This document shows positions 1 to 64,000 of a stretch of 64,000 bases of DNA, one piece after another; position 1 is the stretch's first letter, and each line of letters opens with the position of its first letter. Location of the stretch: contig JAHCMK010000002.1 in the NCBI GenBank assembly GCA_019192445.1, positions 310,001 through 374,000 on the forward strand, read 5' to 3'. Under the pieces are notes generated by a model. That model searched no databases and was not told the DNA's origin. It was given only the letters and a program-made list of their open reading frames with translations. Source of the DNA: Oceanococcus sp. HetDA_MAG_MS8 (GTDB taxonomy: Bacteria; Pseudomonadota; Gammaproteobacteria; Nevskiales; Oceanococcaceae). A program made the position numbers and the translations under genes.

Positions 1-1332
1 CCCGGCCAGGCGAGCCTCGCGCAGACGATGCCATGAGCTATCCACCAAAATCACTGGTATATCTAGCTCTTTGTGCAGCATGCGGCAGAGGTCAATACTC
101 CACGGGGATGCACCGACCACCATCACCGTATTCGCCGGCACAGTTAGCTCCAGCCAACGGGCCAGCGGGCCGATGGTGAAGCCATGTGCCACCACCGTGG
201 CCATCACCAACACAAATACCAAGGGGGCCAGCAGCTCTGCGTCCGGATAACCCGCAGCCAACATCTCGGGACCAAAAACCCCAGCCACGGCTGCCGCCAC
301 AATTCCGCGCGGGGCAATCCAACCCAACAGCAGGCGATCCTGCCAACGTAAGTCGGTGCCAATGGTGGCCAAACCAATCGCCAGTGGGCGGACTACAAAC
401 ATCACCGCCACAATCAAGGACAGCGTCTTAAAGTCCAAACGTCCCATCAGGGCGGGATCAAGATCTGCCGTGAGCATCACAAAAACGCTGGAGACCAAGA
501 TGAGTACGACGTACTCTTTGAACCGGCGCAGCTCATCCATACTGGGCAGGTCGGAATTACCCAACACCAAACCCATGACGGTCACCGATAACAGCCCAGC
601 CTCATGCTGCACGTGATTGGAGATCACAAACACGACCAACACCGACGCCAACATCACCGGCGCCTTCAAAAACTCTGGCACACCACCCGAGTGATAAGCA
701 CGAATCAACAACCAAGCTGCCCCACCACCGAGAGCAACCGCTGCAACGAGCGCCATTAATAGGCCGCCCAAAACCTGCTCCCCAGCCGCTTTCTCGGAGA
801 TCACGAAATACTGGAACAGCAACACCGCTGCCAACGCCCCAATGGGGTCATTGATGATGCCTTCCCATTTCAAATAGGCGGCCGTGCGCTTATTCAGCTT
901 GGCTTGGCGCAGCATGGGAATAATGACTGTGGGGCCGGTAACAATGATGATGGCCGCAAACACCAATGCGGTAGGCCATTCCAGGTCACCGATTCCATGC
1001 GCGGCCAGCGCGCCCAAGCCAAAACTAAATAGCGCCCCTAAGGACACAAGTCGCTTAACCCCGGCAGCGGCGGTTTTGAGCTCGTGCCAATGCAGGGACA
1101 ATCCGCCTTCAAAGAGAATAATGGCCACACACAAAGACACAACCGGGCGAAAAATATCCCCCAGTGTTTCGCTGGGAGTGATCACGCCTAGGGCCGGGCC
1201 GAACAGAATGCCCGCCACGCAGAACAGCACGATGGCGGGCAGGCGCAAGCGCCAGGCCACCCACTGCGATGCCACTCCCAAGCCCAGGATTAAAACCAGG
1301 GCGTCTGCTATTTGCTCAAATTGGCTGTCCAA
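1..1332 (-). CDS. Cation:proton antiporter (CPA1-like), 3' end outside window
   Basis: Polytopic inner-membrane antiporter predicted to exchange Na+ or K+ for protons. About 444 codons are visible; the C-terminus runs off the left edge. The reverse-strand translation shows a Na/H-exchanger core with repeated hydrophobic segments, the INDPIG motif typical of CPA1 exchangers, and IAPRGIVAAAVAG near the last membrane helices. After the membrane domain the chain reads VMVVGASPWSIDLCRML, which looks like the start of a TrkA-N/RCK-type nucleotide-binding domain, suggesting gating by NAD(H) or a nucleotide. No ATG is available upstream of the first helix, so the TTG at 1332 (MDSQFEQIADAL) is the likely start; a stop codon lies 12 codons further upstream. 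It is divergent from tatD. The exact cation is unknown. Confidence 0.8.
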   Translation of the reverse strand, partial: MDSQFEQIADALVLILGLGVASQWVAWRLRLPAIVLFCVAGILFGPALGVITPSETLGDIFRPVVSLCVAIILFEGGLSLHWHELKTAAAGVKRLVSLGALFSFGLGALAAHGIGDLEWPTALVFAAIIIVTGPTVIIPMLRQAKLNKRTAAYLKWEGIINDPIGALAAVLLFQYFVISEKAAGEQVLGGLLMALVAAVALGGGAAWLLIRAYHSGGVPEFLKAPVMLASVLVVFVISNHVQHEAGLLSVTVMGLVLGNSDLPSMDELRRFKEYVVLILVSSVFVMLTADLDPALMGRLDFKTLSLIVAVMFVVRPLAIGLATIGTDLRWQDRLLLGWIAPRGIVAAAVAGVFGPEMLAAGYPDAELLAPLVFVLVMATVVAHGFTIGPLARWLELTVPANTVMVVGASPWSIDLCRMLHKELDIPVILVDSSWHRLREARLAG

Positions 1333-1442
1333 ACTCGGGCAGGTCCAAAAGTGCGGTAGAGCAGTCTAGCAGGATGGGTGCCAGCAACCAGAGTCGCCAT
1401 GTCGTACTACACTGCGCAGCCTCATCCCTGTGCTTTCAACGC

Positions 1443-2237
1443 ATGTACACCGATATTGGTGCCAACCTCAGCCACGAGAGTTTTGACCACGATTTCGACG
1501 CAGTTCTGAACCGCGCAGCGGACGCGGGCGTGAGCCGCATCCTGCTCACCGGCTCCTGCATCCAGAGCACCCAACACGCTGTGGCCCATGCTGGCATGCG
1601 CGGAGGCGTACAGCTCTTCGCCACCGCAGGTCTTCACCCGCACTATGCCAGTGATTGGAACCGGCAACATGAGGAGCTATATCGCAACCTAGGTGCGCAA
1701 GGCCAGGTGGTCGCCATTGGTGAAGCTGGGCTGGACTACAACCGCAACTACTCCCCGCATGCAGACCAGAAGCGGGCTTTCACCGCCCAACTGGCCATGG
1801 CAGCCGAATTGAACCTGCCCATGTTCTTGCACCAACGCGATGCGCACGCCGACTTTCTGCACCTACTGGACCCTTGGCTGGAACGCCTGCCTGGCGTTGT
1901 GGTGCACTGCTTTACCGGCACCCGCGCAGAAATGGCCGATTACATCCAGCGAGACTGTTACATCGGAATCACTGGCTGGATTTGCGACGAGCGCCGCGGC
2001 CAGCACTTGTTGGAAGCCGTGGGCGACATTCCCGATGAGCGCCTGCTCATCGAAACCGACGCACCCTATCTACTGCCCCGCACGCTGCGCCCCAAACCCA
2101 AAAGCCGCCGCTGTGAGCCAGCCCACCTGCCTGAGGTGGCACGTGTGATTGCGCAGGCGCGTGGACAAAGTGCGGAGGCCCTGGGTGAGATGACCGCGGC
2201 CAATGCCACCCGACTCTTCAAGCTCAACGAAGCCTAA
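1443..2237 (+). CDS. tatD: TatD family metal-dependent hydrolase / 3'-5' exonuclease
   Basis: 264-residue cytoplasmic TIM-barrel metallohydrolase of the TatD DNase family, linked in E. coli to 3'-5' DNA/RNA trimming and oxidative-damage repair. The N-terminus MYTDIGANLSH, GLHPH near residue 65, GEAGLDYNRN, the HCFTGTR segment, ITGWICDERRG and ETDAPYLLP follow E. coli TatD closely. One visible difference is HQRDAH where E. coli has HCRDAH. The open frame extends upstream to 1269, but the ATG at 1443 starts exactly where the family starts. Transcribed away from the antiporter. Confidence 0.93.
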   Translation: MYTDIGANLSHESFDHDFDAVLNRAADAGVSRILLTGSCIQSTQHAVAHAGMRGGVQLFATAGLHPHYASDWNRQHEELYRNLGAQGQVVAIGEAGLDYNRNYSPHADQKRAFTAQLAMAAELNLPMFLHQRDAHADFLHLLDPWLERLPGVVVHCFTGTRAEMADYIQRDCYIGITGWICDERRGQHLLEAVGDIPDERLLIETDAPYLLPRTLRPKPKSRRCEPAHLPEVARVIAQARGQSAEALGEMTAANATRLFKLNEA

Positions 2238-2308
2238 CCGGCTTAGTAGAAGCCAGCGCGAGAGTCACAACAATCTGCAATCATCACCTTGCTCAGTGGA
2301 GTTAAGGC

Positions 2309-3019
2309 TCAGGATTGGAGATGAGCCCCAGGCCCAAACTCAAGTTCCAACTGCTCGATCTCAGCCCGCCAGTACTCGAATCGTCCATACGGTTCCAGCC
2401 AAGCCACCGCAGCCTCCAGCGGCACCCGTAAGCCTCCCAACTGCGCATAATTCTGGAATGTTCCTTCCCAGGGCTGGTTTCCTACACCCTCGCGATAGCG
2501 TTCCGCGCTGTGCGCACGCACTATGTCACCACGCTCATCCACGTACAAATCCACACTGATGGTCCTCTTTTCAGCCCATACCCGCAGTGCATTGGGTCCT
2601 AGTGCTTGAACTCTTAGCGTTTCATTCCAATACAGGGCGGGCGAGTACCAAGGGAGCTCGGCCAGGTAGCGCTGAGCCTGTGCAAGACCCAAGCGCGAGC
2701 CTCGCGCTTTCTTAATGGGAATCACGCCCCACAGCGCCACCTCCAATCGACCGCGGCCACCCTCGAATGCATCGGTGACCTTGACCCACAGCCACGGTGC
2801 CAGCCACACCCTGGCTTCCCAGCGAAATTGAAGTCGCTCCACCGATATCCTCTGTTGCGCCTTGAATGGTAGCCAGCGCTTGCCAGGCCCAAGGCGCATC
2901 CGGCCTCGCTGCCGGAGGTTCACAGTCTGCACTCTGGATAGCTGATCGGCTTGGCTGCGACGAAGTACTCGCTCAGCAACTTGCGGCAGTTGTGATGTCG
3001 ACATGCCTAGGAGGATCAA
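2309..3019 (-). CDS. DUF6544 family protein
   Basis: 236-residue protein of unknown function resembling the DUF6544 (formerly DUF6920) family. Characteristic blocks are LEVALWGVIPI near residue 90, AQRYLAELPWYSPAL, and a C-terminal region rich in aromatic residues. No signal peptide or membrane helix is evident. The start is decided by the ribosome-binding site: AGGAGG lies eight bases upstream of a TTG at 3019, whereas the in-frame ATG five codons later (3004) has none. It stands alone between tatD and the secreted Asp-box gene, which is divergent from it. The family has no established activity. Confidence 0.75.
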   Translation of the reverse strand: MILLGMSTSQLPQVAERVLRRSQADQLSRVQTVNLRQRGRMRLGPGKRWLPFKAQQRISVERLQFRWEARVWLAPWLWVKVTDAFEGGRGRLEVALWGVIPIKKARGSRLGLAQAQRYLAELPWYSPALYWNETLRVQALGPNALRVWAEKRTISVDLYVDERGDIVRAHSAERYREGVGNQPWEGTFQNYAQLGGLRVPLEAAVAWLEPYGRFEYWRAEIEQLELEFGPGAHLQS

Positions 3020-3205
3020 TGACTATCCCTCCTGAGGATGGCCGTGTTCCTCACACTTGGCAATGCTGGTCGCAGCAAAGTGGCTTAGCAATTGCTGCAT
3101 CTTTCTCCTCATAAGGCACGCCTGCTCTGGGCTTTTCGAAGCAGGGCGATTAGTCTGCTACAAAGAACTACCAGGCCATGGGGAGCCTGGAACAGGAGAA
3201 CCACA

Positions 3206-4819
3206 ATGCGATTGAAGAGCCTGCAGCCTGGCCTGCATTTTTTGGCGTGGGGCCCTTTGGCCCTGTTGAGCACTTTGCTGAGCCTTCCGGCTAGCGCCGC
3301 GGTTGCGACCGCCAAGTCTTCGGACAGTACCTGTGCGCCGCCCTCCCCTCGCATGACCTTCGAAGCCAGCTACATCGATACCGGGCGGGCGGGCGGAGAA
3401 CCACTGATTCGCCGTCACCCCGATGGGCATTTGCTCTGGGGCAGCCATGCCGGTACCACGCATTTTTATTCGCCCTCGGCTCCTAGCCCCACCACGGGCG
3501 CCTTTGTAGAAAACTACACCGGTCAAACCTACTACTACGTGGCCGAGGCGGAAGACGAGTTTCAAACCTGGGAGTTTGTACCCCGCGTGGGACCCAGCTC
3601 TGCGGATGTAGCCGCCTTGGCCGGCATTCCTGCTTCGGGCTTTTCCGACCCGGAATTTGCTATCGATTCGGCCGGCAACGTGTATGTGTCCGAGATCAAT
3701 CTGGCCAACATTGCAGTCTCCAAATCCAGCGATGGCGGGCGTAGCTACACCTTGCAGAATGTGATTGCCTTCAGCCTCTCCGACCGGCAGTGGATGGCTG
3801 CCGATCGCGAGAACGAGCTGTATATGGCCGCTAGTGGCTTTGGTGGTGGGCCGGTACCCGGTGAGCCAGTGGGCAACCTCAGCCACTTCATAGCCAAGTC
3901 CACGGATGGAGGCGCTACCTTCAACGCCCCCTTCGTCATCGACCCTATCGTGGGCGACCTGCAAATCGACAAGCAGCGGGGCATTTTGTATTCGCTGCAT
4001 GCCACCGGCGGCGAGCTTTCCATGGCTATCTTCCCCAATATCCGCGAGGAAGACAGCGATTTCACCGTCGACATCGTGCCCATTGCCTCGCCTGCTGGTA
4101 TTCCGAGCAGTGACCGCACCATCGGCCCCACCTTTGCCATGGACGATGCCGGCAACCTCTACGCCACCTGGCCAGAGGACGGCAGCGTGCGTGAGCGCGG
4201 CATTTACTACGCCTACTCCAGCGACCAGGGCCAAAGCTGGTCCACACCGCAGCGTGTAGACGATGCCCCGGAAGACAAACTGTGGCCTTGGATTGCGGTA
4301 GGCGCACCCGGGCAGGTGGCCATCGCCTGGCTGCAAACCAATGTGGCCACCGACTCCAGCTCGCCGGGGGAGGCCGATGCGGCCAACAAACCCTGGCAAG
4401 TCATGCTGGCCTACACCAGCAGTGGCCTTGGCTGTGCGGGGGAAGGCAGCGCCGCCGAACTGGCTGCCTTTAGCGTGGTGCAAGCCAGTGATGAGCCGCC
4501 GCATACCGGCACCATTTGCCAGGGGGGCACCTTGTGCCAAGCGCAGCTCATCGATCGCCGCTTGGGCGATTACTTTGGGCTGGAAGTGGCCGGTGATGGC
4601 AGCGTGCATATCGCCATGTCGGATACGCGCCAGGGCGGCGCAGTCGCGCTGCCTCTGCATATTCGCCAAGTGGGCGGCCCCAAACTGGATGGTTCCATGA
4701 CGGCGCAGGCCACAGCTCCCAGCCGTAGTAGCGGCGCTGCTTCAGGTGGAGCCTTGTCTGTGTGGGTGTCTCTGGCGGTAATGCTGAGCGGGTGGCTGAG
4801 ACGTCGCCCTCAGTTCTAG
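3206..4819 (+). CDS. Secreted Asp-box (sialidase-like fold) protein with GlyGly-CTERM-like tail
   Basis: 537-residue exported protein. An N-terminal signal peptide ends near SLPASAAV. The body contains at least three Asp-box motifs (SSDGGRSYT, STDGGATFN, SSDQGQSWS), the signature of BNR/sialidase-like beta-propellers, so it may bind or cleave surface glycans, but no catalytic set could be assigned. The C-terminus is Ser/Gly-rich (SSGAASGGALS), then a hydrophobic segment, then WLRRRPQF, the layout of GlyGly-CTERM signals processed by rhombosortase. That predicts surface delivery through type II secretion. AGGAG lies seven bases before the ATG at 3206, favouring this start over an upstream extension to 3092. 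No rhombosortase gene is in the window. Confidence 0.8.
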   Translation: MRLKSLQPGLHFLAWGPLALLSTLLSLPASAAVATAKSSDSTCAPPSPRMTFEASYIDTGRAGGEPLIRRHPDGHLLWGSHAGTTHFYSPSAPSPTTGAFVENYTGQTYYYVAEAEDEFQTWEFVPRVGPSSADVAALAGIPASGFSDPEFAIDSAGNVYVSEINLANIAVSKSSDGGRSYTLQNVIAFSLSDRQWMAADRENELYMAASGFGGGPVPGEPVGNLSHFIAKSTDGGATFNAPFVIDPIVGDLQIDKQRGILYSLHATGGELSMAIFPNIREEDSDFTVDIVPIASPAGIPSSDRTIGPTFAMDDAGNLYATWPEDGSVRERGIYYAYSSDQGQSWSTPQRVDDAPEDKLWPWIAVGAPGQVAIAWLQTNVATDSSSPGEADAANKPWQVMLAYTSSGLGCAGEGSAAELAAFSVVQASDEPPHTGTICQGGTLCQAQLIDRRLGDYFGLEVAGDGSVHIAMSDTRQGGAVALPLHIRQVGGPKLDGSMTAQATAPSRSSGAASGGALSVWVSLAVMLSGWLRRRPQF

Positions 4820-4878
4820 AAGGAGTTGGCAGGGCGAGGCCAGAAGGCATCACCCGAGCGGGTAGCGGATAATGGGCG

Positions 4879-6258
4879 ATGACTAAATTCAGCGACAGCG
4901 CCCTTCCCACCCCCCTGCTCCAAGCCGTAGGACAACGCGGCTACTCCGAGATGACGCCCATCCAGGCACAAGCCTTGCCGGTGATGCTGGCGGGTAAGGA
5001 TATTCGCGCCCAGGCCATGACCGGCAGCGGCAAAACCGCGGCCTTTGGGTTGGGGCTGCTGGCCCATCTGGATGCTGCGCAGGTGAACAAACTGCAGGCG
5101 CTGGTGCTCTGCCCCACGCGGGAGCTGGCCGACCAAGTGGCCAAGGAAATCCGTGCGCTGGCCAGCACCCTACCCAATGTCAAACTGCTCAGCCTGTGTG
5201 GCGGGGTGCCCATTCAGCACCAGCTCTCCTCGCTGGTGCACATACCTCACATTGTGGTGGGCACACCGGGGCGGGTGCGCGACCTGGCTCAACGCGGCGC
5301 CCTGAACCTGGGCACGGCGCGCACCGTAGTGCTGGATGAAGCCGACCGCATGCTAGACATGGGCTTTATGGAGGATGTGCACGCCATCCTCAATTTCACC
5401 CGTGCCAGCCGCCGCACCTGGCTGTTCTCGGCCACCTACCCGGCGGAAATTGAAGAACTCAGCGCCGGCTGCCAGCGTCAGCCGCAGAGCATTGTGGTGG
5501 AGCAACAACATACTGCCAGCAGCATTGCGCAGCGCTTCTACGCCGTGGAAATCGCGCACAAGCCCCAGGCCGTTCTAGCGCTACTGGCCGAGCACCAGCC
5601 CGAGGCCTGCCTGATTTTCTGCCAGACCAAAAACGACACCAGCAAACTGGCCAAAACCCTGCAGCAACGCGGCGTCGTTGTGCAGGCCCTGCACGGCGAC
5701 CTGGACCAGCGTCAACGCGAGGATGCTCTGGTGCAATTCGCCAATGGGAGCTGCCCGGTGCTGGTGGCCACCGACGTGGCTGCACGTGGGCTAGATATCA
5801 AGAACCTGCCACTGGTGATGTCTTTTGAGCTCTCCCCCGACCCCGAAGTGCACACCCACCGTGTGGGTCGCACCGGCCGCGCCGGAGCATCAGGGCTGGT
5901 GCTAAACTTGGTCGCCGAACGCGAACGAGGCCGCCTGGAGCGCATCGTACCCGATCTCGCCGAAGTCCCAGAGTGGGCCAAACTGCCGGCCCTACCGGCC
6001 CAACTCCAAATCCAACTCCCCCAGCCCAGCATGGGAACTCTGGTGATTGATGCCGGCCGCAAACACAAACTGCGCCCTGGCGACATCCTCGGGGCGCTTA
6101 CCGCCCAAGCCGGACTGGCCGGCAAAGAGGTGGGCAAGATTGATGTGTTCCCCACCCGCAGCTACGTGGGCGTGCCGCGCAAAGCCCTGCGCCAAGTACA
6201 ACGCAGTTTGCAGGAAGCCGGCGTGAAGGGGCGCAAGTTTCGGGTGCGGAGCTTGTAG
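4879..6258 (+). CDS. dbpA: ATP-dependent RNA helicase DbpA
   Basis: 459-residue DEAD-box RNA helicase that acts in maturation of the 50S ribosomal subunit. Visible motifs in order: Q-motif region MTPIQAQALP, Walker A AMTGSGKTAAF, PTRELADQV, TPGRVRDL, the DEAD box (VLDEADRMLDMGF), SAT (FSATYP), and the helicase C-terminal blocks LVATDVAARGLDIK and HRVGRTGRAG. The last 75 residues (LRPGDILGALTAQAGLAGKEVGKIDVF) match the DbpA RNA-binding domain, which recognises 23S rRNA hairpin 92 and separates DbpA from other DEAD-box helicases. Length is as in E. coli (457). Confidence 0.95.
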   Translation: MTKFSDSALPTPLLQAVGQRGYSEMTPIQAQALPVMLAGKDIRAQAMTGSGKTAAFGLGLLAHLDAAQVNKLQALVLCPTRELADQVAKEIRALASTLPNVKLLSLCGGVPIQHQLSSLVHIPHIVVGTPGRVRDLAQRGALNLGTARTVVLDEADRMLDMGFMEDVHAILNFTRASRRTWLFSATYPAEIEELSAGCQRQPQSIVVEQQHTASSIAQRFYAVEIAHKPQAVLALLAEHQPEACLIFCQTKNDTSKLAKTLQQRGVVVQALHGDLDQRQREDALVQFANGSCPVLVATDVAARGLDIKNLPLVMSFELSPDPEVHTHRVGRTGRAGASGLVLNLVAERERGRLERIVPDLAEVPEWAKLPALPAQLQIQLPQPSMGTLVIDAGRKHKLRPGDILGALTAQAGLAGKEVGKIDVFPTRSYVGVPRKALRQVQRSLQEAGVKGRKFRVRSL

Positions 6259-6271
6259 CTGAGGCACCCTG

Positions 6272-6301
6272 AATGGGGCACTGTGATGACAGTGCAAAGG
6301 G
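6272..6301. repeat. 30-bp hairpin direct repeat, copy 1
   Basis: A 30-base sequence identical to 7935-7964. It contains the perfect inverted repeat GCACTGT-GATG-ACAGTGC. It lies 13 bases after the dbpA stop and immediately before hairpin element A. The identity continues imperfectly for about another ten bases. The function is unknown; it could be a recombination scar or a repeat-borne RNA hairpin. Confidence 0.85.
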
Positions 6302-6312
6302 TCAACTCTTAG

Positions 6313-6386
6313 GGAGGCGCTGAAGAAATCCGCGAGCGAAGCAAGGTGGCCCGCCGCCGGAGCACAGCGATTTATTCAGCGTCTCC
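6313..6386. repeat. Palindromic non-coding element A (74 bp, internally deleted)
   Basis: Bounded by 12-bp terminal inverted repeats (GGAGGCGCTGAA and TTCAGCGTCTCC, one mismatch). The left 48 bases and right 18 bases are nearly identical to element B (9018-9158), but the 67 bases between two GAGC tetranucleotides of B are missing. It is therefore an internally deleted member of the same family, sitting in the convergent gap between dbpA and the toxin gene. Confidence 0.85.
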
Positions 6387-6410
6387 TTAGCGGGTAGCTC
6401 GACGCGTAAG

Positions 6411-6710
6411 TTAGTGATAGTCGTCTTCGCGCTGATGACGAAGCGCCAGAACGGTGACCGTTTGCGCGTCATCTATTTCGAAGAGAGCCACATAACCGGC
6501 GCCACCGAAGGGAATGACCAACTCGCGTAAAAATGGGTTGAGGGGGTCAGCCTTCCTACAGGAAAAAGGAAACTCCTCCAGTACGCCCCATGCCCGCTGG
6601 ATGGTCGATAGTGCTCGCTTGCCGACCTCGGGATCAGTTTGAGCAAAAAACTCGAACAGCCTCTCCAGATCAGCCTTGGCCTCTGCGGTAAACCGAAGCT
6701 GAAAACTCAC
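6411..6710 (-). CDS. RelE/ParE family toxin
   Basis: 99-residue toxin of a type II toxin-antitoxin pair, RelE/ParE superfamily. Visible are the N-terminal helical region LRFTAEAKADLERLFEFF and the central strand FLRELVIPFGGAGYVALFEI. The C-terminal VTVLALRHQREDDYH carries the basic/His cluster (LRHQREDD) found in ParE-like toxins. Whether it targets gyrase or ribosome-bound mRNA cannot be told from sequence. The start codon overlaps the antitoxin stop by four bases, so the two are translationally coupled. Confidence 0.88.
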   Translation of the reverse strand: MSFQLRFTAEAKADLERLFEFFAQTDPEVGKRALSTIQRAWGVLEEFPFSCRKADPLNPFLRELVIPFGGAGYVALFEIDDAQTVTVLALRHQREDDYH

Positions 6711-6973
6711 CCTTGGTGCTGAGCTGCCTCAAGGATGGATTGCAAAGACTCCATCACTTCATCTTTATCAAAGTACTCGCCTGTTGCCTTGGCGGCTTCA
6801 CGGGCGGCTAGACCACGCTCCAGGAAGGTCTTTTGGTTCTTGCGGTGCTGAATCTGGCGTTTGAGTGAATCCTCCACAAACCCGCTTAGTGACTCACCGT
6901 CTTTAAGCACACTCTCGACCTCCCGTCGTAGCTCGGGCGTGACACGAAGCGGAGGAATTGTTGCCGATTTCAT
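6707..6973 (-). CDS. Antitoxin of the RelE/ParE pair (YlcI/YnfO-like)
   Basis: 88-residue antitoxin upstream of the toxin. The N-terminus (IPPLRVTPELRREVESVLKDGESLSGFVEDSLKRQI) looks like a ribbon-helix-helix DNA-binding fold, and the C-terminus (YFDKDEVMESLQSILEAA) is an amphipathic toxin-neutralising helix. The open frame continues upstream to 7195, but residues before the ATG at 6973 are low-complexity Ala/Gly and do not look like this family. No strong Shine-Dalgarno precedes 6973. A palindrome-rich stretch directly upstream (6983-6999) is a likely autoregulatory operator. Confidence 0.8.
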   Translation of the reverse strand: MKSATIPPLRVTPELRREVESVLKDGESLSGFVEDSLKRQIQHRKNQKTFLERGLAAREAAKATGEYFDKDEVMESLQSILEAAQHQG

Positions 6974-6982
6974 AAGCAAACC

Positions 6983-6999
6983 AATGCATTGCATATGCA
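6983..6999. promoter_or_regulatory. Candidate toxin-antitoxin operator
   Basis: Two adjacent palindromes, AATGCATT (6983-6990) and TGCATATGCA (6990-6999), give three overlapping TGCAT repeats 10-27 bases upstream of the antitoxin ATG. Ribbon-helix-helix antitoxins typically bind such short repeated half-sites to autoregulate. A TGTAAT at 6998-7003 on the minus strand could be the -10 box. Inference from position and symmetry. Confidence 0.5.
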
Positions 7000-7127
7000 T
7001 TACACGATACGCCGCGCCAGAATCCTCGGCAACCCCTTTCGCAGTTCCGCCCATCGCCGCTGACGCCGCGCCGGGCGCTGCCTGTGACACCGCGGCACAG
7101 CCTGCGGCGGCACTCCCGCGCAGCCAC

Positions 7128-7408
7128 TCATGGGAATGCACCAGACTGGCCGCCCTTGTACAGCAGCATGACCGCGTTGGCGGCTGACTCGACAAGCATA
7201 CCTAGGGTTCGCGCCTCAACCATCCCCACCATCAGAGCGGGGACGACCAACAAGCCGATGCGAACACCCTGCGGGGATGTCGAGAGCAGAAAAGGATAAG
7301 GGCCATACCCAGCGACATGCCGCCGTGGGTCGCACGCAGATCCGTCAGAGCCACCCCATGCTCGATCATGGCTCCGATGGCAGGATTCAGAGCCGCCGCA
7401 GGGGCTTC
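7128..7408 (-). pseudogene. DUF4345-like membrane protein remnant (frameshifted, N-terminus missing)
   Basis: The reverse strand encodes two pieces in different frames that join into a DUF4345-like membrane protein. The first, just after the TonB-like gene stop, reads ALNPAIGAMIEHGVALTDLRATHGG and then MSLGMALILF. The second reads PQGVRIGLLVVPALMVG followed by MVEARTLGMLVESAANAVML and ends at a stop at 7128. The TDLRxxHGG and hydrophobic gRxxGxLVE blocks are those of DUF4345. The frame changes near 7285. There is no start codon of its own, because the first piece is in frame with the preceding gene's stop. I conclude a decayed gene. Confidence 0.55.
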
Positions 7409-7798
7409 TCAGAGGACGGATTCAGGCCTGCGCTTGGCTATGGCAAATTCCATCACCATGGTGCATTGACCCGGTTGCCCGGACGCCTTGAAGCGCCAGT
7501 TTGACAACGCGACCTCGGTTGCATGCTCGAAAACGCCGGGCGGACTGGCCTGCAAGGACTGCGTGGATATCACCTGCCCGTAGGCCGAATACTCCACCTC
7601 AATCAGCACCCAACCCTCCTGTCCGGAAAGGATGGCGTTGCGGGGGTATTTGGGTGGAACCCGCAGTATCGCCATTGCGGGACATCCTCTGCCCTGAATA
7701 TCCGGCCGCTCCGCGACCGGCAACGCATCGGGTACCTCCGGCGCCATGGCGCAACCGAAAAGCGTCAGCGCCAAGGACAAGAGAAAAACTGCTTTCAT
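7409..7798 (-). CDS. TonB C-terminal-domain lipoprotein
   Basis: 129-residue predicted lipoprotein. The signal MKAVFLLSLALTLFGC ends in a lipobox (L-F-G-C). The remainder is a TonB C-terminal-like fold: PPKYPRNAILSGQEGWVLIE, GQVISTQSLQASPPGVFEHA and VALSNWRFKA. The usual TonB transmembrane anchor and Pro/Lys spacer are absent, so it is unlikely to transduce energy from ExbBD in the standard way. Start taken at the ATG 7798; a TTG two codons upstream is possible. It is followed at once by the DUF4345 remnant. Confidence 0.75.
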   Translation of the reverse strand: MKAVFLLSLALTLFGCAMAPEVPDALPVAERPDIQGRGCPAMAILRVPPKYPRNAILSGQEGWVLIEVEYSAYGQVISTQSLQASPPGVFEHATEVALSNWRFKASGQPGQCTMVMEFAIAKRRPESVL

Positions 7799-7934
7799 GG
7801 GCAATTACCGCTGTCAACACCTATCCCGACGTGGGGCCGGAGAGCAAAGTCACCGGCGCGCATCCAGCCTGCAGATGCATAGGCTCAGTAAGGGATACGA
7901 GGTTGCCGCAGTGCGGCGGACATCCGTGGCCATT

Positions 7935-7964
7935 AATGGGGCACTGTGATGACAGTGCAAAGGG
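7935..7964. repeat. 30-bp hairpin direct repeat, copy 2
   Basis: Identical over 30 bases to 6272-6301 and in the same orientation, again containing the GCACTGT/ACAGTGC stem with GATG loop. It lies in the 188-base gap between the TonB-like lipoprotein and the next lipoprotein gene. Together the two copies bracket the toxin-antitoxin pair, the DUF4345 remnant and the TonB-like gene. Confidence 0.85.
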
Positions 7965-7986
7965 CCAGCACTCTTGAGGATAAGCC

Positions 7987-8292
7987 TCATTCTTGAATCC
8001 GCCGATGGACGAAATCGCACCAGGCTGGCGTCCTACGCTGTGGAACCTGGGACTGGCCGCGAACGCCCAGGCGAAATTCCACCACCGATTGCCACTCCTC
8101 GCTGCCAAGATCGGGGCCATGCCCGGCACCGTCGCCGGTAGGAAGTTGATGTTCTACCCACTGATTCCAGGCTGGGGTGCAGGGCTCAGGCGGCGCGGCC
8201 AGCGCCGCGTCAGACTTATCACCCCAGCCTGAGGAACAGCCACTCACAGCGGCCAGCGTGGTGGCGAGCACGAGGGCGAGGGAAACCTTCAC
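7987..8292 (-). CDS. Small predicted lipoprotein
   Basis: 101-residue protein of unknown function. The N-terminus VKVSLALVLATTLAAVSGC carries a lipobox (V-S-G-C). The mature part is polar with three later cysteines or tryptophan-rich spots (EPCTPAWNQW, PAWCDFVHR). Start chosen at the GTG 8292 because it overlaps the upstream SRPBCC stop as GTGA, implying translational coupling; the longer open frame to 8460 lies inside that gene. I do not recognise a family. Confidence 0.65.
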   Translation of the reverse strand: MKVSLALVLATTLAAVSGCSSGWGDKSDAALAAPPEPCTPAWNQWVEHQLPTGDGAGHGPDLGSEEWQSVVEFRLGVRGQSQVPQRRTPAWCDFVHRRIQE

Positions 8293-8801
8293 GCCAATTG
8301 GCCGAATTTTTTGCGGAGCTGGCGGTGCCGCCAGGCAAATACTGCTTGATACACGGGCTTGAGTAGCCAGCCCAATATCGGCAGGCGGGAGCGGTAGTGC
8401 ACGGTGTCGGTCACGCGACAGCCTTGTGGCAGGCTTTGGATGCGGCGGGCATGGTGCCAATAGCGGTTATTCCAGGACCGCGAGCACTCCACAAAACCAC
8501 TGGCGGGGTCCACACCACGCAGCTGGAAGTGATGGCGATCGATGGGAATGAACCCGAAGAGCGTGATCCAGCTCGAAAACAAATATTGGTTGGTGGGCCA
8601 GGCGGTGATGCCCTGGCTAGCCCAGCTCGCCGGAGCCGACATTTGCACCCAGGGGCCGAGCTCGAAGTTCACCCCCGCAAAATTCAGCGTGGCCAAGACA
8701 TCTTCGGCCGGGATAGGAAGCTCGCTGCTGTGGCTAAAGCACTGCCCCTGCTCCGCAGGTGGGGTGAGGGCATCCAAAGGGCTTTGTACGGATTCACTCA
8801 T
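8289..8801 (-). CDS. SRPBCC-fold ligand-binding-like protein
   Basis: 170-residue protein resembling the SRPBCC (START/Bet v 1) family of hydrophobic-ligand binders. After a short leader the chain has HSSELPIPAEDVLATL (first strand), FIPIDRHHFQLRGVDP, ECSRSWNNRYWHHARRI and VTDTVHYRSRLPILGW, then a basic C-terminal helix (WRHRQLRKKFGQL). The ATG at 8801 overlaps the upstream open frame's stop (ATGA), and its own stop overlaps the lipoprotein GTG, so three frames form a tight coupled unit. The ligand is unknown. Confidence 0.65.
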   Translation of the reverse strand: MSESVQSPLDALTPPAEQGQCFSHSSELPIPAEDVLATLNFAGVNFELGPWVQMSAPASWASQGITAWPTNQYLFSSWITLFGFIPIDRHHFQLRGVDPASGFVECSRSWNNRYWHHARRIQSLPQGCRVTDTVHYRSRLPILGWLLKPVYQAVFAWRHRQLRKKFGQLA

Positions 8802-9017
8802 GATGGTGCTGACTCGGTGCAATGTGGAAATGCCTCAAACAACTCTTGCAGTCGAGCATGAGCTGCTGCCTGATCCAGACCCTGCAAGCTCGCCGACTGA
8901 CCTTCAGGCACACCATGCAAGGCGTCATGTTCCAGCCACCAGCTTTGCAGCGGGCCGATCTGCCAGCGGTCATGAATGCGCGAAAGCATGAGACCCCGGC
9001 TGAACTCGGGTTGATCT
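8798..9017 (-). pseudogene. Gene fragment truncated at its 5' end by element B
   Basis: An open frame on the minus strand ends at 8798 in a four-base overlap with the SRPBCC start, a sign that it is or was a real gene. The coding-like part (PEFSRGLMLSRIHDRW, then GPLQSWWLEHDALHG) runs up to 9017 and then enters palindromic element B, from which the next 47 or so residues are simply read-through of the repeat. An internal ATG at 8989 could still initiate a 63-residue product. The family is not recognised. The element most likely removed the original 5' end. Confidence 0.55.
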
Positions 9018-9158
9018 GCAGGCGCTGAAGAAAGCCGCGAGCGAAGCAAGCTGGCCCGCCGCCGGAGCGCAGGACCCGCAGCATATGGGCGATATGTGAG
9101 GAGTGCGAGCACCGCCGACGAGTCAGATTGCGAGCACAGCGATTTATTCAGCGCCTGC
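9018..9158. repeat. Palindromic non-coding element B (141 bp)
   Basis: Bounded by perfect 12-bp terminal inverted repeats GCAGGCGCTGAA (9018-9029) and TTCAGCGCCTGC (9147-9158). It shares a long left arm with element A and a central core (CGCCGCCGGAGCGCAG ... GATATGTGAG) with element C. It has no open frame of its own. Its left end truncates the gene at 8798-9017, and its right end supplies the stop codon of the gene at 9144. The layout fits a MITE or REP-like non-autonomous element. Confidence 0.85.
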
Positions 9159-9512
9159 ATGGGCGACAACCCAGATCTGCTCGGTACAGCCCGCCCCGTC
9201 TTCGCAAGGGCAACCCAGAGTCACGCCACCAATGTTCACGGTCGCTCCCGGAACCAGGCCAAGCACGGCGGCCTGAATCTGGCGCACTTCGGCGTCGCTG
9301 ATGTTCTCAGCACGCAGCGGCCACTCCAGGCGCTGGGGCCGGGTGTTCCATACCCTTGTGCGAACCTTCCAGAAGGGCTCCTTTGCCCCCGCAGCTTCCG
9401 CCTGAAGCGCAACGGGACGCGCAGGCTCACTGGCTCTGGATGCCGCGATGCCTGCAAGCAACAACAGCACAGTCAGGCCCAGACGCAAGGGCGCCGACGC
9501 ATTCAAGGCCAT
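9144..9512 (-). CDS. Secreted hypothetical protein ending inside element B
   Basis: About 122 residues with a signal peptide (ALNASAPLRLGLTVLLLLAG, cleavage near ASRASEP). The mature domain has a paired Cys motif (LGCPCEDGAGC) and a sequence (NISDAEVRQIQAAV, VPGATVNIGGV) that does not match a family I know. Start is ATG 9512 or GTG 9521; GAGAGG sits six bases before the GTG. The last residues and stop codon (HAGAE-stop) are made from the terminal inverted repeat of element B, so the native C-terminus may be altered. Confidence 0.6.
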   Translation of the reverse strand: MALNASAPLRLGLTVLLLLAGIAASRASEPARPVALQAEAAGAKEPFWKVRTRVWNTRPQRLEWPLRAENISDAEVRQIQAAVLGLVPGATVNIGGVTLGCPCEDGAGCTEQIWVVAHAGAE

Positions 9513-9553
9513 GATGATCACGCAGTCCCTCTCCCAGCCATCCAATCAGAACA

Positions 9554-9925
9554 TCAGCCTGAAGCGGGCTGTGGACAGGCACTGTCCTGATAGTTTTCCA
9601 GATCGCTCACCGGCCCAAAGCCCAGCGACTCGGCATCGGCCTGATTGGCCGCATTGATGGTGTACACGTTGATGTCTCCCGTGGGGCAACCACAGGCCGC
9701 GCAGTAAAAGCCGCCGTCATTGCCCTTTTGCCCGCAGATCACATCAATACCAGCCTCCACCAACTCCATCTGCATCTCTTCCACCGAGGTACCGTTGTTT
9801 TGGCACTGGCTGCTGCCATCGCTCTTGAACACTTTGATGGTGCTGGCTCCGGAATCAGAGCCGCCGCAGGCCACGAGGCCCAGCCCCAGACCACACACCA
9901 TCATCAGCAGGATGCGGATACGCAT
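9554..9925 (-). CDS. Small Cys-rich lipoprotein
   Basis: 123-residue predicted lipoprotein with the signal MRIRILLMMVCGLGLGLVAC (lipobox L-V-A-C) and a Gly/Ser linker after the lipidated Cys. The mature part has six further Cys in short spacings (SSQCQNN, DVICGQKG, FYCAACGCPTG, DSACPQ), suggesting a disulfide-stabilised periplasmic domain. No family recognised. It belongs to the run of minus-strand envelope genes of this accessory stretch. Confidence 0.7.
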   Translation of the reverse strand: MRIRILLMMVCGLGLGLVACGGSDSGASTIKVFKSDGSSQCQNNGTSVEEMQMELVEAGIDVICGQKGNDGGFYCAACGCPTGDINVYTINAANQADAESLGFGPVSDLENYQDSACPQPASG

Positions 9926-10055
9926 GACACCCCTCCGAGTTGTCGAATTCTCAGATTAACGGAGGGAACAACATCCGTGAAGCCGCAAGCCTTGTGGCCT
10001 GACCTCGCGAGACGCGCAGATCGGCAAACCAAGCAACGACGACTGCCCCGGTAGC

Positions 10056-10772
10056 CTAACCGCCGCAGCTCTTGAGCAATTCCTTGGCCAGCGCAATGGA
10101 GTCGGCCTTGTGCTCGGCATCGTCGTCGCTGCGCTTGAGATTGACGTTCAGCGAGTGCTTACCGACCAGCACAAGAAGTGCGCGACTCTTCGGCAGCCCG
10201 CCCCAGGCAGCCGCGTCGCCAAGGTCGTCTTCATTGACCGTCACATAATTGATCTTGCTGACCATCGACCGCGCGAAATCGCGCGCCATATCTTGGTGCT
10301 CGGCGGCAACACCCTCTGCCGCTTTGTCGCTTAAGTTATCGGCCGTTCTTGCCTGCTCTTCGGCGGAGCGCGGCCGGTAGGCTGCCGCAAAGCGGGCTTT
10401 GGCTTTCTCAGCGTCCTCGGCAAATTCCTCGATACTCAGCGAGGCCTCGTCATCGATCGAATTCTCGAAGGTCATCGTACCCACCTGCATTTTCATGGTG
10501 CGGCTACCCGACCAGCTGTAGTCGCAACTTGTCGAGCGAGCAATCGTGAAGGTTTCTCCCGTGATCTCGCCCACATCGCCGATGACCGAACGCAAACGCT
10601 CTTCCGTCAGCAGCGTACAGGGATCAGCCATTGCGTCGGCTAAGCAGGTCGCGACCAGAGATTCTGCACTCGCAGAACCTCCAGAACATGCCGCGATGAT
10701 CGAGACCGCCAGGGCCGTGGTTGACGCGGCGTACAGGCGCCGATGGAACTGAGAATAAATGGCGGTGACCAT
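10056..10772 (-). CDS. Predicted lipoprotein with DUF3558-like region
   Basis: About 238 residues. The leader HRRLYAASTTALAVSIIAAC ends in a lipobox (I-A-A-C). The segment DPCTLLTEERLRSVIG resembles the start of DUF3558-type lipoprotein domains (a DPCxLLT motif), with a later Cys (STSCDYSWSG) and a C-terminal helix ending KELLKSCGG. GGAG nine bases before the ATG at 10772 supports this start; an earlier ATG at 10793 is possible. It follows the exported 286-residue protein by a few bases and is probably co-transcribed with it. Function unknown. Confidence 0.68.
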   Translation of the reverse strand: MVTAIYSQFHRRLYAASTTALAVSIIAACSGGSASAESLVATCLADAMADPCTLLTEERLRSVIGDVGEITGETFTIARSTSCDYSWSGSRTMKMQVGTMTFENSIDDEASLSIEEFAEDAEKAKARFAAAYRPRSAEEQARTADNLSDKAAEGVAAEHQDMARDFARSMVSKINYVTVNEDDLGDAAAWGGLPKSRALLVLVGKHSLNVNLKRSDDDAEHKADSIALAKELLKSCGG

Positions 10773-10797
10773 GGAGAAGCGCTCCGAAGACATGGGA

Positions 10798-11658
10798 TCA
10801 ATTTCCAAAAAGTTTGTCGAAGGCCTTGTTCAGCGCCTTGTCGACCGCGCTGTCCGTAGCTTCGTCCACTTCGGCCTCCGTGCGGTCTTCGATACGCCCC
10901 TGCTGGCGCTCCGCCTTCTTACCGAACAGCCCGCCGAGGCCCTTCAACCCCCTCCCCTCATCGCTGGCCGCAGCGCGATCGTCATCGCCGCTGAAGACGG
11001 AGTTGCTGCCGAATCCCGGCAGGCTAACGGGCTCAGAAGGCAGATTGAAGCGGTCCTGCGCGACCCGCTGGTCCGTCAACGCACTCACCCGAAACTCATC
11101 CCCCATGCGTAACATTCCGCGATTGCGCTTTTCGAACTCGTCCAGCATCACGTCTGCGCTGCGGGTGTCTTTGCCCGCGGCCTGCAAGAGAGTACGCGTC
11201 ATCAGACCCATGGCCTGCTGGAACTCACGCGCCCGAGCATCTTTGGACAAAACCACCTCGCTGGTTTGCGGCCTGCCATCGTCATCGAGATAGCGGATTT
11301 CCCAGACTTCCCCGCGGATTCCGGCGACGGTTTCGGAGCGACTGGTTTTGCGCAGATCCTCCACCTTGGCCACGCTGGGACCCGGGTCAGGGATTGCGCC
11401 ACCAAACATGCTCATCATGGCCGAGGCGTCCATCACGGTTTCTCCAGTAACGACAAACATGCGGCCGTCGCGGATAACCATGTATCCCTCGCCTTTGTCA
11501 TCGGTATCCATGCGCAGTTTGTCGCCGGAATATTCGATATCGGTGACATCCTTGCCGTTCATGATGGAAGCCGTGCCAGCGAAGGCTGTACCGACTAGCG
11601 AAGTGGCGAGTAGAGCCACCACGAAGGCACTACTGAAAGCGTTGTGGAGCGTGTTCAT
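10798..11658 (-). CDS. Exported hypothetical protein (DUF4412-like region possible)
   Basis: 286-residue protein with a clear signal peptide (FSSAFVVALLATSLVGTAFA, cleavage AFA-GT). The mature N-terminal half (DIEYSGDKLRMDTDDKGEGY, VIRDGRMFVVTGE) reads like a DUF4412/LolA-type beta-sheet domain that could hold a hydrophobic ligand. The C-terminal 90 residues are charged and low-complexity, with Gly-rich and coiled segments. It is first in a two-gene unit with the 10056 lipoprotein and is transcribed divergently from the LuxR/hydrolase regulator, which makes it the obvious candidate target. Confidence 0.68.
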   Translation of the reverse strand: MNTLHNAFSSAFVVALLATSLVGTAFAGTASIMNGKDVTDIEYSGDKLRMDTDDKGEGYMVIRDGRMFVVTGETVMDASAMMSMFGGAIPDPGPSVAKVEDLRKTSRSETVAGIRGEVWEIRYLDDDGRPQTSEVVLSKDARAREFQQAMGLMTRTLLQAAGKDTRSADVMLDEFEKRNRGMLRMGDEFRVSALTDQRVAQDRFNLPSEPVSLPGFGSNSVFSGDDDRAAASDEGRGLKGLGGLFGKKAERQQGRIEDRTEAEVDEATDSAVDKALNKAFDKLFGN

Positions 11659-11781
11659 CGCGAGTGTCCCTTAGCAAACTACCAGGCCGATGACTATGCG
11701 CGTCGTGCTCGGGATCACCAATACCCCACATGGTGTATTCCTTTCGTAAACTGGCGGAGGTCTAGATCATCCTGAAGTCCG

Positions 11782-13092
11782 ATGGGGAATGGTGATACGC
11801 ATCCTTTGATTGCTTTGTGTTACGCCAGTGGATCCGACTCACGGCGCTTCCCAGAGCTGATGCAGGCCATCTACGAGGCGGCTCAGTGCTCGCCGCGAGC
11901 GGCTGGCGGACTTCTGGACTCGCTGGAACCGCACCTGCAGCAGGCGGCAACCATTTCCGCGCAGATGCCGAACGGCTGGAACGAAAGACTGGCGGCATCC
12001 CTCCAGGCCATCTTTGGCTTTAGCAAGACCGAACTGCAGATCATTGCCGCACTCCTCGAAGGGGCATCGCTAGCCGATATCGCTGTTCAACGACATCGCT
12101 CCTTGCATACCCTGCGCACCCAGCTTAAGCGTCTGTTGGCGCGGACTCCCTGTCGCACGCAAGCCGAACTCATCCTCCTGGTTCGCGGCTTGGCGTTGGT
12201 GTCCGCGCAGGAGCATGCGGGGACGGCTGTCGCGGGAGAGGTCATCCGTACGGAACTCGCTGACGGCAGTCATATCTGTCACTTTGAGTACGGGGCGACC
12301 GACGGATATCCGGTTCTGCTCCTGCACACCGCTCTGCTCGGCCCCGAACTGCCGCCCACCGTCACTGCAGCTGCTAAGAAATTCGGTCTGCGGATCTTGG
12401 CCCTTGCTCGTCCAGGTTACGCCGGTAGCAGTGCGCCGCCGCCAGCGGACCATGACTTGTCGATGGTCTCGCGCCGCATCGCCGACTGGCTAGAGCGACG
12501 CGGCTTGGGTCCGCTGCCAGTTCTTGGCAACGTCGTCGGTGCAATTTACGCGCACGCGCTCGCACGCGAGTGCCCGGATCTGCTCACTCGGGTTTTCACC
12601 TGCGCCGGCCCGGTTCCCTTGACGCCAGCGAATTATGAGGCGTTGCCGATCAGTCGCCGTGTTTGGGCACAACTGGTCCGTCGGCAGCCTGGCTTACTGT
12701 TGCCATTTGCGCGTCTCGGCGTGGGCTATGTCCGCTCAGGACACGCAAGACGTTCCTTACAAACCGCGTACCGTGCGCAAGCGGCGGATGCTGCGGCTCT
12801 GGAAGACAACAGTTTGGTCGAAGGTCTGTGCCCCGCAGTATCCAGTGCGGCGGCAGCCGGTGCGGAACGGTTTGTCGAAGCGGTCACTCTGCAGTGCCGC
12901 GACTGGCAATCGCTTAGTCGGCATGCCGTACCCGTCACCGCGATTCATGGTGCGGCTGACGACATCGTGGATATCAGCGACGTGCGCGGGTTCTACCCCG
13001 ACAAGCCGGTAGTCGCAGTCCCCAATGCGGGCCAGCTATTGCTCTACGCTCGCCCGGAGGCGGTCTTTGCTGAGATTTCTCAAGAAGGATAA
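11782..13092 (+). CDS. LuxR-type HTH regulator fused to a catalytically degenerate alpha/beta-hydrolase
   Basis: 436-residue two-domain protein. Residues about 70-130 hold a LuxR/GerE-like helix-turn-helix (FGFSKTELQIIAALLEGASL, ADIAVQRHRSLHTLRTQLKR). Residues about 150-430 follow the alpha/beta-hydrolase fold: VLLLHTALLG, ILALARPGYAGSS, the nucleophile elbow VLGNVVGAIYAH, the acid-turn HGAADDIVD, and the last-strand motif VPNAGQLLLY. The elbow reads G-N-V-V-G instead of G-x-S-x-G, and the His position (normally GH) is Gln. Only the Asp remains, so hydrolysis is not expected. A ligand-sensing regulator is the best reading. Divergent from 10798-11658 with a 123-base gap. Confidence 0.85.
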   Translation: MGNGDTHPLIALCYASGSDSRRFPELMQAIYEAAQCSPRAAGGLLDSLEPHLQQAATISAQMPNGWNERLAASLQAIFGFSKTELQIIAALLEGASLADIAVQRHRSLHTLRTQLKRLLARTPCRTQAELILLVRGLALVSAQEHAGTAVAGEVIRTELADGSHICHFEYGATDGYPVLLLHTALLGPELPPTVTAAAKKFGLRILALARPGYAGSSAPPPADHDLSMVSRRIADWLERRGLGPLPVLGNVVGAIYAHALARECPDLLTRVFTCAGPVPLTPANYEALPISRRVWAQLVRRQPGLLLPFARLGVGYVRSGHARRSLQTAYRAQAADAAALEDNSLVEGLCPAVSSAAAAGAERFVEAVTLQCRDWQSLSRHAVPVTAIHGAADDIVDISDVRGFYPDKPVVAVPNAGQLLLYARPEAVFAEISQEG

Positions 13093-13299
13093 GGGGTTGT
13101 CAGCCAGTAACCCTGCACCCTACTGGAACGAGCACAACGAACCAAGTGCCCCACAAGTGCATGGCGCTCTGGAGAGTTCTTTGGACGAAATGGCATTACG
13201 CTCCCTTTGATTCTGCGCCGCCGAAATTGATGCTGCGTCCCCGTTTTCCCTTATGAGCAAGGCAGCTCAAGCCATACATCATACCCGTCCAGAACAGAA

Positions 13300-14159
13300 T
13301 TAATGCCGCCTAAACCGGCGCGGGAGTTTTGGGTCTTGTGCAGCCTGAGGAGGGTGACGGCGTTCGATATTGGAGTTGTGATCGCCTTGCAGCCAGTGAA
13401 AAGCGTAGCCATACACACCGCGGAAGTTATTCGGCCATCGAGGGTGGTGGCCACTGGGCATTGCGTAGAGTCGAACATCAGCGCCATGCCGGGACAAGGT
13501 CTGAGCCGCTGTTTGTGCGTAGTGGAAGGGGGTAATGTCATCCGACACACCCTGCACGAGAAAAAAACGCTTTGCGGCTGCGCCGCGCATAGGTGGCAGC
13601 TGGTGCTCACGAAAAACTGAACCCGTTAGCAATGCGCCCGAGACATCGGAGTTCGTCAGCGCAGCCGTCATCACAGCCCCGCCACTAGATGATGCCCCCA
13701 TCAAAATAATCCGCTGCGGATCGATGCGCACACGGCCTCTCACATCGTCTATCACCGCAGTAATAAACTCAGACGTGGTGAACTCCACCTGCACATCCAT
13801 GATCTTTTCGGTGGGCCAGACGATTCTTTGCTCTGGCGACCACTTAACACTCAAAAGTTGAGCCATCACGAAGTCCACAGGCATCGCATTCAGGTAGATA
13901 GCCCCGTAATTAGTCCTTTGTGAAGCCCCACCCGGCCCTCCAGGGAGCACAACAACCAGGGCGTACCGGCCGCCGGCACCCCGAAGTCCGTACGTGGCGG
14001 AAAGTAGAAGTAGCGTTGCTTGGGGTTTTCCAGCGTGACAGCCATCGACCACTCGTCATCTATAAAGGCGGCATCGTCCCATGTGGCGGGCTGGGCTATG
14101 ACGTCCAAGGATGTCAGTGCAAGGCATAGCAGCACAGCCTTGAGGGATCGTTTGGACAC
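13300..14159 (-). pseudogene. Frameshifted alpha/beta-hydrolase (esterase/depolymerase-like)
   Basis: Two overlapping minus-strand frames form one protein. The first (from GTG 14159, with GGGAGG eight bases upstream) has a signal peptide (SLKAVLLCLALTSLDVIAQP) and the strand YFYFPPRTDFGVPAAG. The second frame continues RYALVVVLPGGPGG, then the nucleophile elbow LMGASSSGGAVMT, DDITPFHYAQT and SGHHPRW. The junction is a single-base change near 13968, where GCGGCCGG is read. All catalytic elements (G-x-S-x-G, Asp, His) are intact in the second part, so a sequencing error is possible. Otherwise it is a recent pseudogene. Confidence 0.75.
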
Positions 14160-14204
14160 AGTTCTACCCTCCCGGTAATGACACATGTTCAGGCGTGATT
14201 GAGC

Positions 14205-14972
14205 CTAAGGTGCATTGCGAATGTGACGACTTAGATGGTACGCACACAGACTGACCTGCTCCGAACTCAGCCTCGTCTTGCTGTTGGAAATGAAGGCTGG
14301 GAGCGCTTTGGGGTTCAGCACCCACACTTCGCTGGTCTTGGCTTCTGCGGTGGGCTGGATAAACCAGCCGGGGTACACAACAACAGGACGTACAGGGAAT
14401 CGATGCCCTGTACTGCTATGCAGCAGCTCTCTAAGCCAGGCACCACCTGCAGCAACCTGCGTGACGGCGTTGCGATCCATTTCTCGGTTGTTCTTGAGAA
14501 CGCGCCTTCCATCGAAGACGAGCTTCGCTTCGCCGCGGTCGGGTTTGGAGAGAGTCTTTGTTTCTACAACATACACCCCAGTCGGGTGAATCACGACGTG
14601 GTCCAGATTGAAACCTTCACCAATGACGTCGTGGAACACCTTGGCGCCCGATTCACGCAGCGACTCCAGAAACTGGCCAATGGCCTTCTCACCATCCCGC
14701 CCCAGCCTCAGGTTCTTCACCTTTGCCAAAGCCCTTCGCACCTTCCACGCAGTATAGGCAGAGAACAGCAAGGCGCAGATCGTGTAAAGCCAAGGCGAAG
14801 GTGGAGACTCCCAATACCACTTCCACCACTCAGTGGTTGCCATCACAATCAGCACGACCGACGCGAATACATTCGCTACAACATCGTCGTACACAACTTT
14901 CTGGAGCTGCTTGTCGAGCGACTCTCCAGGATTATTCAGTGGCTTTGCCTTAATTGGCGATTTCAAGGCCAA
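14205..14972 (-). CDS. NERD domain protein, membrane-anchored
   Basis: 255 residues. Two hydrophobic segments near residues 32-50 and 60-80 (VFASVVLIVMATTEWW, PWLYTICALLFSAYTAW) are followed by a nuclease-related (NERD) domain at about 90-215. It shows LGRDGEKAIGQFLESL, VFHDVIGEGFNLDHVVIHP, GVYVVETKT and PVRPVVVYPGW. The D-x(n)-ExK triad (NLDHVV ... VETKT) that marks this PD-(D/E)XK-like fold is present, so nuclease activity is plausible but unproven. Starts at a TTG; no ATG lies nearby. Partners often include helicases, but none is adjacent here. Confidence 0.8.
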   Translation of the reverse strand: MALKSPIKAKPLNNPGESLDKQLQKVVYDDVVANVFASVVLIVMATTEWWKWYWESPPSPWLYTICALLFSAYTAWKVRRALAKVKNLRLGRDGEKAIGQFLESLRESGAKVFHDVIGEGFNLDHVVIHPTGVYVVETKTLSKPDRGEAKLVFDGRRVLKNNREMDRNAVTQVAAGGAWLRELLHSSTGHRFPVRPVVVYPGWFIQPTAEAKTSEVWVLNPKALPAFISNSKTRLSSEQVSLCAYHLSRHIRNAP

Positions 14973-15087
14973 CCCCCAGAACCGCCAATGCAGAACTGCT
15001 TCCGTACGGGGGATCCACTCACTAAACGCACAGCCAGCCCTTTGTACTCATACCCCAGCCTGCACCTTCGCATAATGCCCATGGCCT

Positions 15088-15450
15088 TCAGTCATCTGTA
15101 CAAACAATGGGAGGAATTGTGCAGTCGTCAAAGGCAGCGCGCACGAATAACAAGTACCCACCTAATAGGAAGAGTGTTTTCCCAGGAGAGAAGCTCCTTA
15201 CCTGGAGCTTGCTCACCTCATCAGTCGGAAACTGCTGGTTACCAATTACGACGCTGTCCTCACTCACTTTTTTGAGGGTACCGCGTTGTGTCATTCCACT
15301 TTTGGTACGCAAATGCGCCTGCTTGCCAATCAGGCCCTGAACTTGGGCCCCAACAGCATTATCCATAGGCACCACATGCAGGCTTGTGCAGCCGAAAAAA
15401 CAACTACATAGCAGCACCACCATTACTCTGAGTGTTGAGCGTCGATACAT
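15088..15450 (-). CDS. Small predicted lipoprotein
   Basis: 120 residues with a leader MYRRSTLRVMVVLLCSCFFGC (lipobox F-F-G-C). The mature part (LIGKQAHLRTKSGMTQRGTL, KKVSEDSVVIGNQQFPTDEV) looks like a small SH3-like beta-barrel, and a hydrophobic stretch (TLFLLGGYLLFVRAAF) precedes the C-terminus. GGAGGGG six bases before the ATG supports the start. No family recognised. Confidence 0.68.
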   Translation of the reverse strand: MYRRSTLRVMVVLLCSCFFGCTSLHVVPMDNAVGAQVQGLIGKQAHLRTKSGMTQRGTLKKVSEDSVVIGNQQFPTDEVSKLQVRSFSPGKTLFLLGGYLLFVRAAFDDCTIPPIVCTDD

Positions 15451-15829
15451 TGTCCCCTCCAGATTACTTTGGCGTTACCGCACTCAAAGGCTTTTTATTC
15501 CAATCCAAGCCTGTTTGTCTATACGCGATTGAGCAACCGAGGAAATCTTTATCTAATGAACGTGAGAGTTAACTCCGGTTAAGCACGTGCATTTCAGTGC
15601 TCAGACCTAGAGAAAACAAGTCGCTAAAACCATGGAGTTAATTCGGGGATAAAGGCGAGTTCCGGGGAAGCAGAAGGGACTTGCTGCGCAATAGCCCCAT
15701 CTCATCAAACAGGGTTTAGCCTGCAGCTTCCGGTGTGCAAAATGGTGGCCAGCTACCGATAGCAGCAACAAAATGCCCCGCAAGTGCGGGGCGTTTTGAT
15801 GGGCTCATTGTCAGCTCACTGCAGCGTCG
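15451..15829. other. Intergenic region between a lipoprotein gene and the RND operon
   Basis: 379 bases with no convincing gene. It holds the promoter side of the lipoprotein at 15450 and, at the right end, a hairpin terminator (15775-15792). The middle is AT-richer than its surroundings. I see no further repeat or RNA structure. Confidence 0.6.
15775..15800 (-). terminator. Terminator of the RND efflux operon
   Basis: Stem GCCCCGC (15775-15781), loop AAGT, stem GCGGGGC (15786-15792), with T-rich sequence on both strands (ATTTTGTTG on the minus strand). It lies 38 bases downstream of the pump gene stop and may work in both directions. Confidence 0.7.
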
Positions 15830-18800
15830 TCACCCAGCCGGCTGCGGCTCCAATTCGGACTTATCGTTGCCGTCGTCATCCCCTTGCGCTGGGCTCTCCA
15901 GGGCTTTGCCCTGCAGATCCTGCCCGAGGTAGAGGTACACGGCGGGGAGGACGAAGAGAGTGAAGGCGGTGCCGATGGTCATGCCGGTGGCGATGACCAG
16001 GCCGATGGCGAAGCGTGCGGCGGCGCCGGGGCCGCTGGCGATGAGCAGGGGCACCATGGCAATCACCAGCGCGGCGGTGGTCATGAGCACGGGACGCAGG
16101 CGGATGGCGCTGGCTTTTTCCACGGCGGTGCGTTTGTCGTGGCCTTCGCGTTGGAGTTGGTTGGCGAATTCCACGATGAGGATGCCGTGTTTGGCAATCA
16201 CTCCGATGAGGGTAACCAGCCCCACCTGGGTGTAGATGTTGACCGTGGTGAGCCCCAGCGAGACGAAGATAAGTGCGCCGCAGATGGACATGGGCACAGT
16301 CACCAAAATGATGAGCGGGTCGCGGAAGGATTCGAACTGCGCCGCCAGCACCAAGTAGATGACGATGATGGCGAAGAAGAAGGTGGCCACCAGCGCGCTA
16401 CCTTCGTTTTTGAACTGGCGGGTTTGGCCGCCGTAGTCGCGAGAGAATCCTGGCGGGAAGAGCTCATCGGCAGCTTGTTCCAGCACGGCAATGGCTTCAC
16501 CCAAGGGCACCCCAGGACGCGGGACGCCGGAGACGGTGGCCGAGTCCAGCTGTTGGAAACGGTTCAGCGACTGTGGCTGCACCTCGGTCTTCAGACTGAC
16601 CACGGTGGACAAAGGCACCAGGTCACCCGAGGCGGTGCGGATGCGGTAATTCAGCAGCTGCTCGGGGTTCAGACGGCTGCTGCGTTGCACCTGCGGCACC
16701 ACTTTGTAGCTGCGTCCGGCCTGGGAGTAGCGGTTCACATAACCGCCGGAGAGCATGGCAGAGAGCTCGCCGGCAATGTCCTGCATGCTCAGGCCCAAAC
16801 TGGCCGCTTTTTCACGGTCGATGACCACCTTGCTTTGAGGACGGTTAATTTTGAGGTCGGTTTGAGCGAAGATGAATTTGCCCGACGCGAAGGCGCGGCC
16901 CACCATCTGGTCGGCCACCTCTTTGAGGCGCTCGGTGGCGCCCACGGCTCCAATCACAAACTCCACTGGAAAGCCTTGGCCACCGGAGGGCAGAGCGGGT
17001 GGCATGAACGCGGCGGTTTTGAGGCCACTTACACCAGCAATGCGTTGGTTCACCTCATTGAACACCTCTGGGGTGGTGCGATCACGCTCACTCCAGGGCT
17101 TCATCACCATGCCCGAGATGGCTTGGTTAGCGCTAGCAGCGCCGCCACCGGCACCCACGCCATTCAGCAAGAAGTAGTTGCCCACTTCGGGCAGGTCTTT
17201 GGAAATGCCAAAGAGCTCTTCAGTATATTGCTGGGTGTAATCCAGGTTGGCGTTGGGCGCCCCTTCAGAGAGCATGAAAATCACGCCTTGATCTTCTTGC
17301 GGTGCCAGCTCGGTGGGTGAGCTTACATACAAGAAGTAGCAGCTCACCAACACGATGAGGCCAAAAACCACCAGTACCGGCGGGGTGTTTAGCGCGCCGT
17401 GCAAGCGCCGCTCGTAGGCCTTTTCCAAGCGCCCGAAGTAGGCTTCTACGCCTCGCTCAAAACGGCCCGCACCGCCTTCGGTTTTGGGCTTGAGCAACTT
17501 GGCACACATCACCGGCGACAGCGTCAGCGCCACCACACCAGAGATGAGAACGGCCCCGGCCAGGGTGAAGGCAAACTCGATGAACAAGGCTCCAGTGAGC
17601 CCGCCCAAAAAGCCGATGGGGGCATACACCGCCACCAGTGTGAGAGTCATCGCCACGATGGGCCCGGCCAGCTCTCGCGCCCCTTTGAGAGCGGCGTCCA
17701 TGGGCTGCATGCCTTCTTCGACGTGACGGTGCACGTTTTCCAGCACGATGATGGCGTCATCCACCACCATGCCAATGGCCAGCACCATCGCCAGCAAGGT
17801 GAGCAGGTTGATGGAAAAGCCCATGAGCAACATCAGGAAGATGCCGCCCACCAGCGATAACGGCACAGCAATGGCCGGCACAATCACCGCGCGTAGCGAG
17901 CCCAGGAAGAGAAAGATCACCACAATCACAATCACCAGGGCCTCAATCAGCGTGGTTTGCACTTCGCTGATGGCATCCTCGATGTAGCGCGTGGAGTCGT
18001 AGGGGATTTTGGCTTCCAGCCCTTGGGGGAAGTCGGCCTTGATCTGCGGCCAGGCGTCGCGCACGCGGCCAATCACGTCCAGCAGGTTGGCATCAGGAGC
18101 AACCGAAATGCCCATGAAGGTTGCGTTTTGGCCATTGAAAGACACCGAGGTGGCGTAAGACTCGGCGCCTTGCTCAATGGTGGCTACATCCTGCAGGCGG
18201 ACTAAAGCATCGCCATCTTGGCGGACGATGAGCTGGGCGAAATCATCCCGACTGCTCAAGTCGGTGGAGGCGGTGAGGTTCACGCTGAGCAGGCTGCCCT
18301 TGGTGGCGCCGACCGCGGCCAGCACGTTATTGCTGCGCAGGGCCGCATAAACCTCGGAGGCAGTTACATTGCTAGCGGCCAGACGCTCGGGGTCTAGCCA
18401 GATGCGCATGGCAAAGGTGCGTCCGCCTAGAACATCGGCTGACTGCACACCAGGCACGGTGGAGAGCTTGGGCTGCACCACACGCACCAAGTAGTCGGTG
18501 ATCTGGTTGTTGTCCAGCACATCCGAGAAGAAGGACAAATACATGGCTGCCGTGGTTTCACCCACCGCCAGCACAATGGCTGGCTCTTCCGAGCCTTCAG
18601 GCAGGTCGGAGCGGACGGCATCCACCTTGGAGGCGATTTGCGTGAGCACCTCGTTGGGGTCGGCATCCAAGCGTAAGAAGGCGTTGATGGAGCTCACGCC
18701 TTGCAAGCTGGCCGAGGACAAATATTCAATACCCTCCGCACTGGCAATGGATTTTTCCAGTGGGGTTGTAATAAAGCCTCGAACCAGGTCGGCATCGGCG

Positions 18801-18958
18801 CCTACATACACCGTGGATACGGTAATGACGGCGTTTTGTAGCTCGGGGTACTGGCGCACGTTCAGGTCGGACATAGCGCGCAGGCCCAACAGCAAAATGA
18901 ACAGGCTGACCACAGTGGCCAGCACCGGGCGTTTGATGAAAATATCGGTAAATGCCAT
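15830..18958 (-). CDS. RND multidrug efflux pump, inner-membrane permease (HAE-1)
   Basis: 1042-residue proton-driven drug exporter of the AcrB/MexB superfamily, the usual length for HAE-1 pumps. The N-terminus MAFTDIFIKRPVLATVVSL leads into TM1. VRQYPELQNAVITVSTVY is the first periplasmic segment. The TM4 motif MVLAIGMVVDDAIIVLENV holds the paired Asp of the proton relay. A second periplasmic half (ELAPQEDQGVIFML) and the repeat TM block FFAIIVIYLVLAAQFESF complete the tandem architecture. It is the last gene of tetR-tolC-adaptor-pump, 20 bases behind the adaptor. Substrates cannot be inferred. Confidence 0.93.
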   Translation of the reverse strand: MAFTDIFIKRPVLATVVSLFILLLGLRAMSDLNVRQYPELQNAVITVSTVYVGADADLVRGFITTPLEKSIASAEGIEYLSSASLQGVSSINAFLRLDADPNEVLTQIASKVDAVRSDLPEGSEEPAIVLAVGETTAAMYLSFFSDVLDNNQITDYLVRVVQPKLSTVPGVQSADVLGGRTFAMRIWLDPERLAASNVTASEVYAALRSNNVLAAVGATKGSLLSVNLTASTDLSSRDDFAQLIVRQDGDALVRLQDVATIEQGAESYATSVSFNGQNATFMGISVAPDANLLDVIGRVRDAWPQIKADFPQGLEAKIPYDSTRYIEDAISEVQTTLIEALVIVIVVIFLFLGSLRAVIVPAIAVPLSLVGGIFLMLLMGFSINLLTLLAMVLAIGMVVDDAIIVLENVHRHVEEGMQPMDAALKGARELAGPIVAMTLTLVAVYAPIGFLGGLTGALFIEFAFTLAGAVLISGVVALTLSPVMCAKLLKPKTEGGAGRFERGVEAYFGRLEKAYERRLHGALNTPPVLVVFGLIVLVSCYFLYVSSPTELAPQEDQGVIFMLSEGAPNANLDYTQQYTEELFGISKDLPEVGNYFLLNGVGAGGGAASANQAISGMVMKPWSERDRTTPEVFNEVNQRIAGVSGLKTAAFMPPALPSGGQGFPVEFVIGAVGATERLKEVADQMVGRAFASGKFIFAQTDLKINRPQSKVVIDREKAASLGLSMQDIAGELSAMLSGGYVNRYSQAGRSYKVVPQVQRSSRLNPEQLLNYRIRTASGDLVPLSTVVSLKTEVQPQSLNRFQQLDSATVSGVPRPGVPLGEAIAVLEQAADELFPPGFSRDYGGQTRQFKNEGSALVATFFFAIIVIYLVLAAQFESFRDPLIILVTVPMSICGALIFVSLGLTTVNIYTQVGLVTLIGVIAKHGILIVEFANQLQREGHDKRTAVEKASAIRLRPVLMTTAALVIAMVPLLIASGPGAAARFAIGLVIATGMTIGTAFTLFVLPAVYLYLGQDLQGKALESPAQGDDDGNDKSELEPQPAG

Positions 18959-18978
18959 GGCGGGTCTCCGCGGGGCGA

Positions 18979-20097
18979 TTAGGAGTTTTGCGGCTGCGGC
19001 TGCAGTTGAGCCTGCGGCGCGTTGTCGTTATCGATGACCAGGCTGCCGCCATTGCGTACTTTGAGCTGGCCACTGGTGACCACGTCTTCGCCTTCGCTCA
19101 GACCTTCCAGCACCACCACAAAGTCACCGCGGGCATCGCCGGTACGAATAAAGCGTTGTTCAGCAGTGGGTTTGGCCCCCTCCTCCTGAGGCGGATTCAC
19201 CACGAACACCGTGTCGCCATAGGGGTTGAAGGTGACTGCTGCCTGGGGCACCACTACGCGATTAGCGGATTGCGGCAGCACCAATGTGAGGTCGGCAAAG
19301 GCGCCAGGGCGTAGGTTCTGCGGAGCTTGGTCCAATGTCACCCGCAGATTGAGGTTGCGCGTGCTGCGATCAATTTCCGACTCAACGGCGCTGAGCTGAG
19401 CATTCAGAGCGCTATCTACCCCCGCCACTTCCACCTTTACCTCAACATCGTCGCCCACCCGCGCAGCTTGTTGAGCCGGCAAGCTGAAGTCCACATGCAG
19501 GGGCTCCAAGGCGCTTAACCGCACAATCTCGGTGCCAGCGCTGAGCACTTGGCCCAAGTTGATACGGCGAATACCCAAGCGGCCCGCGAAGGGGGCGCGG
19601 ATGGTTTTCTTGGCCAGGGCTGCGGTTCGCGAGGCCACCTGCGCCGCCAGGGCGTCGCGTTGCGACTGCGCCGCATCGCGCTCCGATTTGGACACCCGTT
19701 GCTGCTTATACAAGGCCGCAATACGGTCGTATTCGCTGCGGGCCAGTTGCAGCTGGGCCTGCAAGGCATTCAGGTCGGCAGCATCGAGCTCGGAATCGAG
19801 CTCAACCAATACCTGGCCAGCTTCGACAATGTCGCCCGATTGAAAGGCAATAGCCGTCACCCGGCCGGTGACTTCGGCACTGAGTGCCACCGACTGGTCG
19901 GCCACCACGGTACCCACGGCGGTGATTTCTTCGGCCCAGCGCATGGTTTGCGCCTGCGCGGTGCTGACCGTGGCGGGCGGGATAGGCTGATTGTCGAAGT
20001 AGGCCTGCATTTGTGTGTTCACAAAGGCCTTGAAGCCGAAGATGCCGCCAAATACCACCGCTACAGCCAGCAGCATCAGAGTCATTCTTTTGGTCAT
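18979..20097 (-). CDS. RND efflux periplasmic adaptor (membrane fusion protein)
   Basis: 372-residue adaptor linking the RND pump to the TolC-like channel. It starts with a signal anchor (MTLMLLAVAVVFGGIFGF), followed by a split lipoyl-like domain (VTGRVTAIAFQSGDIVEAG and, after the coiled coil, IRAPFAGRLGIRRINLGQV). A helical hairpin (LQAQLQLARSEYDRIAALYK) and beta-barrel/membrane-proximal domains follow. There is no lipobox Cys. The C-terminus is Gln/Pro-rich. It lies between tolC and the pump gene. Confidence 0.92.
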   Translation of the reverse strand: MTKRMTLMLLAVAVVFGGIFGFKAFVNTQMQAYFDNQPIPPATVSTAQAQTMRWAEEITAVGTVVADQSVALSAEVTGRVTAIAFQSGDIVEAGQVLVELDSELDAADLNALQAQLQLARSEYDRIAALYKQQRVSKSERDAAQSQRDALAAQVASRTAALAKKTIRAPFAGRLGIRRINLGQVLSAGTEIVRLSALEPLHVDFSLPAQQAARVGDDVEVKVEVAGVDSALNAQLSAVESEIDRSTRNLNLRVTLDQAPQNLRPGAFADLTLVLPQSANRVVVPQAAVTFNPYGDTVFVVNPPQEEGAKPTAEQRFIRTGDARGDFVVVLEGLSEGEDVVTSGQLKVRNGGSLVIDNDNAPQAQLQPQPQNS

Positions 20098-20128
20098 GAG
20101 TGTGTCCTCGTACTGTCAGTGCCGCGGC

Positions 20129-21457
20129 TTAGGAGGCCGGCTGAAATAAAGTTTGAAAGCGGTTGATGTCGTCTTCGCGAAGGTCACCCGCAGCGGCTTC
20201 CTGGCGAGCTAGCGCGCGCAGGGCGGCGTAGCGTGCCAGGGTGGCGTCGCGCTGAGCCGATAGCCGGGCGGAGCGTGCTTCGAGCACATCCAGCTGGGTG
20301 CGCGTGCCCGCGTCTAGGCCATCTTCGGTGGCCGCTAATGCCAGCTCGGCCGCCTCTTGGGCCGTGGCCAGAGCATTCAAGCGCCGGTACTGGGTGTCGA
20401 CTGCGCGCCAGGCGTTTTGCGCCTCTTGGCGGGCTTGGCGCAGGGCCAGTTCCAATTGTGAATCCAGGCTATCCACATCGGCCTGCGCGGCGCGCAGGGC
20501 CTTGCGGGCGCCGCCGCCGGCGTACAGCGGCACATTCAATTCCAAGGCAATGCGGCTAGCCTGCACTTCCTGGCCCAGGGTGAAGTCGGCGGAGTCTTCG
20601 TCGCGGTAGCTGCCCACCAAATCAAGCTGCGGAGCAGCTTCGGCTTTAGCCGACACCACTTCCGAGCGCGCAATATCCAGTTGCAGCTGGGCCTGGCGAA
20701 CGGCCAAGGCTGAGGTTTCGCTACGCCGGATGAACTCCGCCAAGTCGGCGGCCGGCTTGGGCAGTACGGGCAGTTGCTCCGGCAGCGGCTGCAGGGCGGG
20801 CAATGGCAGACCCACCAGTTCGATCAGAGCATCCTCTGCTTGTTGCTTGGCGTCTTCAGCCAGCAGCAAATTGGCTTGAGCCAGGGCAAAACGTGCCTGA
20901 GTTTCACGCACGGCGGTGAGCGTGGCCAAGCCCACTGACTGGCGATCCACCACGGTGTCTTGCTCGCGCTGCAATGCTTGGACCTCAGCCTGAGCAAAGG
21001 CCAGGTCGGCCTGGGTTTCCAGCACGCGGCAGTAGCGGTCGATCACGCGGGTTAAGAAGTCTTGAATACGCAGCTGTTCGTCGGTGATGGCCAAGGCCTG
21101 ACGTAATTCCGTGCGGTTCCAGCGGCTGCGCATGTCCCAGCGCAAAACGGCCTGACGCAACTCCACCGACCACCGGTTATCCATCCAGGACTCTTGCAAG
21201 GTGCCAAAGAACACCGAGCTAATTTCTTGGTCGTTCTCGGCTACGGCGGCATTGAGCGATAACTGCGGGAGCAAGCTGGCCCGATCCAGCGCGGCACGCT
21301 CGGCGTCGCCCCGAGAAATAGCACGCGAAATGGGCACGCGGGCATCGTGTTTGGAGGCGCGGTCCACCGCTTCAAGCAGGGTCATTGCCGAGGCTGCTTG
21401 CGGCAGTAGCAACAAGACCAGGGCGGTGAGTCGCCAATGGCTAAAGGCGAAGGTCAT
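20129..21457 (-). CDS. TolC-family outer-membrane efflux channel
   Basis: 442-residue outer-membrane factor. The signal peptide (LTALVLLLLPQAASA) is followed by MTLLEAVDRASKHDARV, the typical first repeat of TolC-like proteins, and two helical repeats rich in Ala, Gln and Glu. ALELNVPLYAGGGARKALR is the conserved second beta-strand region. Its ATG overlaps the tetR stop by four bases, so regulator and channel are co-translated. It completes the tripartite pump encoded downstream. Confidence 0.9.
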   Translation of the reverse strand: MTFAFSHWRLTALVLLLLPQAASAMTLLEAVDRASKHDARVPISRAISRGDAERAALDRASLLPQLSLNAAVAENDQEISSVFFGTLQESWMDNRWSVELRQAVLRWDMRSRWNRTELRQALAITDEQLRIQDFLTRVIDRYCRVLETQADLAFAQAEVQALQREQDTVVDRQSVGLATLTAVRETQARFALAQANLLLAEDAKQQAEDALIELVGLPLPALQPLPEQLPVLPKPAADLAEFIRRSETSALAVRQAQLQLDIARSEVVSAKAEAAPQLDLVGSYRDEDSADFTLGQEVQASRIALELNVPLYAGGGARKALRAAQADVDSLDSQLELALRQARQEAQNAWRAVDTQYRRLNALATAQEAAELALAATEDGLDAGTRTQLDVLEARSARLSAQRDATLARYAALRALARQEAAAGDLREDDINRFQTLFQPAS

Positions 21458-22224
21458 GGCAATTCCTCAGGAAAAACTTCGGTGCGTAAACGCTGGCAAA
21501 GCCCGTCTTGGGCCTGTGCATCATGCGGAGAAATCAATGGCTGCCAGTCCAGGCCGTTCAGCCATAAGGTCATATGACGCACCATTAAGGTGTAAGGATC
21601 ATGAATCGCGAAGTGCTCCAGCAGCCCTTGCGCATGCGCCAACTGGTGGGTGCCGATGAGCATGGTCCACATGCCAAAGGGCAGCTCTTCGGTGACAAAC
21701 CCATCTTTGGGTAGCTCACCGTTGGCCCGAGCATCCTCCACAATCTCGAAGATGCCGGCCCCGATGGGCTCACGGGAGCGCACGAATTCGTCGCGCCGCT
21801 GCTCCGAAGCCCGCGCCCAGACCACCTCCGAAATGGCGTATTGCTCGATGCGCGCATATTCCGGATGGCGATTCATGAACTGCCAGTCCGCCATGGCCAC
21901 GGCCATCATGCGCAGGCGGCTGGGTCCATTCCAGTCCACGGCTTTGCGAATTTGCTCCAAGCGCAGGGTGCCAGAACGCACGGCCAGCGCAAGAAGCAAA
22001 TCTTCTTTGGAAGAAAAATGGCTGTAGATAGTGCCAATGGCATATTCCGCCGCGCGCGCCAGCTGACTCATCTGTAAGGCGAGCAAGCCATCCTGAGCGA
22101 TCAGTTCGTGGGCGATGTCGAGCAGGCGCTGCTCACGTTCCCAGAGTTCGCGCTGCTTACGGGGGTGGGCTGGTGCCAAAGCAACATCCATCTGAATATG
22201 GTTCGAGTTCTGAATCATATTCAT
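21454..22224 (-). CDS. TetR/AcrR family regulator of the efflux operon
   Basis: 256-residue TetR-type repressor. The N-terminal HTH is at about residues 30-75 (LLDIAHELIAQDGLLALQMS, YAIGTIYSHFSSKEDLLLAL). The C-terminal domain is a helical ligand-binding bundle. It is the first gene of the tetR-tolC-adaptor-pump operon and overlaps tolC, so it would repress its own operon. GAGGA lies very close to the first ATG (22224); the third codon is also ATG and has better spacing. A 13-bp palindrome covers the start codon. Confidence 0.9.
   Translation of the reverse strand: MNMIQNSNHIQMDVALAPAHPRKQRELWEREQRLLDIAHELIAQDGLLALQMSQLARAAEYAIGTIYSHFSSKEDLLLALAVRSGTLRLEQIRKAVDWNGPSRLRMMAVAMADWQFMNRHPEYARIEQYAISEVVWARASEQRRDEFVRSREPIGAGIFEIVEDARANGELPKDGFVTEELPFGMWTMLIGTHQLAHAQGLLEHFAIHDPYTLMVRHMTLWLNGLDWQPLISPHDAQAQDGLCQRLRTEVFPEELP
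22211..22223. promoter_or_regulatory. Candidate TetR operator over the start codon
   Basis: Palindrome TGAAT-CAT-ATTCA at 22211-22223, overlapping the first codons of the regulator gene. A related TGAATATGGTTCG lies about ten bases further into the gene. A repressor bound here would block its own operon. Symmetry and position only. Confidence 0.35.
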
Positions 22225-22298
22225 TATTCCTCAGAGGTCAAGCCCCGGCATGTCCTCAGATGGTCGACAATAGGGGCTGATTTGTGATCCCCCTGCCC

Positions 22299-23063
22299 AT
22301 GAAACTCGCCACTTGGAATGTGAACTCCGTTAAAGCCCGCCTGCCGCATGTGCAGGAATGGCTGCAGTTGGAACAACCCGATGTATTGGGCCTCCAGGAA
22401 ACCAAACTCATCACCGAGAACTTCCCGCATGAGGCCATCGCCGAAGTGGGCTACCAAGCGGTGCACTACGGCCAAAAGACTTACAACGGTGTGGCCTTGT
22501 TAGCCCGGCAGGATCAAGCCATCGAGGATATCTGGACCGGTCTTTCCGATGGCCAGGCCCGCGTGATCATCGCCACCATTGGCGGCGTACGCGTAGTGAA
22601 TTGCTACGTGGTGAATGGCAAAGAAGTCGGCAGCGACAAATACGCTTTCAAGCTGGAGTGGCTGGAAGAACTGCGCCAGCGCGTGGCCGAGGAACTCGAG
22701 GCCCACTCACAAGTTGCGGTGATGGGTGACTTTAATATTGCGCCCTTTGAGGAAGACAGCCACGACCCTGACAAATGGGAAGGCAACCTGCACTGCTCCG
22801 AGCCAGAGCGAGAGGGGCTTCAAGCCCTATGTGCCCTGGGCCTGAGCGATAGCTTTGACCCTGAGCGGAACGGCCACGACCGTTTCACCTGGTGGGACTA
22901 CCGTCAAGCCGCCTTCCGCCGCAACATGGGTTTGCGCATTGATCATGTGCTGCTAAGCAAGCCCTTACATGATCGCCTGCAAGATTGGAAAGTGGACAAG
23001 GTGCCCCGCAAATGGGAACGCCCCTCGGACCATGCGCCCGTTATCGTCACTCTGGCTGACTAG
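22299..23063 (+). CDS. xthA: Exodeoxyribonuclease III (AP endonuclease)
   Basis: 254-residue Mg-dependent AP endonuclease and 3'-5' exonuclease of the EEP fold, acting in base excision repair. Conserved blocks: MKLATWNVNSVKARLP at the N-terminus, QPDVLGLQETKL with the catalytic Glu, VAVMGDFNIAP with the Asp/Asn pair, RIDHVLLS, and SDHAPVIVTL with the terminal His. A GTG 15 bases upstream opens the same frame, but homologues start at MKLATWN, hence the ATG at 22299. Divergent from the tetR operon. Confidence 0.93.
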   Translation: MKLATWNVNSVKARLPHVQEWLQLEQPDVLGLQETKLITENFPHEAIAEVGYQAVHYGQKTYNGVALLARQDQAIEDIWTGLSDGQARVIIATIGGVRVVNCYVVNGKEVGSDKYAFKLEWLEELRQRVAEELEAHSQVAVMGDFNIAPFEEDSHDPDKWEGNLHCSEPEREGLQALCALGLSDSFDPERNGHDRFTWWDYRQAAFRRNMGLRIDHVLLSKPLHDRLQDWKVDKVPRKWERPSDHAPVIVTLAD

Positions 23064-23159
23064 TATTTTGTGTTTTTTCCCACAAACCGGCTATTTGCAA
23101 CGTGTTTTTTCTGAAGGTAGCCGTGAATCCAAATTGATAGTGTTTGCGTAGTGATTACA

Positions 23160-23231
23160 GCTGGCACATACCCCTCCCAGTGCCAGCACTAATGCCCGGA
23201 TCGAGTTTGCGTCGATCCGGGCGTTTTTTTT
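23160..23231 (+). ncRNA. Candidate small RNA with C-rich loop and intrinsic terminator
   Basis: Two consecutive stem-loops in the convergent gap after xthA. The first is GCTGGCAC (23160-23167), loop ATACCCCTCCCA, GTGCCAGC (23180-23187). Six bases later comes a terminator hairpin GCCCGGATCG (23194-23203), nine-base loop, CGATCCGGGC (23213-23222), then eight T. The loop contains CCCCUCCC, complementary to Shine-Dalgarno sequences, as in known C-rich-loop sRNAs. No convincing promoter was found; a TTGATA at 23134 is a weak -35 candidate. It could instead be the structured 3' end of the xthA mRNA. Confidence 0.45.
23194..23231 (+). terminator. Strong intrinsic terminator after xthA / sRNA candidate
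   Basis: Ten-base-pair perfect stem GCCCGGATCG/CGATCCGGGC with a nine-base loop, followed by G and eight T. It ends plus-strand transcription before the convergent PfkB kinase gene. Confidence 0.9.
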
Positions 23232-23305
23232 GTGCCCTTAGGAGGCACAAGCCAGCCGTGCAGCCAACGGCGATAGGGCATGGGCCCTACATCCAATGCC
23301 CAGGA

Positions 23306-24247
23306 CTACACCAAGGGATATTGCTGATCGAAGGCCTGTTGGTAAGCCTGCGCGAACTCGCTGCGGCTGAAGCTGTGATTTTGGGTGCCTGCCACGGCAA
23401 TTTTGATGGCGCCGAGCAAGCTGGCGATGCGGCCGGTCTGCTCCCAACTCAGTTTGTGCTGTAAGCCATAGAGCAGGCCGGCACGGTAGGCATCGCCGCA
23501 CCCGGTGGGGTCTTTGATGGCTTCTGGCTTGGCTGCGGGAATCTCTAGCACCGAGTTGTCGAGGTGGATCTGCGATCCCTCCCCACCTCGGGTGACGATA
23601 AAGGCCTCCACCTTGGTCGCCAATTCTTCTACGGAATGCCCAGTACGCTCGGCAATCATCTGCGCTTCGTAGTCGTTCACCGCCACCCAGGTTGCCTGCT
23701 CGATGAACTGCAACAACTCTTCGCCGTTGAACATGGGCAGGCCCTGGCCGGGGTCGAAAAGAAAAGGAATGCCGGCGTCGGCGAATTGCTGGGCGTGAGC
23801 GATCATGCCATCACGACCGTCGGGGCTTACGGTACCCAGCGTGATTCCCGCATCAGCAGGCACCGCTTGCTGGTGGGCGAAGTTCATGGCGCCGGGGTGG
23901 AAAGCCGTGATCTGATTGTCTTTGAGGTCCGTAGTAATGAAGGCCTGAGCGGTGTAGCTCTCTGGCACCTCTTGGAGGCGGGTCATGTCGATACCCAGCT
24001 TGCGCCAGTGTTCGCGGTAGGGCCCAAAGTCGGCGCCCACAGCAGCCATGGCCTGGCCTTGGCCGCCCAACAACTGCAGGTTATAGGCGATGTTGCCCGC
24101 GCAACCACCAAATTCGCGGCGCAACTCTGGTACCAGGAAGGCCACGTTCAGCATGTGGACTTTGTCCGGCAGGATGGAGTCCTGGAACTCGCCGGGGTAC
24201 ACCATGATGGTGTCGAAGGCCATGGAACCGGTAATCAATGCAGTCAT
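23306..24247 (-). CDS. PfkB family carbohydrate/nucleoside kinase (adenosine-kinase-like)
   Basis: 313-residue ribokinase-fold kinase. MTALITGSMAFDTIMVYPGEF is the first strand. GGCAGNIAYNLQLLG is the substrate-side glycine motif. DPTGCGDAYRAGLLYGL is the PfkB signature 2 with the catalytic Asp and anion hole. It reads as the proteobacterial group often annotated as adenosine kinase or simply carbohydrate kinase; the substrate is not certain. The open frame extends upstream to 24301, but MTALITG at 24247 is the family start. Confidence 0.85.
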   Translation of the reverse strand: MTALITGSMAFDTIMVYPGEFQDSILPDKVHMLNVAFLVPELRREFGGCAGNIAYNLQLLGGQGQAMAAVGADFGPYREHWRKLGIDMTRLQEVPESYTAQAFITTDLKDNQITAFHPGAMNFAHQQAVPADAGITLGTVSPDGRDGMIAHAQQFADAGIPFLFDPGQGLPMFNGEELLQFIEQATWVAVNDYEAQMIAERTGHSVEELATKVEAFIVTRGGEGSQIHLDNSVLEIPAAKPEAIKDPTGCGDAYRAGLLYGLQHKLSWEQTGRIASLLGAIKIAVAGTQNHSFSRSEFAQAYQQAFDQQYPLV

Positions 24248-24458
24248 GAATATCTCGAAATTTTGGAGTGAAAAGCATGCGGCTAAATGGGCCACAGGCA
24301 CGGCGTAGAACGCCCCAGCTCAATACAAATGCCCGGTGTAGTTCGCAGCCTGCCCGGCCATTGGATGCCGAGCCTGGTAAGGCTACGAACGAGCAGCTTA
24401 GCGCGCAGGGTAACGCAGCCTTGATGGCAGGTCAGATTCCATATACGAGGAGCCCCGT

Positions 24459-25391
24459 ATGACGGGCGTAGCCATGGTGTACCACCCGAATTACTCGCAG
24501 GTAATTCTTCCAGAAAAACACCGTTTCCCCATGACCAAGTTCGCTCTACTGCACGCCCACCTGCTGGAGCACAAGGTGATTCGGAGCGAGCAACTGGTGC
24601 AGCCCGCCCCCGCCCCTACCGAGCTACTGGAATTGGCGCACTGCCCCCACTACCTGCAACGATTTTTCGCCGGCGAGCTGGACGCAGCCGCAGTACGTCG
24701 CCAAGGCTTGCCCTGGTCGCCCGCCTTGGTGCAGCGCTCGGTCACCGCCGTGGGCGGCACCGTAGAAACGGTGCGCCAAGCACTCCATAATGGCCTCGCC
24801 TGCCACTTAGCCGGCGGCACCCATCATGCGCATCGCGATTTTGGCGCCGGATACTGCTTGCTCAACGATTTAGCCGTGGCGGCGTTGTGGGCGGTTGAAA
24901 CGCAGCAGATAAAGCGTGTGCTCATTGTGGACTGCGATGTTCATCAGGGGGATGGCACGGCGCGCATCCTCGAACAGCGACCGGAGGTGTTCACCTTGTC
25001 CTTGCACGCGCAAAAAAATTTCCCGGCTCGCAAGGCGCAGAGCGACTTGGATGTCCCCCTCGACAATGGCCTCAGTGACACCGGGTACCTCCAAGCCTTA
25101 CAGCAGGCGCTGGAAGGGGTACTCCAAGACTTTGACCCTGAGCTGGTCATTTACGATGCTGGTGCAGACGTGCACGCCGACGATCGGCTGGGCTTGCTTG
25201 AGCTCAGCGACGCCGGCGTGCAGGCTCGCGATCGGTATGTGATTCGTTGCTGTTTAGAGCGCAGCCTGCCCGTGGCCTGCGTGATTGGCGGCGGTTATGA
25301 CAACAATGTGGAGCGGCTGGCAGCCCGCCATGGCCTGCTGCATCGCAGCGCCATGGCTGAATGGCGTTTACACCAGGGTTGGGCTGCATAA
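24459..25391 (+). CDS. Histone deacetylase family protein (class II-like / AcuC-type)
   Basis: 310-residue zinc amidohydrolase of the arginase/deacetylase fold. Bacterial members remove acetyl groups from proteins, polyamines or small molecules. Zn and catalytic residues are visible: GGTHHAH (His pair), DCDVHQGDGT (Asp and His ligands), and YDAGADVHADDRLG (second Asp ligand). The N-terminus MVYHPNYSQVILPEKHRFPM is typical of the group. GAGGAG six bases upstream of the ATG at 24459 supports the start. Lone gene between the kinase and the lipocalin. Confidence 0.9.
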   Translation: MTGVAMVYHPNYSQVILPEKHRFPMTKFALLHAHLLEHKVIRSEQLVQPAPAPTELLELAHCPHYLQRFFAGELDAAAVRRQGLPWSPALVQRSVTAVGGTVETVRQALHNGLACHLAGGTHHAHRDFGAGYCLLNDLAVAALWAVETQQIKRVLIVDCDVHQGDGTARILEQRPEVFTLSLHAQKNFPARKAQSDLDVPLDNGLSDTGYLQALQQALEGVLQDFDPELVIYDAGADVHADDRLGLLELSDAGVQARDRYVIRCCLERSLPVACVIGGGYDNNVERLAARHGLLHRSAMAEWRLHQGWAA

Positions 25392-25446
25392 CGCCGAGCT
25401 GTTGCCCCAGGAAAGCAACATCCGTGGGCGGAGTTATCTCAGGAAC

Positions 25447-26004
25447 TTAACGCGGGGGCCGTGGCTCAGCCTCTGGCCATTGCTGAGGGTGCTTGCGCAG
25501 GTCATCCAGGTTGTAGCCCATGTCGGCTATGCGCTGCACCCAGTCCTGATACTGCTGCGCACTCAGCTCTGGCTGGCGGGCCATCAACCACACATAGTCG
25601 CGCTTGTTGCGCCCGATGATCGTGATGCCCTGCTCCACATCCAGAGCGGAGATGATGTATTCCGCGCGAAACGGCCAAATGAATTGCATGCCCCATTCCG
25701 CATTACCGGTATTCGGTACCACCTTGGCGTTGGGGGTGTAGGTTTTGAGCGGACCACCGAAGCCACCTTTGCGAAAGCGATAGGTCGTGAGGATGCGGCC
25801 ATCATCCCCCAGGCGATAGTGTTCGACCCCGTTATAGGCCTCACCCTCGCCCGGTGGCGGAATGTGGGCAATGACATACCAAGCGCCCATAAAGGCATCC
25901 AGGTCAACGCTAGACGCTTGAGCAATGGGCTCTCGGCCGGCTCCACCCGAAAGGCTGGCACAAGCCTGCAATAGAACTAGGGTCATAAGGGCAAGAGCAC
26001 GCAT
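25447..26004 (-). CDS. Lipocalin family lipoprotein (Blc-like)
   Basis: 185-residue outer-membrane lipoprotein of the bacterial lipocalin family, which binds fatty acids or lysophospholipids. The leader MRALALMTLVLLQAC ends in a lipobox (L-Q-A-C). LDAFMGAWYVIAHIP carries the lipocalin GxW motif, and NKRDYVWLMARQPELS is the conserved third block. The frame is open upstream to 26040, but the ATG at 26004 gives a normal signal peptide. Convergent with the deacetylase gene. Confidence 0.85.
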   Translation of the reverse strand: MRALALMTLVLLQACASLSGGAGREPIAQASSVDLDAFMGAWYVIAHIPPPGEGEAYNGVEHYRLGDDGRILTTYRFRKGGFGGPLKTYTPNAKVVPNTGNAEWGMQFIWPFRAEYIISALDVEQGITIIGRNKRDYVWLMARQPELSAQQYQDWVQRIADMGYNLDDLRKHPQQWPEAEPRPPR

Positions 26005-26093
26005 AAGCACACACCGGGAAGAGAAGAGTGTGCAGACCAATATCGCAGAATCTTCCGCCGTGGATGCACGAGCATCGCTGCGGACATGAGCGA

Positions 26094-26363
26094 CTAGGCG
26101 CTGAGCAGAGGGTCGAGCTGGCCCTTGGCGTCTAGCGCGAACAGATCTGTCGCCCCACCCACATGGGTGTCGCCAATAAAAATTTGCGGCACGGTGTGGC
26201 CCCCATTGGCCCGCTGACGCATCTCAGCGGCAAGCTCCGGGCGGCCACTGATTTCTATTTCCTCGTAGCTCAGCCCTTTTTGGGCAAACAAGCGCTTGGC
26301 CGCCACACAAAAAGGACAGGTGGCTTTGCTGTACATGAGGATTTTTTTAGAAGCAGCAGACAT
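26094..26363 (-). CDS. grxC: Glutaredoxin 3
   Basis: 89-residue cytoplasmic glutathione-dependent thiol-disulfide oxidoreductase. The dithiol active site CPFC lies in MYSKATCPFCVAAKRL. The cis-Pro loop HTVPQIFIGDTHVGG and GGATDLFAL, which bind glutathione, are intact. Length matches the family. The frame continues upstream but the ATG at 26363 matches glutaredoxin starts. gshA and gshB, which make its reductant, are at 48.7-50.9 kb. Confidence 0.93.
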   Translation of the reverse strand: MSAASKKILMYSKATCPFCVAAKRLFAQKGLSYEEIEISGRPELAAEMRQRANGGHTVPQIFIGDTHVGGATDLFALDAKGQLDPLLSA

Positions 26364-26564
26364 CAACAATTCAAGGGCATAACAGATGAATGAGTGAGAG
26401 CAAGGCACATGCCAAAGCCTTGGCAGCAGCCCGTACGCCCTCCCGGAATGTATGCGCGCCATCGCTGGCGCCGCGCCATACCAATGGCTGCGCACGAGTG
26501 GCATTGCCTCAGAGTAACGGCCGGCCTGCAAACGCCCTCTGGCAGTGCGCGCCAGCGCAGCGGG

Positions 26565-27077
26565 CTAGGTCGCCGTCACAAACACGGTATTGGCGCCTTT
26601 AACAATAGCACCCAGCGCCAAAGCCCACAGCCCGCAGGCGGCGAGATCCAGCGCGGTGTAGCGCCAGCGCGGAAACTCGCTCAAGCCCAGCAGGGCTGGA
26701 ATCAGGCTGCGAATAGCCGGAATGAAGCGGCCAATAAAAATGGCCGCACTGCCATAACGGCGCACCAATCCTTCTGCCTGCTCTAACTTGCCTCGGTAGC
26801 GGCGCACGAAACGCAGCTCATGAATCCCTGGCCCCACGGCCCGCCCGACGTAATAGCCCACGTGGTCACCCAGGCTGGAGCCCAACAAGGCCAGGGGAAC
26901 CATGGCCTCTAGGCCCGCCCAACCATTGGCATAAATGATGGAACAGGCGATGACCAAAAATAAACTGGAGACAAACAGCCCAATGCCAATGCAGGTTTCC
27001 ATAAAGGCAAACAGCGGCACCAGCAGCAACGCCGATTCCTGGTTGCGCTCCAACCAGGCCAGAAGCATGTCGGTCAT
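26565..27077 (-). CDS. DedA family (VTT domain) membrane protein
   Basis: 170-residue inner-membrane protein of the DedA superfamily, now linked to phospholipid and undecaprenyl-phosphate flipping. FAFMETCIGIGLFVSSLF and LLGSSLGDHVGYYVGRAVG are the first VTT block. FIGRFIPAIRSLIPALLG is the diagnostic FxxRFxPxxR motif, and two further helices end the chain. Somewhat short for the family (about 200). GGAACC precedes the ATG at moderate spacing. It is separated from the next gene by element C and related repeat sequence. Confidence 0.88.
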   Translation of the reverse strand: MTDMLLAWLERNQESALLLVPLFAFMETCIGIGLFVSSLFLVIACSIIYANGWAGLEAMVPLALLGSSLGDHVGYYVGRAVGPGIHELRFVRRYRGKLEQAEGLVRRYGSAAIFIGRFIPAIRSLIPALLGLSEFPRWRYTALDLAACGLWALALGAIVKGANTVFVTAT

Positions 27078-27408
27078 GGGGGTTCCTTTATCAAGGCCAA
27101 GTCAGTGCCGCCGTGCGGCTCAGACTACCTTCGCGCCCCTCATAAAAACAGATGCAGGCGCAGTCCACAGACGATATGTGCGCCCATCTCATCATTCCCT
27201 GAGAGCACCACTGCTGGGTCAAGCCTCAAGCCGCAGCAGCCCGGAAACATGGCAGAGAGCACTGATTGAGTCCGCGAACGCAGCGATCTGCATCGCCGCC
27301 GGAGCGCAGAAAGCGCAGCCTATCGGCCATATGTGAGCCCATCTCATCACTCTTTGGGAGCACCGCCGGCGATGCAGATCGCAAGTGCAGCGAGTCAAGC
27401 AGTGCTCT
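27078..27408. other. Non-coding gap filled by palindromic repeat sequence
   Basis: 331 bases with no gene. Most of it is repeat: element C (27254-27410) and, at about 27175-27245, a degenerate partial copy of its central and right part in the same orientation. The shared blocks are ATATGTG, CCCATCTCATCA and GAGCACC. Confidence 0.75.
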
Positions 27409-27410
27409 CT
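27254..27410. repeat. Palindromic non-coding element C (157 bp, long hairpin)
   Basis: Termini AGAGAGCACTG (27254-27264) and CAGTGCTCTCT (27400-27410) are perfect inverted repeats. Inside, CGATCTGCATCGCCG on the left and CGGCGATGCAGATCG on the right pair exactly over 15 bp, and the intervening arms pair with few mismatches. The central segment shares CGCCGCCGGAGCGCAG and ATATGTGAG with element B. The right end abuts the stop codon of the gene at 27409. Same family as A and B, different termini. Confidence 0.85.
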
Positions 27411-27867
27411 ACAGGTCTTGTAGTTCTTCGGCGTCCCTGACCACCCGCATCGCCTCCTTGGCCTCGGTACTGGCCAGGTGAGCAAATAACTCCGCCGTAG
27501 CCACACTCGGAGCACGGTCTTTCAGTTCGTTGTAATAGCGCACCAGGGCCTCGTGGTAGCGCACGGCCAAGTCCACTAGCTGGGCGAGATCTAAGCTGGG
27601 CAGTGTTTGCTTAAGAGCTTCCGGTGATAGAGGCAAATTAAGTTCTGGCGGAGATTGATACCAGGTTTGCGCAACGGCTTGCGGCGCATCCGCTTCATAT
27701 CGAGCCAGGGCTTGGGCCTGGGCCGCTTCATGCCCGGCCAAGTAATCAAGCAGCATTTTGAGGCGTGGTAAGGCCGACTCTTTGGCGACAGCCTGATAAC
27801 GCTCGCTCAACTCCTGGTGAAACACTTGCGTACTGTGCAGCACATCGTGGATCTGGGCAAATTGCAT
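27409..27867 (-). CDS. Hypothetical protein with ferritin-like helical layout
   Basis: 152 residues, almost entirely helical and acidic. The first helices (IHDVLHSTQVFHQELSERYQ and LKMLLDYLAGHEAAQAQAL) show E and H spacing like ferritin-like or rubrerythrin-type domains, and the last helix region (HLASTEAKEAMRVVRDAEE) repeats the pattern, but a full di-iron set cannot be assigned. No signal peptide. Its stop codon overlaps the last bases of element C. Function unknown. Confidence 0.6.
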   Translation of the reverse strand: MQFAQIHDVLHSTQVFHQELSERYQAVAKESALPRLKMLLDYLAGHEAAQAQALARYEADAPQAVAQTWYQSPPELNLPLSPEALKQTLPSLDLAQLVDLAVRYHEALVRYYNELKDRAPSVATAELFAHLASTEAKEAMRVVRDAEELQDL

Positions 27868-27887
27868 GATCGTCGTCTCCGCGGTGA

Positions 27888-27932
27888 AGCAAGAAAACCC
27901 TGAGGGACATAGCCCCCAGGGTTTCCAATGTA
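27888..27932 (-). terminator. Terminator of the porin gene
   Basis: On the minus strand AAACCCTG, a 14-base loop and CAGGGTTT, followed by a short T run (TTTTCTTG). It lies about 90 bases downstream of the porin stop, between it and the ferritin-like gene. Confidence 0.55.
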
Positions 27933-28020
27933 GCCATCACTGTCAGGCGCCTGCTTGACTTGCGTCAAGCGCCGGGCTCACCGTTCCGTTTAGATGTTCG
28001 CAGCGATGTCCCTCTGCGGC

Positions 28021-29304
28021 CTACAGGAAGATATGGGTTTGCAGGCGAATTTGGCTCAGGCTGTTGTTATCGCCAAAGTCCGTAATGGCCCCTTCGCGAA
28101 TATCGTTCTCAATACGGTGGTATTCCAGCGTGATCTTGGCGTGATGCCCGTTTAGGAAGTAGTTCACGCCGATATCGGTGGAACGCACGGTTTCGTCCCA
28201 GCCATCGTAATCGGCATTTTGCAGCGCGATGTAGGGCATGAATTTGGAGCCGGGGAACTTGTAGCCCAGGTGGCCGTAGAAGGTGGTCCCCGTACCAGCC
28301 CAGCGGCTGACAAAGTCGTCGCCATAGTCGAACTGAATCACCGACGCGTAAGCATTTAGGCAATCATCCCCGCGCAGTGGCCGGTCCATGAAAAAGTCCA
28401 GCGCGTAGTGGCTGACATTCTCGTGGTCTTGAGCCACATTGTTGTACATACCATCAGGATGCAGGAAGAACCCGGCCCCGACGCCCATCACGTTCTTTTT
28501 GCCCAGGTAGGTGCCCACTTGGTAGGGCAGCTTGGTGGACTCTTTATCGGCGAATTGATAGCGGAAATAGCCCTCGTAGATCATCCGACCCACGGTATCG
28601 CCGGACTCATCAGGCTGATCGAAGCCGTTATACGTTCGGGTGGTGTTCACACTACCGTCCTGCAGAAAACCGCTTTGGATGCCGTTTCTGGCCGGGTTAT
28701 TCACCGCCACACGGTAGTCGAAGTTGCCAATTTGGCCTTTGGCATACACGCCCATGGCGCGCGCGAACTGGTCGGTCACCGCCAGGTTATGCCAGTGCAC
28801 AAAAGGCCGCGGGTTATCCATGGTCATAAAGTTCAGCGTGCTGGCGTTGGACAAGCGAGTGAGTCCCTTCCAGTAGTGCAGACCGGTACCGATGTACAAG
28901 GAGTTGTCGTCCGACACCTTGAACTCGCCCCAGGCATCGTGCAGGAATAACTGCGAGGAATCTCCGTTGTTGCCCAGGCTGGTCATGTTGCCCGGCGTGA
29001 GGTTGTTCAAACCGAAGTGGGTCAAGATCAAGAAACGCGAGGAAATCTGCGCATAAGCCAGCACCCTTGACCGCCGCGCAAAGGATTCCAGCTGGAAATT
29101 GGAGTCGTCATCGAGGTTGTTGGTTTGAGCCCACTGCTGATGCCAGAGGATGAACCGCACATACTTTTTCCCGTCTTCAGACAGGTTGAGTTTTAAAGGT
29201 TTATAAGCGTGGTCCTCGCTGTCTTCCGACATCGCGTGAACCCAAGGGGACGCCGATAAAAGCAGGCCGGCAACGCCGCCCACAACGGCAGAACGAATAC
29301 GCAT
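28021..29304 (-). CDS. Outer-membrane porin-like beta-barrel protein
   Basis: 427-residue exported protein. The signal peptide (SAVVGGVAGLLLSASPWVHA) is followed by a long alternation of aromatic and polar strands, for example YVRFILWHQQWAQ, SSRFLILTHFGLNN, NSLYIGTGLHYWKG, HAKITLEYHRIE, ending in LSQIRLQTHIFL. A terminal aromatic/leucine residue is usual for outer-membrane barrels. The exact porin family is not recognised. GGGAG eight bases before the ATG at 29304 sets the start. Monocistronic, with its own terminator. Confidence 0.78.
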   Translation of the reverse strand: MRIRSAVVGGVAGLLLSASPWVHAMSEDSEDHAYKPLKLNLSEDGKKYVRFILWHQQWAQTNNLDDDSNFQLESFARRSRVLAYAQISSRFLILTHFGLNNLTPGNMTSLGNNGDSSQLFLHDAWGEFKVSDDNSLYIGTGLHYWKGLTRLSNASTLNFMTMDNPRPFVHWHNLAVTDQFARAMGVYAKGQIGNFDYRVAVNNPARNGIQSGFLQDGSVNTTRTYNGFDQPDESGDTVGRMIYEGYFRYQFADKESTKLPYQVGTYLGKKNVMGVGAGFFLHPDGMYNNVAQDHENVSHYALDFFMDRPLRGDDCLNAYASVIQFDYGDDFVSRWAGTGTTFYGHLGYKFPGSKFMPYIALQNADYDGWDETVRSTDIGVNYFLNGHHAKITLEYHRIENDIREGAITDFGDNNSLSQIRLQTHIFL

Positions 29305-29675
29305 GTTGTTGTCTCCCAAAGCGGACTGTTCTTCGGGGTGCATTGGCCACCCCGATGTTGACTGCAGTGCCTCAAAAAGGCATCTGAGCGTGGGCTACAA
29401 AGTAGACACCCACCCCGCTTCGGTCTATGCGCATTTGGTCGCAAGACTCTGGTCGAATACGCCTTCAAGGCACATTCAGTAGCCCAACGAATCACACCTT
29501 AGGCGGCGGCTGGGGCCTTGTATGGCAGCCGGCCTGGCCGTCCTCGGCCAGCAAGCGGCGTCACCCCCAGGAGGCGCCACTACAAAAAAGCCGCAGACCC
29601 AGCATAGGTCTGCGGCTTCATGGTCTTGGCGACTGTGACTAGCGAGGGCGTAGCCCCGCAATCACGCGCTGAGGC
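29305..29675. other. Intergenic region: porin promoter side and gcv terminator
   Basis: 371 bases without a supportable gene. The left part must carry the porin promoter (minus strand); no clear -35/-10 pair was identified. The right part holds the gcv operon terminator at 29584-29617. Nothing else recognised. Confidence 0.6.
29584..29617 (-). terminator. Terminator of the gcv operon
   Basis: On the minus strand, perfect stem GCCGCAGACC / GGTCTGCGGC with loop TATGCTG, followed by six T. It lies about 60 bases after the gcvPB stop. Confidence 0.9.
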
Positions 29676-31136
29676 TTAAGCCTCAGGCGTGTAGGTCAGA
29701 TCCAACTGCCGGGCGGCACGCACATCATCCAGGCGGCGGACCGGCTGGGTGTAAGGGGCGCCCTTCACCTTCTCGATGTCGGCCTGAGCCTCTTCGTAGA
29801 TGGTTTCCATGGCCTCCACAAAAGCATCCAGAGCATCACGCTCTTCGGTTTCGGTGGGCTCAATCAGCAAGCACTCGGGCACCAAGAGCGGGAAGTACAC
29901 CGTGGGCGCGTGGAAGCCGAAGTCCAGCAGGCGCTTGGCCACGTCGGTCGCGGTGAGCGTGAGCTCTTGCTTCTGGCGCTTGAGGGTGACGATGAACTCG
30001 TGGGTAGCCCGTCGCGTGGGGAAGGCCAGATCGAAGCCTTTCTCACGCAGGCGATGCATGAGGTAGTTGGCGTTGAGGGTGGCGAATTCACCCACCTGAC
30101 GCATACCGTCTGCACCCAGCATACGGGCATAGACATAGGCCCGGATCAGCACGCCGGCGTTGCCCTGGAAGGCCGACAGACGGCCGATGGACTGCGGACG
30201 CTCGTCCTGATCGGCAAAGCGGTATTGCTCACCGTCTTGCACCACCAGCGGGGTAGGCAGGAAGGGCTCCAGACGGGCTGACACACCCACAGCGCCGGCA
30301 CCTGGGCCACCACCGCCATGCGGCGTGGAGAAGGTCTTGTGCAGGTTCATGTGGATGACGTCAAAGCCCATGTCGCCGGGGCGGACCTGACCCAGGATGG
30401 CGTTGAGGTTGGCGCCATCGTAGTAGAGCAAGCCACCGGCTTCGTGCACCTTGGCGGCAATTTCTTCAATACGGCGCTCGAACACTCCCAGCGTGGAGGG
30501 GTTGGTGAGCATGATGCCGGCGGTCTGCGGGCCCAGAGCGGCTTCCAAGGCCTCGAAATCCACATCGCCTTCGGCGTTAGTGGGAATTTCGCGCACTTTC
30601 ATACCGCACTGAATGGCGGTGGCCGGGTTGGTACCGTGAGCCGCATCGGGCACGATGATTTCGTTGCGCGCATGGTCGCCGCGGGCATCGTGATAGGCAC
30701 GGATCATGGCCACACCGGCCAACTCGCCCTGGGCGCCGGCCATGGGGGTGAGCGAGACGGCTTTCATCCCGGTCACCGACTTGAGCATTTCCTGCAGCTC
30801 AAACATGCAGGTCAGAAAGCCTTGGCTGTGCTCGGGCGGCGCCAGGGGATGACGGTGCAGAAACTCAGGCAGCATGGCCAGGCTGTTACAGGCCCGCGGG
30901 TTGTACTTCATCGTGCACGAACCCAGGGGGTAGAAGTGCGTATCGATGGAGAAGTTGAGCTGCGACAGACGGGTGTAATGACGCACGGCCTGCAGCTCGG
31001 AGACTTCCGGCAGCAGGGGCTTGTCGGTGCGGCGCAATTCAGCAGGCAGGTCGGCTGGCAGCTCTTGGGCTTTGGGGGCCTGAGCGGTGGCGTAACGACC
31101 GGGGCTGGTGTGTTCGAAAATCAGGGGTTCAGTCAT
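29676..31136 (-). CDS. gcvPB: Glycine dehydrogenase (decarboxylating) subunit 2
   Basis: 486-residue beta subunit of the two-subunit P protein, which decarboxylates glycine with PLP and passes the aminomethyl group to GcvH. The PLP-binding Lys lies in [17 protein letters not shown]. Other conserved blocks are [34 protein letters not shown] and [10 protein letters not shown]. The frame is open to 31268, but the ATG at 31136, with GGAG eight bases upstream, is the family start. It follows gcvPA by 26 bases and ends the operon. Confidence 0.95.
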
Positions 31137-31162
31137 GGTTCGACTCCAGTGTGCTCGCGCGC

Positions 31163-32524
31163 TCAGGCGGCCAGAATGTCGCGCAGGGCATCGGCGTAGG
31201 CAGCGATGTCGGCGTCGGTTTTGGTTTCGGTGGCGCAGACCACCAGGGCGTTTTCCAGACCCGGCCAATGCGGGGCCAGATCAAAACCGCCGATGATGTT
31301 GCGCGCGCTCAATGCCGCGAGCACCTCTTTGGCCGGGCGCGGCAGGCGCAGCGTGGCCTCGTGGCCATAGCTACCGTTGAAGACCACTTCCACGCCGGGG
31401 ATTGCGGTGAGCGCCGCCACCAGCTTGCGGGTGTTGTGCAGGCTGGCCGTAGCCACATTGGCCAGGCCCTGCGGCCCCAGCAGGCTCATGTAGATGGTGC
31501 TGGCTGTCACCACCAGACCCTGGTTGGTGCAGATATTCGAGGTGGCCTTGGCGCGGCGAATATGCTGCTCGCGCGCTTGCAAGGTGAGCGCGAAACCGGG
31601 GGTGCCGTCGAGGTCGACGGTACGCCCCACGATGCGCCCGGGAATCTGCCGCACATAGGCTTGCTTGGCGCAGAGGAAGCCGTAATAAGGCCCGCCCGAA
31701 GACAGCGGCGCACCCAGCGGTTGGCCATCACCACAGGCGATGTCGGCACCGTCTTTGCCCCACTGGCCCGGCGGCTTGATGACGCTGGCCAGGGTGGGGT
31801 TGACCACGGCAATGGACAAGGCACCATTCGCAGCGGCCCAGTCGGTGAGGGCGTCCACAGGCTCGAACTGGCCAAAGACGTTGGGCTGCGGAACCACCAC
31901 GGCGGTCACGTCGGTGCCCGCATGGGCCTCCAGGCCGCTCAGGTCGGTGGTGCCGGTGGCCGCATCCATGGGCAGGGTCACGAACTCGAAACCCTGCATG
32001 GCGCAGATGGCATGCACGCAGTCACGGTAGTACGGATGCAGGGTTTCCGGCATCAGCACTTTGAGCGACTTGGACTTGCGGTTAGCCCGACCGGCCATCA
32101 GCACGGCCTCAGCCAAACCCGAGGCGCCGTCGTACAAGGAGGCATTCGAGACCTCCATGCCCATCAGGCTGGCCATCATGGTTTGATATTCGTAGATCAG
32201 CTGCAGGGAACCCTGGCTGGCCTCGCCCTGGTAGGGCGTATAGGCGCTGTAGAACTCGCCACGGGTGGTGATCTGCCACACGGCGGCGGGTACGTGATGC
32301 TCGTAGGCGCCCGCACCGACAAAGTTCAGCGGCATGCCATCCTGGCTGGCGCGCTCATTCATCAGACGGGTGATTTCCATTTCCGAGAGCTGCGGAGGAA
32401 TACCAACCAGCTCGCGCACCCGCAGGTGCGGCGGAATTTCGTCAAACAGGGCATCCGTAGAATCCACCCCACAGACCTTGAGCATGGCCTGGGTGTCTTC
32501 CGGGGTATGGGGGATAAAGGGCAT
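31163..32524 (-). CDS. gcvPA: Glycine dehydrogenase (decarboxylating) subunit 1
   Basis: 453-residue alpha subunit of the two-subunit P protein of the glycine cleavage system. [20 protein letters not shown] is the typical N-terminus, followed by [56 protein letters not shown], and the QALRTREQHIRR-like block [20 protein letters not shown]. It lies 131 bases after gcvH, a gap that contains a GC hairpin, and just before gcvPB. GGAG precedes the ATG. Confidence 0.95.
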
Positions 32525-32565
32525 GACTACGACTCCAAGGGAGAAGGCTCCCGGCAGAGCGAACA

Positions 32566-32591
32566 GAAAATCCCGGCCAAAGCCGGGCCAA
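32566..32591 (-). terminator. Intercistronic hairpin between gcvH and gcvPA
   Basis: On the minus strand GCCCGGC-TTTG-GCCGGG followed by ATTTTCTG. The T run is weak, so it may cause partial termination or protect mRNA ends, lowering P-protein relative to T and H, rather than stop transcription. Confidence 0.4.
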
Positions 32592-32655
32592 AATTAAGTA
32601 GCTGCGCCGCTAGAACAATGCGGGGGAGGCCGCGCAGCCACTGTGACCGCTTTCT

Positions 32656-33042
32656 TTAGCCGTTCTCGGCGACGAATTTGGCGTAGGCGTCGGCATCCAG
32701 CAGTTCGGCACCCTCAAGGGTTCCTTTGAGCTTGAACAACCAGCCTTTTTGGTAGGGGTCTTCGTTGATGGCTTCCGGAGCGTCGGCCAGCTCTTCATTG
32801 ACCGCAACCACTTCGCCGGCCACCGGCGCATACACATCGGAGGCGGCTTTGACCGACTCCACTACGGCGCAGGCGTCGCCAGCAGCGAGGTCGGCGCCCA
32901 CATCCGGCACTTCCACGAAGACTAGGTCACCCAGGGCATCCTGGGCGTGATCGCTAATCCCCACGGTCAGGGTGCCATCGTCTTCCGCGCGCACCCATTC
33001 ATGCGACTGGGTGTACTTCAGTTCGGCGGGAATATTCGACAT
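32656..33042 (-). CDS. gcvH: Glycine cleavage system H protein
   Basis: 128-residue lipoyl carrier that shuttles the aminomethyl group between P, T and L proteins. The lipoylated Lys sits in [38 protein letters not shown] is the N-terminal motif and [12 protein letters not shown] the conserved C-terminal one. AGAGG eight bases before the ATG supports the start. 24 bases after gcvT. Confidence 0.96.
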
Positions 33043-33066
33043 CGACAGTTTCCTCTTAACAGACTT

Positions 33067-34155
33067 TTAGAGTTCGATTTGCGCCTGACCATGGCGCACG
33101 AAGGGGTATTTGACCACACGAGCCGGCACCCGCTTGTTGCGAATTTCAACCTCGACCGTGCCGCTGGTGCCGGCGGGCACACGGGCCAGAGCAATGGAGC
33201 GCTGCAGGGTTGGGGAGAAGCCTCCGCTGGTGATTTCACCCACGCCTGCCTCGGCATGCACGGCTTGATGAGCCCGCAACACGCCACGGCCTTCTAGCAA
33301 TAAGCCCACCATGCGGGGGCGACTGTCTTCGGCGCGGACCGTCGTCAGGGCTTCGCGGCCGACGAAATCACGCTCGACAGGCTCCCAGGCGATGGTCCAG
33401 CCCAGGCCGGCAATCAGCGGGTTGACCGAGTCGTCCATATCCTGACCATACAGAGCCATACCGGCTTCCAGACGCAGGGTATCGCGGCAACCCAGGCCAC
33501 AGGGCTGCACGCCTGCTTGGATCAGCGCTTCCCACACCGCCGGCAGCTCCGCCAAGGGCAAGACCATTTCAAAGCCATCTTCACCGGTGTAGCCGGTGCG
33601 CCCTAACAAGCGCTCGTCGGCCGCCACACAGCGAAAAGGCTTGAGTGCTTGGGCCGCCGCAGTGAGCTGCGCCGGCAGGCCTGCGCTGGCCAAAACATCG
33701 GCGGCTTGAGGCCCTTGCAGAGCCAGCACGCCCAGGTCACGCCGCTGGCGGACCTCTGCGGTGAATGCACTCACCTGTGACTGCATCCAGGCCAGATCTT
33801 TTTCGGCCGTGCCAGCATTAACCACAATGCGGTAGTTCTGCTCGCCCAGGCGATAAACGATGAGATCGTCCACCACACCGGCTTCGGGGTTGAGCATGCA
33901 GGAGTACATGGCCCGGCCGGCGTCAATTTTGGCCACATCATTGGCCAGCAAATGCCGCAGAAAATCGGTGGCCTGGGCTCCGGTCACATCCACGGCGCAC
34001 ATGTGGGACACATCGAACAAGCCGCAGTTCTGCCGCACGGCATGGTGCTCGTCGACTTGGCTGCCGTAATGCAGGGGCATATCCCAGCCGGCAAAGTCCA
34101 CCATTCGGCCGCCCAGGGCCACATGTTGAGAATGTAAGCAGGTTTGTTGAGTCAC
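33067..34155 (-). CDS. gcvT: Aminomethyltransferase (glycine cleavage T protein)
   Basis: 362-residue folate-binding enzyme that releases ammonia from the aminomethyl-H protein and forms methylene-tetrahydrofolate. MVDFAGWDMPLHYGSQVDEH, CGLFDVSHMCAVDVTG, RTGYTGEDGFEMVLP and LRLEAGMALYGQDMDDSVNP are diagnostic, and GEITSGGFSPTLQRSIALA closes the C-terminal domain. Starts at a GTG. First gene of the gcv operon, directly behind the glycine riboswitch. Confidence 0.95.
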   Translation of the reverse strand: MTQQTCLHSQHVALGGRMVDFAGWDMPLHYGSQVDEHHAVRQNCGLFDVSHMCAVDVTGAQATDFLRHLLANDVAKIDAGRAMYSCMLNPEAGVVDDLIVYRLGEQNYRIVVNAGTAEKDLAWMQSQVSAFTAEVRQRRDLGVLALQGPQAADVLASAGLPAQLTAAAQALKPFRCVAADERLLGRTGYTGEDGFEMVLPLAELPAVWEALIQAGVQPCGLGCRDTLRLEAGMALYGQDMDDSVNPLIAGLGWTIAWEPVERDFVGREALTTVRAEDSRPRMVGLLLEGRGVLRAHQAVHAEAGVGEITSGGFSPTLQRSIALARVPAGTSGTVEVEIRNKRVPARVVKYPFVRHGQAQIEL

Positions 34156-34175
34156 GGCGAACCACCATCAAAAAT

Positions 34176-34388
34176 GAGAACGCCGTCCCTCTGTCCCGGT
34201 GCCTGAGAGCGTTAAACCCCTTCGGCGAGCTGACTGCCAGCCTAAAGGCGGCGCAGCTACTCTCCAGAGTCAGCCGTTCACGAAGCCGTGAACCAACGTG
34301 GGCCGGTACGGGTGCCTGAGCGATTCCGGACGGTTTGCGCCTTCGGCGGTGGGGAGGAGACCACACTCTCCCGGGCCACGTGGAAAGC
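34176..34388 (-). promoter_or_regulatory. Tandem glycine riboswitch
   Basis: The 213 bases upstream of gcvT carry two glycine aptamers in series on the minus strand. Each begins with a GAGAGT-type P1 segment (GGGAGAGTGTGG at about 34377 and CTGGAGAGTAGC at about 34266). Each has a GCCGAAGG core and ends with CTCAGGCACC before the closing stem. A linker of about 30 bases separates them. The arrangement is the classic gcv ON-switch. The expression platform lies between aptamer 2 and the GTG; I could not assign its alternative pairings with certainty. Confidence 0.93.
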
Positions 34389-34399
34389 CCAAAAGCTTT

Positions 34400-35602
34400 C
34401 TACTGAGCGCGCATGATAGCGCCGGCAGGCCGGGCTGTCGATTCTGCCGGCATGGATCCGGCCAAAGCCTGGCGTGCAAACCATTGACGCAGCGCGTTTT
34501 GTCGGCTGACCACCCCAAAGCCCAAGCCCACACCGCGCCAGGCCAGGGTGTGTTTGGAACCCAGTCCCGCCAGCAGATCAATGAAGTGCCGGTAGGGAGC
34601 CACCTGCGCTTTGCGCTGACGGCTCCAACGCCGCAGCAAGGCGGGGTCGGCCAAAGACCGCCCTTGCTCGCGCCCCTGCTGAAGCAGTGGAACCAGACTG
34701 AGCACATCGGCCAAGCCCAAATTCAGCCCCAGGCCCGCCAAGGGGTGCACGGTATGCGCCGCATCGCCGAGCAAAGCCAGCCCCTCGGCACACAAGGACT
34801 CGGCATGCAGGGAGCGCAGCGGGAAATGGGCGCGCTTGCCGAGTAGCTCCCACTCCCCCCAGTCGATATTCAAAGCCTGCCCCAGACCCTGCGCGAATTC
34901 GGCCGGGCTGGCTTGCAACCAACGCTGCGCGACCGCGGCGGGCAACGACCACACCACGCTCAAGCTGCCGTCGACCAGCGGCAGTACGCCGAGCACGCCC
35001 TGCGCCGACATGGTTTGACGCGCCACGGCCTGAGCCGCATGGCTCGCACGCAGGCGGGCAACGATGGCGGTTTGGCGGTAGTCATGGCGCTGCGTGGGAA
35101 TGTGCGCCTGGGTGCGCAGCGCGGACGAGGCCCCGTCGCAAGCCAGCACCAAGGGCGCCTGAATGTGCACGCCAGAGGCCAGTTCTACGCCTTGGGGGCT
35201 GCGCCGAACAACATGGTCGTTTTCCCAGCGCACCCGTTGGCGCTGCAGCATGCCCTCAAAAGCACGCTGCAAAGCCGACACCTCCACAATTCTGGCCAGG
35301 GCCGGAGCCTGCACATCGGCGGCGCTAAATTCGACGGCGCCCACTCCCGGCACCTCCACCTGCATGGCCCTCACTGGCGCGCCGCGCTCTTGCCAGGGCT
35401 GAGTTGGCACATCGCAGGCGCGTAGAGCTTGCTCAATCTGCGGAGCTAGGGCGATCACCCTGGCCTCGGGCTCGGCCGGCAGGGACTCGGGCAAGGGCTG
35501 CCCCGGCGCCACCAGAACCACACGCCAGCCACTTTGGGCCAACAGCGCAGCCGCCAGGCTGCCAACGCAGCCCGAACCGGCAACAACAATATCGGTTTGC
35601 AT
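34400..35602 (-). CDS. ubiI: UbiH/UbiI-family FAD monooxygenase (ubiquinone hydroxylase)
   Basis: 400-residue FAD-dependent hydroxylase of ubiquinone ring modification, probably the C5 hydroxylase. IVVAGSGCVGSLAAALLAQS is the FAD ADP-binding Rossmann motif. ACDGASSALR is the DG motif. LLGDAAHTVHPLAGLGLNLG is the GD motif typical of UbiI/VisC. The start ATG at 35602 shares its A with the ubiH TGA stop. In E. coli and Pseudomonas the same ygfB-pepP-ubiH-ubiI order holds, which supports the assignment over UbiF or Coq7-like paralogues. Confidence 0.8.
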   Translation of the reverse strand: MQTDIVVAGSGCVGSLAAALLAQSGWRVVLVAPGQPLPESLPAEPEARVIALAPQIEQALRACDVPTQPWQERGAPVRAMQVEVPGVGAVEFSAADVQAPALARIVEVSALQRAFEGMLQRQRVRWENDHVVRRSPQGVELASGVHIQAPLVLACDGASSALRTQAHIPTQRHDYRQTAIVARLRASHAAQAVARQTMSAQGVLGVLPLVDGSLSVVWSLPAAVAQRWLQASPAEFAQGLGQALNIDWGEWELLGKRAHFPLRSLHAESLCAEGLALLGDAAHTVHPLAGLGLNLGLADVLSLVPLLQQGREQGRSLADPALLRRWSRQRKAQVAPYRHFIDLLAGLGSKHTLAWRGVGLGFGVVSRQNALRQWFARQALAGSMPAESTARPAGAIMRAQ

Positions 35603-36762
35603 CACACCTGAGCCTCCGCCACACCGGCAGAGTCATGCACCATGCGCGCCTGGGCGGGCTCCAGCAAACCCATGGCTGCCAGGCCCAGTGCCCGCAGCTG
35701 ACTCAACACCGGCAAGCGCTGCGTGAAGACCTTGACCAGGCCATCGGTCATGCGCTCCACCCGATCATGGTCCGCTCGGCGGCTTTGCTCCCAGCGGCGG
35801 AGCAGCTCCGGCGCGCCAGGGTCAGACGCGCCCTGAAGAGCAAGCCTCAAGGCCTCTACATCGCGCAGGGCCAAATTAAAGCCCTGCGCCGCCAAGGGAT
35901 GAAAGGCGGTGGCGGCATTACCCAGCAACACGGCGCGGGGGGCGCTCAGCGCCTGTGCCCGCAGCCGACGCAATGGCCATTGCAGCCTGGGCGCTGCAGA
36001 GCGTAGACGGCCCAGGCGCCAACCAAAAGCCTGCTGGAAGGCCTGGGCATAAGCCTCGTCATCCAAATTCATCAGTACGGCAGCCTGCGCGGTGGACACC
36101 ATCCAAATACTGCCTACCCGCTGACCGCCTCGGGGTAATACGGCCAGAGGGCCATCTGCGGCAAAGCGCTCATAGGCGCAGCCTTGGGGGTCACGTTGCG
36201 CATCGAATTGGCTCACCAAAGCCACCTGGCCGTAGTCCTCCAGCTGCACCTCGATGCCCAAGTCCGCCCGCACCGAGGATTTCACCCCATCGGCGCCGAC
36301 GAGCAGGCGGGCATGGACGCACTCCCCGCTGGCCAGGGTGACCGCACGCTGCTCCGCGCAGTGCATCTCGGTGGAGACGACTTTTTGCTCGCGCAGTACC
36401 TCAATGCCTTGCGCTGCCAGAGCTTTGTGCAAGGCATCATGCAGCTGCTGAGCGGGCACGGTGGCGCCCATGCTCTCTAGGCCATGGTCGGCAGCCTGGA
36501 TATGACAATGCCCGAAGCGACCTCGCTCGGAAATGTGCAGGGCGCGAATGGGTTCGGCCTGGGTGATGTGTTGCCACACACCCAATTGCTGCAGCAGCCT
36601 CTGGGTGCCGCTGGTGAGGCCCAAAGAGCGGTCGTCGCCCTGCACCGGGGCCGGCGCGGCATCGAGCAAGCGGCATTGCAGACCCTGCTGTTTCAAGGCC
36701 AAGACCAAGCTAGCCCCGACCGGGCCTGCCCCGCTAATCAGAACATCAACGCCCGCGGTCAT
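35602..36762 (-). CDS. ubiH: 2-octaprenyl-6-methoxyphenol hydroxylase
   Basis: 386-residue FAD monooxygenase of ubiquinone synthesis. LISGAGPVGASLVLALKQQG is the FAD-binding motif, LLVGADGVKSSVRADLGI the DG motif, and LLGNAATAFHPLAAQGFNLA the GD-type motif in the GNAA variant characteristic of UbiH. It overlaps ubiI by one base and starts seven bases after pepP ends, so the four genes form one unit. Confidence 0.92.
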   Translation of the reverse strand: MTAGVDVLISGAGPVGASLVLALKQQGLQCRLLDAAPAPVQGDDRSLGLTSGTQRLLQQLGVWQHITQAEPIRALHISERGRFGHCHIQAADHGLESMGATVPAQQLHDALHKALAAQGIEVLREQKVVSTEMHCAEQRAVTLASGECVHARLLVGADGVKSSVRADLGIEVQLEDYGQVALVSQFDAQRDPQGCAYERFAADGPLAVLPRGGQRVGSIWMVSTAQAAVLMNLDDEAYAQAFQQAFGWRLGRLRSAAPRLQWPLRRLRAQALSAPRAVLLGNAATAFHPLAAQGFNLALRDVEALRLALQGASDPGAPELLRRWEQSRRADHDRVERMTDGLVKVFTQRLPVLSQLRALGLAAMGLLEPAQARMVHDSAGVAEAQV

Positions 36763-36769
36763 ACAGCTG

Positions 36770-38095
36770 CTAGCGCTCTTCTCGCATCAAATCCTCGATG
36801 CCGGCGACCGTTTTAGGCACATCGGCCGTCAACACCTCCGGCCCCTCGGCGGTCACCGCCACATCGTCTTCAATGCGAATACCGATGCCCTTGAGAGCGT
36901 CTGGAGCGGCCGGGTTGTCTGGTGCAAAGTACAGCCCTGGCTCCACGGTCAACACCTGGTTGGCAGCCAGTTTTTGCCAGCTATCGCCGTTGCGGTAGGC
37001 GCCAACATCATGCACATCTAAACCGATCCAGTGCCCGGTTTTGTGCATAAAGAAGGCCGTTTGCGCGTTGTCTTCAATCAGCGCATCCACATCGCCTTGG
37101 AGTGCCCCCAAATCGACCAAGCCTTGGGTGAGCACGCGGGTGGCTGCGGTATGCGGGTCGGTCCAAATGCCGCCGACTTTCACCGCCTCGATCGCTGCCA
37201 GCTGAGCGGCCAGAACCACTTCGTAAACATCTTTTTGAACGGCGCTGTAACGCCCGTTCACGGGGAAGGTGCGGGTGATGTCGGCAGCGTAGCCTTGATA
37301 TTCGGCGCCGGCATCAATCAAACACAAACTGCCATCTTCCAGCGCTGCGGAGTTATCGATGTAATGCAGCACGCAGGCATTGGCTCCGCCGCCTACGATC
37401 ATGCCGTAGGCGCTTTCCATGCCGTGCATAGCGAACTCATGGGTGATGTGCGCCTGCAGTTGGTACTCGGTGACACCTGGCGCAGACGCCCGCATCGCCC
37501 GGCAGTGGGCCTGCGCTGACACCTTGGACGCATGGCGCATCATGTCCAGCTCGGCGGGGGATTTATACAGCCGCATGGCGGCGAGCAAGCCCGCCAACCC
37601 GGTGACGTTTTCGGGGGCATGCACGCCATTGCGCGCTTGAGCCCGCACGCCAGCCAGGGCATTCAGCACGATTTTGTCGTGCTGAGGCTGCGCGCCCAGA
37701 CTGTGCACGATCTGTTGCCGGTTCGCGAAGAGATTGGGTAGCTCAGCAGCCAAATCCTCCAGGCTGAAGGCTTGGTCAGCACCGTAGTCGCGACAAGCAC
37801 CTTCTACGCCAGCTCTGTAGCCATCCCAAATTTCGCGCTCGCGGTCTTTGGGACGCACAAAAAGCACAAACTCGCCATCGGCCCGCCCCGGAGCCAACAC
37901 CATAACGGCATCGGGCTCAGGAAAGCCGGTGAGATAGTGGAAATCGGAATCTTGGCGAAAAGGAAACTGCGTATCCCGGGACCGCGTCACTTCGGCCGCA
38001 GCAAAACAGATGGCAACCGAGTCGGCACCGATGCTGCGCGCCAGGTCGGCGCGGCGCTGGGCGAACTCAGTGGATGGGATTTGGGGGTTTGGCAT
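36770..38095 (-). CDS. pepP: Xaa-Pro aminopeptidase (aminopeptidase P II)
   Basis: 441-residue dinuclear Mn peptidase, exactly the length of E. coli PepP. Metal ligands are visible in CLIDAGAEYQGYAADITRTF (two Asp), FFMHKTGHWIGLDVHDVG (His), VLTVEPGLYF (Glu) and GIGIRIEDDVAV (Glu). FRQDSDFHYLTGFPEPDAV is the family's N-terminal block. The ATG at 38095 has GGA at good spacing; the ATG at 38116 has none. It overlaps ygfB by 29 bases. Confidence 0.93.
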   Translation of the reverse strand: MPNPQIPSTEFAQRRADLARSIGADSVAICFAAAEVTRSRDTQFPFRQDSDFHYLTGFPEPDAVMVLAPGRADGEFVLFVRPKDREREIWDGYRAGVEGACRDYGADQAFSLEDLAAELPNLFANRQQIVHSLGAQPQHDKIVLNALAGVRAQARNGVHAPENVTGLAGLLAAMRLYKSPAELDMMRHASKVSAQAHCRAMRASAPGVTEYQLQAHITHEFAMHGMESAYGMIVGGGANACVLHYIDNSAALEDGSLCLIDAGAEYQGYAADITRTFPVNGRYSAVQKDVYEVVLAAQLAAIEAVKVGGIWTDPHTAATRVLTQGLVDLGALQGDVDALIEDNAQTAFFMHKTGHWIGLDVHDVGAYRNGDSWQKLAANQVLTVEPGLYFAPDNPAAPDALKGIGIRIEDDVAVTAEGPEVLTADVPKTVAGIEDLMREER

Positions 38096-38606
38096 TGGAC
38101 ATCCGAAATTCGACATAAAGGGTCATGACAGCCACGCGCAGGAACTCCACCAGCTCTGTCAAAGCTTGTTCGGCATCAGCGCCGGAGGCTTGGGGGTCAT
38201 CTGGGTCTAAGCGGCTGACTTCCAGCAAGTGCTGCAAACACTCCTGGGCATCTTCGCTGAGCTGCTTGGGGTCGAAGTGCCCGTTCAGGCTCAGGCCAAA
38301 GGCAAAGCATTCTGCCCACTCTGCCAAAGCCTCCAAACGCCGCCATAGCATCTGTTCGTCACCAGGCATCAGGGGGGTGAACTCCAGACCCTCTGACTCG
38401 AGTTGTTGACGGGTTTGCTGCGCGAATTCACGTAGCGTAGACCAAGACTGTGCGTCATCTGCAGAGGCCTCAAGCCCCAGGTCTGGGGGCAGCTTGTCAC
38501 TGCGACAAGCGATGGCAGCCAGTTGGCCATGCAACCCGGCCGGGGACACATCGCATTCGAGCAGGCTCAAAGCGGCTTGTAGTTCATTCCAGTCTAGGCT
38601 TGTCAT
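38067..38606 (-). CDS. ygfB: YgfB (UPF0149) family protein
   Basis: 179-residue helical protein of the UPF0149 family. MPGDEQMLWRRLEALAEWAE is followed by CFAFGLSLNG, then LSEDAQECLQHLLEVSRLD and LVEFLRVAVMTLYVEFR. In Pseudomonas YgfB is a regulator that dampens ampDh3 expression. It leads the ygfB-pepP-ubiH-ubiI unit and is divergent from argE. Confidence 0.9.
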   Translation of the reverse strand: MTSLDWNELQAALSLLECDVSPAGLHGQLAAIACRSDKLPPDLGLEASADDAQSWSTLREFAQQTRQQLESEGLEFTPLMPGDEQMLWRRLEALAEWAECFAFGLSLNGHFDPKQLSEDAQECLQHLLEVSRLDPDDPQASGADAEQALTELVEFLRVAVMTLYVEFRMSNAKPPNPIH

Positions 38607-38643
38607 CGTGATACTTTAGCGCGATTACCGCCTGTTTCGCCGT

Positions 38644-39792
38644 ATGGCAACGCGCATGACCGACCCTTGCTTCGACATTTTGGCTCCCCTGGTCGCAGCC
38701 GACTCGGTGTCTTCCACCGACCCGCAGTTTGACCATTCCAACCGCCGGGTTTGTGAGTTGCTGGCTGACTGGCTGCAGTCCGCCGGCTTTACTTGCGAGA
38801 TGCGCCCGGTTGCTGGCGGCAAGGTGAACCTGATTGCGCGTCGGGGCAAAGGCTCCGGGGGCTTGGTTTTGGCCGGTCATGCCGACACGGTGCCCTGTGA
38901 CCCAGACCAATGGCAGGGCGACCCCTGGCGCTTGCGAGACCTTGATGACCGCTGGACCGGGCTGGGCAGCACCGACATGAAGGGCTTCTTAGCGCTTTGT
39001 GTAGATATGGCCAGACGCCTGCAAGATCAGCCCTTGAACAAACCGCTGACCATCGTGGCTACAGCCGATGAAGAGTCCGGCATGGCCGGTGCCAAGGCGC
39101 TGGTCTCCGATGCCGTGGGCTTGGGCGACTTCGCTGTCATTGGCGAGCCAACGGGGTTGCGCCCCGTGCACATGCACAAAGGCATTTTCTTTAGCGCCGT
39201 CACTATTCTTGGACGGGCCGGCCACTCGAGTGATCCAGACGCTGGACTCAACGCCATAGACGGAGCTCACGCGGCACTGGGCGAATTGATTGCGTTTCGC
39301 GAGGAACTGCGAGCGCGCAGTAACAACCCCGCGTTCTCAGTCCCTTATTGCACACTCAATCCAGGCTGTATCCACGGTGGTGACAGCCCCAACCGCATTC
39401 CCTCGCGCGTGCGCCTGGAGTGGGATTTGCGCTATCTGCCCGGTATGGATGGCAGCCTGCTGCGCACCGAATTGGAAGCGCGCATGAAGACAGCGCTGCA
39501 AAAAGGTGGCTGGCCACATGAGTTTGAGTGCGCCATCGACAGCGCTCCTTTTGCCACAGACACCGACAGTCCCATCATTCAGGTGTGTGCCGAGTTGGCC
39601 GAACAGGCGCCACAGGCGGTGAACTTTGCCACGGAGGCCGGCTACTTCAACCAACTGCGCGCGCAATCCGTGGTCCTCGGCCCCGGCCATATCGAACAAG
39701 CACACCAACCAGAGGAGTTTTTGCCAGTCGCTCACTTGCAGCGCACACGTCAGATACTCGATGGCTTGGTGCATCGGTTTTGTCAGTCATGA
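38644..39792 (+). CDS. argE: Acetylornithine deacetylase
   Basis: 382-residue Zn/Co metallopeptidase-fold enzyme that releases acetate from N-acetylornithine in arginine synthesis. LVLAGHADTVPCD, LGSTDMKGFLALC, TADEESGMAGAKAL and IGEPTGLRPVHMHKG give the metal and catalytic residues (HxD, D, EE, E). The C-terminal ATEAGYFNQL and GHIEQAHQPEEFL complete the M20 pattern. Start at 38644 or the ATG four codons later. The stop overlaps the argA start by four bases. Divergent from ygfB. Confidence 0.9.
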   Translation: MATRMTDPCFDILAPLVAADSVSSTDPQFDHSNRRVCELLADWLQSAGFTCEMRPVAGGKVNLIARRGKGSGGLVLAGHADTVPCDPDQWQGDPWRLRDLDDRWTGLGSTDMKGFLALCVDMARRLQDQPLNKPLTIVATADEESGMAGAKALVSDAVGLGDFAVIGEPTGLRPVHMHKGIFFSAVTILGRAGHSSDPDAGLNAIDGAHAALGELIAFREELRARSNNPAFSVPYCTLNPGCIHGGDSPNRIPSRVRLEWDLRYLPGMDGSLLRTELEARMKTALQKGGWPHEFECAIDSAPFATDTDSPIIQVCAELAEQAPQAVNFATEAGYFNQLRAQSVVLGPGHIEQAHQPEEFLPVAHLQRTRQILDGLVHRFCQS

Positions 39793-41054
39793 GCCACGAC
39801 TTCGCGCAGCACCTTCGGCAGGCGGCTCCTTATATCCACAGCCACAATGGACATACCTGCGTGGCCTACTGGCCGGGTGAGGCCGTGCAGCGAGACGACT
39901 TCGCTGCACATCTCTTCGACTTAGCTCTAGCCCATGGTCTTGGCCTCAACCTGGTTCTGGTCATAGGCGCGCGGCCGCAAATTCAGCAACGGCTGGAGCA
40001 GGCGAATATTGCGCAGCGCATGCACCAAGGCCTACGGGTTACCGACGCGGCCACACTCCACTGCGTCAAAGAAGCTGTAGGCGCTTTACGCGGCGACATT
40101 GAAGCGCTGCTCTCCACCGCTCTGGCCCAAACCCCCTTGGGTGGACGGCGGATTGAGGTGGTGAGTGGGAACTTGGTAACCGCCAAACCCGGTGGCGTGC
40201 GCGACGGGGTCGATATGCAATTCACGGGCGAGATTCGACGCTTGGCTGTGGACGCCATCCAAACCCATTTGGAGCGTCGCCGAATCGTGCTGCTCCCTTG
40301 CTTGGGCACCTCCAGCACCGGGGAAAGCTTTAATTTGCGCAGCGAAGACCTTGCAGTGGCGGCCGCTGCACAGCTCCGCGCCGATCAACTGTTGGTGATG
40401 TCGCCGCGCCCAGTTCCAGCGGGCGAGTGTGCGCCGCAGGACCTTCACAATCGCAGCGATATTCCTAGCGATGAGGCGACAATTGCGGCGGCGGCTGTCG
40501 CTGCAGGCGTGCCCCGTATTCAGCTACTCCCGCTCGATCAACCCGGTGTCATCCTCAATGAGCTCTACACCCAGGCCGGCCAAGGTTTGTTAGTGAGCGC
40601 TGCGGCAAGCGACCACATTCGCCAGGCTGGCATTGAAGATCTTGCGGGATTGCTCAATTTGATTGCGCCTTTGGAAGCCGAAGGCACCTTGGTGGAACGG
40701 TCCAGAGAGCAGCTTGAACTGGATATGGAGCACTTTGCCGTCATCGAGCACGATGGCCAAATTATCGGCTGCCGTGCGCTACTGCCCATGGATGATGGCC
40801 TCAGCGCTGAGCTAGCCTGCGTCGCCGTCCACTCCGACTGGCGCTCTGCGGGCCGTGCTGCGGCCTTGCTACAACACGCCGAGCAATCAGCGCGGGCGCG
40901 CGGAATTCAGAAGCTCTATGTCCTCACTACGCGCGCGATTCACTGGTTTGTAGAACAGGGTTTTAGCCTTTGTGAGCCATCCTCCTTACCCGTCTCCAGG
41001 CAATCTTTGTACAACTGGCAACGGGCCTCCAAGGTCTTGGTCAAAACTCTATAA
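39789..41054 (+). CDS. argA: N-acetylglutamate synthase
   Basis: 421-residue enzyme that acetylates glutamate with acetyl-CoA, the first step of arginine synthesis. It has an N-terminal amino-acid-kinase domain (LGLNLVLVIGARPQI, RRIEVVSGNLVTAKPGGVRD) and a C-terminal GNAT domain from about residue 290 (IIGCRALLPMDDGLSAELAC, HSDWRSAGRAAALLQH). The kinase-like domain is the arginine feedback site in homologues. The ATG at 39789 overlaps argE (ATGA); the longer upstream reading is argE in another frame. Confidence 0.93.
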   Translation: MSHDFAQHLRQAAPYIHSHNGHTCVAYWPGEAVQRDDFAAHLFDLALAHGLGLNLVLVIGARPQIQQRLEQANIAQRMHQGLRVTDAATLHCVKEAVGALRGDIEALLSTALAQTPLGGRRIEVVSGNLVTAKPGGVRDGVDMQFTGEIRRLAVDAIQTHLERRRIVLLPCLGTSSTGESFNLRSEDLAVAAAAQLRADQLLVMSPRPVPAGECAPQDLHNRSDIPSDEATIAAAAVAAGVPRIQLLPLDQPGVILNELYTQAGQGLLVSAAASDHIRQAGIEDLAGLLNLIAPLEAEGTLVERSREQLELDMEHFAVIEHDGQIIGCRALLPMDDGLSAELACVAVHSDWRSAGRAAALLQHAEQSARARGIQKLYVLTTRAIHWFVEQGFSLCEPSSLPVSRQSLYNWQRASKVLVKTL

Positions 41055-41060
41055 GGCGCC

Positions 41061-41795
41061 ATGGCACATATTCCGCGTGTGTACTGCCCACAAGGCTTTT
41101 GCGCCGGGCAAAGCCTAGAACTTTCGCGCGACCGAGCTCATCACCTCCATACGGTGCTGCGCCGCCGGGTGGGCGATCGGGTGCGGCTGTGGACTGGCCA
41201 AGGCCTCGAGGCCATGGCAGACATTCGCACGCTCAGCCAGAAACAGGCATCGGTTATACCCGGCGAGGTGGAGTCAATCTGGCGCGAATCGCCACTGCAG
41301 CTCGGGCTAGCGCAAGCTGTCAGCCGAGGTGATCGTTTTGAAGACACCCTGGACGCCGCGGTTGAATTAGGCGTGCAGCACATTCAGCCCCTTTGGACGC
41401 GTTTCGGCCCCAAGCCCATGCAGGGCGACCGACTGGAAAAGAAGTGGCAGAGCTGGCAGCGACGCGTACTTGCCGCCGCCGAGCAAGCCGAACGTAGCGT
41501 TCTACCCCAGGTATTACGCCCCGTATCGCTGCATGATTGGCTAGGGCAGCAGCCACAGGGATGGCACCTGGACCCACAGGCCGCCCCCCTGGCACAAACC
41601 CTCAGTGAGCCCGGCCCACATCCGGATCAACTGCGCTGGATTTTAGTGGGCCCCGAAGGAGGTTTAGAACAGTCAGAGATGGCTGCTGCGCAGCGCAGCT
41701 TAACGGGCGTTTCCATCGGCCCGCGCATCTTGCGCACACAACATGCAGGGCCGGCGCTATTGGCCGTCTTGCAGGCCCGCTACGGAGACTGGTGA
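41061..41795 (+). CDS. rsmE: 16S rRNA (uracil1498-N3)-methyltransferase
   Basis: 244-residue SPOUT-class methyltransferase that modifies U1498 in the 30S decoding centre. ARVYCPQ-like N-terminal PUA-type region (VYCPQGFCAGQSLELSRDRA), then QAVSRGDRFEDTLDAAVELG, LWTRFGPK, and the deep-knot SAM site LVGPEGGLEQSEM and ILRTQHAGPALLAVL. The usual TETA of the last motif is TQHAGPA here. Follows argA by six bases; its 3' end overlaps chpC on the other strand by 16 bases. Confidence 0.92.
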   Translation: MAHIPRVYCPQGFCAGQSLELSRDRAHHLHTVLRRRVGDRVRLWTGQGLEAMADIRTLSQKQASVIPGEVESIWRESPLQLGLAQAVSRGDRFEDTLDAAVELGVQHIQPLWTRFGPKPMQGDRLEKKWQSWQRRVLAAAEQAERSVLPQVLRPVSLHDWLGQQPQGWHLDPQAAPLAQTLSEPGPHPDQLRWILVGPEGGLEQSEMAAAQRSLTGVSIGPRILRTQHAGPALLAVLQARYGDW

Positions 41796-42274
41796 GCCGA
41801 GCCTACGGTGGCGGGCTGCGCCGACTCTATGCGCAGCTGCGCGAGCGAGCGCGCCTGCGCGCTCCATTGCTCCAGATCTGGTAACAACACCTGCCGCTGG
41901 CCGACCTGGGCCTGAGCCAACACACCGGGCGGAAGCTCCCCCTCGGCGGCACTAAACGCCCGCTCATTCAAACTCAGGACCAGCGGATACGCCCGCACCA
42001 GCAAACCAAAGCTCTGCCGGGTTCCTGGCGGGCGAATACGCGCGATGCGGCAGCGCTCATGCAATGGCAGGGCGGGCCTGCCGAGCAACATCTCCGGGTA
42101 AAGCACCGTGACCCGCTGGGTATCAACCTCAATGGCTCCGGCCAGCTCAGGATGTTGCTCTAGCTGCGCAGGCATCAAACCCTGCGGGTTGAGGACGGAC
42201 ACCAAGGCTGGTGCTGGCAGCACCAACAAATTGTCGCCCACGTTGAGCATCACGCTATGAATGGTCTGGCTCAT
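41780..42274 (-). CDS. chpC: CheW-like adaptor, ChpC type
   Basis: 164-residue CheW-like protein encoded right after ChpA; its ATG overlaps the chpA stop by four bases. NVGDNLLVLPAPALVSVL and ELAGAIEVDTQRVTVLYPEM fit a CheW domain, with FGLLVRAYPLVLSLNE as the later strand pair. P. aeruginosa ChpC occupies the same place and is a second adaptor of the Pil-Chp twitching system. Overlaps rsmE tail to tail. Confidence 0.8.
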   Translation of the reverse strand: MSQTIHSVMLNVGDNLLVLPAPALVSVLNPQGLMPAQLEQHPELAGAIEVDTQRVTVLYPEMLLGRPALPLHERCRIARIRPPGTRQSFGLLVRAYPLVLSLNERAFSAAEGELPPGVLAQAQVGQRQVLLPDLEQWSAQARSLAQLRIESAQPATVGSAHQSP

Positions 42275-45200
42275 GCGCTGGCACTCATCGGGGTGGGCTC
42301 GCGGAGTTGCTGAGCGATATCACCCAACAGCTGTTGCTCTTGATAGGGCTTGATGAGGTAGCCATTGACCTCTAAGCCTGCTGCTCGCTGCCGGTGCTTA
42401 TCACCGGAGCGCGAGGTAATCATCAAGATGGGGACACTTTGCAGATTCGCGTCGTTACGAATGAAGCTAGCCACTTCAAAACCATCCATGCGCGGCATTT
42501 CGATATCCAGCAACACAAGGTCTGGGCGGACTGTTTGCAGTTGCGCAACCCCATCAGCACCATCTTTTGCCAACTGCACACGGTAACCCGCCCGGCCCAG
42601 TATGCGCTCCGCGACCTTGCGCATGGTGATGGAATCGTCAATCACCATGACTAATGGCTGGCGGCCAGTATCTTCCAGAGTCTGCTGAGCTTCGCCGCGC
42701 AAACCGCGACGTTCCAGCTCCAAGATGAGGGCGCCGAGATCCATAATCAGGACCACCCGCCCATCCGGCTGAATCGTGGCACCAGCCACGCCGGGAGCGG
42801 TCGCGATTTGCTGGCCCACGGGCTTTGCCACAACCTCGCGAGTGCCGAGCAAGTGCTCCACCACCACCGCAAAATGCCGGCCGCCACTAGCCTCACCACC
42901 GGCGGCAACAAACAATACAGGCACATAGCCGGACGCGGGCAACTCCGCCCGCGCTTGTACTAAGGGGGCGAGCTCGTGCACTTCGTAGCTATGGCCCGCA
43001 TAGCTCAAGGGCTGCTTTTCGCTAAGCGCCTGTTGCAACTCGGCCACCGGCAAGCGGGCAACCCCGGTGATCGAGGCCAAAGGAATGGCGTACTCAGCCT
43101 CGCCGGAGCGCACCAGCAAAGTTTGAGTGACAGCGACTGAGAAGGGCAGTGAAATCGTGAACTGACATCCTTGCCCGACTTCACTGCCGACATCAATACG
43201 GCCCCCTAGTTGGCGCACCTCGGCGGCCACCACATCCATACCCACGCCACGCCCGGCGCTCAAACTCACTTCTTTGGCCGTGGAGAACCCTGGCTCGAAG
43301 ATGAACTGAGCAATACGGTCCGTACTGAGCTCGGTATCTTCGGCCAATAAGCCACGACGAACAGCCTCCACCCGAATGAGCTCGTAGTCCAAGCCACGTC
43401 CATCATCGCGAATGTCTAGCACGACTCGGTTGTTATCCCGGCGCACACCAATGGACACCTGCCCGCTGGTCGGCTTATTGGCTGTAGACCGCGTGGCCGC
43501 ATCTTCGATGCCATGAATGACGCTGTTACGCAGGATGTGCTCAATAGCCGGAACAATCCGTTCTAAGACATTGCGATCAAGCTCCACCTCGGCTCCGTCC
43601 AAGCGCAGCTCCACGGCCTTGCCCTCATCCTGAGCCGCCTGTCGCAACACCCGGGCCAGCCGCCCCTCTTGGCGACCGAAGGGCACAGCGAGGGTCGACA
43701 ACAACCCTTCCTGCAGCGTGGTGCTCAGGCGTGCCTGCTGGAGCACCATCGCTTCACCTTCGCCCACCGACTCGCGCATGCTGCGGTGGACGGAGGCCAA
43801 GTCAGCAATAGACTCGGTGATGGAGCGAGTGAGTTCCTGCATCCGCGTGTAGCGGTCCATCTCCAGAGGGTCGTACTCCTCTGCGTAGCGGTCACCCTCG
43901 GACTGCGACTGCTGCATGCCCGACACGCGGGCCTGAATTTGCGCATCGGTTGCACTTTCTAGGTCGCGAATCTGGGCGCGCAGACGGGCAATGGTTTGAT
44001 CGAGATCGCGCAGACCGCCGCTTAAACCCACCAACTGCTGTTCCAGCCGTGAACGGAACATGCTGACCTCGCCCACATCGGACAGGAAACCATCCAAATC
44101 TCGCACTGGGACGCGGGCGAGGTCGCTTGCGGAAGCGACGGCTTCGGCGCTGTCTTCTGCGGTCTCTGACTCCAACTCATCCAGTAGCGCAGCGGGCGCC
44201 TGGGAACTCGGAGCAGCTTGGTCGCGCATCTGACGCAGCTGATCGGCAGCAGCTTGCAAGCTCTGCCACTGCGCGCGCTCCAGTTGTGGATCGGGCCCGA
44301 CGCGTAAAGCCTCGACCTGCGATTCCAGTGCGTGGGCAGCTTCGCCCAGCTGCTCCAACCCCGCCATCCGGGCGCCGCCCTTGAGCGTATGCAAGGCCCG
44401 GAACAATGCATCCAAGGTTTGCGCAGCCGGTACTTCGTCAGCCTTGGCGAAAGCTTGATCCATCGCATCAAGCAGCTCATCGCATTCTGGCAGGAAGACC
44501 TCTAGCAGCTCTTCATCCACAGCTTCATCTGCCGCAGCCTCAGCAGCGGAAGTGTCAGCGACAGCTTCGGCCGGGCTGACCTGCTCTGGCGTTTGGCCCT
44601 CGGCAGCGTCGCTGCCAAGCGCCTCAGTGCTTTGAGGACTAGCCTGCTGCCATGGCGGGGCTTGCTCATCGCGCCCCGCCTGGAAGGCATCCACCAAATT
44701 CCAGGCCGCCTGTACACCACGTTCGAACAAATCGAAGGTGTCGGGGTCTTGGGGTGCCTCAGCATCCAACCAGCGCTTAGCGGCAGCATCCAGCTCAACG
44801 CCCACGGCGGCCAAGCCCTGGGCCTGCGCGGTATGCGCGCTCCCCTTGAGGGTGTGGAATACCCGCTGCAGCTCCTGCGCTTGCTGCGTATGCCCTTGAT
44901 GGGCGCGGCACTCCGCCAGCAAAGTTTCGGCACGTTCCAGTAAGTCCTGCACCTCCGTGCAGAAAATCAGGCGCAGCTCAGGATCGATAGCCTCATCGGT
45001 CTGATCGTCGCTGAGTAAGGACGAGGCCGTCTGCTCTAGGCGCTCTATCAAGCCCTCGTCGACGGCAGGCGGCTGCCCAGAGGCCAAAGAATCCAGTCCC
45101 TGCTCCAGGGCATTGACAGCCGCTTCGTGCAGCTCAGCCGGCAGGGCTTGCTGCACCAAGCCGGACTGCGCATACAGGTGCTCTGCCGCCCCGGCCAAGT

Positions 45201-47466
45201 TCACCAGGGCGTCGGCAGAAATAGCCGCGGCGCCACCACGCACACCATGCCACGCACTCACGGCGCCACGACTGGCGGGCGTTTCCACGGCCATGCTGCG
45301 CAAGACCTCAACAGCGCTGCGTGCATCTTCCACGAACACCGCTGCCAAATTGCTGGTATCGGCAGGGGATTCTCCCAGCAGCTGTTGTGCGCGCTGGCAC
45401 AAGGGGTCGACCAGGTCCTGCGCAGATTGCCCGGCAGCGAATCGGGACACGATGTCGGGCAGTTGCGCAATGGCCTGCAGCACCAAGGCATCGACATCCG
45501 GGCCGCGTTCCAGACGCGTCTCCAGCACTTGATTGAGGAGCTGCTCGATATCTCGCCCGAAGCGTCCGATATCGTCAGCACCCACCATACGTCCACTCCC
45601 TTTCAGGGTGTGGAAGGCGCGGCGAATGTCGGCCACAGCCGCACCATCTTCACCGCGTTCCCAAGCGGGGCGCAGCTTTTGCAAATCAGCAAGAACGTCT
45701 TCCGCCTCTTCCAGGAAGACCTCGCGCAGATCGGCATCCACCTCGGCAGGCGTAGCCACCGGCTCGGCGCTGGGCGCCTGCGCCGTTGGCTCAGCACTCA
45801 AGGTGTCTTGCAGTGTCTGCACATAACGACCGACACGCGCCGACTCTGCCTGTATTTCGGGATCGGCATCGCGGAGTGCTTCCAGCAAGTACTCCGCACT
45901 GGCGATGGCATCCGCGCAAGCTTGCACGACCTCTGGCCGCTCCAGCATCGCAGAGACAAAGTCCGACCGCGCGAAAATCTTCTGCAGTTCGCGGAAGGGT
46001 TGTTCCAAAGCGGCCTCACCGAACACCTCTAGCGCGCCGCAGATCTCCGTCATGCGCTGGAGCAGCTGCTCGGCCTGCTCCGGACGATGGCTGCGTACCA
46101 GGGCATCAATATCGTGCTTGACCTTGACCAAGCTGACCAAGCATTCACGTAAGGTGGACGCCCTAGCCTCGGAGGTCATGAGGTTGGAACTACGCGCCGC
46201 CTGTTGTGCCCTATAGCCCAGCAGACCTGTACTGAGCGCTTGTTCCACCTGGATCAAGCCCTCGGCCAGAGCCGCCCAACCTGCGGCGTCACTCGCCGCT
46301 TGACTCAGCTCCGCAAACTGCTTGGTCAAAGCCAGCAACTGCTCCGCCACAGCCTCATCACCCAAGCCACGGGCAGTGGCGGCCAGGCTTCGAAAGCGCC
46401 CCAACACCTCGTCAACCACAGTATTGTCGCGCGGCTGCTGGCCATGTATGGACTCAACCTCGTCTTTGAGCTGGGTAAAGTCAGCCTGCAAGGCATGCAG
46501 TGCGGCCGCTAACGAATCCTCCGCCGGGCCACGCATGGCGGTTTGGATCACCTGTAGGCGCTGCGGCAATAACTCTTCACGTTGCAAACCCAAAGGACTG
46601 AGCAGGCTTTGGGCCAAACTCCCCTTGCGGTCGATGCGAACCAGGAGCAGCGCCCAACCCGCCAAACTGACTCTGGCAGCCGCCTCCAGACGCTCGGGTG
46701 GCGCCTGCAAAGCATGCTGTAAGCCTGCCAAACTGCGTTTCACCAAGCCCACAACCGTGGCGTGCGCAGCCGCCGGCAGCCGCGGCCCCAAACTAGCGAC
46801 TTGCGCCTGCATAGACCATAGCTGGGCTTGGGCGGACCCCTGCATGAGCGGCGCCAAAGCCTGACCACCCAGCTTGATGCGCTGCCAAGCCGCAGCATCC
46901 TGGGGCTGTTTTTGCAGGCGCGCAAAAGCCGGCAATAATCTTGGCCGCCAAGTCTCTAAAGCTTGCTGCAGATCCGTCTGCGTCCGCTGACTCAGATCCA
47001 CCTCGTGAAGACGTTGGGTCAGCTGCCAATTGGCGGCCAGGGCGACGCTCGCCGACCAGGCCTCAAGCCCGACCAGCGCCCGCAAGGAGTTAATGGACTG
47101 CAAGGCCGCCAGAGGGTGATCTGGCAGACCATCAGCGACGATGCCCACATACTTGCTTAAGGCATAGCTAGCGGCAACCAACTCTGCCAACACCGCATCT
47201 CTATCCAGGTCGGTCTGCGCGAGCAATCGCCGCGCCGCTGTTTCCAGCTGGGCCGCATGCAACTGCCCACCCTGGCAGCGCGCGACAGCGCAAACCTGGG
47301 CGATCTGATGCAGTAGCGGTACCGCTTCTTGTAACCGATCTAGCGGAGCACCTTCATCAAGTATGTCGGCCAAGATCTGGCGTACTTGATTCAGGCCGTG
47401 ATCAATTTCGCCCTGGACCCAACGTAGCCCGCGCCCTAAGTCTGTTTGTGTAACGGCTTTGGTCAT
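42271..47466 (-). CDS. chpA: Hybrid CheA-type histidine kinase of the Pil-Chp system
   Basis: 1731-residue hub kinase of type IV pilus chemotaxis. The first 580 residues are a FimL-like/degenerate helical region. HPt domains with a phosphorylatable His: FHTLKGSGRM at about 619, FHTLKGSAHT at about 871, LHTLKGGARM at about 1026. A fourth, WHGVRGGAAA at about 739, lacks the Lys. The CheA core follows: AIEHILRNSVIHGIED (N box, about 1315), RDDGRGLDYE (G1), SAGRGVGMDVVAAEV (G2), a CheW domain, then a REC domain with LLDIEMPRMDGF (Asp about 1654). ATG 47466 has GGAG at eight bases. Smaller than Pseudomonas ChpA (about 2470). Confidence 0.93.
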   Translation of the reverse strand: MTKAVTQTDLGRGLRWVQGEIDHGLNQVRQILADILDEGAPLDRLQEAVPLLHQIAQVCAVARCQGGQLHAAQLETAARRLLAQTDLDRDAVLAELVAASYALSKYVGIVADGLPDHPLAALQSINSLRALVGLEAWSASVALAANWQLTQRLHEVDLSQRTQTDLQQALETWRPRLLPAFARLQKQPQDAAAWQRIKLGGQALAPLMQGSAQAQLWSMQAQVASLGPRLPAAAHATVVGLVKRSLAGLQHALQAPPERLEAAARVSLAGWALLLVRIDRKGSLAQSLLSPLGLQREELLPQRLQVIQTAMRGPAEDSLAAALHALQADFTQLKDEVESIHGQQPRDNTVVDEVLGRFRSLAATARGLGDEAVAEQLLALTKQFAELSQAASDAAGWAALAEGLIQVEQALSTGLLGYRAQQAARSSNLMTSEARASTLRECLVSLVKVKHDIDALVRSHRPEQAEQLLQRMTEICGALEVFGEAALEQPFRELQKIFARSDFVSAMLERPEVVQACADAIASAEYLLEALRDADPEIQAESARVGRYVQTLQDTLSAEPTAQAPSAEPVATPAEVDADLREVFLEEAEDVLADLQKLRPAWERGEDGAAVADIRRAFHTLKGSGRMVGADDIGRFGRDIEQLLNQVLETRLERGPDVDALVLQAIAQLPDIVSRFAAGQSAQDLVDPLCQRAQQLLGESPADTSNLAAVFVEDARSAVEVLRSMAVETPASRGAVSAWHGVRGGAAAISADALVNLAGAAEHLYAQSGLVQQALPAELHEAAVNALEQGLDSLASGQPPAVDEGLIERLEQTASSLLSDDQTDEAIDPELRLIFCTEVQDLLERAETLLAECRAHQGHTQQAQELQRVFHTLKGSAHTAQAQGLAAVGVELDAAAKRWLDAEAPQDPDTFDLFERGVQAAWNLVDAFQAGRDEQAPPWQQASPQSTEALGSDAAEGQTPEQVSPAEAVADTSAAEAAADEAVDEELLEVFLPECDELLDAMDQAFAKADEVPAAQTLDALFRALHTLKGGARMAGLEQLGEAAHALESQVEALRVGPDPQLERAQWQSLQAAADQLRQMRDQAAPSSQAPAALLDELESETAEDSAEAVASASDLARVPVRDLDGFLSDVGEVSMFRSRLEQQLVGLSGGLRDLDQTIARLRAQIRDLESATDAQIQARVSGMQQSQSEGDRYAEEYDPLEMDRYTRMQELTRSITESIADLASVHRSMRESVGEGEAMVLQQARLSTTLQEGLLSTLAVPFGRQEGRLARVLRQAAQDEGKAVELRLDGAEVELDRNVLERIVPAIEHILRNSVIHGIEDAATRSTANKPTSGQVSIGVRRDNNRVVLDIRDDGRGLDYELIRVEAVRRGLLAEDTELSTDRIAQFIFEPGFSTAKEVSLSAGRGVGMDVVAAEVRQLGGRIDVGSEVGQGCQFTISLPFSVAVTQTLLVRSGEAEYAIPLASITGVARLPVAELQQALSEKQPLSYAGHSYEVHELAPLVQARAELPASGYVPVLFVAAGGEASGGRHFAVVVEHLLGTREVVAKPVGQQIATAPGVAGATIQPDGRVVLIMDLGALILELERRGLRGEAQQTLEDTGRQPLVMVIDDSITMRKVAERILGRAGYRVQLAKDGADGVAQLQTVRPDLVLLDIEMPRMDGFEVASFIRNDANLQSVPILMITSRSGDKHRQRAAGLEVNGYLIKPYQEQQLLGDIAQQLREPTPMSASA

Positions 47467-47479
47467 TTCCGCGTCTCCT

Positions 47480-47992
47480 TCAGACCTGACCACGCAGGCG
47501 CTCGTCACGGATTGCGCTCAGCGACAGCACCGGACGGCGGTCGGCACCGTCACTGAAGCTGCCCCGAATGTAGGAATGCAAAGCGGCCGGCAACCCACGT
47601 ACGGTTGGCGGTTGGATTTGTGCCCGCGAATAGCGACGCAATCCACTGACGGCGTCCACCAAAAACGCGGCCGGATTACTTTGCCCACGCAATATCAAGT
47701 ACCGGTTGCGGCTCTGCGCTGGCGTGGGGTTATCCATCAGTAGATGCCCCAAATCGTAGAGCGGCAAGACCTGTCCGCGGAAGTTCGCCAAACCGCGCAC
47801 CCACGGCGGAGCCCCGGGCACCCGCGTGGCTTCAGGCGGAGCCAGCACCTCAATGACTTCTTTTTGCGATGCCAAAAATCGGTGCATGCCCAGTCGAAAA
47901 CCAATACCGGCCCAGTCCTCCCCCAAGCGAGCCCGGGTATCGCTGGCTGAGTAAGCAGCGCTCATCTGCTCTAGTGCGGCGAACAGCTCCAT
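47480..47992 (-). CDS. pilI: CheW-like adaptor PilI
   Basis: 170-residue CheW-domain protein coupling the PilJ receptor to ChpA. GIGFRLGMHRFLASQKEVIE and EVLAPPEATRVPGAPPWVRG are followed by LANFRGQVLPLYDLGHLL, the signature CheW beta-sheet. NRYLILRGQSNPAAFLVDAV closes the second subdomain. The ATG at 47992 sits one base after the pilG TGA, and the end lies 13 bases before chpA. Confidence 0.9.
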   Translation of the reverse strand: MELFAALEQMSAAYSASDTRARLGEDWAGIGFRLGMHRFLASQKEVIEVLAPPEATRVPGAPPWVRGLANFRGQVLPLYDLGHLLMDNPTPAQSRNRYLILRGQSNPAAFLVDAVSGLRRYSRAQIQPPTVRGLPAALHSYIRGSFSDGADRRPVLSLSAIRDERLRGQV

Positions 47993-47993
47993 A

Positions 47994-48383
47994 TCAGGCC
48001 TGCACCAAGTGCGTACGCACGGCCTCCAGCAGCTCGTCACGGCTAAAAGGCTTGGTCAAATAAGCATCACAGCCCACGATACGGCCGCGAGCCCGGTCAA
48101 AAAGACCATCCTTACTCGACAGCATCACCACCGGCATCTTCGCGAAACGCGGGTTACTTTTTATAAGTGCGCACGTTTGGTAGCCGTCCAGGCGCGGCAT
48201 CATGATGTCTACAAACACCAATTGCGGCTCGCTCTCGGCAATGAGTGCCAAGGCCTCGAAACCATCATTAGCCATACTCACGGTCGCGCCAGCCTTTTGC
48301 AGCAGCGCTTCCGCAGTGCGGCGAATGGTTTTGGAGTCGTCCACGACCATCACGTGGAGCCCTTGTAGTTCCGAGCCGTTCAT
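47994..48383 (-). CDS. pilG: Response regulator PilG
   Basis: 129-residue stand-alone receiver. VMVVDDSKTIRRTAEALLQK gives the acidic pair. VFVDIMMPRLDGYQTCALIK holds the phosphoacceptor Asp. VMLSSKDGLFDRARGRIVG supplies the Thr/Ser switch, and YLTKPFSRDELL the Lys. The sequence follows PilG of Pseudomonas, which promotes pilus extension and raises cAMP through CyaB. AGGGGGAG is well placed before the ATG. First gene of pilG-pilI-chpA-chpC; divergent from gshA. Confidence 0.93.
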   Translation of the reverse strand: MNGSELQGLHVMVVDDSKTIRRTAEALLQKAGATVSMANDGFEALALIAESEPQLVFVDIMMPRLDGYQTCALIKSNPRFAKMPVVMLSSKDGLFDRARGRIVGCDAYLTKPFSRDELLEAVRTHLVQA

Positions 48384-48688
48384 TTCTCCCCCTGCTGAAG
48401 CGCGGCATAGCGCATGCGGTTCATCCCTCGGTCCGAAGGCGTTCTTTTACCACATCGCTCAGGGAGTGTCCCCCAAAGTTGGTGGGGCACACCTGCAGGA
48501 GCATCTACAAACCGAAGCAGCAGGGCGCTGCCGTCACCGTACCGTCCGACCGTGCATGCCCCGCGCGCTGCGCTAACCTCGCCAAGCCCGCACTGAGGCC
48601 AGTGAGCGCTGGATGAGCGCCGCCAAGCCCATCAATCGGCACGCAACAACGCTACACTTCCAGACCGCATGTATTGCTGGATAAAGCC
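48384..48688. other. Divergent promoter region between pilG and gshA
   Basis: 305 bases without a gene; it must contain promoters of pilG (minus) and gshA (plus). No clear sigma-70 pair, operator or repeat was recognised. The inverted CCCCCAAAGTTGGTGGGG near 48473 could be a small hairpin. Confidence 0.55.
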
Positions 48689-49978
48689 ATGATCCCCGGC
48701 CCCCACCTGGTGAGCGCCACCGCCGCACCCTTGCAGGCATTGGAAGCGCATTGTGTTTCCCGCCATGAACAGATTGAAGCTTGGCTGCATCAGCAGTTTT
48801 TACGCACGCCAGGGCCCTTTTACAGCTCTGTAGACCTGCGCAATGCCGGCTGGAAATTGGCCCCGGTCGATACCAACTTATTTCCTGCAGGATTTAACAA
48901 TCTGGCTCCGGAACTGAACGCGCTTATTCGCCAGGCTTTGCAAGCCGCAGTCCAGCGCTACTGCCCGCGCGCCGCCCATGTGCTGCTCATTCCCGAGAAC
49001 CACACCCGTAACCGCTACTACCTAGACAACCTCGCCCGCCTGGTGGACCTGCTCAAAGGCGCTGGCTTTGGCGTACGTTTGGGCAGCGTAGACTCGGCCC
49101 TAGAAACACCGCTAGACCTGGAAAGCGCCAATGGCTCTGCGCTGCGCATTGAACCCCTACAGCGTCATGGCAACCGCTTGCTGCTCCCGGACTTCGACCC
49201 CTGTGTGATCCTGCTGAACAATGACCTGTCGGCTGGACTCCCGGAGATTTTGGACAAGGTGGAGCAACCCCTGCTACCACCATCTGCCCTGGGCTGGAAT
49301 AAGCGCCTGAAGTCCGACCATTTCAGTATTTACGCCGACGTTGCTCGCGAGTTTGCACAGGTGGTGGAGCTGGACCCTTGGCTGGTCGATCCACTCTGGC
49401 GCAACTGCGGTCAGGTCGACTTTATGAAACGCGAGGGCGAGGAGTGCCTGGAGCACAATGTGGAGCGCTTACTCTCGGCCACGGCTGAAAAGTATGCCGA
49501 GCACGCCATCGACGCTGAACCTTTTGTGGTGATCAAAGCCGACGCTGGAACCTATGGCATGGGCATCATGATTGCGCGCAGCGTGGATGATGTGCAGGCA
49601 CTGAATCGCAAACAACGCAAAAGCATGGCAGCCACCAAGGGGAGAAGCGTCTCCCAGGTCATCCTACAAGAGGGCGTGCCGACCGCCGAGCTACTCGACA
49701 ATGCAGTGGCTGAGCCGGTGTTCTACTGCATCGAACAACATGTGGTCGGGGGTTTTTATCGGGTACACACCGGGCGCGGCGCCGAAGACAATCTCAATGC
49801 ACCGGGCATGCACTTCACGCCTTTCGCCATTGCGGATAGTTGCGGCGACCCTGATCCCGGCCAAGCCTGCGATGCCACGCCGAACCGGCTCTATGCCTGC
49901 GGTGTGGTCGCCCGCCTAGCCGTACTGGCCGCCGCGCGGGAGATTGCCCGGGTGCAAGATGCCGGTGCTGCCGCATGA
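48689..49978 (+). CDS. gshA: Glutamate-cysteine ligase (proteobacterial type)
   Basis: 429-residue ligase that joins glutamate and cysteine, the first step of glutathione synthesis, of the family found in betaproteobacteria and some gammaproteobacteria rather than the E. coli GshA family. PFYSSVDLRNAGWKLAPVDT, NLFPAGFNNL, PENHTRNRYYLDNL, FVVIKADAGTYGMGIM and CIEQHVVGGFYRVHT are family blocks. ATG 48689 is preferred over a TTG at 48674. Overlaps gshB by four bases, an obvious two-step operon. Confidence 0.92.
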   Translation: MIPGPHLVSATAAPLQALEAHCVSRHEQIEAWLHQQFLRTPGPFYSSVDLRNAGWKLAPVDTNLFPAGFNNLAPELNALIRQALQAAVQRYCPRAAHVLLIPENHTRNRYYLDNLARLVDLLKGAGFGVRLGSVDSALETPLDLESANGSALRIEPLQRHGNRLLLPDFDPCVILLNNDLSAGLPEILDKVEQPLLPPSALGWNKRLKSDHFSIYADVAREFAQVVELDPWLVDPLWRNCGQVDFMKREGEECLEHNVERLLSATAEKYAEHAIDAEPFVVIKADAGTYGMGIMIARSVDDVQALNRKQRKSMAATKGRSVSQVILQEGVPTAELLDNAVAEPVFYCIEQHVVGGFYRVHTGRGAEDNLNAPGMHFTPFAIADSCGDPDPGQACDATPNRLYACGVVARLAVLAAAREIARVQDAGAAA

Positions 49979-50934
49979 GTACGCGCCCGGAGGTCTTGCT
50001 GGTGATGGACCCCGTGCCCAGCCTGAACCCGCGCAAGGACACCAGCCTAGCCCTCGTTCGTGAAGCTCAGCTACGCGGGATGCCGTGTTTTGTTGCCGAG
50101 ATCCCCGACCTGGAGATTCATAGCGGCGAAGCTCGCGCAAGGGTCCGCTCTCTAGACGTGGACCTGGCAGCATCTCCCTTCTTCAGCCTGGGTGAGGTGC
50201 ACACGCGCCCCTTGGCTGAGTTCGGCACCATCCTCATGCGCAAAGACCCCCCGGTAGACCCGGCTTTTGTGTGGGCGACGCAGGTGATGGAATTGGCCAT
50301 GCGCGATGGCACGCGGGTGATCAACCATCCAGAAGCGCTACGCAATATCAACGAAAAACTGGCCATTAGTCGCTTTTCGCAACTGTGCGCTCCCACGCTC
50401 ACGGCAGCGCATGCCCAGACCTTTAAGGCCTTTATAGAAGAGCATCAAGAAGTGGTGCTCAAGCCCTTGGATGGCATGGGTGGCAAATCAATTTTCCGCC
50501 TCCATCGCAATGATCCCAATGTGAATGTGGTGCTGGAAACGCTGACCCAGAACGGCACGCAGCTGGCCATGGCGCAGGCGTACCTCCCCGAGATTAGGCA
50601 GGGGGATAAACGCATTTTGATGATTGGCGGCCAAGCCTGGCCGCGCCTGCTGGCGCGCATTCCAGCAGCCGGCGAGAGCCGCGGCAACCTGGCCGCTGGC
50701 GGACGCGGCGAAGTTCGCGACCTGGGGGCTGCTGAGGCGGCTATAGCGGAGGAAGTAGGCCCTTGGTTACGCGAGCAGGGAGTCTGGTTTGCGGGCCTAG
50801 ACGTGATTGGCGACAAACTCACAGAAATCAATGTGACGAGCCCCACCTGCGTACGCGAGATTGAGAACGCCGACGGCAGCAACATTGCCGGCGCACTATG
50901 GGACGCCTTTGAGCAGCCCCTGCGCGGATGCTAA
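49975..50934 (+). CDS. gshB: Glutathione synthetase
   Basis: 319-residue ATP-grasp ligase adding glycine to gamma-glutamylcysteine. LLVMDPVPSLNPRKDTSLAL is the N-terminal signature. VVLKPLDGMGGKSIFRL is the ATP-grasp Lys/Gly loop. GDKRILMIGGQ, RGNLAAGGRGEVRDLG, and LDVIGDKLTEINVTSPTCVR give the Mg/ATP acidic pair and substrate contact. Standard length. Confidence 0.95.
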   Translation: MSTRPEVLLVMDPVPSLNPRKDTSLALVREAQLRGMPCFVAEIPDLEIHSGEARARVRSLDVDLAASPFFSLGEVHTRPLAEFGTILMRKDPPVDPAFVWATQVMELAMRDGTRVINHPEALRNINEKLAISRFSQLCAPTLTAAHAQTFKAFIEEHQEVVLKPLDGMGGKSIFRLHRNDPNVNVVLETLTQNGTQLAMAQAYLPEIRQGDKRILMIGGQAWPRLLARIPAAGESRGNLAAGGRGEVRDLGAAEAAIAEEVGPWLREQGVWFAGLDVIGDKLTEINVTSPTCVREIENADGSNIAGALWDAFEQPLRGC

Positions 50935-51965
50935 AGCAGCTACTGCTGGCCATTATTCTGGGCGGCCTGCTGGCTGCTGGAGCCTGGTGGCAACGGGACC
51001 CGGCGCCCCCCATCCAGACCTTCAGCCTCTTCGCCCTGGGCACGGTCGTTGATCTGCGCTTGGTAGCGGATCTAGATGAGTCTGAACTAAGCGCCCTACA
51101 AAGCCAGCTAGACCAGCAGCTACAGCAGTTCCAAAGGCGCTGGAGCGTGCTTGGCCAGGGGGCACTGGTGCAGCTCAATGAACAGCTACTCAGGCAGGGC
51201 CGGGGCACTGCGCCTGCGCCCCTCATCCCCTTGTTACGTCGAGCCCAAAACTTGTGCCAGCAAAGCCAAGGACTGTTCGATCCCGCCATAGGCGAGTGGA
51301 TCAAGTTATGGGGTTTCGACTCGGACGATAATCTGCGCAGCACACCGCCATCAGCCGAGCAACTGAGCGCCCTGCCGCGCGAGAGCTGGTGCACAGCGCA
51401 GTGGGTCGACAACCAGGTGTTGCTAGAGCAGGCGGGAGTGAGCCTCAACCTCGGAGGTATGGCCAAAGGGTTGGCGGTCGCCGAGGTTACGCAAAGCCTG
51501 CGTGAGATGGGCTTTGAAAACTTTATTGTGAATGCCGGCGGTGACCTGGAAGTAGGCGGAGCGCACCCGCAACGCCCCTGGCGCATCGGGATCCGCGACC
51601 CTCGCGCCGACGACCCCCGCACCGCCTTGGCCAGTTTGGACTTAGCAGACGGCGAGGCCTTGTTTAGCTCTGGGGACTACGAACGCTACTTTTTCCACGA
51701 GGGCCAGCGCTTCCACCACTTACTAGATCCGCGCACCGGCCAACCAGCGCGGCTGGCTAGCTCAGCCACGGTATTGGATGCCGATGCTGCTTTGGCCGAC
51801 GCTGCCGCGACAGCGCTCTTCGTAGCTGGGCCAGCCGCAGCCCCTGGCGTGGCCCGTGCTCTGGGCGTGAGTCAGTGGATGCTGGTCGATGCGCAGGGAG
51901 AGGTTCACGGCAGCGAGACCTTTCTACAGCGGCTGCAATGGACGGATGATGCTGCGGCCGACTGA
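50928..51965 (+). CDS. apbE: FAD:protein FMN transferase (ApbE)
   Basis: 345-residue flavin transferase that attaches FMN through a phosphoester to Ser/Thr of target proteins outside the cytoplasm. The N-terminus has an uncleaved or signal-anchor helix (LLLAIILGGLLAAGAWW). GTVVDLRLV, LNLGGMAKGLAVAEV, NAGGDLEVGG, SSGDYERYF, HLLDPRTGQPA and ADAAATALFVAG are the ApbE motifs; the last binds Mg. It overlaps gshB by seven bases and the NusG-domain-II gene by 20, so is co-transcribed with both. Confidence 0.93.
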   Translation: MLKQLLLAIILGGLLAAGAWWQRDPAPPIQTFSLFALGTVVDLRLVADLDESELSALQSQLDQQLQQFQRRWSVLGQGALVQLNEQLLRQGRGTAPAPLIPLLRRAQNLCQQSQGLFDPAIGEWIKLWGFDSDDNLRSTPPSAEQLSALPRESWCTAQWVDNQVLLEQAGVSLNLGGMAKGLAVAEVTQSLREMGFENFIVNAGGDLEVGGAHPQRPWRIGIRDPRADDPRTALASLDLADGEALFSSGDYERYFFHEGQRFHHLLDPRTGQPARLASSATVLDADAALADAAATALFVAGPAAAPGVARALGVSQWMLVDAQGEVHGSETFLQRLQWTDDAAAD

Positions 51966-52317
51966 TATCGTCATCATCGCCTGCGCTCTGGGCCTACAGG
52001 GCCACTTCATGGCGCGTTATTGGACACCCAACGTTGCCGGCAGCCGGGTGCGTATTCAAACCCCTACCCAAACTCAAGAGTGGCCCTTGGACGAGCCTCG
52101 GGAGTTACAGGTGGAGGGAGCTTTGGGAGTGAGCCGGCTGCGTATCGAATCCGGTGGCATCCGCTTTCTTGACTCACCCTGCAAAGGCAAGGTGTGTGTC
52201 CGCAGCGGGCATTTGGACCATGGCGGCGAAACCACGGCCTGTGTACCCAACCGGATCAGCGTGCAGGTCCTACCCGCCGCGCGCTCTGATGCGGCCGTGG
52301 ACGCCTTGCACTACTGA
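51946..52317 (+). CDS. NusG domain II-containing exported protein
   Basis: 123-residue membrane-anchored protein. A single N-terminal helix (TDIVIIACALGLQGHF) is followed by the NusG domain II fold: the late segment SPCKGKVCVRSGHLDHGGET and TACVPNRISVQVL carries the typical C-x4-C ... C pattern. Such proteins lie next to Gx transporters and ApbE in flavin-transfer loci. Two consecutive ATGs (51946 and 51949) can serve as start, inside the apbE 3' end. Confidence 0.82.
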   Translation: MMLRPTDIVIIACALGLQGHFMARYWTPNVAGSRVRIQTPTQTQEWPLDEPRELQVEGALGVSRLRIESGGIRFLDSPCKGKVCVRSGHLDHGGETTACVPNRISVQVLPAARSDAAVDALHY

Positions 52318-52335
52318 CAGTGACTCACTCTGATA

Positions 52336-52899
52336 ATGCCCTCTTCCATGGCTAAGCCCAGCATGCCACTGCATGATCGCGATGTGCGCTGGGCGCGTTA
52401 TGCGGCGCTCGCAGCGGCCATTCACGTGCTGGAAGCGAGCTTGCCCAGTCCTGTGCCCGGTATTAAGCCGGGGCTGGCCAATGTGATCACGCTGATTGTG
52501 CTGTGCCGGCATGGTTGGCAGGCTGCCTGCTGGGTCACCGCCCTGCGCGTCTTACTCTCTGCTTTAGTTCTGGGCACACTGTTCGGTCCGACGTTTTGGC
52601 TGAGCCTGGCCGGCTCTTTATCTGCGCTGAGCGTCTTAGCGGTGGCCTACGCCTGTATGACTTGGCTGCCACGCCTGGCCCCCGGCCCTGTGGGTATGAG
52701 TGTGCTGGCTGCGCTGGCACATATTCAAGGCCAATTCTGGTTGGCCTATGTTTGGTTTATTCCCCACCCCGGGCTGCTCAGCCTGTTGCCCGTGCTCGGC
52801 GCGGCAGCCGTGATCAGCGGTCTATTGACGGGATTATTAGCCGCTCAGGTTCTGGAGCGCATGCCGGCACCCACATCCACCTTGCCTGCCAAGGACTGA
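52336..52899 (+). CDS. Gx transporter family protein (heptaprenyl diphosphate synthase component I-like)
   Basis: 187-residue integral membrane protein with about five hydrophobic segments (ITLIVLCRHGWQAACWVTAL, FWLSLAGSLSALSVLAVAY and others) and the motif PGIKPGLANVITL, diagnostic of this family. Despite the old name it is not a prenyltransferase. Members accompany NusG-domain-II proteins and ApbE and are thought to belong to flavinylated electron-transfer systems or to flavin transport. 18 bases after the NusG-domain-II gene. Confidence 0.82.
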   Translation: MPSSMAKPSMPLHDRDVRWARYAALAAAIHVLEASLPSPVPGIKPGLANVITLIVLCRHGWQAACWVTALRVLLSALVLGTLFGPTFWLSLAGSLSALSVLAVAYACMTWLPRLAPGPVGMSVLAALAHIQGQFWLAYVWFIPHPGLLSLLPVLGAAAVISGLLTGLLAAQVLERMPAPTSTLPAKD

Positions 52900-52916
52900 C
52901 ACGGGATACTGTTTTC

Positions 52917-53477
52917 ATGTCAAACATGGCCCTGCGCAACAACCTCCTCATCGCCCTGCCCAACTTGGCGGATACGCCTTTTGAGCGCACCGTGACCCTA
53001 CTTTGCGAACACAACGACGAAGGTGCTCTGGGACTGGTGATCAACCGCACCCTAGAGCTGAGCCTGAGCGACATGCTCGATCACTTGGAGCTCGATCATC
53101 AGGCCATCGATGGCTTGGAGATTCCCGTGTATTGGGGTGGCCCGGTCAGTACGGAGCGCGGCTTTGTACTCCACCGCGACGCCAGCCGCTGGGAGTCGAC
53201 TGTGGCCCTCAGTGATTCATTAAGCCTCACCAGCTCACGCGACATTCTGGCGGCCATTGGGCGCGGCGAAGGGCCTAGGCAGTTTTTGGTCACGCTGGGC
53301 TATGCCGGCTGGGATAGCGGTCAATTGGAACGGGAGATGGGAGAAAATGCTTGGCTGTCCACAGCCGTCGACGAAAGCATTGTCTTCGACACCGACATCG
53401 AGCTGCGCTGGTCACGGGCGACGGGAAAATTGGGCGTCAATGCGGTCAACCTCGACCCTCATATTGGCCACGCATGA
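52917..53477 (+). CDS. yqgE: YqgE/AlgH family protein (UPF0301)
   Basis: 186-residue cytoplasmic protein of the UPF0301 family. LRNNLLIALPNLADTPFERT, HNDEGALGLVINR, VYWGGPVSTERGFVLH, LVTLGYAGWDSGQLEREM and ENAWLSTAVDESIVFD are all family motifs. AlgH affects alginate in Pseudomonas, but the biochemical role is unclear. It overlaps ruvX by four bases, as in most gammaproteobacteria. The frame extends upstream within the Gx gene; the ATG at 52917 is the family start. Confidence 0.93.
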   Translation: MSNMALRNNLLIALPNLADTPFERTVTLLCEHNDEGALGLVINRTLELSLSDMLDHLELDHQAIDGLEIPVYWGGPVSTERGFVLHRDASRWESTVALSDSLSLTSSRDILAAIGRGEGPRQFLVTLGYAGWDSGQLEREMGENAWLSTAVDESIVFDTDIELRWSRATGKLGVNAVNLDPHIGHA

Positions 53478-53896
53478 GAGTCACACTGGGCTTTGACTAC
53501 GGTCTAGCCCGCGTTGGCGTTGCCGTTGGGAATAGCCTCACTGGCACGGCGAGGGCTTTGCCCATGCTCCCGCCTCCGCGAGACAAAGCGGGATGGGACG
53601 CCGTCAGCCGTGTGGTTCGTGAGTGGCAACCTGCCGAATTCATCGTCGGCATGCCGCCACAATCGGCGGGTAATGAGGCCTTACTCTCTGCTATTCGCCG
53701 CTTTGCACTAGAGTTACAGCAACGCTATGCACTGCCTGTACACTGGGTGGATGAAAGCTTGAGTTCGCGGTCGGCGGCTGGCGAACTCAGAGACGCCCGC
53801 GCAGCCGGCTTGAAATCAAACCGGGTGCGCCCAGGTGACGAAGACAGCCTTGCCGCCGCGGCCCTTTTGCAACAGTTTTACACCGACGGTCGATGA
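53474..53896 (+). CDS. ruvX: RuvX/YqgF Holliday-junction resolvase-like protein
   Basis: 140-residue RNase-H-fold protein involved in pre-16S rRNA 5' end maturation. TLGFDYGLARVGVAVGN is the first acidic motif, VREWQPAEFIVGMP the second strand, and HWVDESLSSRSA and DEDSLAAAALLQQFY hold the remaining acidic residues. Start overlaps the yqgE stop (ATGA), end overlaps the pyrB start (ATGA). Confidence 0.93.
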   Translation: MRVTLGFDYGLARVGVAVGNSLTGTARALPMLPPPRDKAGWDAVSRVVREWQPAEFIVGMPPQSAGNEALLSAIRRFALELQQRYALPVHWVDESLSSRSAAGELRDARAAGLKSNRVRPGDEDSLAAAALLQQFYTDGR

Positions 53897-54867
53897 ACCC
53901 AGCTCTGGATACGCGCAGCCCTGTCGCCGAGCGCGACGCCAACGGACGTCTGCGCCATTTGCTTGATCTGCGCGGGGTCGATGCGGCCTGGATGCAGCAA
54001 CTCTTTCAACGCGCTCAAGCTTATCTCCATGCTCCCGACCAGATTCGCGGCAATCTGAGTCTGCGCGGGCGCACCGTAGGCACGCTGTTTTTCGAGGACA
54101 GCACCCGTACTCGCTCCGCCTTTGAACTAGCAGCACGCCGCCTCGACGCTACCGTGCTGAACTTGGACGTTCGCACCAGCTCCACCAAAAAAGGCGAGAC
54201 CCTGCGCGACACGCTGCTCACCTTGGAAGCCATGGACATGGACCTGTTCGTGGTGCGCCACGGCGATAGTGGGGCGGCTAGCTGCGTGGCCCAGGCACTG
54301 GGTGGACGGGCTAGCGTTCTGAACGCCGGCGACGGCTGGCATGCACACCCCACTCAGGCCTTACTCGACACTTTCACGCTATGGCAGCATGGTTTTGATT
54401 TTGGCGCGTCCAGCATCACCATCGTGGGTGATATTTTGCACTCGCGCGTTGCTCGCTCTTTGGTGCGCGCCTTACGCATTTTAGGCTGCATGGACATCCG
54501 TCTAGTGGCTCCGCCCACCTTGCTCCCCGAAGCCCCGCAAGACCCCGCCATACGCATGAGCTCCGACCTGGATGCCTGCTTGCCCGGCAGCCACGCGGTT
54601 GTTGCGTTGCGCCTGCAAAAAGAACGCATGCGCGGCCCCTTACTCCCGGGCGCGAGCGAGTTTTATACGCGTTATGGGCTGACGCCAGCACGACTGGATT
54701 TGGCGCAGCCCGGCGCCTGGGTATTGCACCCGGGCCCGATCAACCGTGGAGTAGAAATTTCATCCAGTGTGGCTGACGGTGAGCGTTCGCTGATCCTAGA
54801 ACAGGTCCGCAACGGCGTGTTGGTGCGCATGGCGGTGATGGAAGAAATCCTCGGAGCATCAGCATGA
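53893..54867 (+). CDS. pyrB: Aspartate carbamoyltransferase catalytic subunit
   Basis: 324-residue enzyme forming carbamoyl-aspartate in pyrimidine synthesis. The carbamoyl-phosphate loop FFEDSTRTRSAFELAARR, LNLDVRTSSTKKGETLRDT, HPTQALLDTFTL, GDILHSRVARSLVRAL and LHPGPINRGVEIS are intact. It is longer at the N-terminus than E. coli PyrB, like the Pseudomonas class A enzyme that associates with a dihydroorotase-like subunit, and overlaps that gene by four bases. No pyrR or pyrI is present. Confidence 0.95.
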   Translation: MNPALDTRSPVAERDANGRLRHLLDLRGVDAAWMQQLFQRAQAYLHAPDQIRGNLSLRGRTVGTLFFEDSTRTRSAFELAARRLDATVLNLDVRTSSTKKGETLRDTLLTLEAMDMDLFVVRHGDSGAASCVAQALGGRASVLNAGDGWHAHPTQALLDTFTLWQHGFDFGASSITIVGDILHSRVARSLVRALRILGCMDIRLVAPPTLLPEAPQDPAIRMSSDLDACLPGSHAVVALRLQKERMRGPLLPGASEFYTRYGLTPARLDLAQPGAWVLHPGPINRGVEISSSVADGERSLILEQVRNGVLVRMAVMEEILGASA

Positions 54868-56093
54868 GCGGCCTACCTAGGGATTGGTCAGGACTGCAGC
54901 TGGGCCTGCCCGAACACGCCGCACCGGACTGGAGCCAAGTCAAACTGGCGTCCGGACAGAGCTGGCCTAGCGAGTTCTCACCGGCAGACCTTGTGTTAGT
55001 CCCAGGCCTGGTGGACCTGAGCTGCAATCTCGGCGAGCCCGGACCACCACACCCCGCCAGTATTGCCAGCGAACTCCGTGCTGCCCGCCGCGGCGGCTTT
55101 CAAACGGTACTCCTCAACCCGGACTGCCAACCTGTCGTGGACCAGGGCGCCGTCATCGAGTGGATTGAACGGCGCGCTGCAGGCGCCAATGGTGCCGAAC
55201 TCCGCTTATTAGGGGCACTGACCGATGGTCTGCAGGGGCAATCGCTGAGCAACATGGACAGTTTGCGCCGCAGTGGCGTGAATGGCCTCAGCCAAGGCCT
55301 GCGTCCTCTGCCCGAAGTCGCCGTCCTACGCAACGCCTTGCGCTATGCAGCTGGCCTGAACATGCGGGTGCACTTGCGTCCGGTGTTACCAGGCCTGGAC
55401 CAAGGTATCGTTGCGCAAAGCCCGGAGGCCAGTGCCTACGGGTTGGCGGGCATTCCAGTTGCCGCGGAAACTGCAGCGCTGGGCATTTTGTTGTCCTTAG
55501 TGGAAGACACTGGATGCCCCCTGCACGTGGCCCGACTATCCAGTGCGGCCGGTGTAGCCTGGGTACGCTGGGCGAAAAGCCGCGGCCTCCCACTGACAGC
55601 GGATGTGAGCTTGGCTCACCTGTTACTGACAAGCGCGGCTTTAGAGGGTTTTGGAAACCGTGGGCTTTTGGAGCCGCCCCTGCGCTCTGAGCCTGACCGT
55701 CAGGCACTGCTTGAAGGCCTCGCCGATGGAACCATTGATGCCATCTGCTCGGATCACCGCCCGCAGCCTGCAGATCAATATCAACAACCCCTAGCGAGCA
55801 CTCCCAAGGGGCACAGCAGCTTCGACAGCTTCTTAAGCTTGCTCTGGCATGCGCCTGAGCTCGGCGAACTCGACCTGGCCACACGCCTGCGTGCCGCCAG
55901 TTTGAACCCCGCAGACATCGCTGGCGTGCCAACCCATATGCAGCTTTTGTTTGCTCCAGAGTATCGCCCCCCGGGCGGACAAAGCCGTGAGTGGTTCAGC
56001 GCAACCCGCAATAGCCCTTACGCCGAACTGCCGTTGCAGGGACGCTGCCTAGGGGTCATCATCGACGATGAATTACAAATTTTTTCGCAATAA
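54864..56093 (+). CDS. Dihydroorotase-like non-catalytic partner of PyrB (PyrC')
   Basis: 409-residue amidohydrolase-fold protein. The first metal-binding motif, normally DxHxHxR, reads VDLSCNLGEPG, so both His are lost. The middle His positions are also altered, but ICSDHRPQ keeps the Asp. The fold markers VLVPGLVD, GGFQTVLLNPD and the C-terminal SREWFSATRNSPYAE remain. This matches Pseudomonas pyrC', an inactive subunit needed to assemble and stabilise PyrB. It overlaps pyrB by four bases. An active PyrC must be elsewhere. Confidence 0.9.
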   Translation: MSGLPRDWSGLQLGLPEHAAPDWSQVKLASGQSWPSEFSPADLVLVPGLVDLSCNLGEPGPPHPASIASELRAARRGGFQTVLLNPDCQPVVDQGAVIEWIERRAAGANGAELRLLGALTDGLQGQSLSNMDSLRRSGVNGLSQGLRPLPEVAVLRNALRYAAGLNMRVHLRPVLPGLDQGIVAQSPEASAYGLAGIPVAAETAALGILLSLVEDTGCPLHVARLSSAAGVAWVRWAKSRGLPLTADVSLAHLLLTSAALEGFGNRGLLEPPLRSEPDRQALLEGLADGTIDAICSDHRPQPADQYQQPLASTPKGHSSFDSFLSLLWHAPELGELDLATRLRAASLNPADIAGVPTHMQLLFAPEYRPPGGQSREWFSATRNSPYAELPLQGRCLGVIIDDELQIFSQ

Positions 56094-56165
56094 GCCCGCG
56101 CGCCGGGTACACTCGAGTCCGGCCGCGGGACCTGCGGCGGGAAGGACCACCTGTAGGGAGCACAC

Positions 56166-56534
56166 ATGCCTCGCGTATTGATCGTTGATGACTCGCCCAC
56201 CGAGTTGCTGCGACTGCGCCAGCACCTGGAGAGCGAGGGCTACCAAATTATGGAAGCCACCTCCGGAGACGACGCCATAGCTAAAGCCAAAGCCCAAAAA
56301 CCAGATGTGATCGTGATGGACGTGGTCATGCCTGGGATGAACGGCTTTCAGGCTACCCGAACCTTGACCCGAGACCCGGCCACCAAGGACGTACCGATTA
56401 TTGTTTGCTCGAGCAAGTCGCAGGACACCGACAAGCTCTGGGCAAAGCGCCAAGGGGCTAGCGACTACATCGTTAAGCCCTTCAAGCCAGCCGACTTATC
56501 CGAGCGCTTACGCGCCGCCTTGCGTAACGCTTAA
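56166..56534 (+). CDS. pilH: Response regulator PilH
   Basis: 122-residue stand-alone receiver. VLIVDDSPTELLRLRQHLES gives the acidic pair. VIVMDVVMPGMNGFQATRTL contains the phosphoacceptor Asp. IIVCSSKSQDTDKLWAKRQG and ASDYIVKPFKPADL complete the site. It resembles PilH, the regulator that favours retraction and acts as phosphate sink. GGGAG is well placed before the ATG. Here it lies with pilJ, far from pilG-pilI-chpA. Confidence 0.92.
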   Translation: MPRVLIVDDSPTELLRLRQHLESEGYQIMEATSGDDAIAKAKAQKPDVIVMDVVMPGMNGFQATRTLTRDPATKDVPIIVCSSKSQDTDKLWAKRQGASDYIVKPFKPADLSERLRAALRNA

Positions 56535-56544
56535 CATCGCGTAA

Positions 56545-56608
56545 GCTGGCCGGAGAGCCAGCGGAGCACCGCTTTTGCAGCCTGAATGAGGAGATGCGTC
56601 CAGGCTGC
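56545..56608 (+). promoter_or_regulatory. Structured leader between pilH and pilJ with GGA loops
   Basis: Hairpin 1 is GCTGGC-CGGAGA-GCCAGC (56545-56562). Hairpin 2 is GCAGCCTG (56577-56584), a 16-base loop containing GAGGAGA, CAGGCTGC (56601-56608). Both loops expose GGA, and further GGA copies precede the pilJ start (AGGGGAT, GAGGAC). This is the pattern of CsrA/RsmA-regulated leaders. Inference from pattern only. Confidence 0.4.
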
Positions 56609-56640
56609 GCAGACCTCTCTTCAGGGGATACGAGGACAAC

Positions 56641-58680
56641 ATGGCAGCTGCGAACAAGAAGGTCGGAAGCCGGCGTGAGCTGGTTTTGCTGGTCCTGGCC
56701 GCACTGGCCTTGGCCGCCACATTAGGCTCATATTTTTACTTGGAAAAAGCGGCCGCGGAAGATCGCGAGTGGCAGAACCTGACGCGCAACCTGCAAAACC
56801 AGGTTCAGGCTTTGGGCCAGATCGGTGATAACGCCTCGCGTGGCCTCATTCCAGACTTTCGGGCCTTGGAAGGTGCTCAGGCCAACGCCCTGGATAATCT
56901 TTTCCTGTTGGAAAACGGCGATGAGCTGATTGAACTGCCACCGGTTCCGGAAAGCACACAGCCGCTGCTGCAAACTCTGAATGACGCCTGGTATCCGCTG
57001 GATGACAGCATCAACCAGATTCTGGATGCCCGCGGCATGTTCAACTTGGCCGAGCGCAGTATTTTCGAGCTCCGCAAAACCGCCGCCTCGGCTCAGGAAC
57101 AGGCCCGCGACGCACAGGCCGAGCTCCGCCAATCTAGTCAGAACACGGGGCGGCTACTTGCCTACTCCCGAGTCCAAGTCGGGCTCGAGTCTTTGCGCGC
57201 TGATGCCCTACGCATTCTCGGCGCTGGCCGCGATGCCGATGTCACCATTCGAGAGATGAATGGCACCCTGCGCGAGCTTCTCAGTGAACTGGAGCGAACC
57301 GGCGCCTCTACTAGCGGTGAGCTGCCGCAGTCGATGGCCAAGTTGGAGCAGCTGCTCTCTGGCTTGTTACGCCAAGCCCCTCGCTTGGCAGAGACGCAGG
57401 CGGCTGCAGCCTCCTTGGCCCAGCTGGGAACAGCTGTGACCAGTGCGGCCATTGCTCTAGAAGACGAGCTCACAGCCTATGCCAACGCGCGGCCTGTTCC
57501 GCCCATGGCAATTTATTACTTGGGCGCGGCCACAGTGGGCTTGTTGGCCTTATTCGTGGTGCTGTTCCTCGTGAGCGCCAGACGCCGCTCAGTGTTGGCG
57601 GAGCGTTCGGAAAAAGCGCAGCAGGAAGCTATTTTGCGCTTGTTGGATGAAATTTCTGACTTGGCCGATGGCGATCTCACTCTGAACGCGACGGTGACCG
57701 AAGACTTCACCGGCGCCATCGCTGACTCCATTAACTTCACTATCGAAACCTTGCGCAATCTGGTGGGCACCATTCAGAGTTCGGCGCAGCAGGTCTCGCA
57801 GGCAGCCTCCACAACGCTAGAGCGCTCAGACTCTTTGAACAGCGCCGCCGCCGAGCAGACCGAACGGGTTAACGCCGCGGCCAGCTCCATTGAGGCATTG
57901 AACGTGGGGGTGCAGGACATGGCCAGCGAAGCCCAAACCTTGGCCCAGCAATCCGAGCTCTCTTTGCAAACCGCAAAGAGCGGTGGTGAAACCGTGCGCC
58001 GCTCCATCGACAGCATGGAAGCTCTGCGTGAACAGATTCAGGACACCTCCAAGCGCATTAAGCGTCTGGGTGAATCATCCCAAGAGATCGGCAATATCAT
58101 CGAATTCATTAATGATATTGCGGAGCAAACCAACACCCTCGCTCTGAACGCCGCCATTCAAGCGGCCATGGCGGGCGAAGCCGGCCGCGGGTTCGCGGTG
58201 GTGGCCGACGAGGTGCAACGTTTGGCGGAGCGCGCTGCGGATGCTACCCGGCAGATTGAGGGTCTAGTGAAGACCATTCAGGCCGACACCAATGAGGCCA
58301 TCATCTCCATGGAGCGGTCCACGAATAACGTGGTGCTCGGTGCAAGCTCGGCCGAAGAGGCGGGACAGGCCCTGGAAAAAGTGGAGGCCTTCGCTCACGA
58401 CCTGGAAGCGCTGGTGCAGCGGATCACCTCTGAAACCAGCCGACAGCTGGCTTCTACCCAGACCATTAACAGCGAGATTGAGGTGGTGGCCAGCTTGGCC
58501 ACGCAAACCAGCAACACCGCAGGAGAAACGGCGCGTGGTACGCGAGAGCTCAGCCAATTGGCCGAGCAGCTCCGTGAGTCCGTCGCTGGCTTCCGCCTGC
58601 CCGAGGCCCTGGAGGGTCATGCGGAAGTGGTCGACGATTCGGCGGTAGCCGAGGACGACGATAGGCGCGACGCGGCCTAA
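56641..58680 (+). CDS. pilJ: Methyl-accepting chemotaxis protein PilJ
   Basis: 679-residue receptor of the Pil-Chp system. TM1 lies at about residues 13-32 ([20 protein letters not shown]) and TM2 at about 290-310, framing a helical periplasmic PilJ-type domain with repeated modules. A HAMP-like linker ([19 protein letters not shown]) and the signalling tip [20 protein letters not shown] / [20 protein letters not shown] follow. The Gln/Ala-rich methylation helices are present. GAGGA precedes the ATG. No CheR (pilK) or CheB (chpB) gene is nearby. Confidence 0.93.
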
Positions 58681-58736
58681 ACACTCCCTCTGAGTGTTGC
58701 TTCACCGATGTTCTGGGCGCGCCCCTCTTGAGGGGT
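58679..58736. terminator. Convergent terminator region between pilJ and the third pilus ATPase gene
   Basis: Two small hairpins fill the 66-base gap: AACACTC-CCTCT-GAGTGTT (58679-58697) and CCCCTC-TT-GAGGGG (about 58721-58734). T runs are short, so termination strength is uncertain. Confidence 0.35.
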
Positions 58737-58746
58737 TCCCAGAGCC

Positions 58747-59805
58747 TTAGCCGAAGGCAATACGCGTTTCGAGGTTCGCGGGGGAGTCGGCGTTGGCAAG
58801 GGCTTCTTCTTTGCTAATACGCCCCTCGCGGAATAAGGCCAACAAGGAATCGTCAAAGGTCTGCATTTTGCCGTCGGAGCTTTGTGCCATGGCCTCGCGC
58901 ACCTCATCCACCTTACCCTTGCTGATGAGGTCGGCAATAAAAGGCGTATTCAGCATGACCTCAATCGCAGCACAACGTTTGCCATCCTCTGTTCTGACCA
59001 GTCGTTGCGAGGCAATCCCACGCAGGTTGATAGACAGGTCTAAATACAGCTGAGCGCGCATGTCATGCGGAAACAGGTTGATGATCCGCTGTAGCGCCTG
59101 ATAGGCATTATTGGCATGGAGGGTGGACAGGCACAGGTGCCCGGTTCCCGCGAGCTGGATGGCCGACTCCATGGTCGAGCGGTCGCGAATTTCCCCAATC
59201 AAGATGACGTCCGGAGCTTCCCGCAAGGCGCTGCGCAAAGCGCGCGCATAGGACAGCGTGTCACTGCCCAGCTCACGCTGGTTCACGATAGAACGCAGAT
59301 TGGGGTGTAAATACTCGATGGGGTCTTCAATGGTCAGGATATGACCGTGGGCATTTTCGTTGCGGTGGCGAATCATGGACGCCAGAGTCGTGCTTTTCCC
59401 GCTGCCAGTTGCCCCCACCAGTAACAACAAGCCCCGCTTGTTGAGCACCAATTCCGACAACACCTTGGGCAAGCCCAGCTCCTCTAGCTGCGGCACCTCT
59501 GAGTTGACCAGGCGCATTACCATGGCCACTTCGCCGCGCTGGAAAAACACGTTCACCCTAAAGCGGCCCAGACCGCCGGCCTCGGTAGCGAAGTCCAGCT
59601 CGCGCTCACGCTCCAGCTCTGTTTGTTGGTCGTCGGTGAGTACGGAATAAATCAGCTCGCGCAGGGTGCTGGCGGTGAATGCTGTTTTCCCCACGGCGAA
59701 GAAATTTCCGTGCACTTTGATCTGGGCCGGCGCGTCCACGGTGAAGTAGATGTCGGAGGCCTCTTTCTCCAAGGCCAAGCGTAGATAAGGCAGTATTTTT
59801 TGCAT
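58747..59805 (-). CDS. Third PilT/PilU-type retraction ATPase
   Basis: 352-residue hexameric secretion-type ATPase. The N-terminal PAS-like domain (ALEKEASDIYFTVDAPAQIK) is followed by Walker A LLVGATGSGKSTTLASMI, the Asp box LTIEDPIEYLHPN, Walker B DVILIGEIRDR and the His box LCLSTLHANNAY. It resembles PilU more than PilT, lacking the PilT AIRNLIRE motif, but differs throughout from the PilU encoded 100 bases upstream. It could be a duplicated accessory motor. Same strand as pilT and pilU. Confidence 0.85.
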   Translation of the reverse strand: MQKILPYLRLALEKEASDIYFTVDAPAQIKVHGNFFAVGKTAFTASTLRELIYSVLTDDQQTELERERELDFATEAGGLGRFRVNVFFQRGEVAMVMRLVNSEVPQLEELGLPKVLSELVLNKRGLLLLVGATGSGKSTTLASMIRHRNENAHGHILTIEDPIEYLHPNLRSIVNQRELGSDTLSYARALRSALREAPDVILIGEIRDRSTMESAIQLAGTGHLCLSTLHANNAYQALQRIINLFPHDMRAQLYLDLSINLRGIASQRLVRTEDGKRCAAIEVMLNTPFIADLISKGKVDEVREAMAQSSDGKMQTFDDSLLALFREGRISKEEALANADSPANLETRIAFG

Positions 59806-59905
59806 GGTTTATACGCCCCGTTGGCGGCCCAGGCCCCATTGCATCGACGGCTGCTTGCAACCAAGCCGCGGCAGACTCACGGTGGCCCTATTCCTCACTA
59901 GTCGC

Positions 59906-61084
59906 TTAAGGTGCCCGGCGCTGACTGCCACCGTAAGCGTCGTCATCATCAAGTAAAGCCATTTTCCCAACTGTTTCATCATCATGCATGCTGGACGATG
60001 CGCGCTGGGATTCCAGCTTGATACGCAGCCGCAACTCATTTTTGGAGTCCGCATTCCGCATGGCCTCTTCATAGGAGATCTTGCCCTCCTCGAAAAGCCT
60101 GAATAGCGCCATGTCGAAGGTCTGCATGCCCTGCTCGGCGGAGCGAGTCATCACCTCCTTAATCTTGCCAACCTCGCCTTTAAAAATGAGGTCGGAGACC
60201 AGTGGCGAGTTCAGCAGCACCTCCACTGCCGCGACTCGGCCACCATCTTCACGACGCAACAAGCGCTGAGAAATGATGGACTTAAGGTTCAATGACAGGT
60301 CCATGAGCAACTGCTCACGCTTTTCTTCGGAGAAGAAATTGATAATCCGATCCAAAGCTTGGTTGGAGCTGTTGGCGTGCAAGGTGGCCAACGTCAGGTG
60401 CCCAGTCTCGGCAAAATTAATCGCGTGCTCCATGGTTTCTTTGCTGCGAATTTCCCCGATAAGGATCACATCTGGGGCTTGTCTCAGCGTGTTTTTGAGC
60501 GCCGCATCCCAGGACTCGGTATCCACTCCCACTTCCCGTTGGGTGACGATACAACCGTCATGCGGGTGCACATACTCCACCGGATCTTCAATGGTGATGA
60601 TGTGCCCGCGGCTTTGCTTATTACGCAGGCCCAACATCGCAGCCAAGGAGGTGGACTTCCCCGAGCCGGTCCCGCCCACCATGAGGATCAGACCCCGCTT
60701 TTCCATCACAACCTGACCCAAAACCGCAGGGAGCTGCAGTTTGTTGAAGTCGGGTATCTCGGTCTCAATGGTGCGCAGTACAGCGCCAGCGTAGCCCTGC
60801 TGTACGAAGGCATTCACACGAAAGCGGCCCACGCCCTCTGGAGAGATGGCGAAGTTGCATTCGTTAGACTCTTCAAAGGTTTTGAGCTGGCGGTCGTTCA
60901 TCAGACCACGAACCAAGGCCGCGGTTTGTTCTGCGCTCAAGGCCTTGTCCATCACCGGCGTCATTTGCCCGTCGATTTTCATGGCCGGCGGAAAGCCCTT
61001 GGTAATGAACAAATCCGAGGCGTTGCGATCCTTCATCACCTTCAGCAACTGCTGAATCAGACGGATAGCGGCTTCTCTTTGCAT
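59906..61084 (-). CDS. pilU: Twitching motility ATPase PilU
   Basis: 392-residue PilT-dependent accessory retraction ATPase. MKDRNASDLFITKGFPPAMK and EESNECNFAISPEGVGRFRV are PilU N-terminal markers. Walker A is LMVGGTGSGKSTSLAAM. YVHPHDGCIVTQREVGVDTE and LKNTLRQAPDVILIGEIRSK follow P. aeruginosa PilU almost word for word. Its C-terminal tail (SSSMHDDETVGKMALLDDDD) is acidic and of unknown role. 29 bases after pilT. Confidence 0.93.
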   Translation of the reverse strand: MQREAAIRLIQQLLKVMKDRNASDLFITKGFPPAMKIDGQMTPVMDKALSAEQTAALVRGLMNDRQLKTFEESNECNFAISPEGVGRFRVNAFVQQGYAGAVLRTIETEIPDFNKLQLPAVLGQVVMEKRGLILMVGGTGSGKSTSLAAMLGLRNKQSRGHIITIEDPVEYVHPHDGCIVTQREVGVDTESWDAALKNTLRQAPDVILIGEIRSKETMEHAINFAETGHLTLATLHANSSNQALDRIINFFSEEKREQLLMDLSLNLKSIISQRLLRREDGGRVAAVEVLLNSPLVSDLIFKGEVGKIKEVMTRSAEQGMQTFDMALFRLFEEGKISYEEAMRNADSKNELRLRIKLESQRASSSMHDDETVGKMALLDDDDAYGGSQRRAP

Positions 61085-61113
61085 TACAGGCCCCTAAAGC
61101 AACGGCTTTCAGA

Positions 61114-62151
61114 TTAAAGGAAATCGGCCTTGTTGGCCGCTTTGAGGCGGGCCATGTCTTTGGTGACTACGCCGCGCCGAACAAGGTCTTGCAGGTTTTG
61201 ATCCAAGGTTTGCATTCCATCGCGCTGCCCGGTTTGAATGGCCGAGTACATCTGCGCCACTTTGTTCTCGCGAATCAGGTTTCGGATGGCCGGGTTGCCG
61301 AGCATGATTTCATGCGCTGCGACGCGTCCGCCGCCCACCTTTTTCAACAAGGTTTGGGAGATGACGGCGCGCAAGGACTCCGAGAGCATGGAGCGGACCA
61401 TTTCTTTTTCAGCGGCGGGGAACACGTCCACCACACGGTCGATGGTTTTGGCAGCGCTAGACGTGTGTAGGGTGCCAAAAACCAAATGTCCGGTTTCCGC
61501 CGCAGATAATGCGAGGCGGATGGTTTCCAGGTCGCGCATCTCACCCACCAGGATGACGTCCGGATCTTCCCGCAAAGCACTCCGCAAAGCCTCATTAAAA
61601 CCGAGTGTGTCGCGGTGGACCTCACGCTGGTTGATCAAACAGCGCTTGCTGGTGTGCACAAATTCGATGGGGTCTTCCACCGTGAGCACATGGGCATAGT
61701 GGTTTTCGTTCACGTAGTTGATCATGGCCGCCAAGGTGGTCGACTTACCCGACCCGGTAGGACCTGTGACCAGCACGATGCCGCGCGGGGTGTTCGCGAT
61801 TTGCTCAAAGATTTTGGGCGCGTTGAGCTCCTCCAAAGTCAAAATCTTGGAGGGAATGGTGCGGAATACGCCGCCAGCACCCCGGTTTTGGTTAAAGGCG
61901 TTGACCCGGAACCGTGCCACTCCTGGAATTTCAAAAGAGAAGTCCGTTTCAAAATGCTCGTCATAAGCCTTTCGCTGCCGGTCATTCATGATGTCGTAGA
62001 GCATGTCATGCACTTCTTTATGCTCCAGCACCGGCAAGTTAATGCGACGCATGTCCCCGTCCACGCGAATCATGGGCTCAACACCGGCAGACAAGTGCAG
62101 GTCTGAGGCCCCTTGCTTAACGCCGAAAGTTAATAATTGCGCAATATCCAT
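61114..62151 (-). CDS. pilT: Twitching motility ATPase PilT
   Basis: 345-residue retraction motor of type IV pili. The N-terminus MDIAQLLTFGVKQGASDLHL is diagnostic, followed by Walker A VTGPTGSGKSTTLAAMI, LTVEDPIEFVHTSKRCLINQ, Walker B DVILVGEMRDLETIR and the His box LVFGTLHTSSAAKTIDR. AIRNLIRENKVAQMYSAIQT is the PilT-specific C-terminal motif. First gene of pilT-pilU-ATPase3; divergent from yggS with overlapping upstream sequence, as in Pseudomonas. Confidence 0.96.
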   Translation of the reverse strand: MDIAQLLTFGVKQGASDLHLSAGVEPMIRVDGDMRRINLPVLEHKEVHDMLYDIMNDRQRKAYDEHFETDFSFEIPGVARFRVNAFNQNRGAGGVFRTIPSKILTLEELNAPKIFEQIANTPRGIVLVTGPTGSGKSTTLAAMINYVNENHYAHVLTVEDPIEFVHTSKRCLINQREVHRDTLGFNEALRSALREDPDVILVGEMRDLETIRLALSAAETGHLVFGTLHTSSAAKTIDRVVDVFPAAEKEMVRSMLSESLRAVISQTLLKKVGGGRVAAHEIMLGNPAIRNLIRENKVAQMYSAIQTGQRDGMQTLDQNLQDLVRRGVVTKDMARLKAANKADFL

Positions 62152-62175
62152 GAATTCAAAGGTCTCCGTAGCAAG

Positions 62176-62889
62176 ATGTTGAGCCAGAACAGCAACGCAA
62201 CGCTAGCGACTGCAGAGCATGCCAGCAAGCGGCATGCCGTGCTTGAGCAAATAGCAGCAGCCTGCGCGGCTGCCAAGCGCAGCCTTGATAGCGTCACCTT
62301 GCTAGCAGTGAGTAAAAAGCAGCCGGTCAGCGCCATTCGCGCTCACTATCAGCTAGGCCAGCGCGATTTTGGCGAAAATTATGTGCAGGAAGCTTTAAGC
62401 AAGATGCCCGAGCTACCCAATGATGTGGTTTGGCATCACATCGGGCCACTGCAGAGCAACAAAACCCGAGCTGTCGCCGAACACTTCGCCTGGTGCCATA
62501 CGCTTTGCGGCCTCAAGATTGCCCAGCGTCTGTCAGCACAAAGACCTTCGGACATGGCGCCTTTACAGGTGTGTATTCAGGTGAATCTGGAAGGCGAGGC
62601 GAGCAAAAGCGGGCTGGACGCCACTGAGGCCATCGCTCTTGCCCAAGCTATTCAGGACCTTCCCGGCCTGCGTTTACGCGGACTGATGACGCTGCCCCCA
62701 CCACAAACCGACCCAGCCATACAGCAACAGCAATTCGCCAAGGTGGAGAAGCTGCTGCAGCAGCTACCTGGCACCTGCGACACCCTGTCCATGGGCATGT
62801 CAGGAGATTTAGAGGCCGCCATTGCTGCGGGCAGCACTATGGTGCGTATTGGCACTGCGCTTTTCGGTCCTCGCCCTGAGGCTGCCTGA
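62176..62889 (+). CDS. yggS: YggS family PLP homeostasis protein
   Basis: 237-residue fold-type III PLP-binding protein without known catalytic activity that controls free PLP and amino-acid balance. The PLP Lys lies in LLAVSKKQPVSAI. RDFGENYVQEALSK, WHHIGPLQSNKTR, QVNLEGEASKSG, LRGLMTLPPP and LSMGMSGDLEAAIAAGSTMV are family motifs. ATG 62176 is chosen; an upstream ATG at 62137 would overlap pilT. Divergent from pilT. Confidence 0.93.
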   Translation: MLSQNSNATLATAEHASKRHAVLEQIAAACAAAKRSLDSVTLLAVSKKQPVSAIRAHYQLGQRDFGENYVQEALSKMPELPNDVVWHHIGPLQSNKTRAVAEHFAWCHTLCGLKIAQRLSAQRPSDMAPLQVCIQVNLEGEASKSGLDATEAIALAQAIQDLPGLRLRGLMTLPPPQTDPAIQQQQFAKVEKLLQQLPGTCDTLSMGMSGDLEAAIAAGSTMVRIGTALFGPRPEAA

Positions 62890-62983
62890 GCTTGTGTCTT
62901 CGACAATGCCGCCCACACGCTCCCATGGCTGGCAATCTCTGTAACAATAGGTGCCCTCGTTTACTGCTCTGCCCACGCATTCG

Positions 62984-63646
62984 ATGACTACTCAAGACCA
63001 ACGCAAACAAGCTGCCGCCGAGGCGGCACTGGAATATGTAGAAAGCGATATGGTTGTGGGCGTTGGCACCGGCTCCACCGTGAATTACTTCATTGAGGGC
63101 TTGGCCAAGCTAAAGGGTCGTATTGAGGGCGCCGTGAGTAGCTCGGAAGCCTCCACCAAAAAGCTACGTGAGGCCGGCATCGAGGTATTCGACCTCAACA
63201 GCGTGGGGCCCATCCCCCTCTATGTCGATGGAGCCGACGAATGCGACCCTCACCGGCGCCTGATCAAGGGCGGCGGGGGTGCATTAACCCGCGAAAAAAT
63301 TGTTGCCGCTGCGAGCGACCGCTTTGTGTGCATCGTCGACCAAAGCAAATGCGTGCCAGTGCTCGGGGATTTTGGCGTGCCCGTCGAGGTGCTGCCGATG
63401 GCACGCTCCTTAGTGGGCCGAGCTTTGGTGGGGCTGGGCGGTTTGCCCGAGTGGCGGGAAGGCGTGGTCACCGATAATGGGGGACTCATTATCGACCTGC
63501 GCGGCCTGCGCATCTCTGACCCCTTGGCACTAGAGCGCGAAATCAATCAAATCACCGGAGTCATCAGCTGCGGCCTGTTCGCCGCACGCCCTGCCGATGT
63601 TTTATTGGTGGCTGGAGATCAGGGAGTGGAGCGACGCGACCGCTAA
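62984..63646 (+). CDS. rpiA: Ribose-5-phosphate isomerase A
   Basis: 220-residue pentose-phosphate enzyme interconverting ribose 5-phosphate and ribulose 5-phosphate. [20 protein letters not shown] is the phosphate loop. [20 protein letters not shown] holds the catalytic Asp, [12 protein letters not shown] the Lys/Glu motif, and [13 protein letters not shown] the C-terminal block. Start at ATG 62984 ([16 protein letters not shown]), a typical RpiA N-terminus. Its 3' end overlaps the convergent nucleotidyltransferase gene by 45 bases. Confidence 0.94.
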
Positions 63647-64000
63647 GCGCGCGGCGTCCAGCCGCTGCGGAGTGCCCACATCATTCCAGTAGCCAGTGTG
63701 CAGCTCCCCGCTGACCCGTCCAGCGTCAATAGCCTCGCGAAGCAAAGGCGCCAGTGCGAAGGCCTTCTCTTCAGGGGCATTTGCAAACAAAGACGGATGT
63801 AACACGCTCATGCCGGCAAAGGTGTAATCACGCTGGTTGCTGACGCGCCCATCGGTCAATCCAAAATCTCCTTGAGGATGATGGGCGGGGTTGGGCACTA
63901 AGACCAGATGGGCCAAGTCACCTTCCTTCCAGTTGCCGGCAGATTGGATTAAGCGCTGCAACGCAAAGTCAGTCAGTACATCCGCGTTAACCACTGCAAA
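63602..64000 (-). CDS. murU: MurU-like sugar-phosphate nucleotidyltransferase, 5' end outside window
   Basis: C-terminal 132 residues of a nucleotidyltransferase entering from the right edge. [18 protein letters not shown] is the conserved metal/uridine segment. [35 protein letters not shown] and [20 protein letters not shown] follow MurU (N-acetylmuramate-1-phosphate uridylyltransferase), which recycles peptidoglycan sugars. [13 protein letters not shown] ends the family. RmlA/GlmU-like alternatives are less likely but not excluded from this fragment. Convergent overlap with rpiA. Confidence 0.8.

Follow-up and report, generated by a model that had tools for sequence, protein, structure and literature searches.

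An open reading frame in the window (the whole 64,000-nucleotide stretch of DNA analysed) encodes a protein in which a LuxR/NarL-like HTH is followed by an alpha/beta-hydrolase (ABH) domain with Val and Gln at the places of the catalytic Ser and His, and we lean towards the view that this protein is a one-component regulator that uses its dead hydrolase pocket as the sensor and controls exported-looking proteins. We computed the fold of the domain, the loss of Ser and His, the conservation of this loss, purifying selection in one pair of orthologues, the synteny and a palindrome shared with relatives. The features of the regulator are, in window coordinates:

11782-13092, plus strand: HTH/pseudo-ABH fusion regulator of 436 aa (open reading frame, Pfam, orthologues, trees)
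11782-11979, plus strand: N-terminal helical segment, residues 1-66 (family alignment)
11983-12141, plus strand: LuxR/NarL-like HTH, about residues 68-120 (weak GerE and LIC13292 matches, AlphaFold2)
12097-12129, plus strand: putative recognition helix RSLHTLRTQLK, within the HTH
12229-13089, plus strand: pseudo-ABH domain, residues 150-436 (PDB alignment, hhalign, domain model)
12532-12534, plus strand: V251, nucleophile position, in GNVVG (alignment to PDB 6i8w, hhalign)
12958-12960, plus strand: D393, acid position kept, in HGAADD (hhalign)
13033-13035, plus strand: Q418, position of the catalytic His, in AGQLLL (alignment to PDB 6i8w, hhalign)

The regulator and its hydrolase domain

The HTH was recognised through Pfam GerE (PF00196) at residues 80-132, a very weak match (E 0.15, 12.1 bits against a cut-off of 23.5), and through the LIC13292 regulator family of NCBIfam at residues 77-129 (E 0.0027, far under that model's cut-off). 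GerE also matched the orthologue L007 (E 0.014) and a Ruegeria homologue (E 0.0011), both under the cut-off. The full-length AlphaFold2 model is poor, with a mean pLDDT of 51.2, and within it residues 81-120 of the HTH reach 85-89. The C-terminal part resembles Pfam Abhydrolase_1 over residues 176-401 (E 3.5e-4; 20.8 bits, weak against a cut-off of 25.8) and several hydrolases in NCBIfam, every one of these matches lying under its cut-off. The protein belongs to the HTH-ABH fusion family that we collected, HTH then ABH, and can be aligned with it across both parts. The first-pass annotation had described 11782-13092 as an HTH regulator with a dead ABH half, a description that is borne out by the open reading frame at these coordinates, the weak GerE and Abhydrolase_1 matches, the mapping of the triad and the fold model.

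That the hydrolase half keeps its fold, as had also been claimed, agrees with structure prediction. An AlphaFold2 model of residues 150-436 (pLDDT 78.8, pTM 0.78; the best of five with pLDDT of 39.5-78.8, from an alignment of three sequences) matched ABH structures: the best Foldseek match was 9wlv (E 2.3e-14), and VIA-align gave ABH structures Z scores of 18.0-19.6 among the matches listed, over model residues 1-287. Among the matches listed are rice DWARF14 (5dj5, Z 18.1) and Arabidopsis DLK2 (7tvw, Z 18.2); GID1 is absent among the best 50 structural matches listed, which is uninformative either way. On this model, a canonical ABH fold for the C-terminal half is supported.

The catalytic positions were placed by several alignments. 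A phmmer match to PDB 6i8w aligned GNVVG with GNSMG, and a second stretch of the same match, not significant alone, aligned NAGQLLL with NCGHVPM. An hhalign comparison of the window protein and its orthologues L005, L006 and L007, taken as a profile, with a set of 14 ABH proteins that stand alone gave a probability of 99.8 (E 2e-27) and set V251 on the nucleophile Ser, D393 on the acid and Q418 on the His; GNVVG was paired with GISGG, HGAADD with HGARDV, and NAGQLLL with the His motif. A multiple alignment with the intact fusions L009 and L010 (GFSGG, HGEDD, AGHF) gave identical triad columns. The nucleophile-acid-His triad is absent from the window protein, and all three comparisons agree with the earlier proposal of Val for Ser in GNVVG and Gln for His in AGQLLL. 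A true elbow or His elsewhere in the chain, the possibility that had been named as fatal to the dead triad, was rejected, the alignments supporting GNVVG as the elbow. By the usual ABH rules, this supports a pocket predicted to be catalytically dead, with Ser and His lost and Asp kept.

The three orthologues come from two genera and share 39-44% identity with the window protein over 366-427 residues. Alignment with active HTH-hydrolase fusions showed the losses of Ser and His to be conserved, as had been left for checking: Val-Asp-Gln (V-D-Q) stands at the triad in 4/4 proteins, the window protein and L005, L006 and L007. The L005/L006 pair has 31 synonymous and 11 nonsynonymous differences and a dN/dS of 0.114 (0.156 for the ABH part). 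Since Val and Gln are identical in all three orthologues and dN/dS is low in this pair, we regard the two residues as not due to chance; the low dN/dS, from one pair only, also argues against decay. This pair is thus under purifying selection.

The fusion family and its triad

We aligned and counted 65 distinct HTH-ABH fusions. Ser-Asp-His is found in 12 of them (13 if Cys is counted) and the full Ser-Asp-His is missing in 53; 40 have no Ser or Cys nucleophile, 41 no His and 29 neither. Free-standing ABH frames, namely those in the fetched loci that passed the coverage filter (n=33), have Ser-Asp-His in 30 cases, Asp-Asp-His in one and no His at the aligned place in two; a few of the 33 are neighbours of matches (one each in L002 and L007) or own-genome frames, not class or phylum matches. 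The fusion sample may lean towards broken members, since the search seeds held intact and broken proteins alike, and related rows are not independent.

The 65 leave out exact or near copies of one region, the cut copies L050, L051 and L060 (the last a cut copy of L007 that is still in the 66-row alignment), partial fusion matches in G697, G615 and G481, and two further loci. One of these, L148 (G459:C16), has its HTH and ABH parts in two overlapping frames, whether through a gene split, a frameshift or faulty assembly; the other, L073 (5527-7200, from MAG UBA7415), is a fusion homologue with an in-frame TAG inside the ABH domain and fails the coverage filter. Plasmid homologues L164-L166 appear only in the tree to which three plasmid rows were added. 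For L143, L145 and L146 two alignments disagree on the acid column, with no Ser or His in either. Another locus, L025 (G204:C2), may be an unfused counterpart: its LuxR-type frame overlaps the adjacent, intact ABH frame, and the two come in the order of the fusion.

By maximum likelihood (quick mode), the window protein groups in a 24-row clade in which Ser-Asp-His never occurs. Support for this clade (SH-aLRT) was 98, or 93 without the triad columns, or 92 for 27 rows with the plasmids added, and the V-D-Q group of four received 97, 98 and 99 in the three trees. The fewest intact/broken changes on the tree are 6, and the broken groups number 12 if losses are irreversible and the root is set at the midpoint; the deep joins are unsure because several branches are long, and the root was not inferred. 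The columns of the nucleophile, the oxyanion and the His vary widely across the 24 rows of the clade, and Gln occupies the His position in 10/24 members, the V-D-Q four included.

That triad residues were lost in many different ways among relatives would suit an ABH half in decay, left over from a regulator that formerly relied on an enzyme, and two related loci do look broken, L073 by its in-frame stop and L148 by its two frames. This would however sit poorly with an ABH-part dN/dS of 0.16 (one pair) and with identical replacements at 39-44% identity, and we consider decay very improbable. The absence of stops in the 65 rows is no evidence on this point, because the rows were chosen as open frames.

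Asp-Asp-His, the pattern of epoxide hydrolases and haloalkane dehalogenases, stands at the triad columns of L117 (G505; one of the 24 clade rows) and of its near relative, the Ruegeria sp. TM1040 fusion. Judged by these residues, L117 and the TM1040 fusion (L164 4986-6623, on a megaplasmid) may be catalytically active exceptions in a dead clade. That some relatives may be active speaks for an ABH half that is still an enzyme with other chemistry, such as an Asp nucleophile or acid-base catalysis without Ser; since Val, Asp and Gln give the window protein and its orthologues neither a nucleophile nor a base where these normally stand, we judge this improbable for the protein studied here.

The part in front of the HTH is short in the window protein. 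Across the 65 fusions the open frame before the HTH has a median of 194 residues, compared with 67 in the window protein and 89 in the Oceanococcus-genus relatives; short segments also occur in L135 (92) and in L110, L112 and L115 (68-72); L112 and L115 start at the edge of their locus or close to it, so that they may be truncated, and a value of 5 for L019 is an alignment artefact, its frame being 587 aa. The N-terminal segment of the fusions looks PAS-like by eye: L007 gave a PAS_8 match under the cut-off (E 0.08), and PAS had no match in the window protein up to E 1 in Pfam and none in L009 at E 0.01. The N-terminal shortening is established and a PAS domain is not. With most of this segment lost in the window protein and two Oceanococcus-genus relatives, no candidate sensor of any size remains besides the dead hydrolase.

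ABH folds without chemistry act as binding modules in the neuroligins, and the dead ABH domain might likewise be a protein-protein module, serving dimerisation or docking with no small molecule bound. The mixed columns of the clade would fit such a role, as they give the impression that some branches depend less on the exact pocket. Val and Gln are nevertheless fixed in 4/4 V-D-Q proteins and Gln recurs in 10/24 members of the clade, suggesting a kept residue, and the window lineage retains no other sizeable sensor segment; we therefore hold a purely protein-binding role to be rather unlikely and keep the hydrolase pocket as the preferred sensor.

Within the window's family the gene is present in 3/4 genomes and missing from G001, a close genome of the same genus that also lacks the first divergent gene. 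Full-length fusions were found in 7/85 genomes of the order, and matches, in which fusions are mixed with free-standing ABH proteins, in at least 37/369 genomes of the class (up to five candidates scored per genome) and at least 43/398 of the phylum (up to four). Named fusions outside the class are L072, from a Rhizobiaceae MAG, and those on plasmids of Ruegeria, Aliiroseovarius and Pseudosulfitobacter. A search of genome contigs with the window protein alone and a search of viral contigs with query A2 each returned no relative.

Divergent genes and the palindrome

Upstream of the regulator, the window carries:

10798-11658, minus strand: d1, a divergent exported-looking protein of 286 aa, predicted target (open reading frame, comparison with G002 and G003)
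10056-10808, minus strand: second divergent gene, DUF3558-like with a lipobox-like N-terminus by eye, predicted target
11721-11738, no strand assigned: palindrome ATACCCCA-CA-TGGTGTAT, predicted 7-2-7 operator, shared with relatives

The divergent pair that had been put forward as likely targets does exist at 10798-11658 and 10056-10808, its export being judged by eye from the N-termini. The second protein matched DUF3558 with E 1.1e-6 and 29.1 bits (cut-off 34.1), and d1 had no match in Pfam up to E 1. In G002 and G003 the regulator lies beside a DUF3558-like homologue, a small exported-looking protein and, in the same place as d1, a short exported-looking protein that shares the C-terminal tail of d1. 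By locus, DUF3558-like homologues stand next to the regulator in L041 and L042, whereas in L043 (G038) the homologue is some 3 kb off. Two ideas on d1 were dropped: a DUF4412 assignment had no Pfam match and reached a probability of 0.6 percent by hhalign against the DUF4412 neighbour of another fusion, and a d1-like tail family across the clade, suspected by eye, was unsupported by phmmer and hmmsearch.

Further relatives have other exported or surface proteins nearby. At L043 9657-12804 (G038), curli-type genes (Pfam CsgF 3.9e-29, CsgG 3.7e-40, Curlin_rpt 1.1e-12) diverge from the L007 regulator, with a one-mismatch palindrome between them. The TM1040 and P. pseudonitzschiae fusions neighbour a VWA protein (in TM1040 by Pfam) and hypothetical proteins, L072 a ShlB-type transporter, and L019 and L120 a common exported-looking family (E 2.4e-58). 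Among the 19 loci read, 18 of them with the regulator, others such as L151, L154 and L159 have no such neighbour. We treat exported or surface-protein neighbours as putative targets, as a lead.

In three loci the pseudo-ABH regulator has a gene for an ABH-type enzyme as its neighbour: in the window at 13300-14052 on the minus strand (a Peptidase_S9 match, E 2e-6), in L043 at 6963-7901 on the plus strand (an ABH enzyme with Ser-Asp-His) and in L163 at 6269-7051 on the plus strand (dienelactone-hydrolase-like by eye). Such an enzyme might turn over the putative ligand of the regulator.

The gap at 11659-11781, in which the first-pass annotation had suggested a motif search, contains the 7-2-7 palindrome, shared with some relatives. 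It lies 43 bp before the ATG of the regulator and 62 bp before the divergent ATG, and is the single exact match in the 3.53-Mb window genome. The same gap between regulator and divergent gene holds ATACCCCA-GC-TGGGGTAT in G002 and G003, the two Oceanococcus-genus relatives, and in G038, of a second family, TTACCCCA-GG-TGGTGCAT with one mismatch lies between the regulator and csgF. Searched over seven genomes, the pattern TACCCCANNTGGKGTA had exact matches at three places, all in this gap (the window genome G000, G002 and G003). Scanning 12 regions for inverted repeats, with no motif supplied, brought up a perfect ATACACCA-CT-TGGTGTAT before the fusion gene of an alphaproteobacterial plasmid, that of Pseudosulfitobacter pseudonitzschiae, in the gap to the divergent gene; this is the sole exact match to a widened pattern in 87 kb. 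Wherever an exact copy occurs, its genome or record has no second one. The motif score in the window, G002 and G038 is partly post hoc, as the motif was first seen there by eye, and in the motif-free scan the imperfect G038 site was not ranked as a good palindrome and perfect palindromes arose elsewhere, for example in G505.

Besides the site at csgF, G038 has a one-mismatch site 117 bp before a region matching the third gene of the divergent operon of G002 (E 1.9e-16) and a third one inside a coding frame, and Aliiroseovarius has a single one-mismatch site immediately beyond the 3' end of its regulator gene. The palindrome was not found near the regulator in G505, G810, G226 or Ruegeria TM1040. 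Genomes without the regulator (G001, G037, G039) had no exact match, and G001 and G037 one one-mismatch place each. Genome-wide, with up to two mismatches, the palindrome matched less often than its reversed control in 7/7 genomes; allowing one mismatch at most, 3 places in the window genome compare with 9 for the control. A wider regulon in the window genome was considered and rejected: the one-mismatch sites G000:C2:289180, in a coding frame, and G000:C9:70683 are unconvincing, and the counts are under the reversed control. The palindrome evidence is the placement of the exact sites only, and a wider regulon is not claimable. A sigma-70 promoter scan of 11500-11900 found none.

NarL sites are likewise 7-2-7 inverted repeats, as a passage of PMC7419079 describes, and PMC4886647 gives TACYYMT as the NarL heptamer, to which the half-site TACCCCA conforms except at its last base. 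We regard the palindrome, on its placement, as a candidate operator that may tie the regulator to the divergent genes.

In the mechanism that we propose, the HTH, probably as a dimer, would bind TACCCCA-CA-TGGTGTA (11722-11737) between the regulator and the divergent genes at 11658-10056. The ABH domain, without Ser-His chemistry, would have kept its pocket to receive a small molecule, probably hydrophobic or resembling an ester or lactone; on binding, this ligand would change dimerisation or free the HTH and would set the expression of the exported-looking proteins, perhaps also of the regulator itself. Of the initial idea of a dead hydrolase acting as a small-molecule sensor, the dead pocket, its loss of residues in three orthologues, the attached HTH and the palindrome stand, and we infer the binding of DNA at the palindrome, the binding and nature of a ligand and the sign of regulation. 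Against this reading we count the sub-cut-off GerE match, the poor full-length model, the lack of enrichment of the palindrome, the relatives without the site, and G001.

Novelty and known systems

Open-licence literature, searched by title and the start of the abstract, yielded no description of LuxR-ABH fusions or of regulators with a dead hydrolase, and no term starting in hydrolase occurs in the main text of PMC3466318. Public records annotate TM1040_RS01565 as an alpha/beta fold hydrolase and K3556_RS16415 as a LuxR C-terminal-related regulator, so the architecture as such is on record, though without an interpretation in the literature searched. At slightly less than even confidence, we suggest that these proteins are widespread bacterial GID1-like receptors: transcription factors with an ABH sensor whose chemistry was lost several times independently and which control operons for exported or surface proteins (lipoproteins, curli, two-partner secretion, VWA), some through a shared 7-2-7 operator. 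The conversion of ABH enzymes into receptors is known from plant hormones; here it would have taken place in bacteria, within a single polypeptide that also carries a DNA-binding domain. Because intact and dead relatives occur side by side, the conversion is testable with simple genetics; the substrates of intact members would be clues to the ligands of dead ones, and the shared palindrome, if an operator, a ready reporter for ligand screens.

CsgD, the LuxR-type regulator of curli, is not known to have an ABH domain. Like it, the G038 orthologue is set against curli genes, being divergent from csgF, csgG and curlin-repeat genes, whereas the divergent genes of the window are not curli genes by Pfam. 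With NarL/LuxR-type regulators at large the window protein would share the HTH class, by its sub-cut-off GerE match, and the 7-2-7 palindromic site, here a predicted operator; unlike theirs, its sensor is neither a receiver nor an autoinducer domain, and its HTH precedes the sensor, whereas NarL carries its DNA-binding output domain at the C-terminus, as stated in the abstract of PMC4549865. In the RsbQ-RsbP system of Bacillus and others a bacterial ABH protein also senses, together with a PAS-containing signalling protein, but RsbQ is a separate polypeptide that needs its triad, which is not intact in the window protein; the outputs of RsbQ-PAS systems named in PMC3183031 are a phosphatase, a kinase or a diguanylate cyclase, and LuxR goes unmentioned in that text.

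The plant proteins DWARF14 and DLK2 belong to an ABH receptor family and are among the structural matches listed (5dj5, 7tvw). In the gibberellin receptor GID1, also of plants, an N-terminal lid closes over the ligand. DWARF14 keeps Ser-Asp-His, as an excerpt of PMC4875939 has it, and unlike the window protein is without a DNA-binding domain. GID1 is an ABH fold turned receptor that signals to transcription and has lost its catalytic His, which the same excerpt gives as replaced by Val and which is Q418 here; GID1 works through partner proteins, whereas in the window protein the HTH is fused to the ABH domain and the Ser is lost too.
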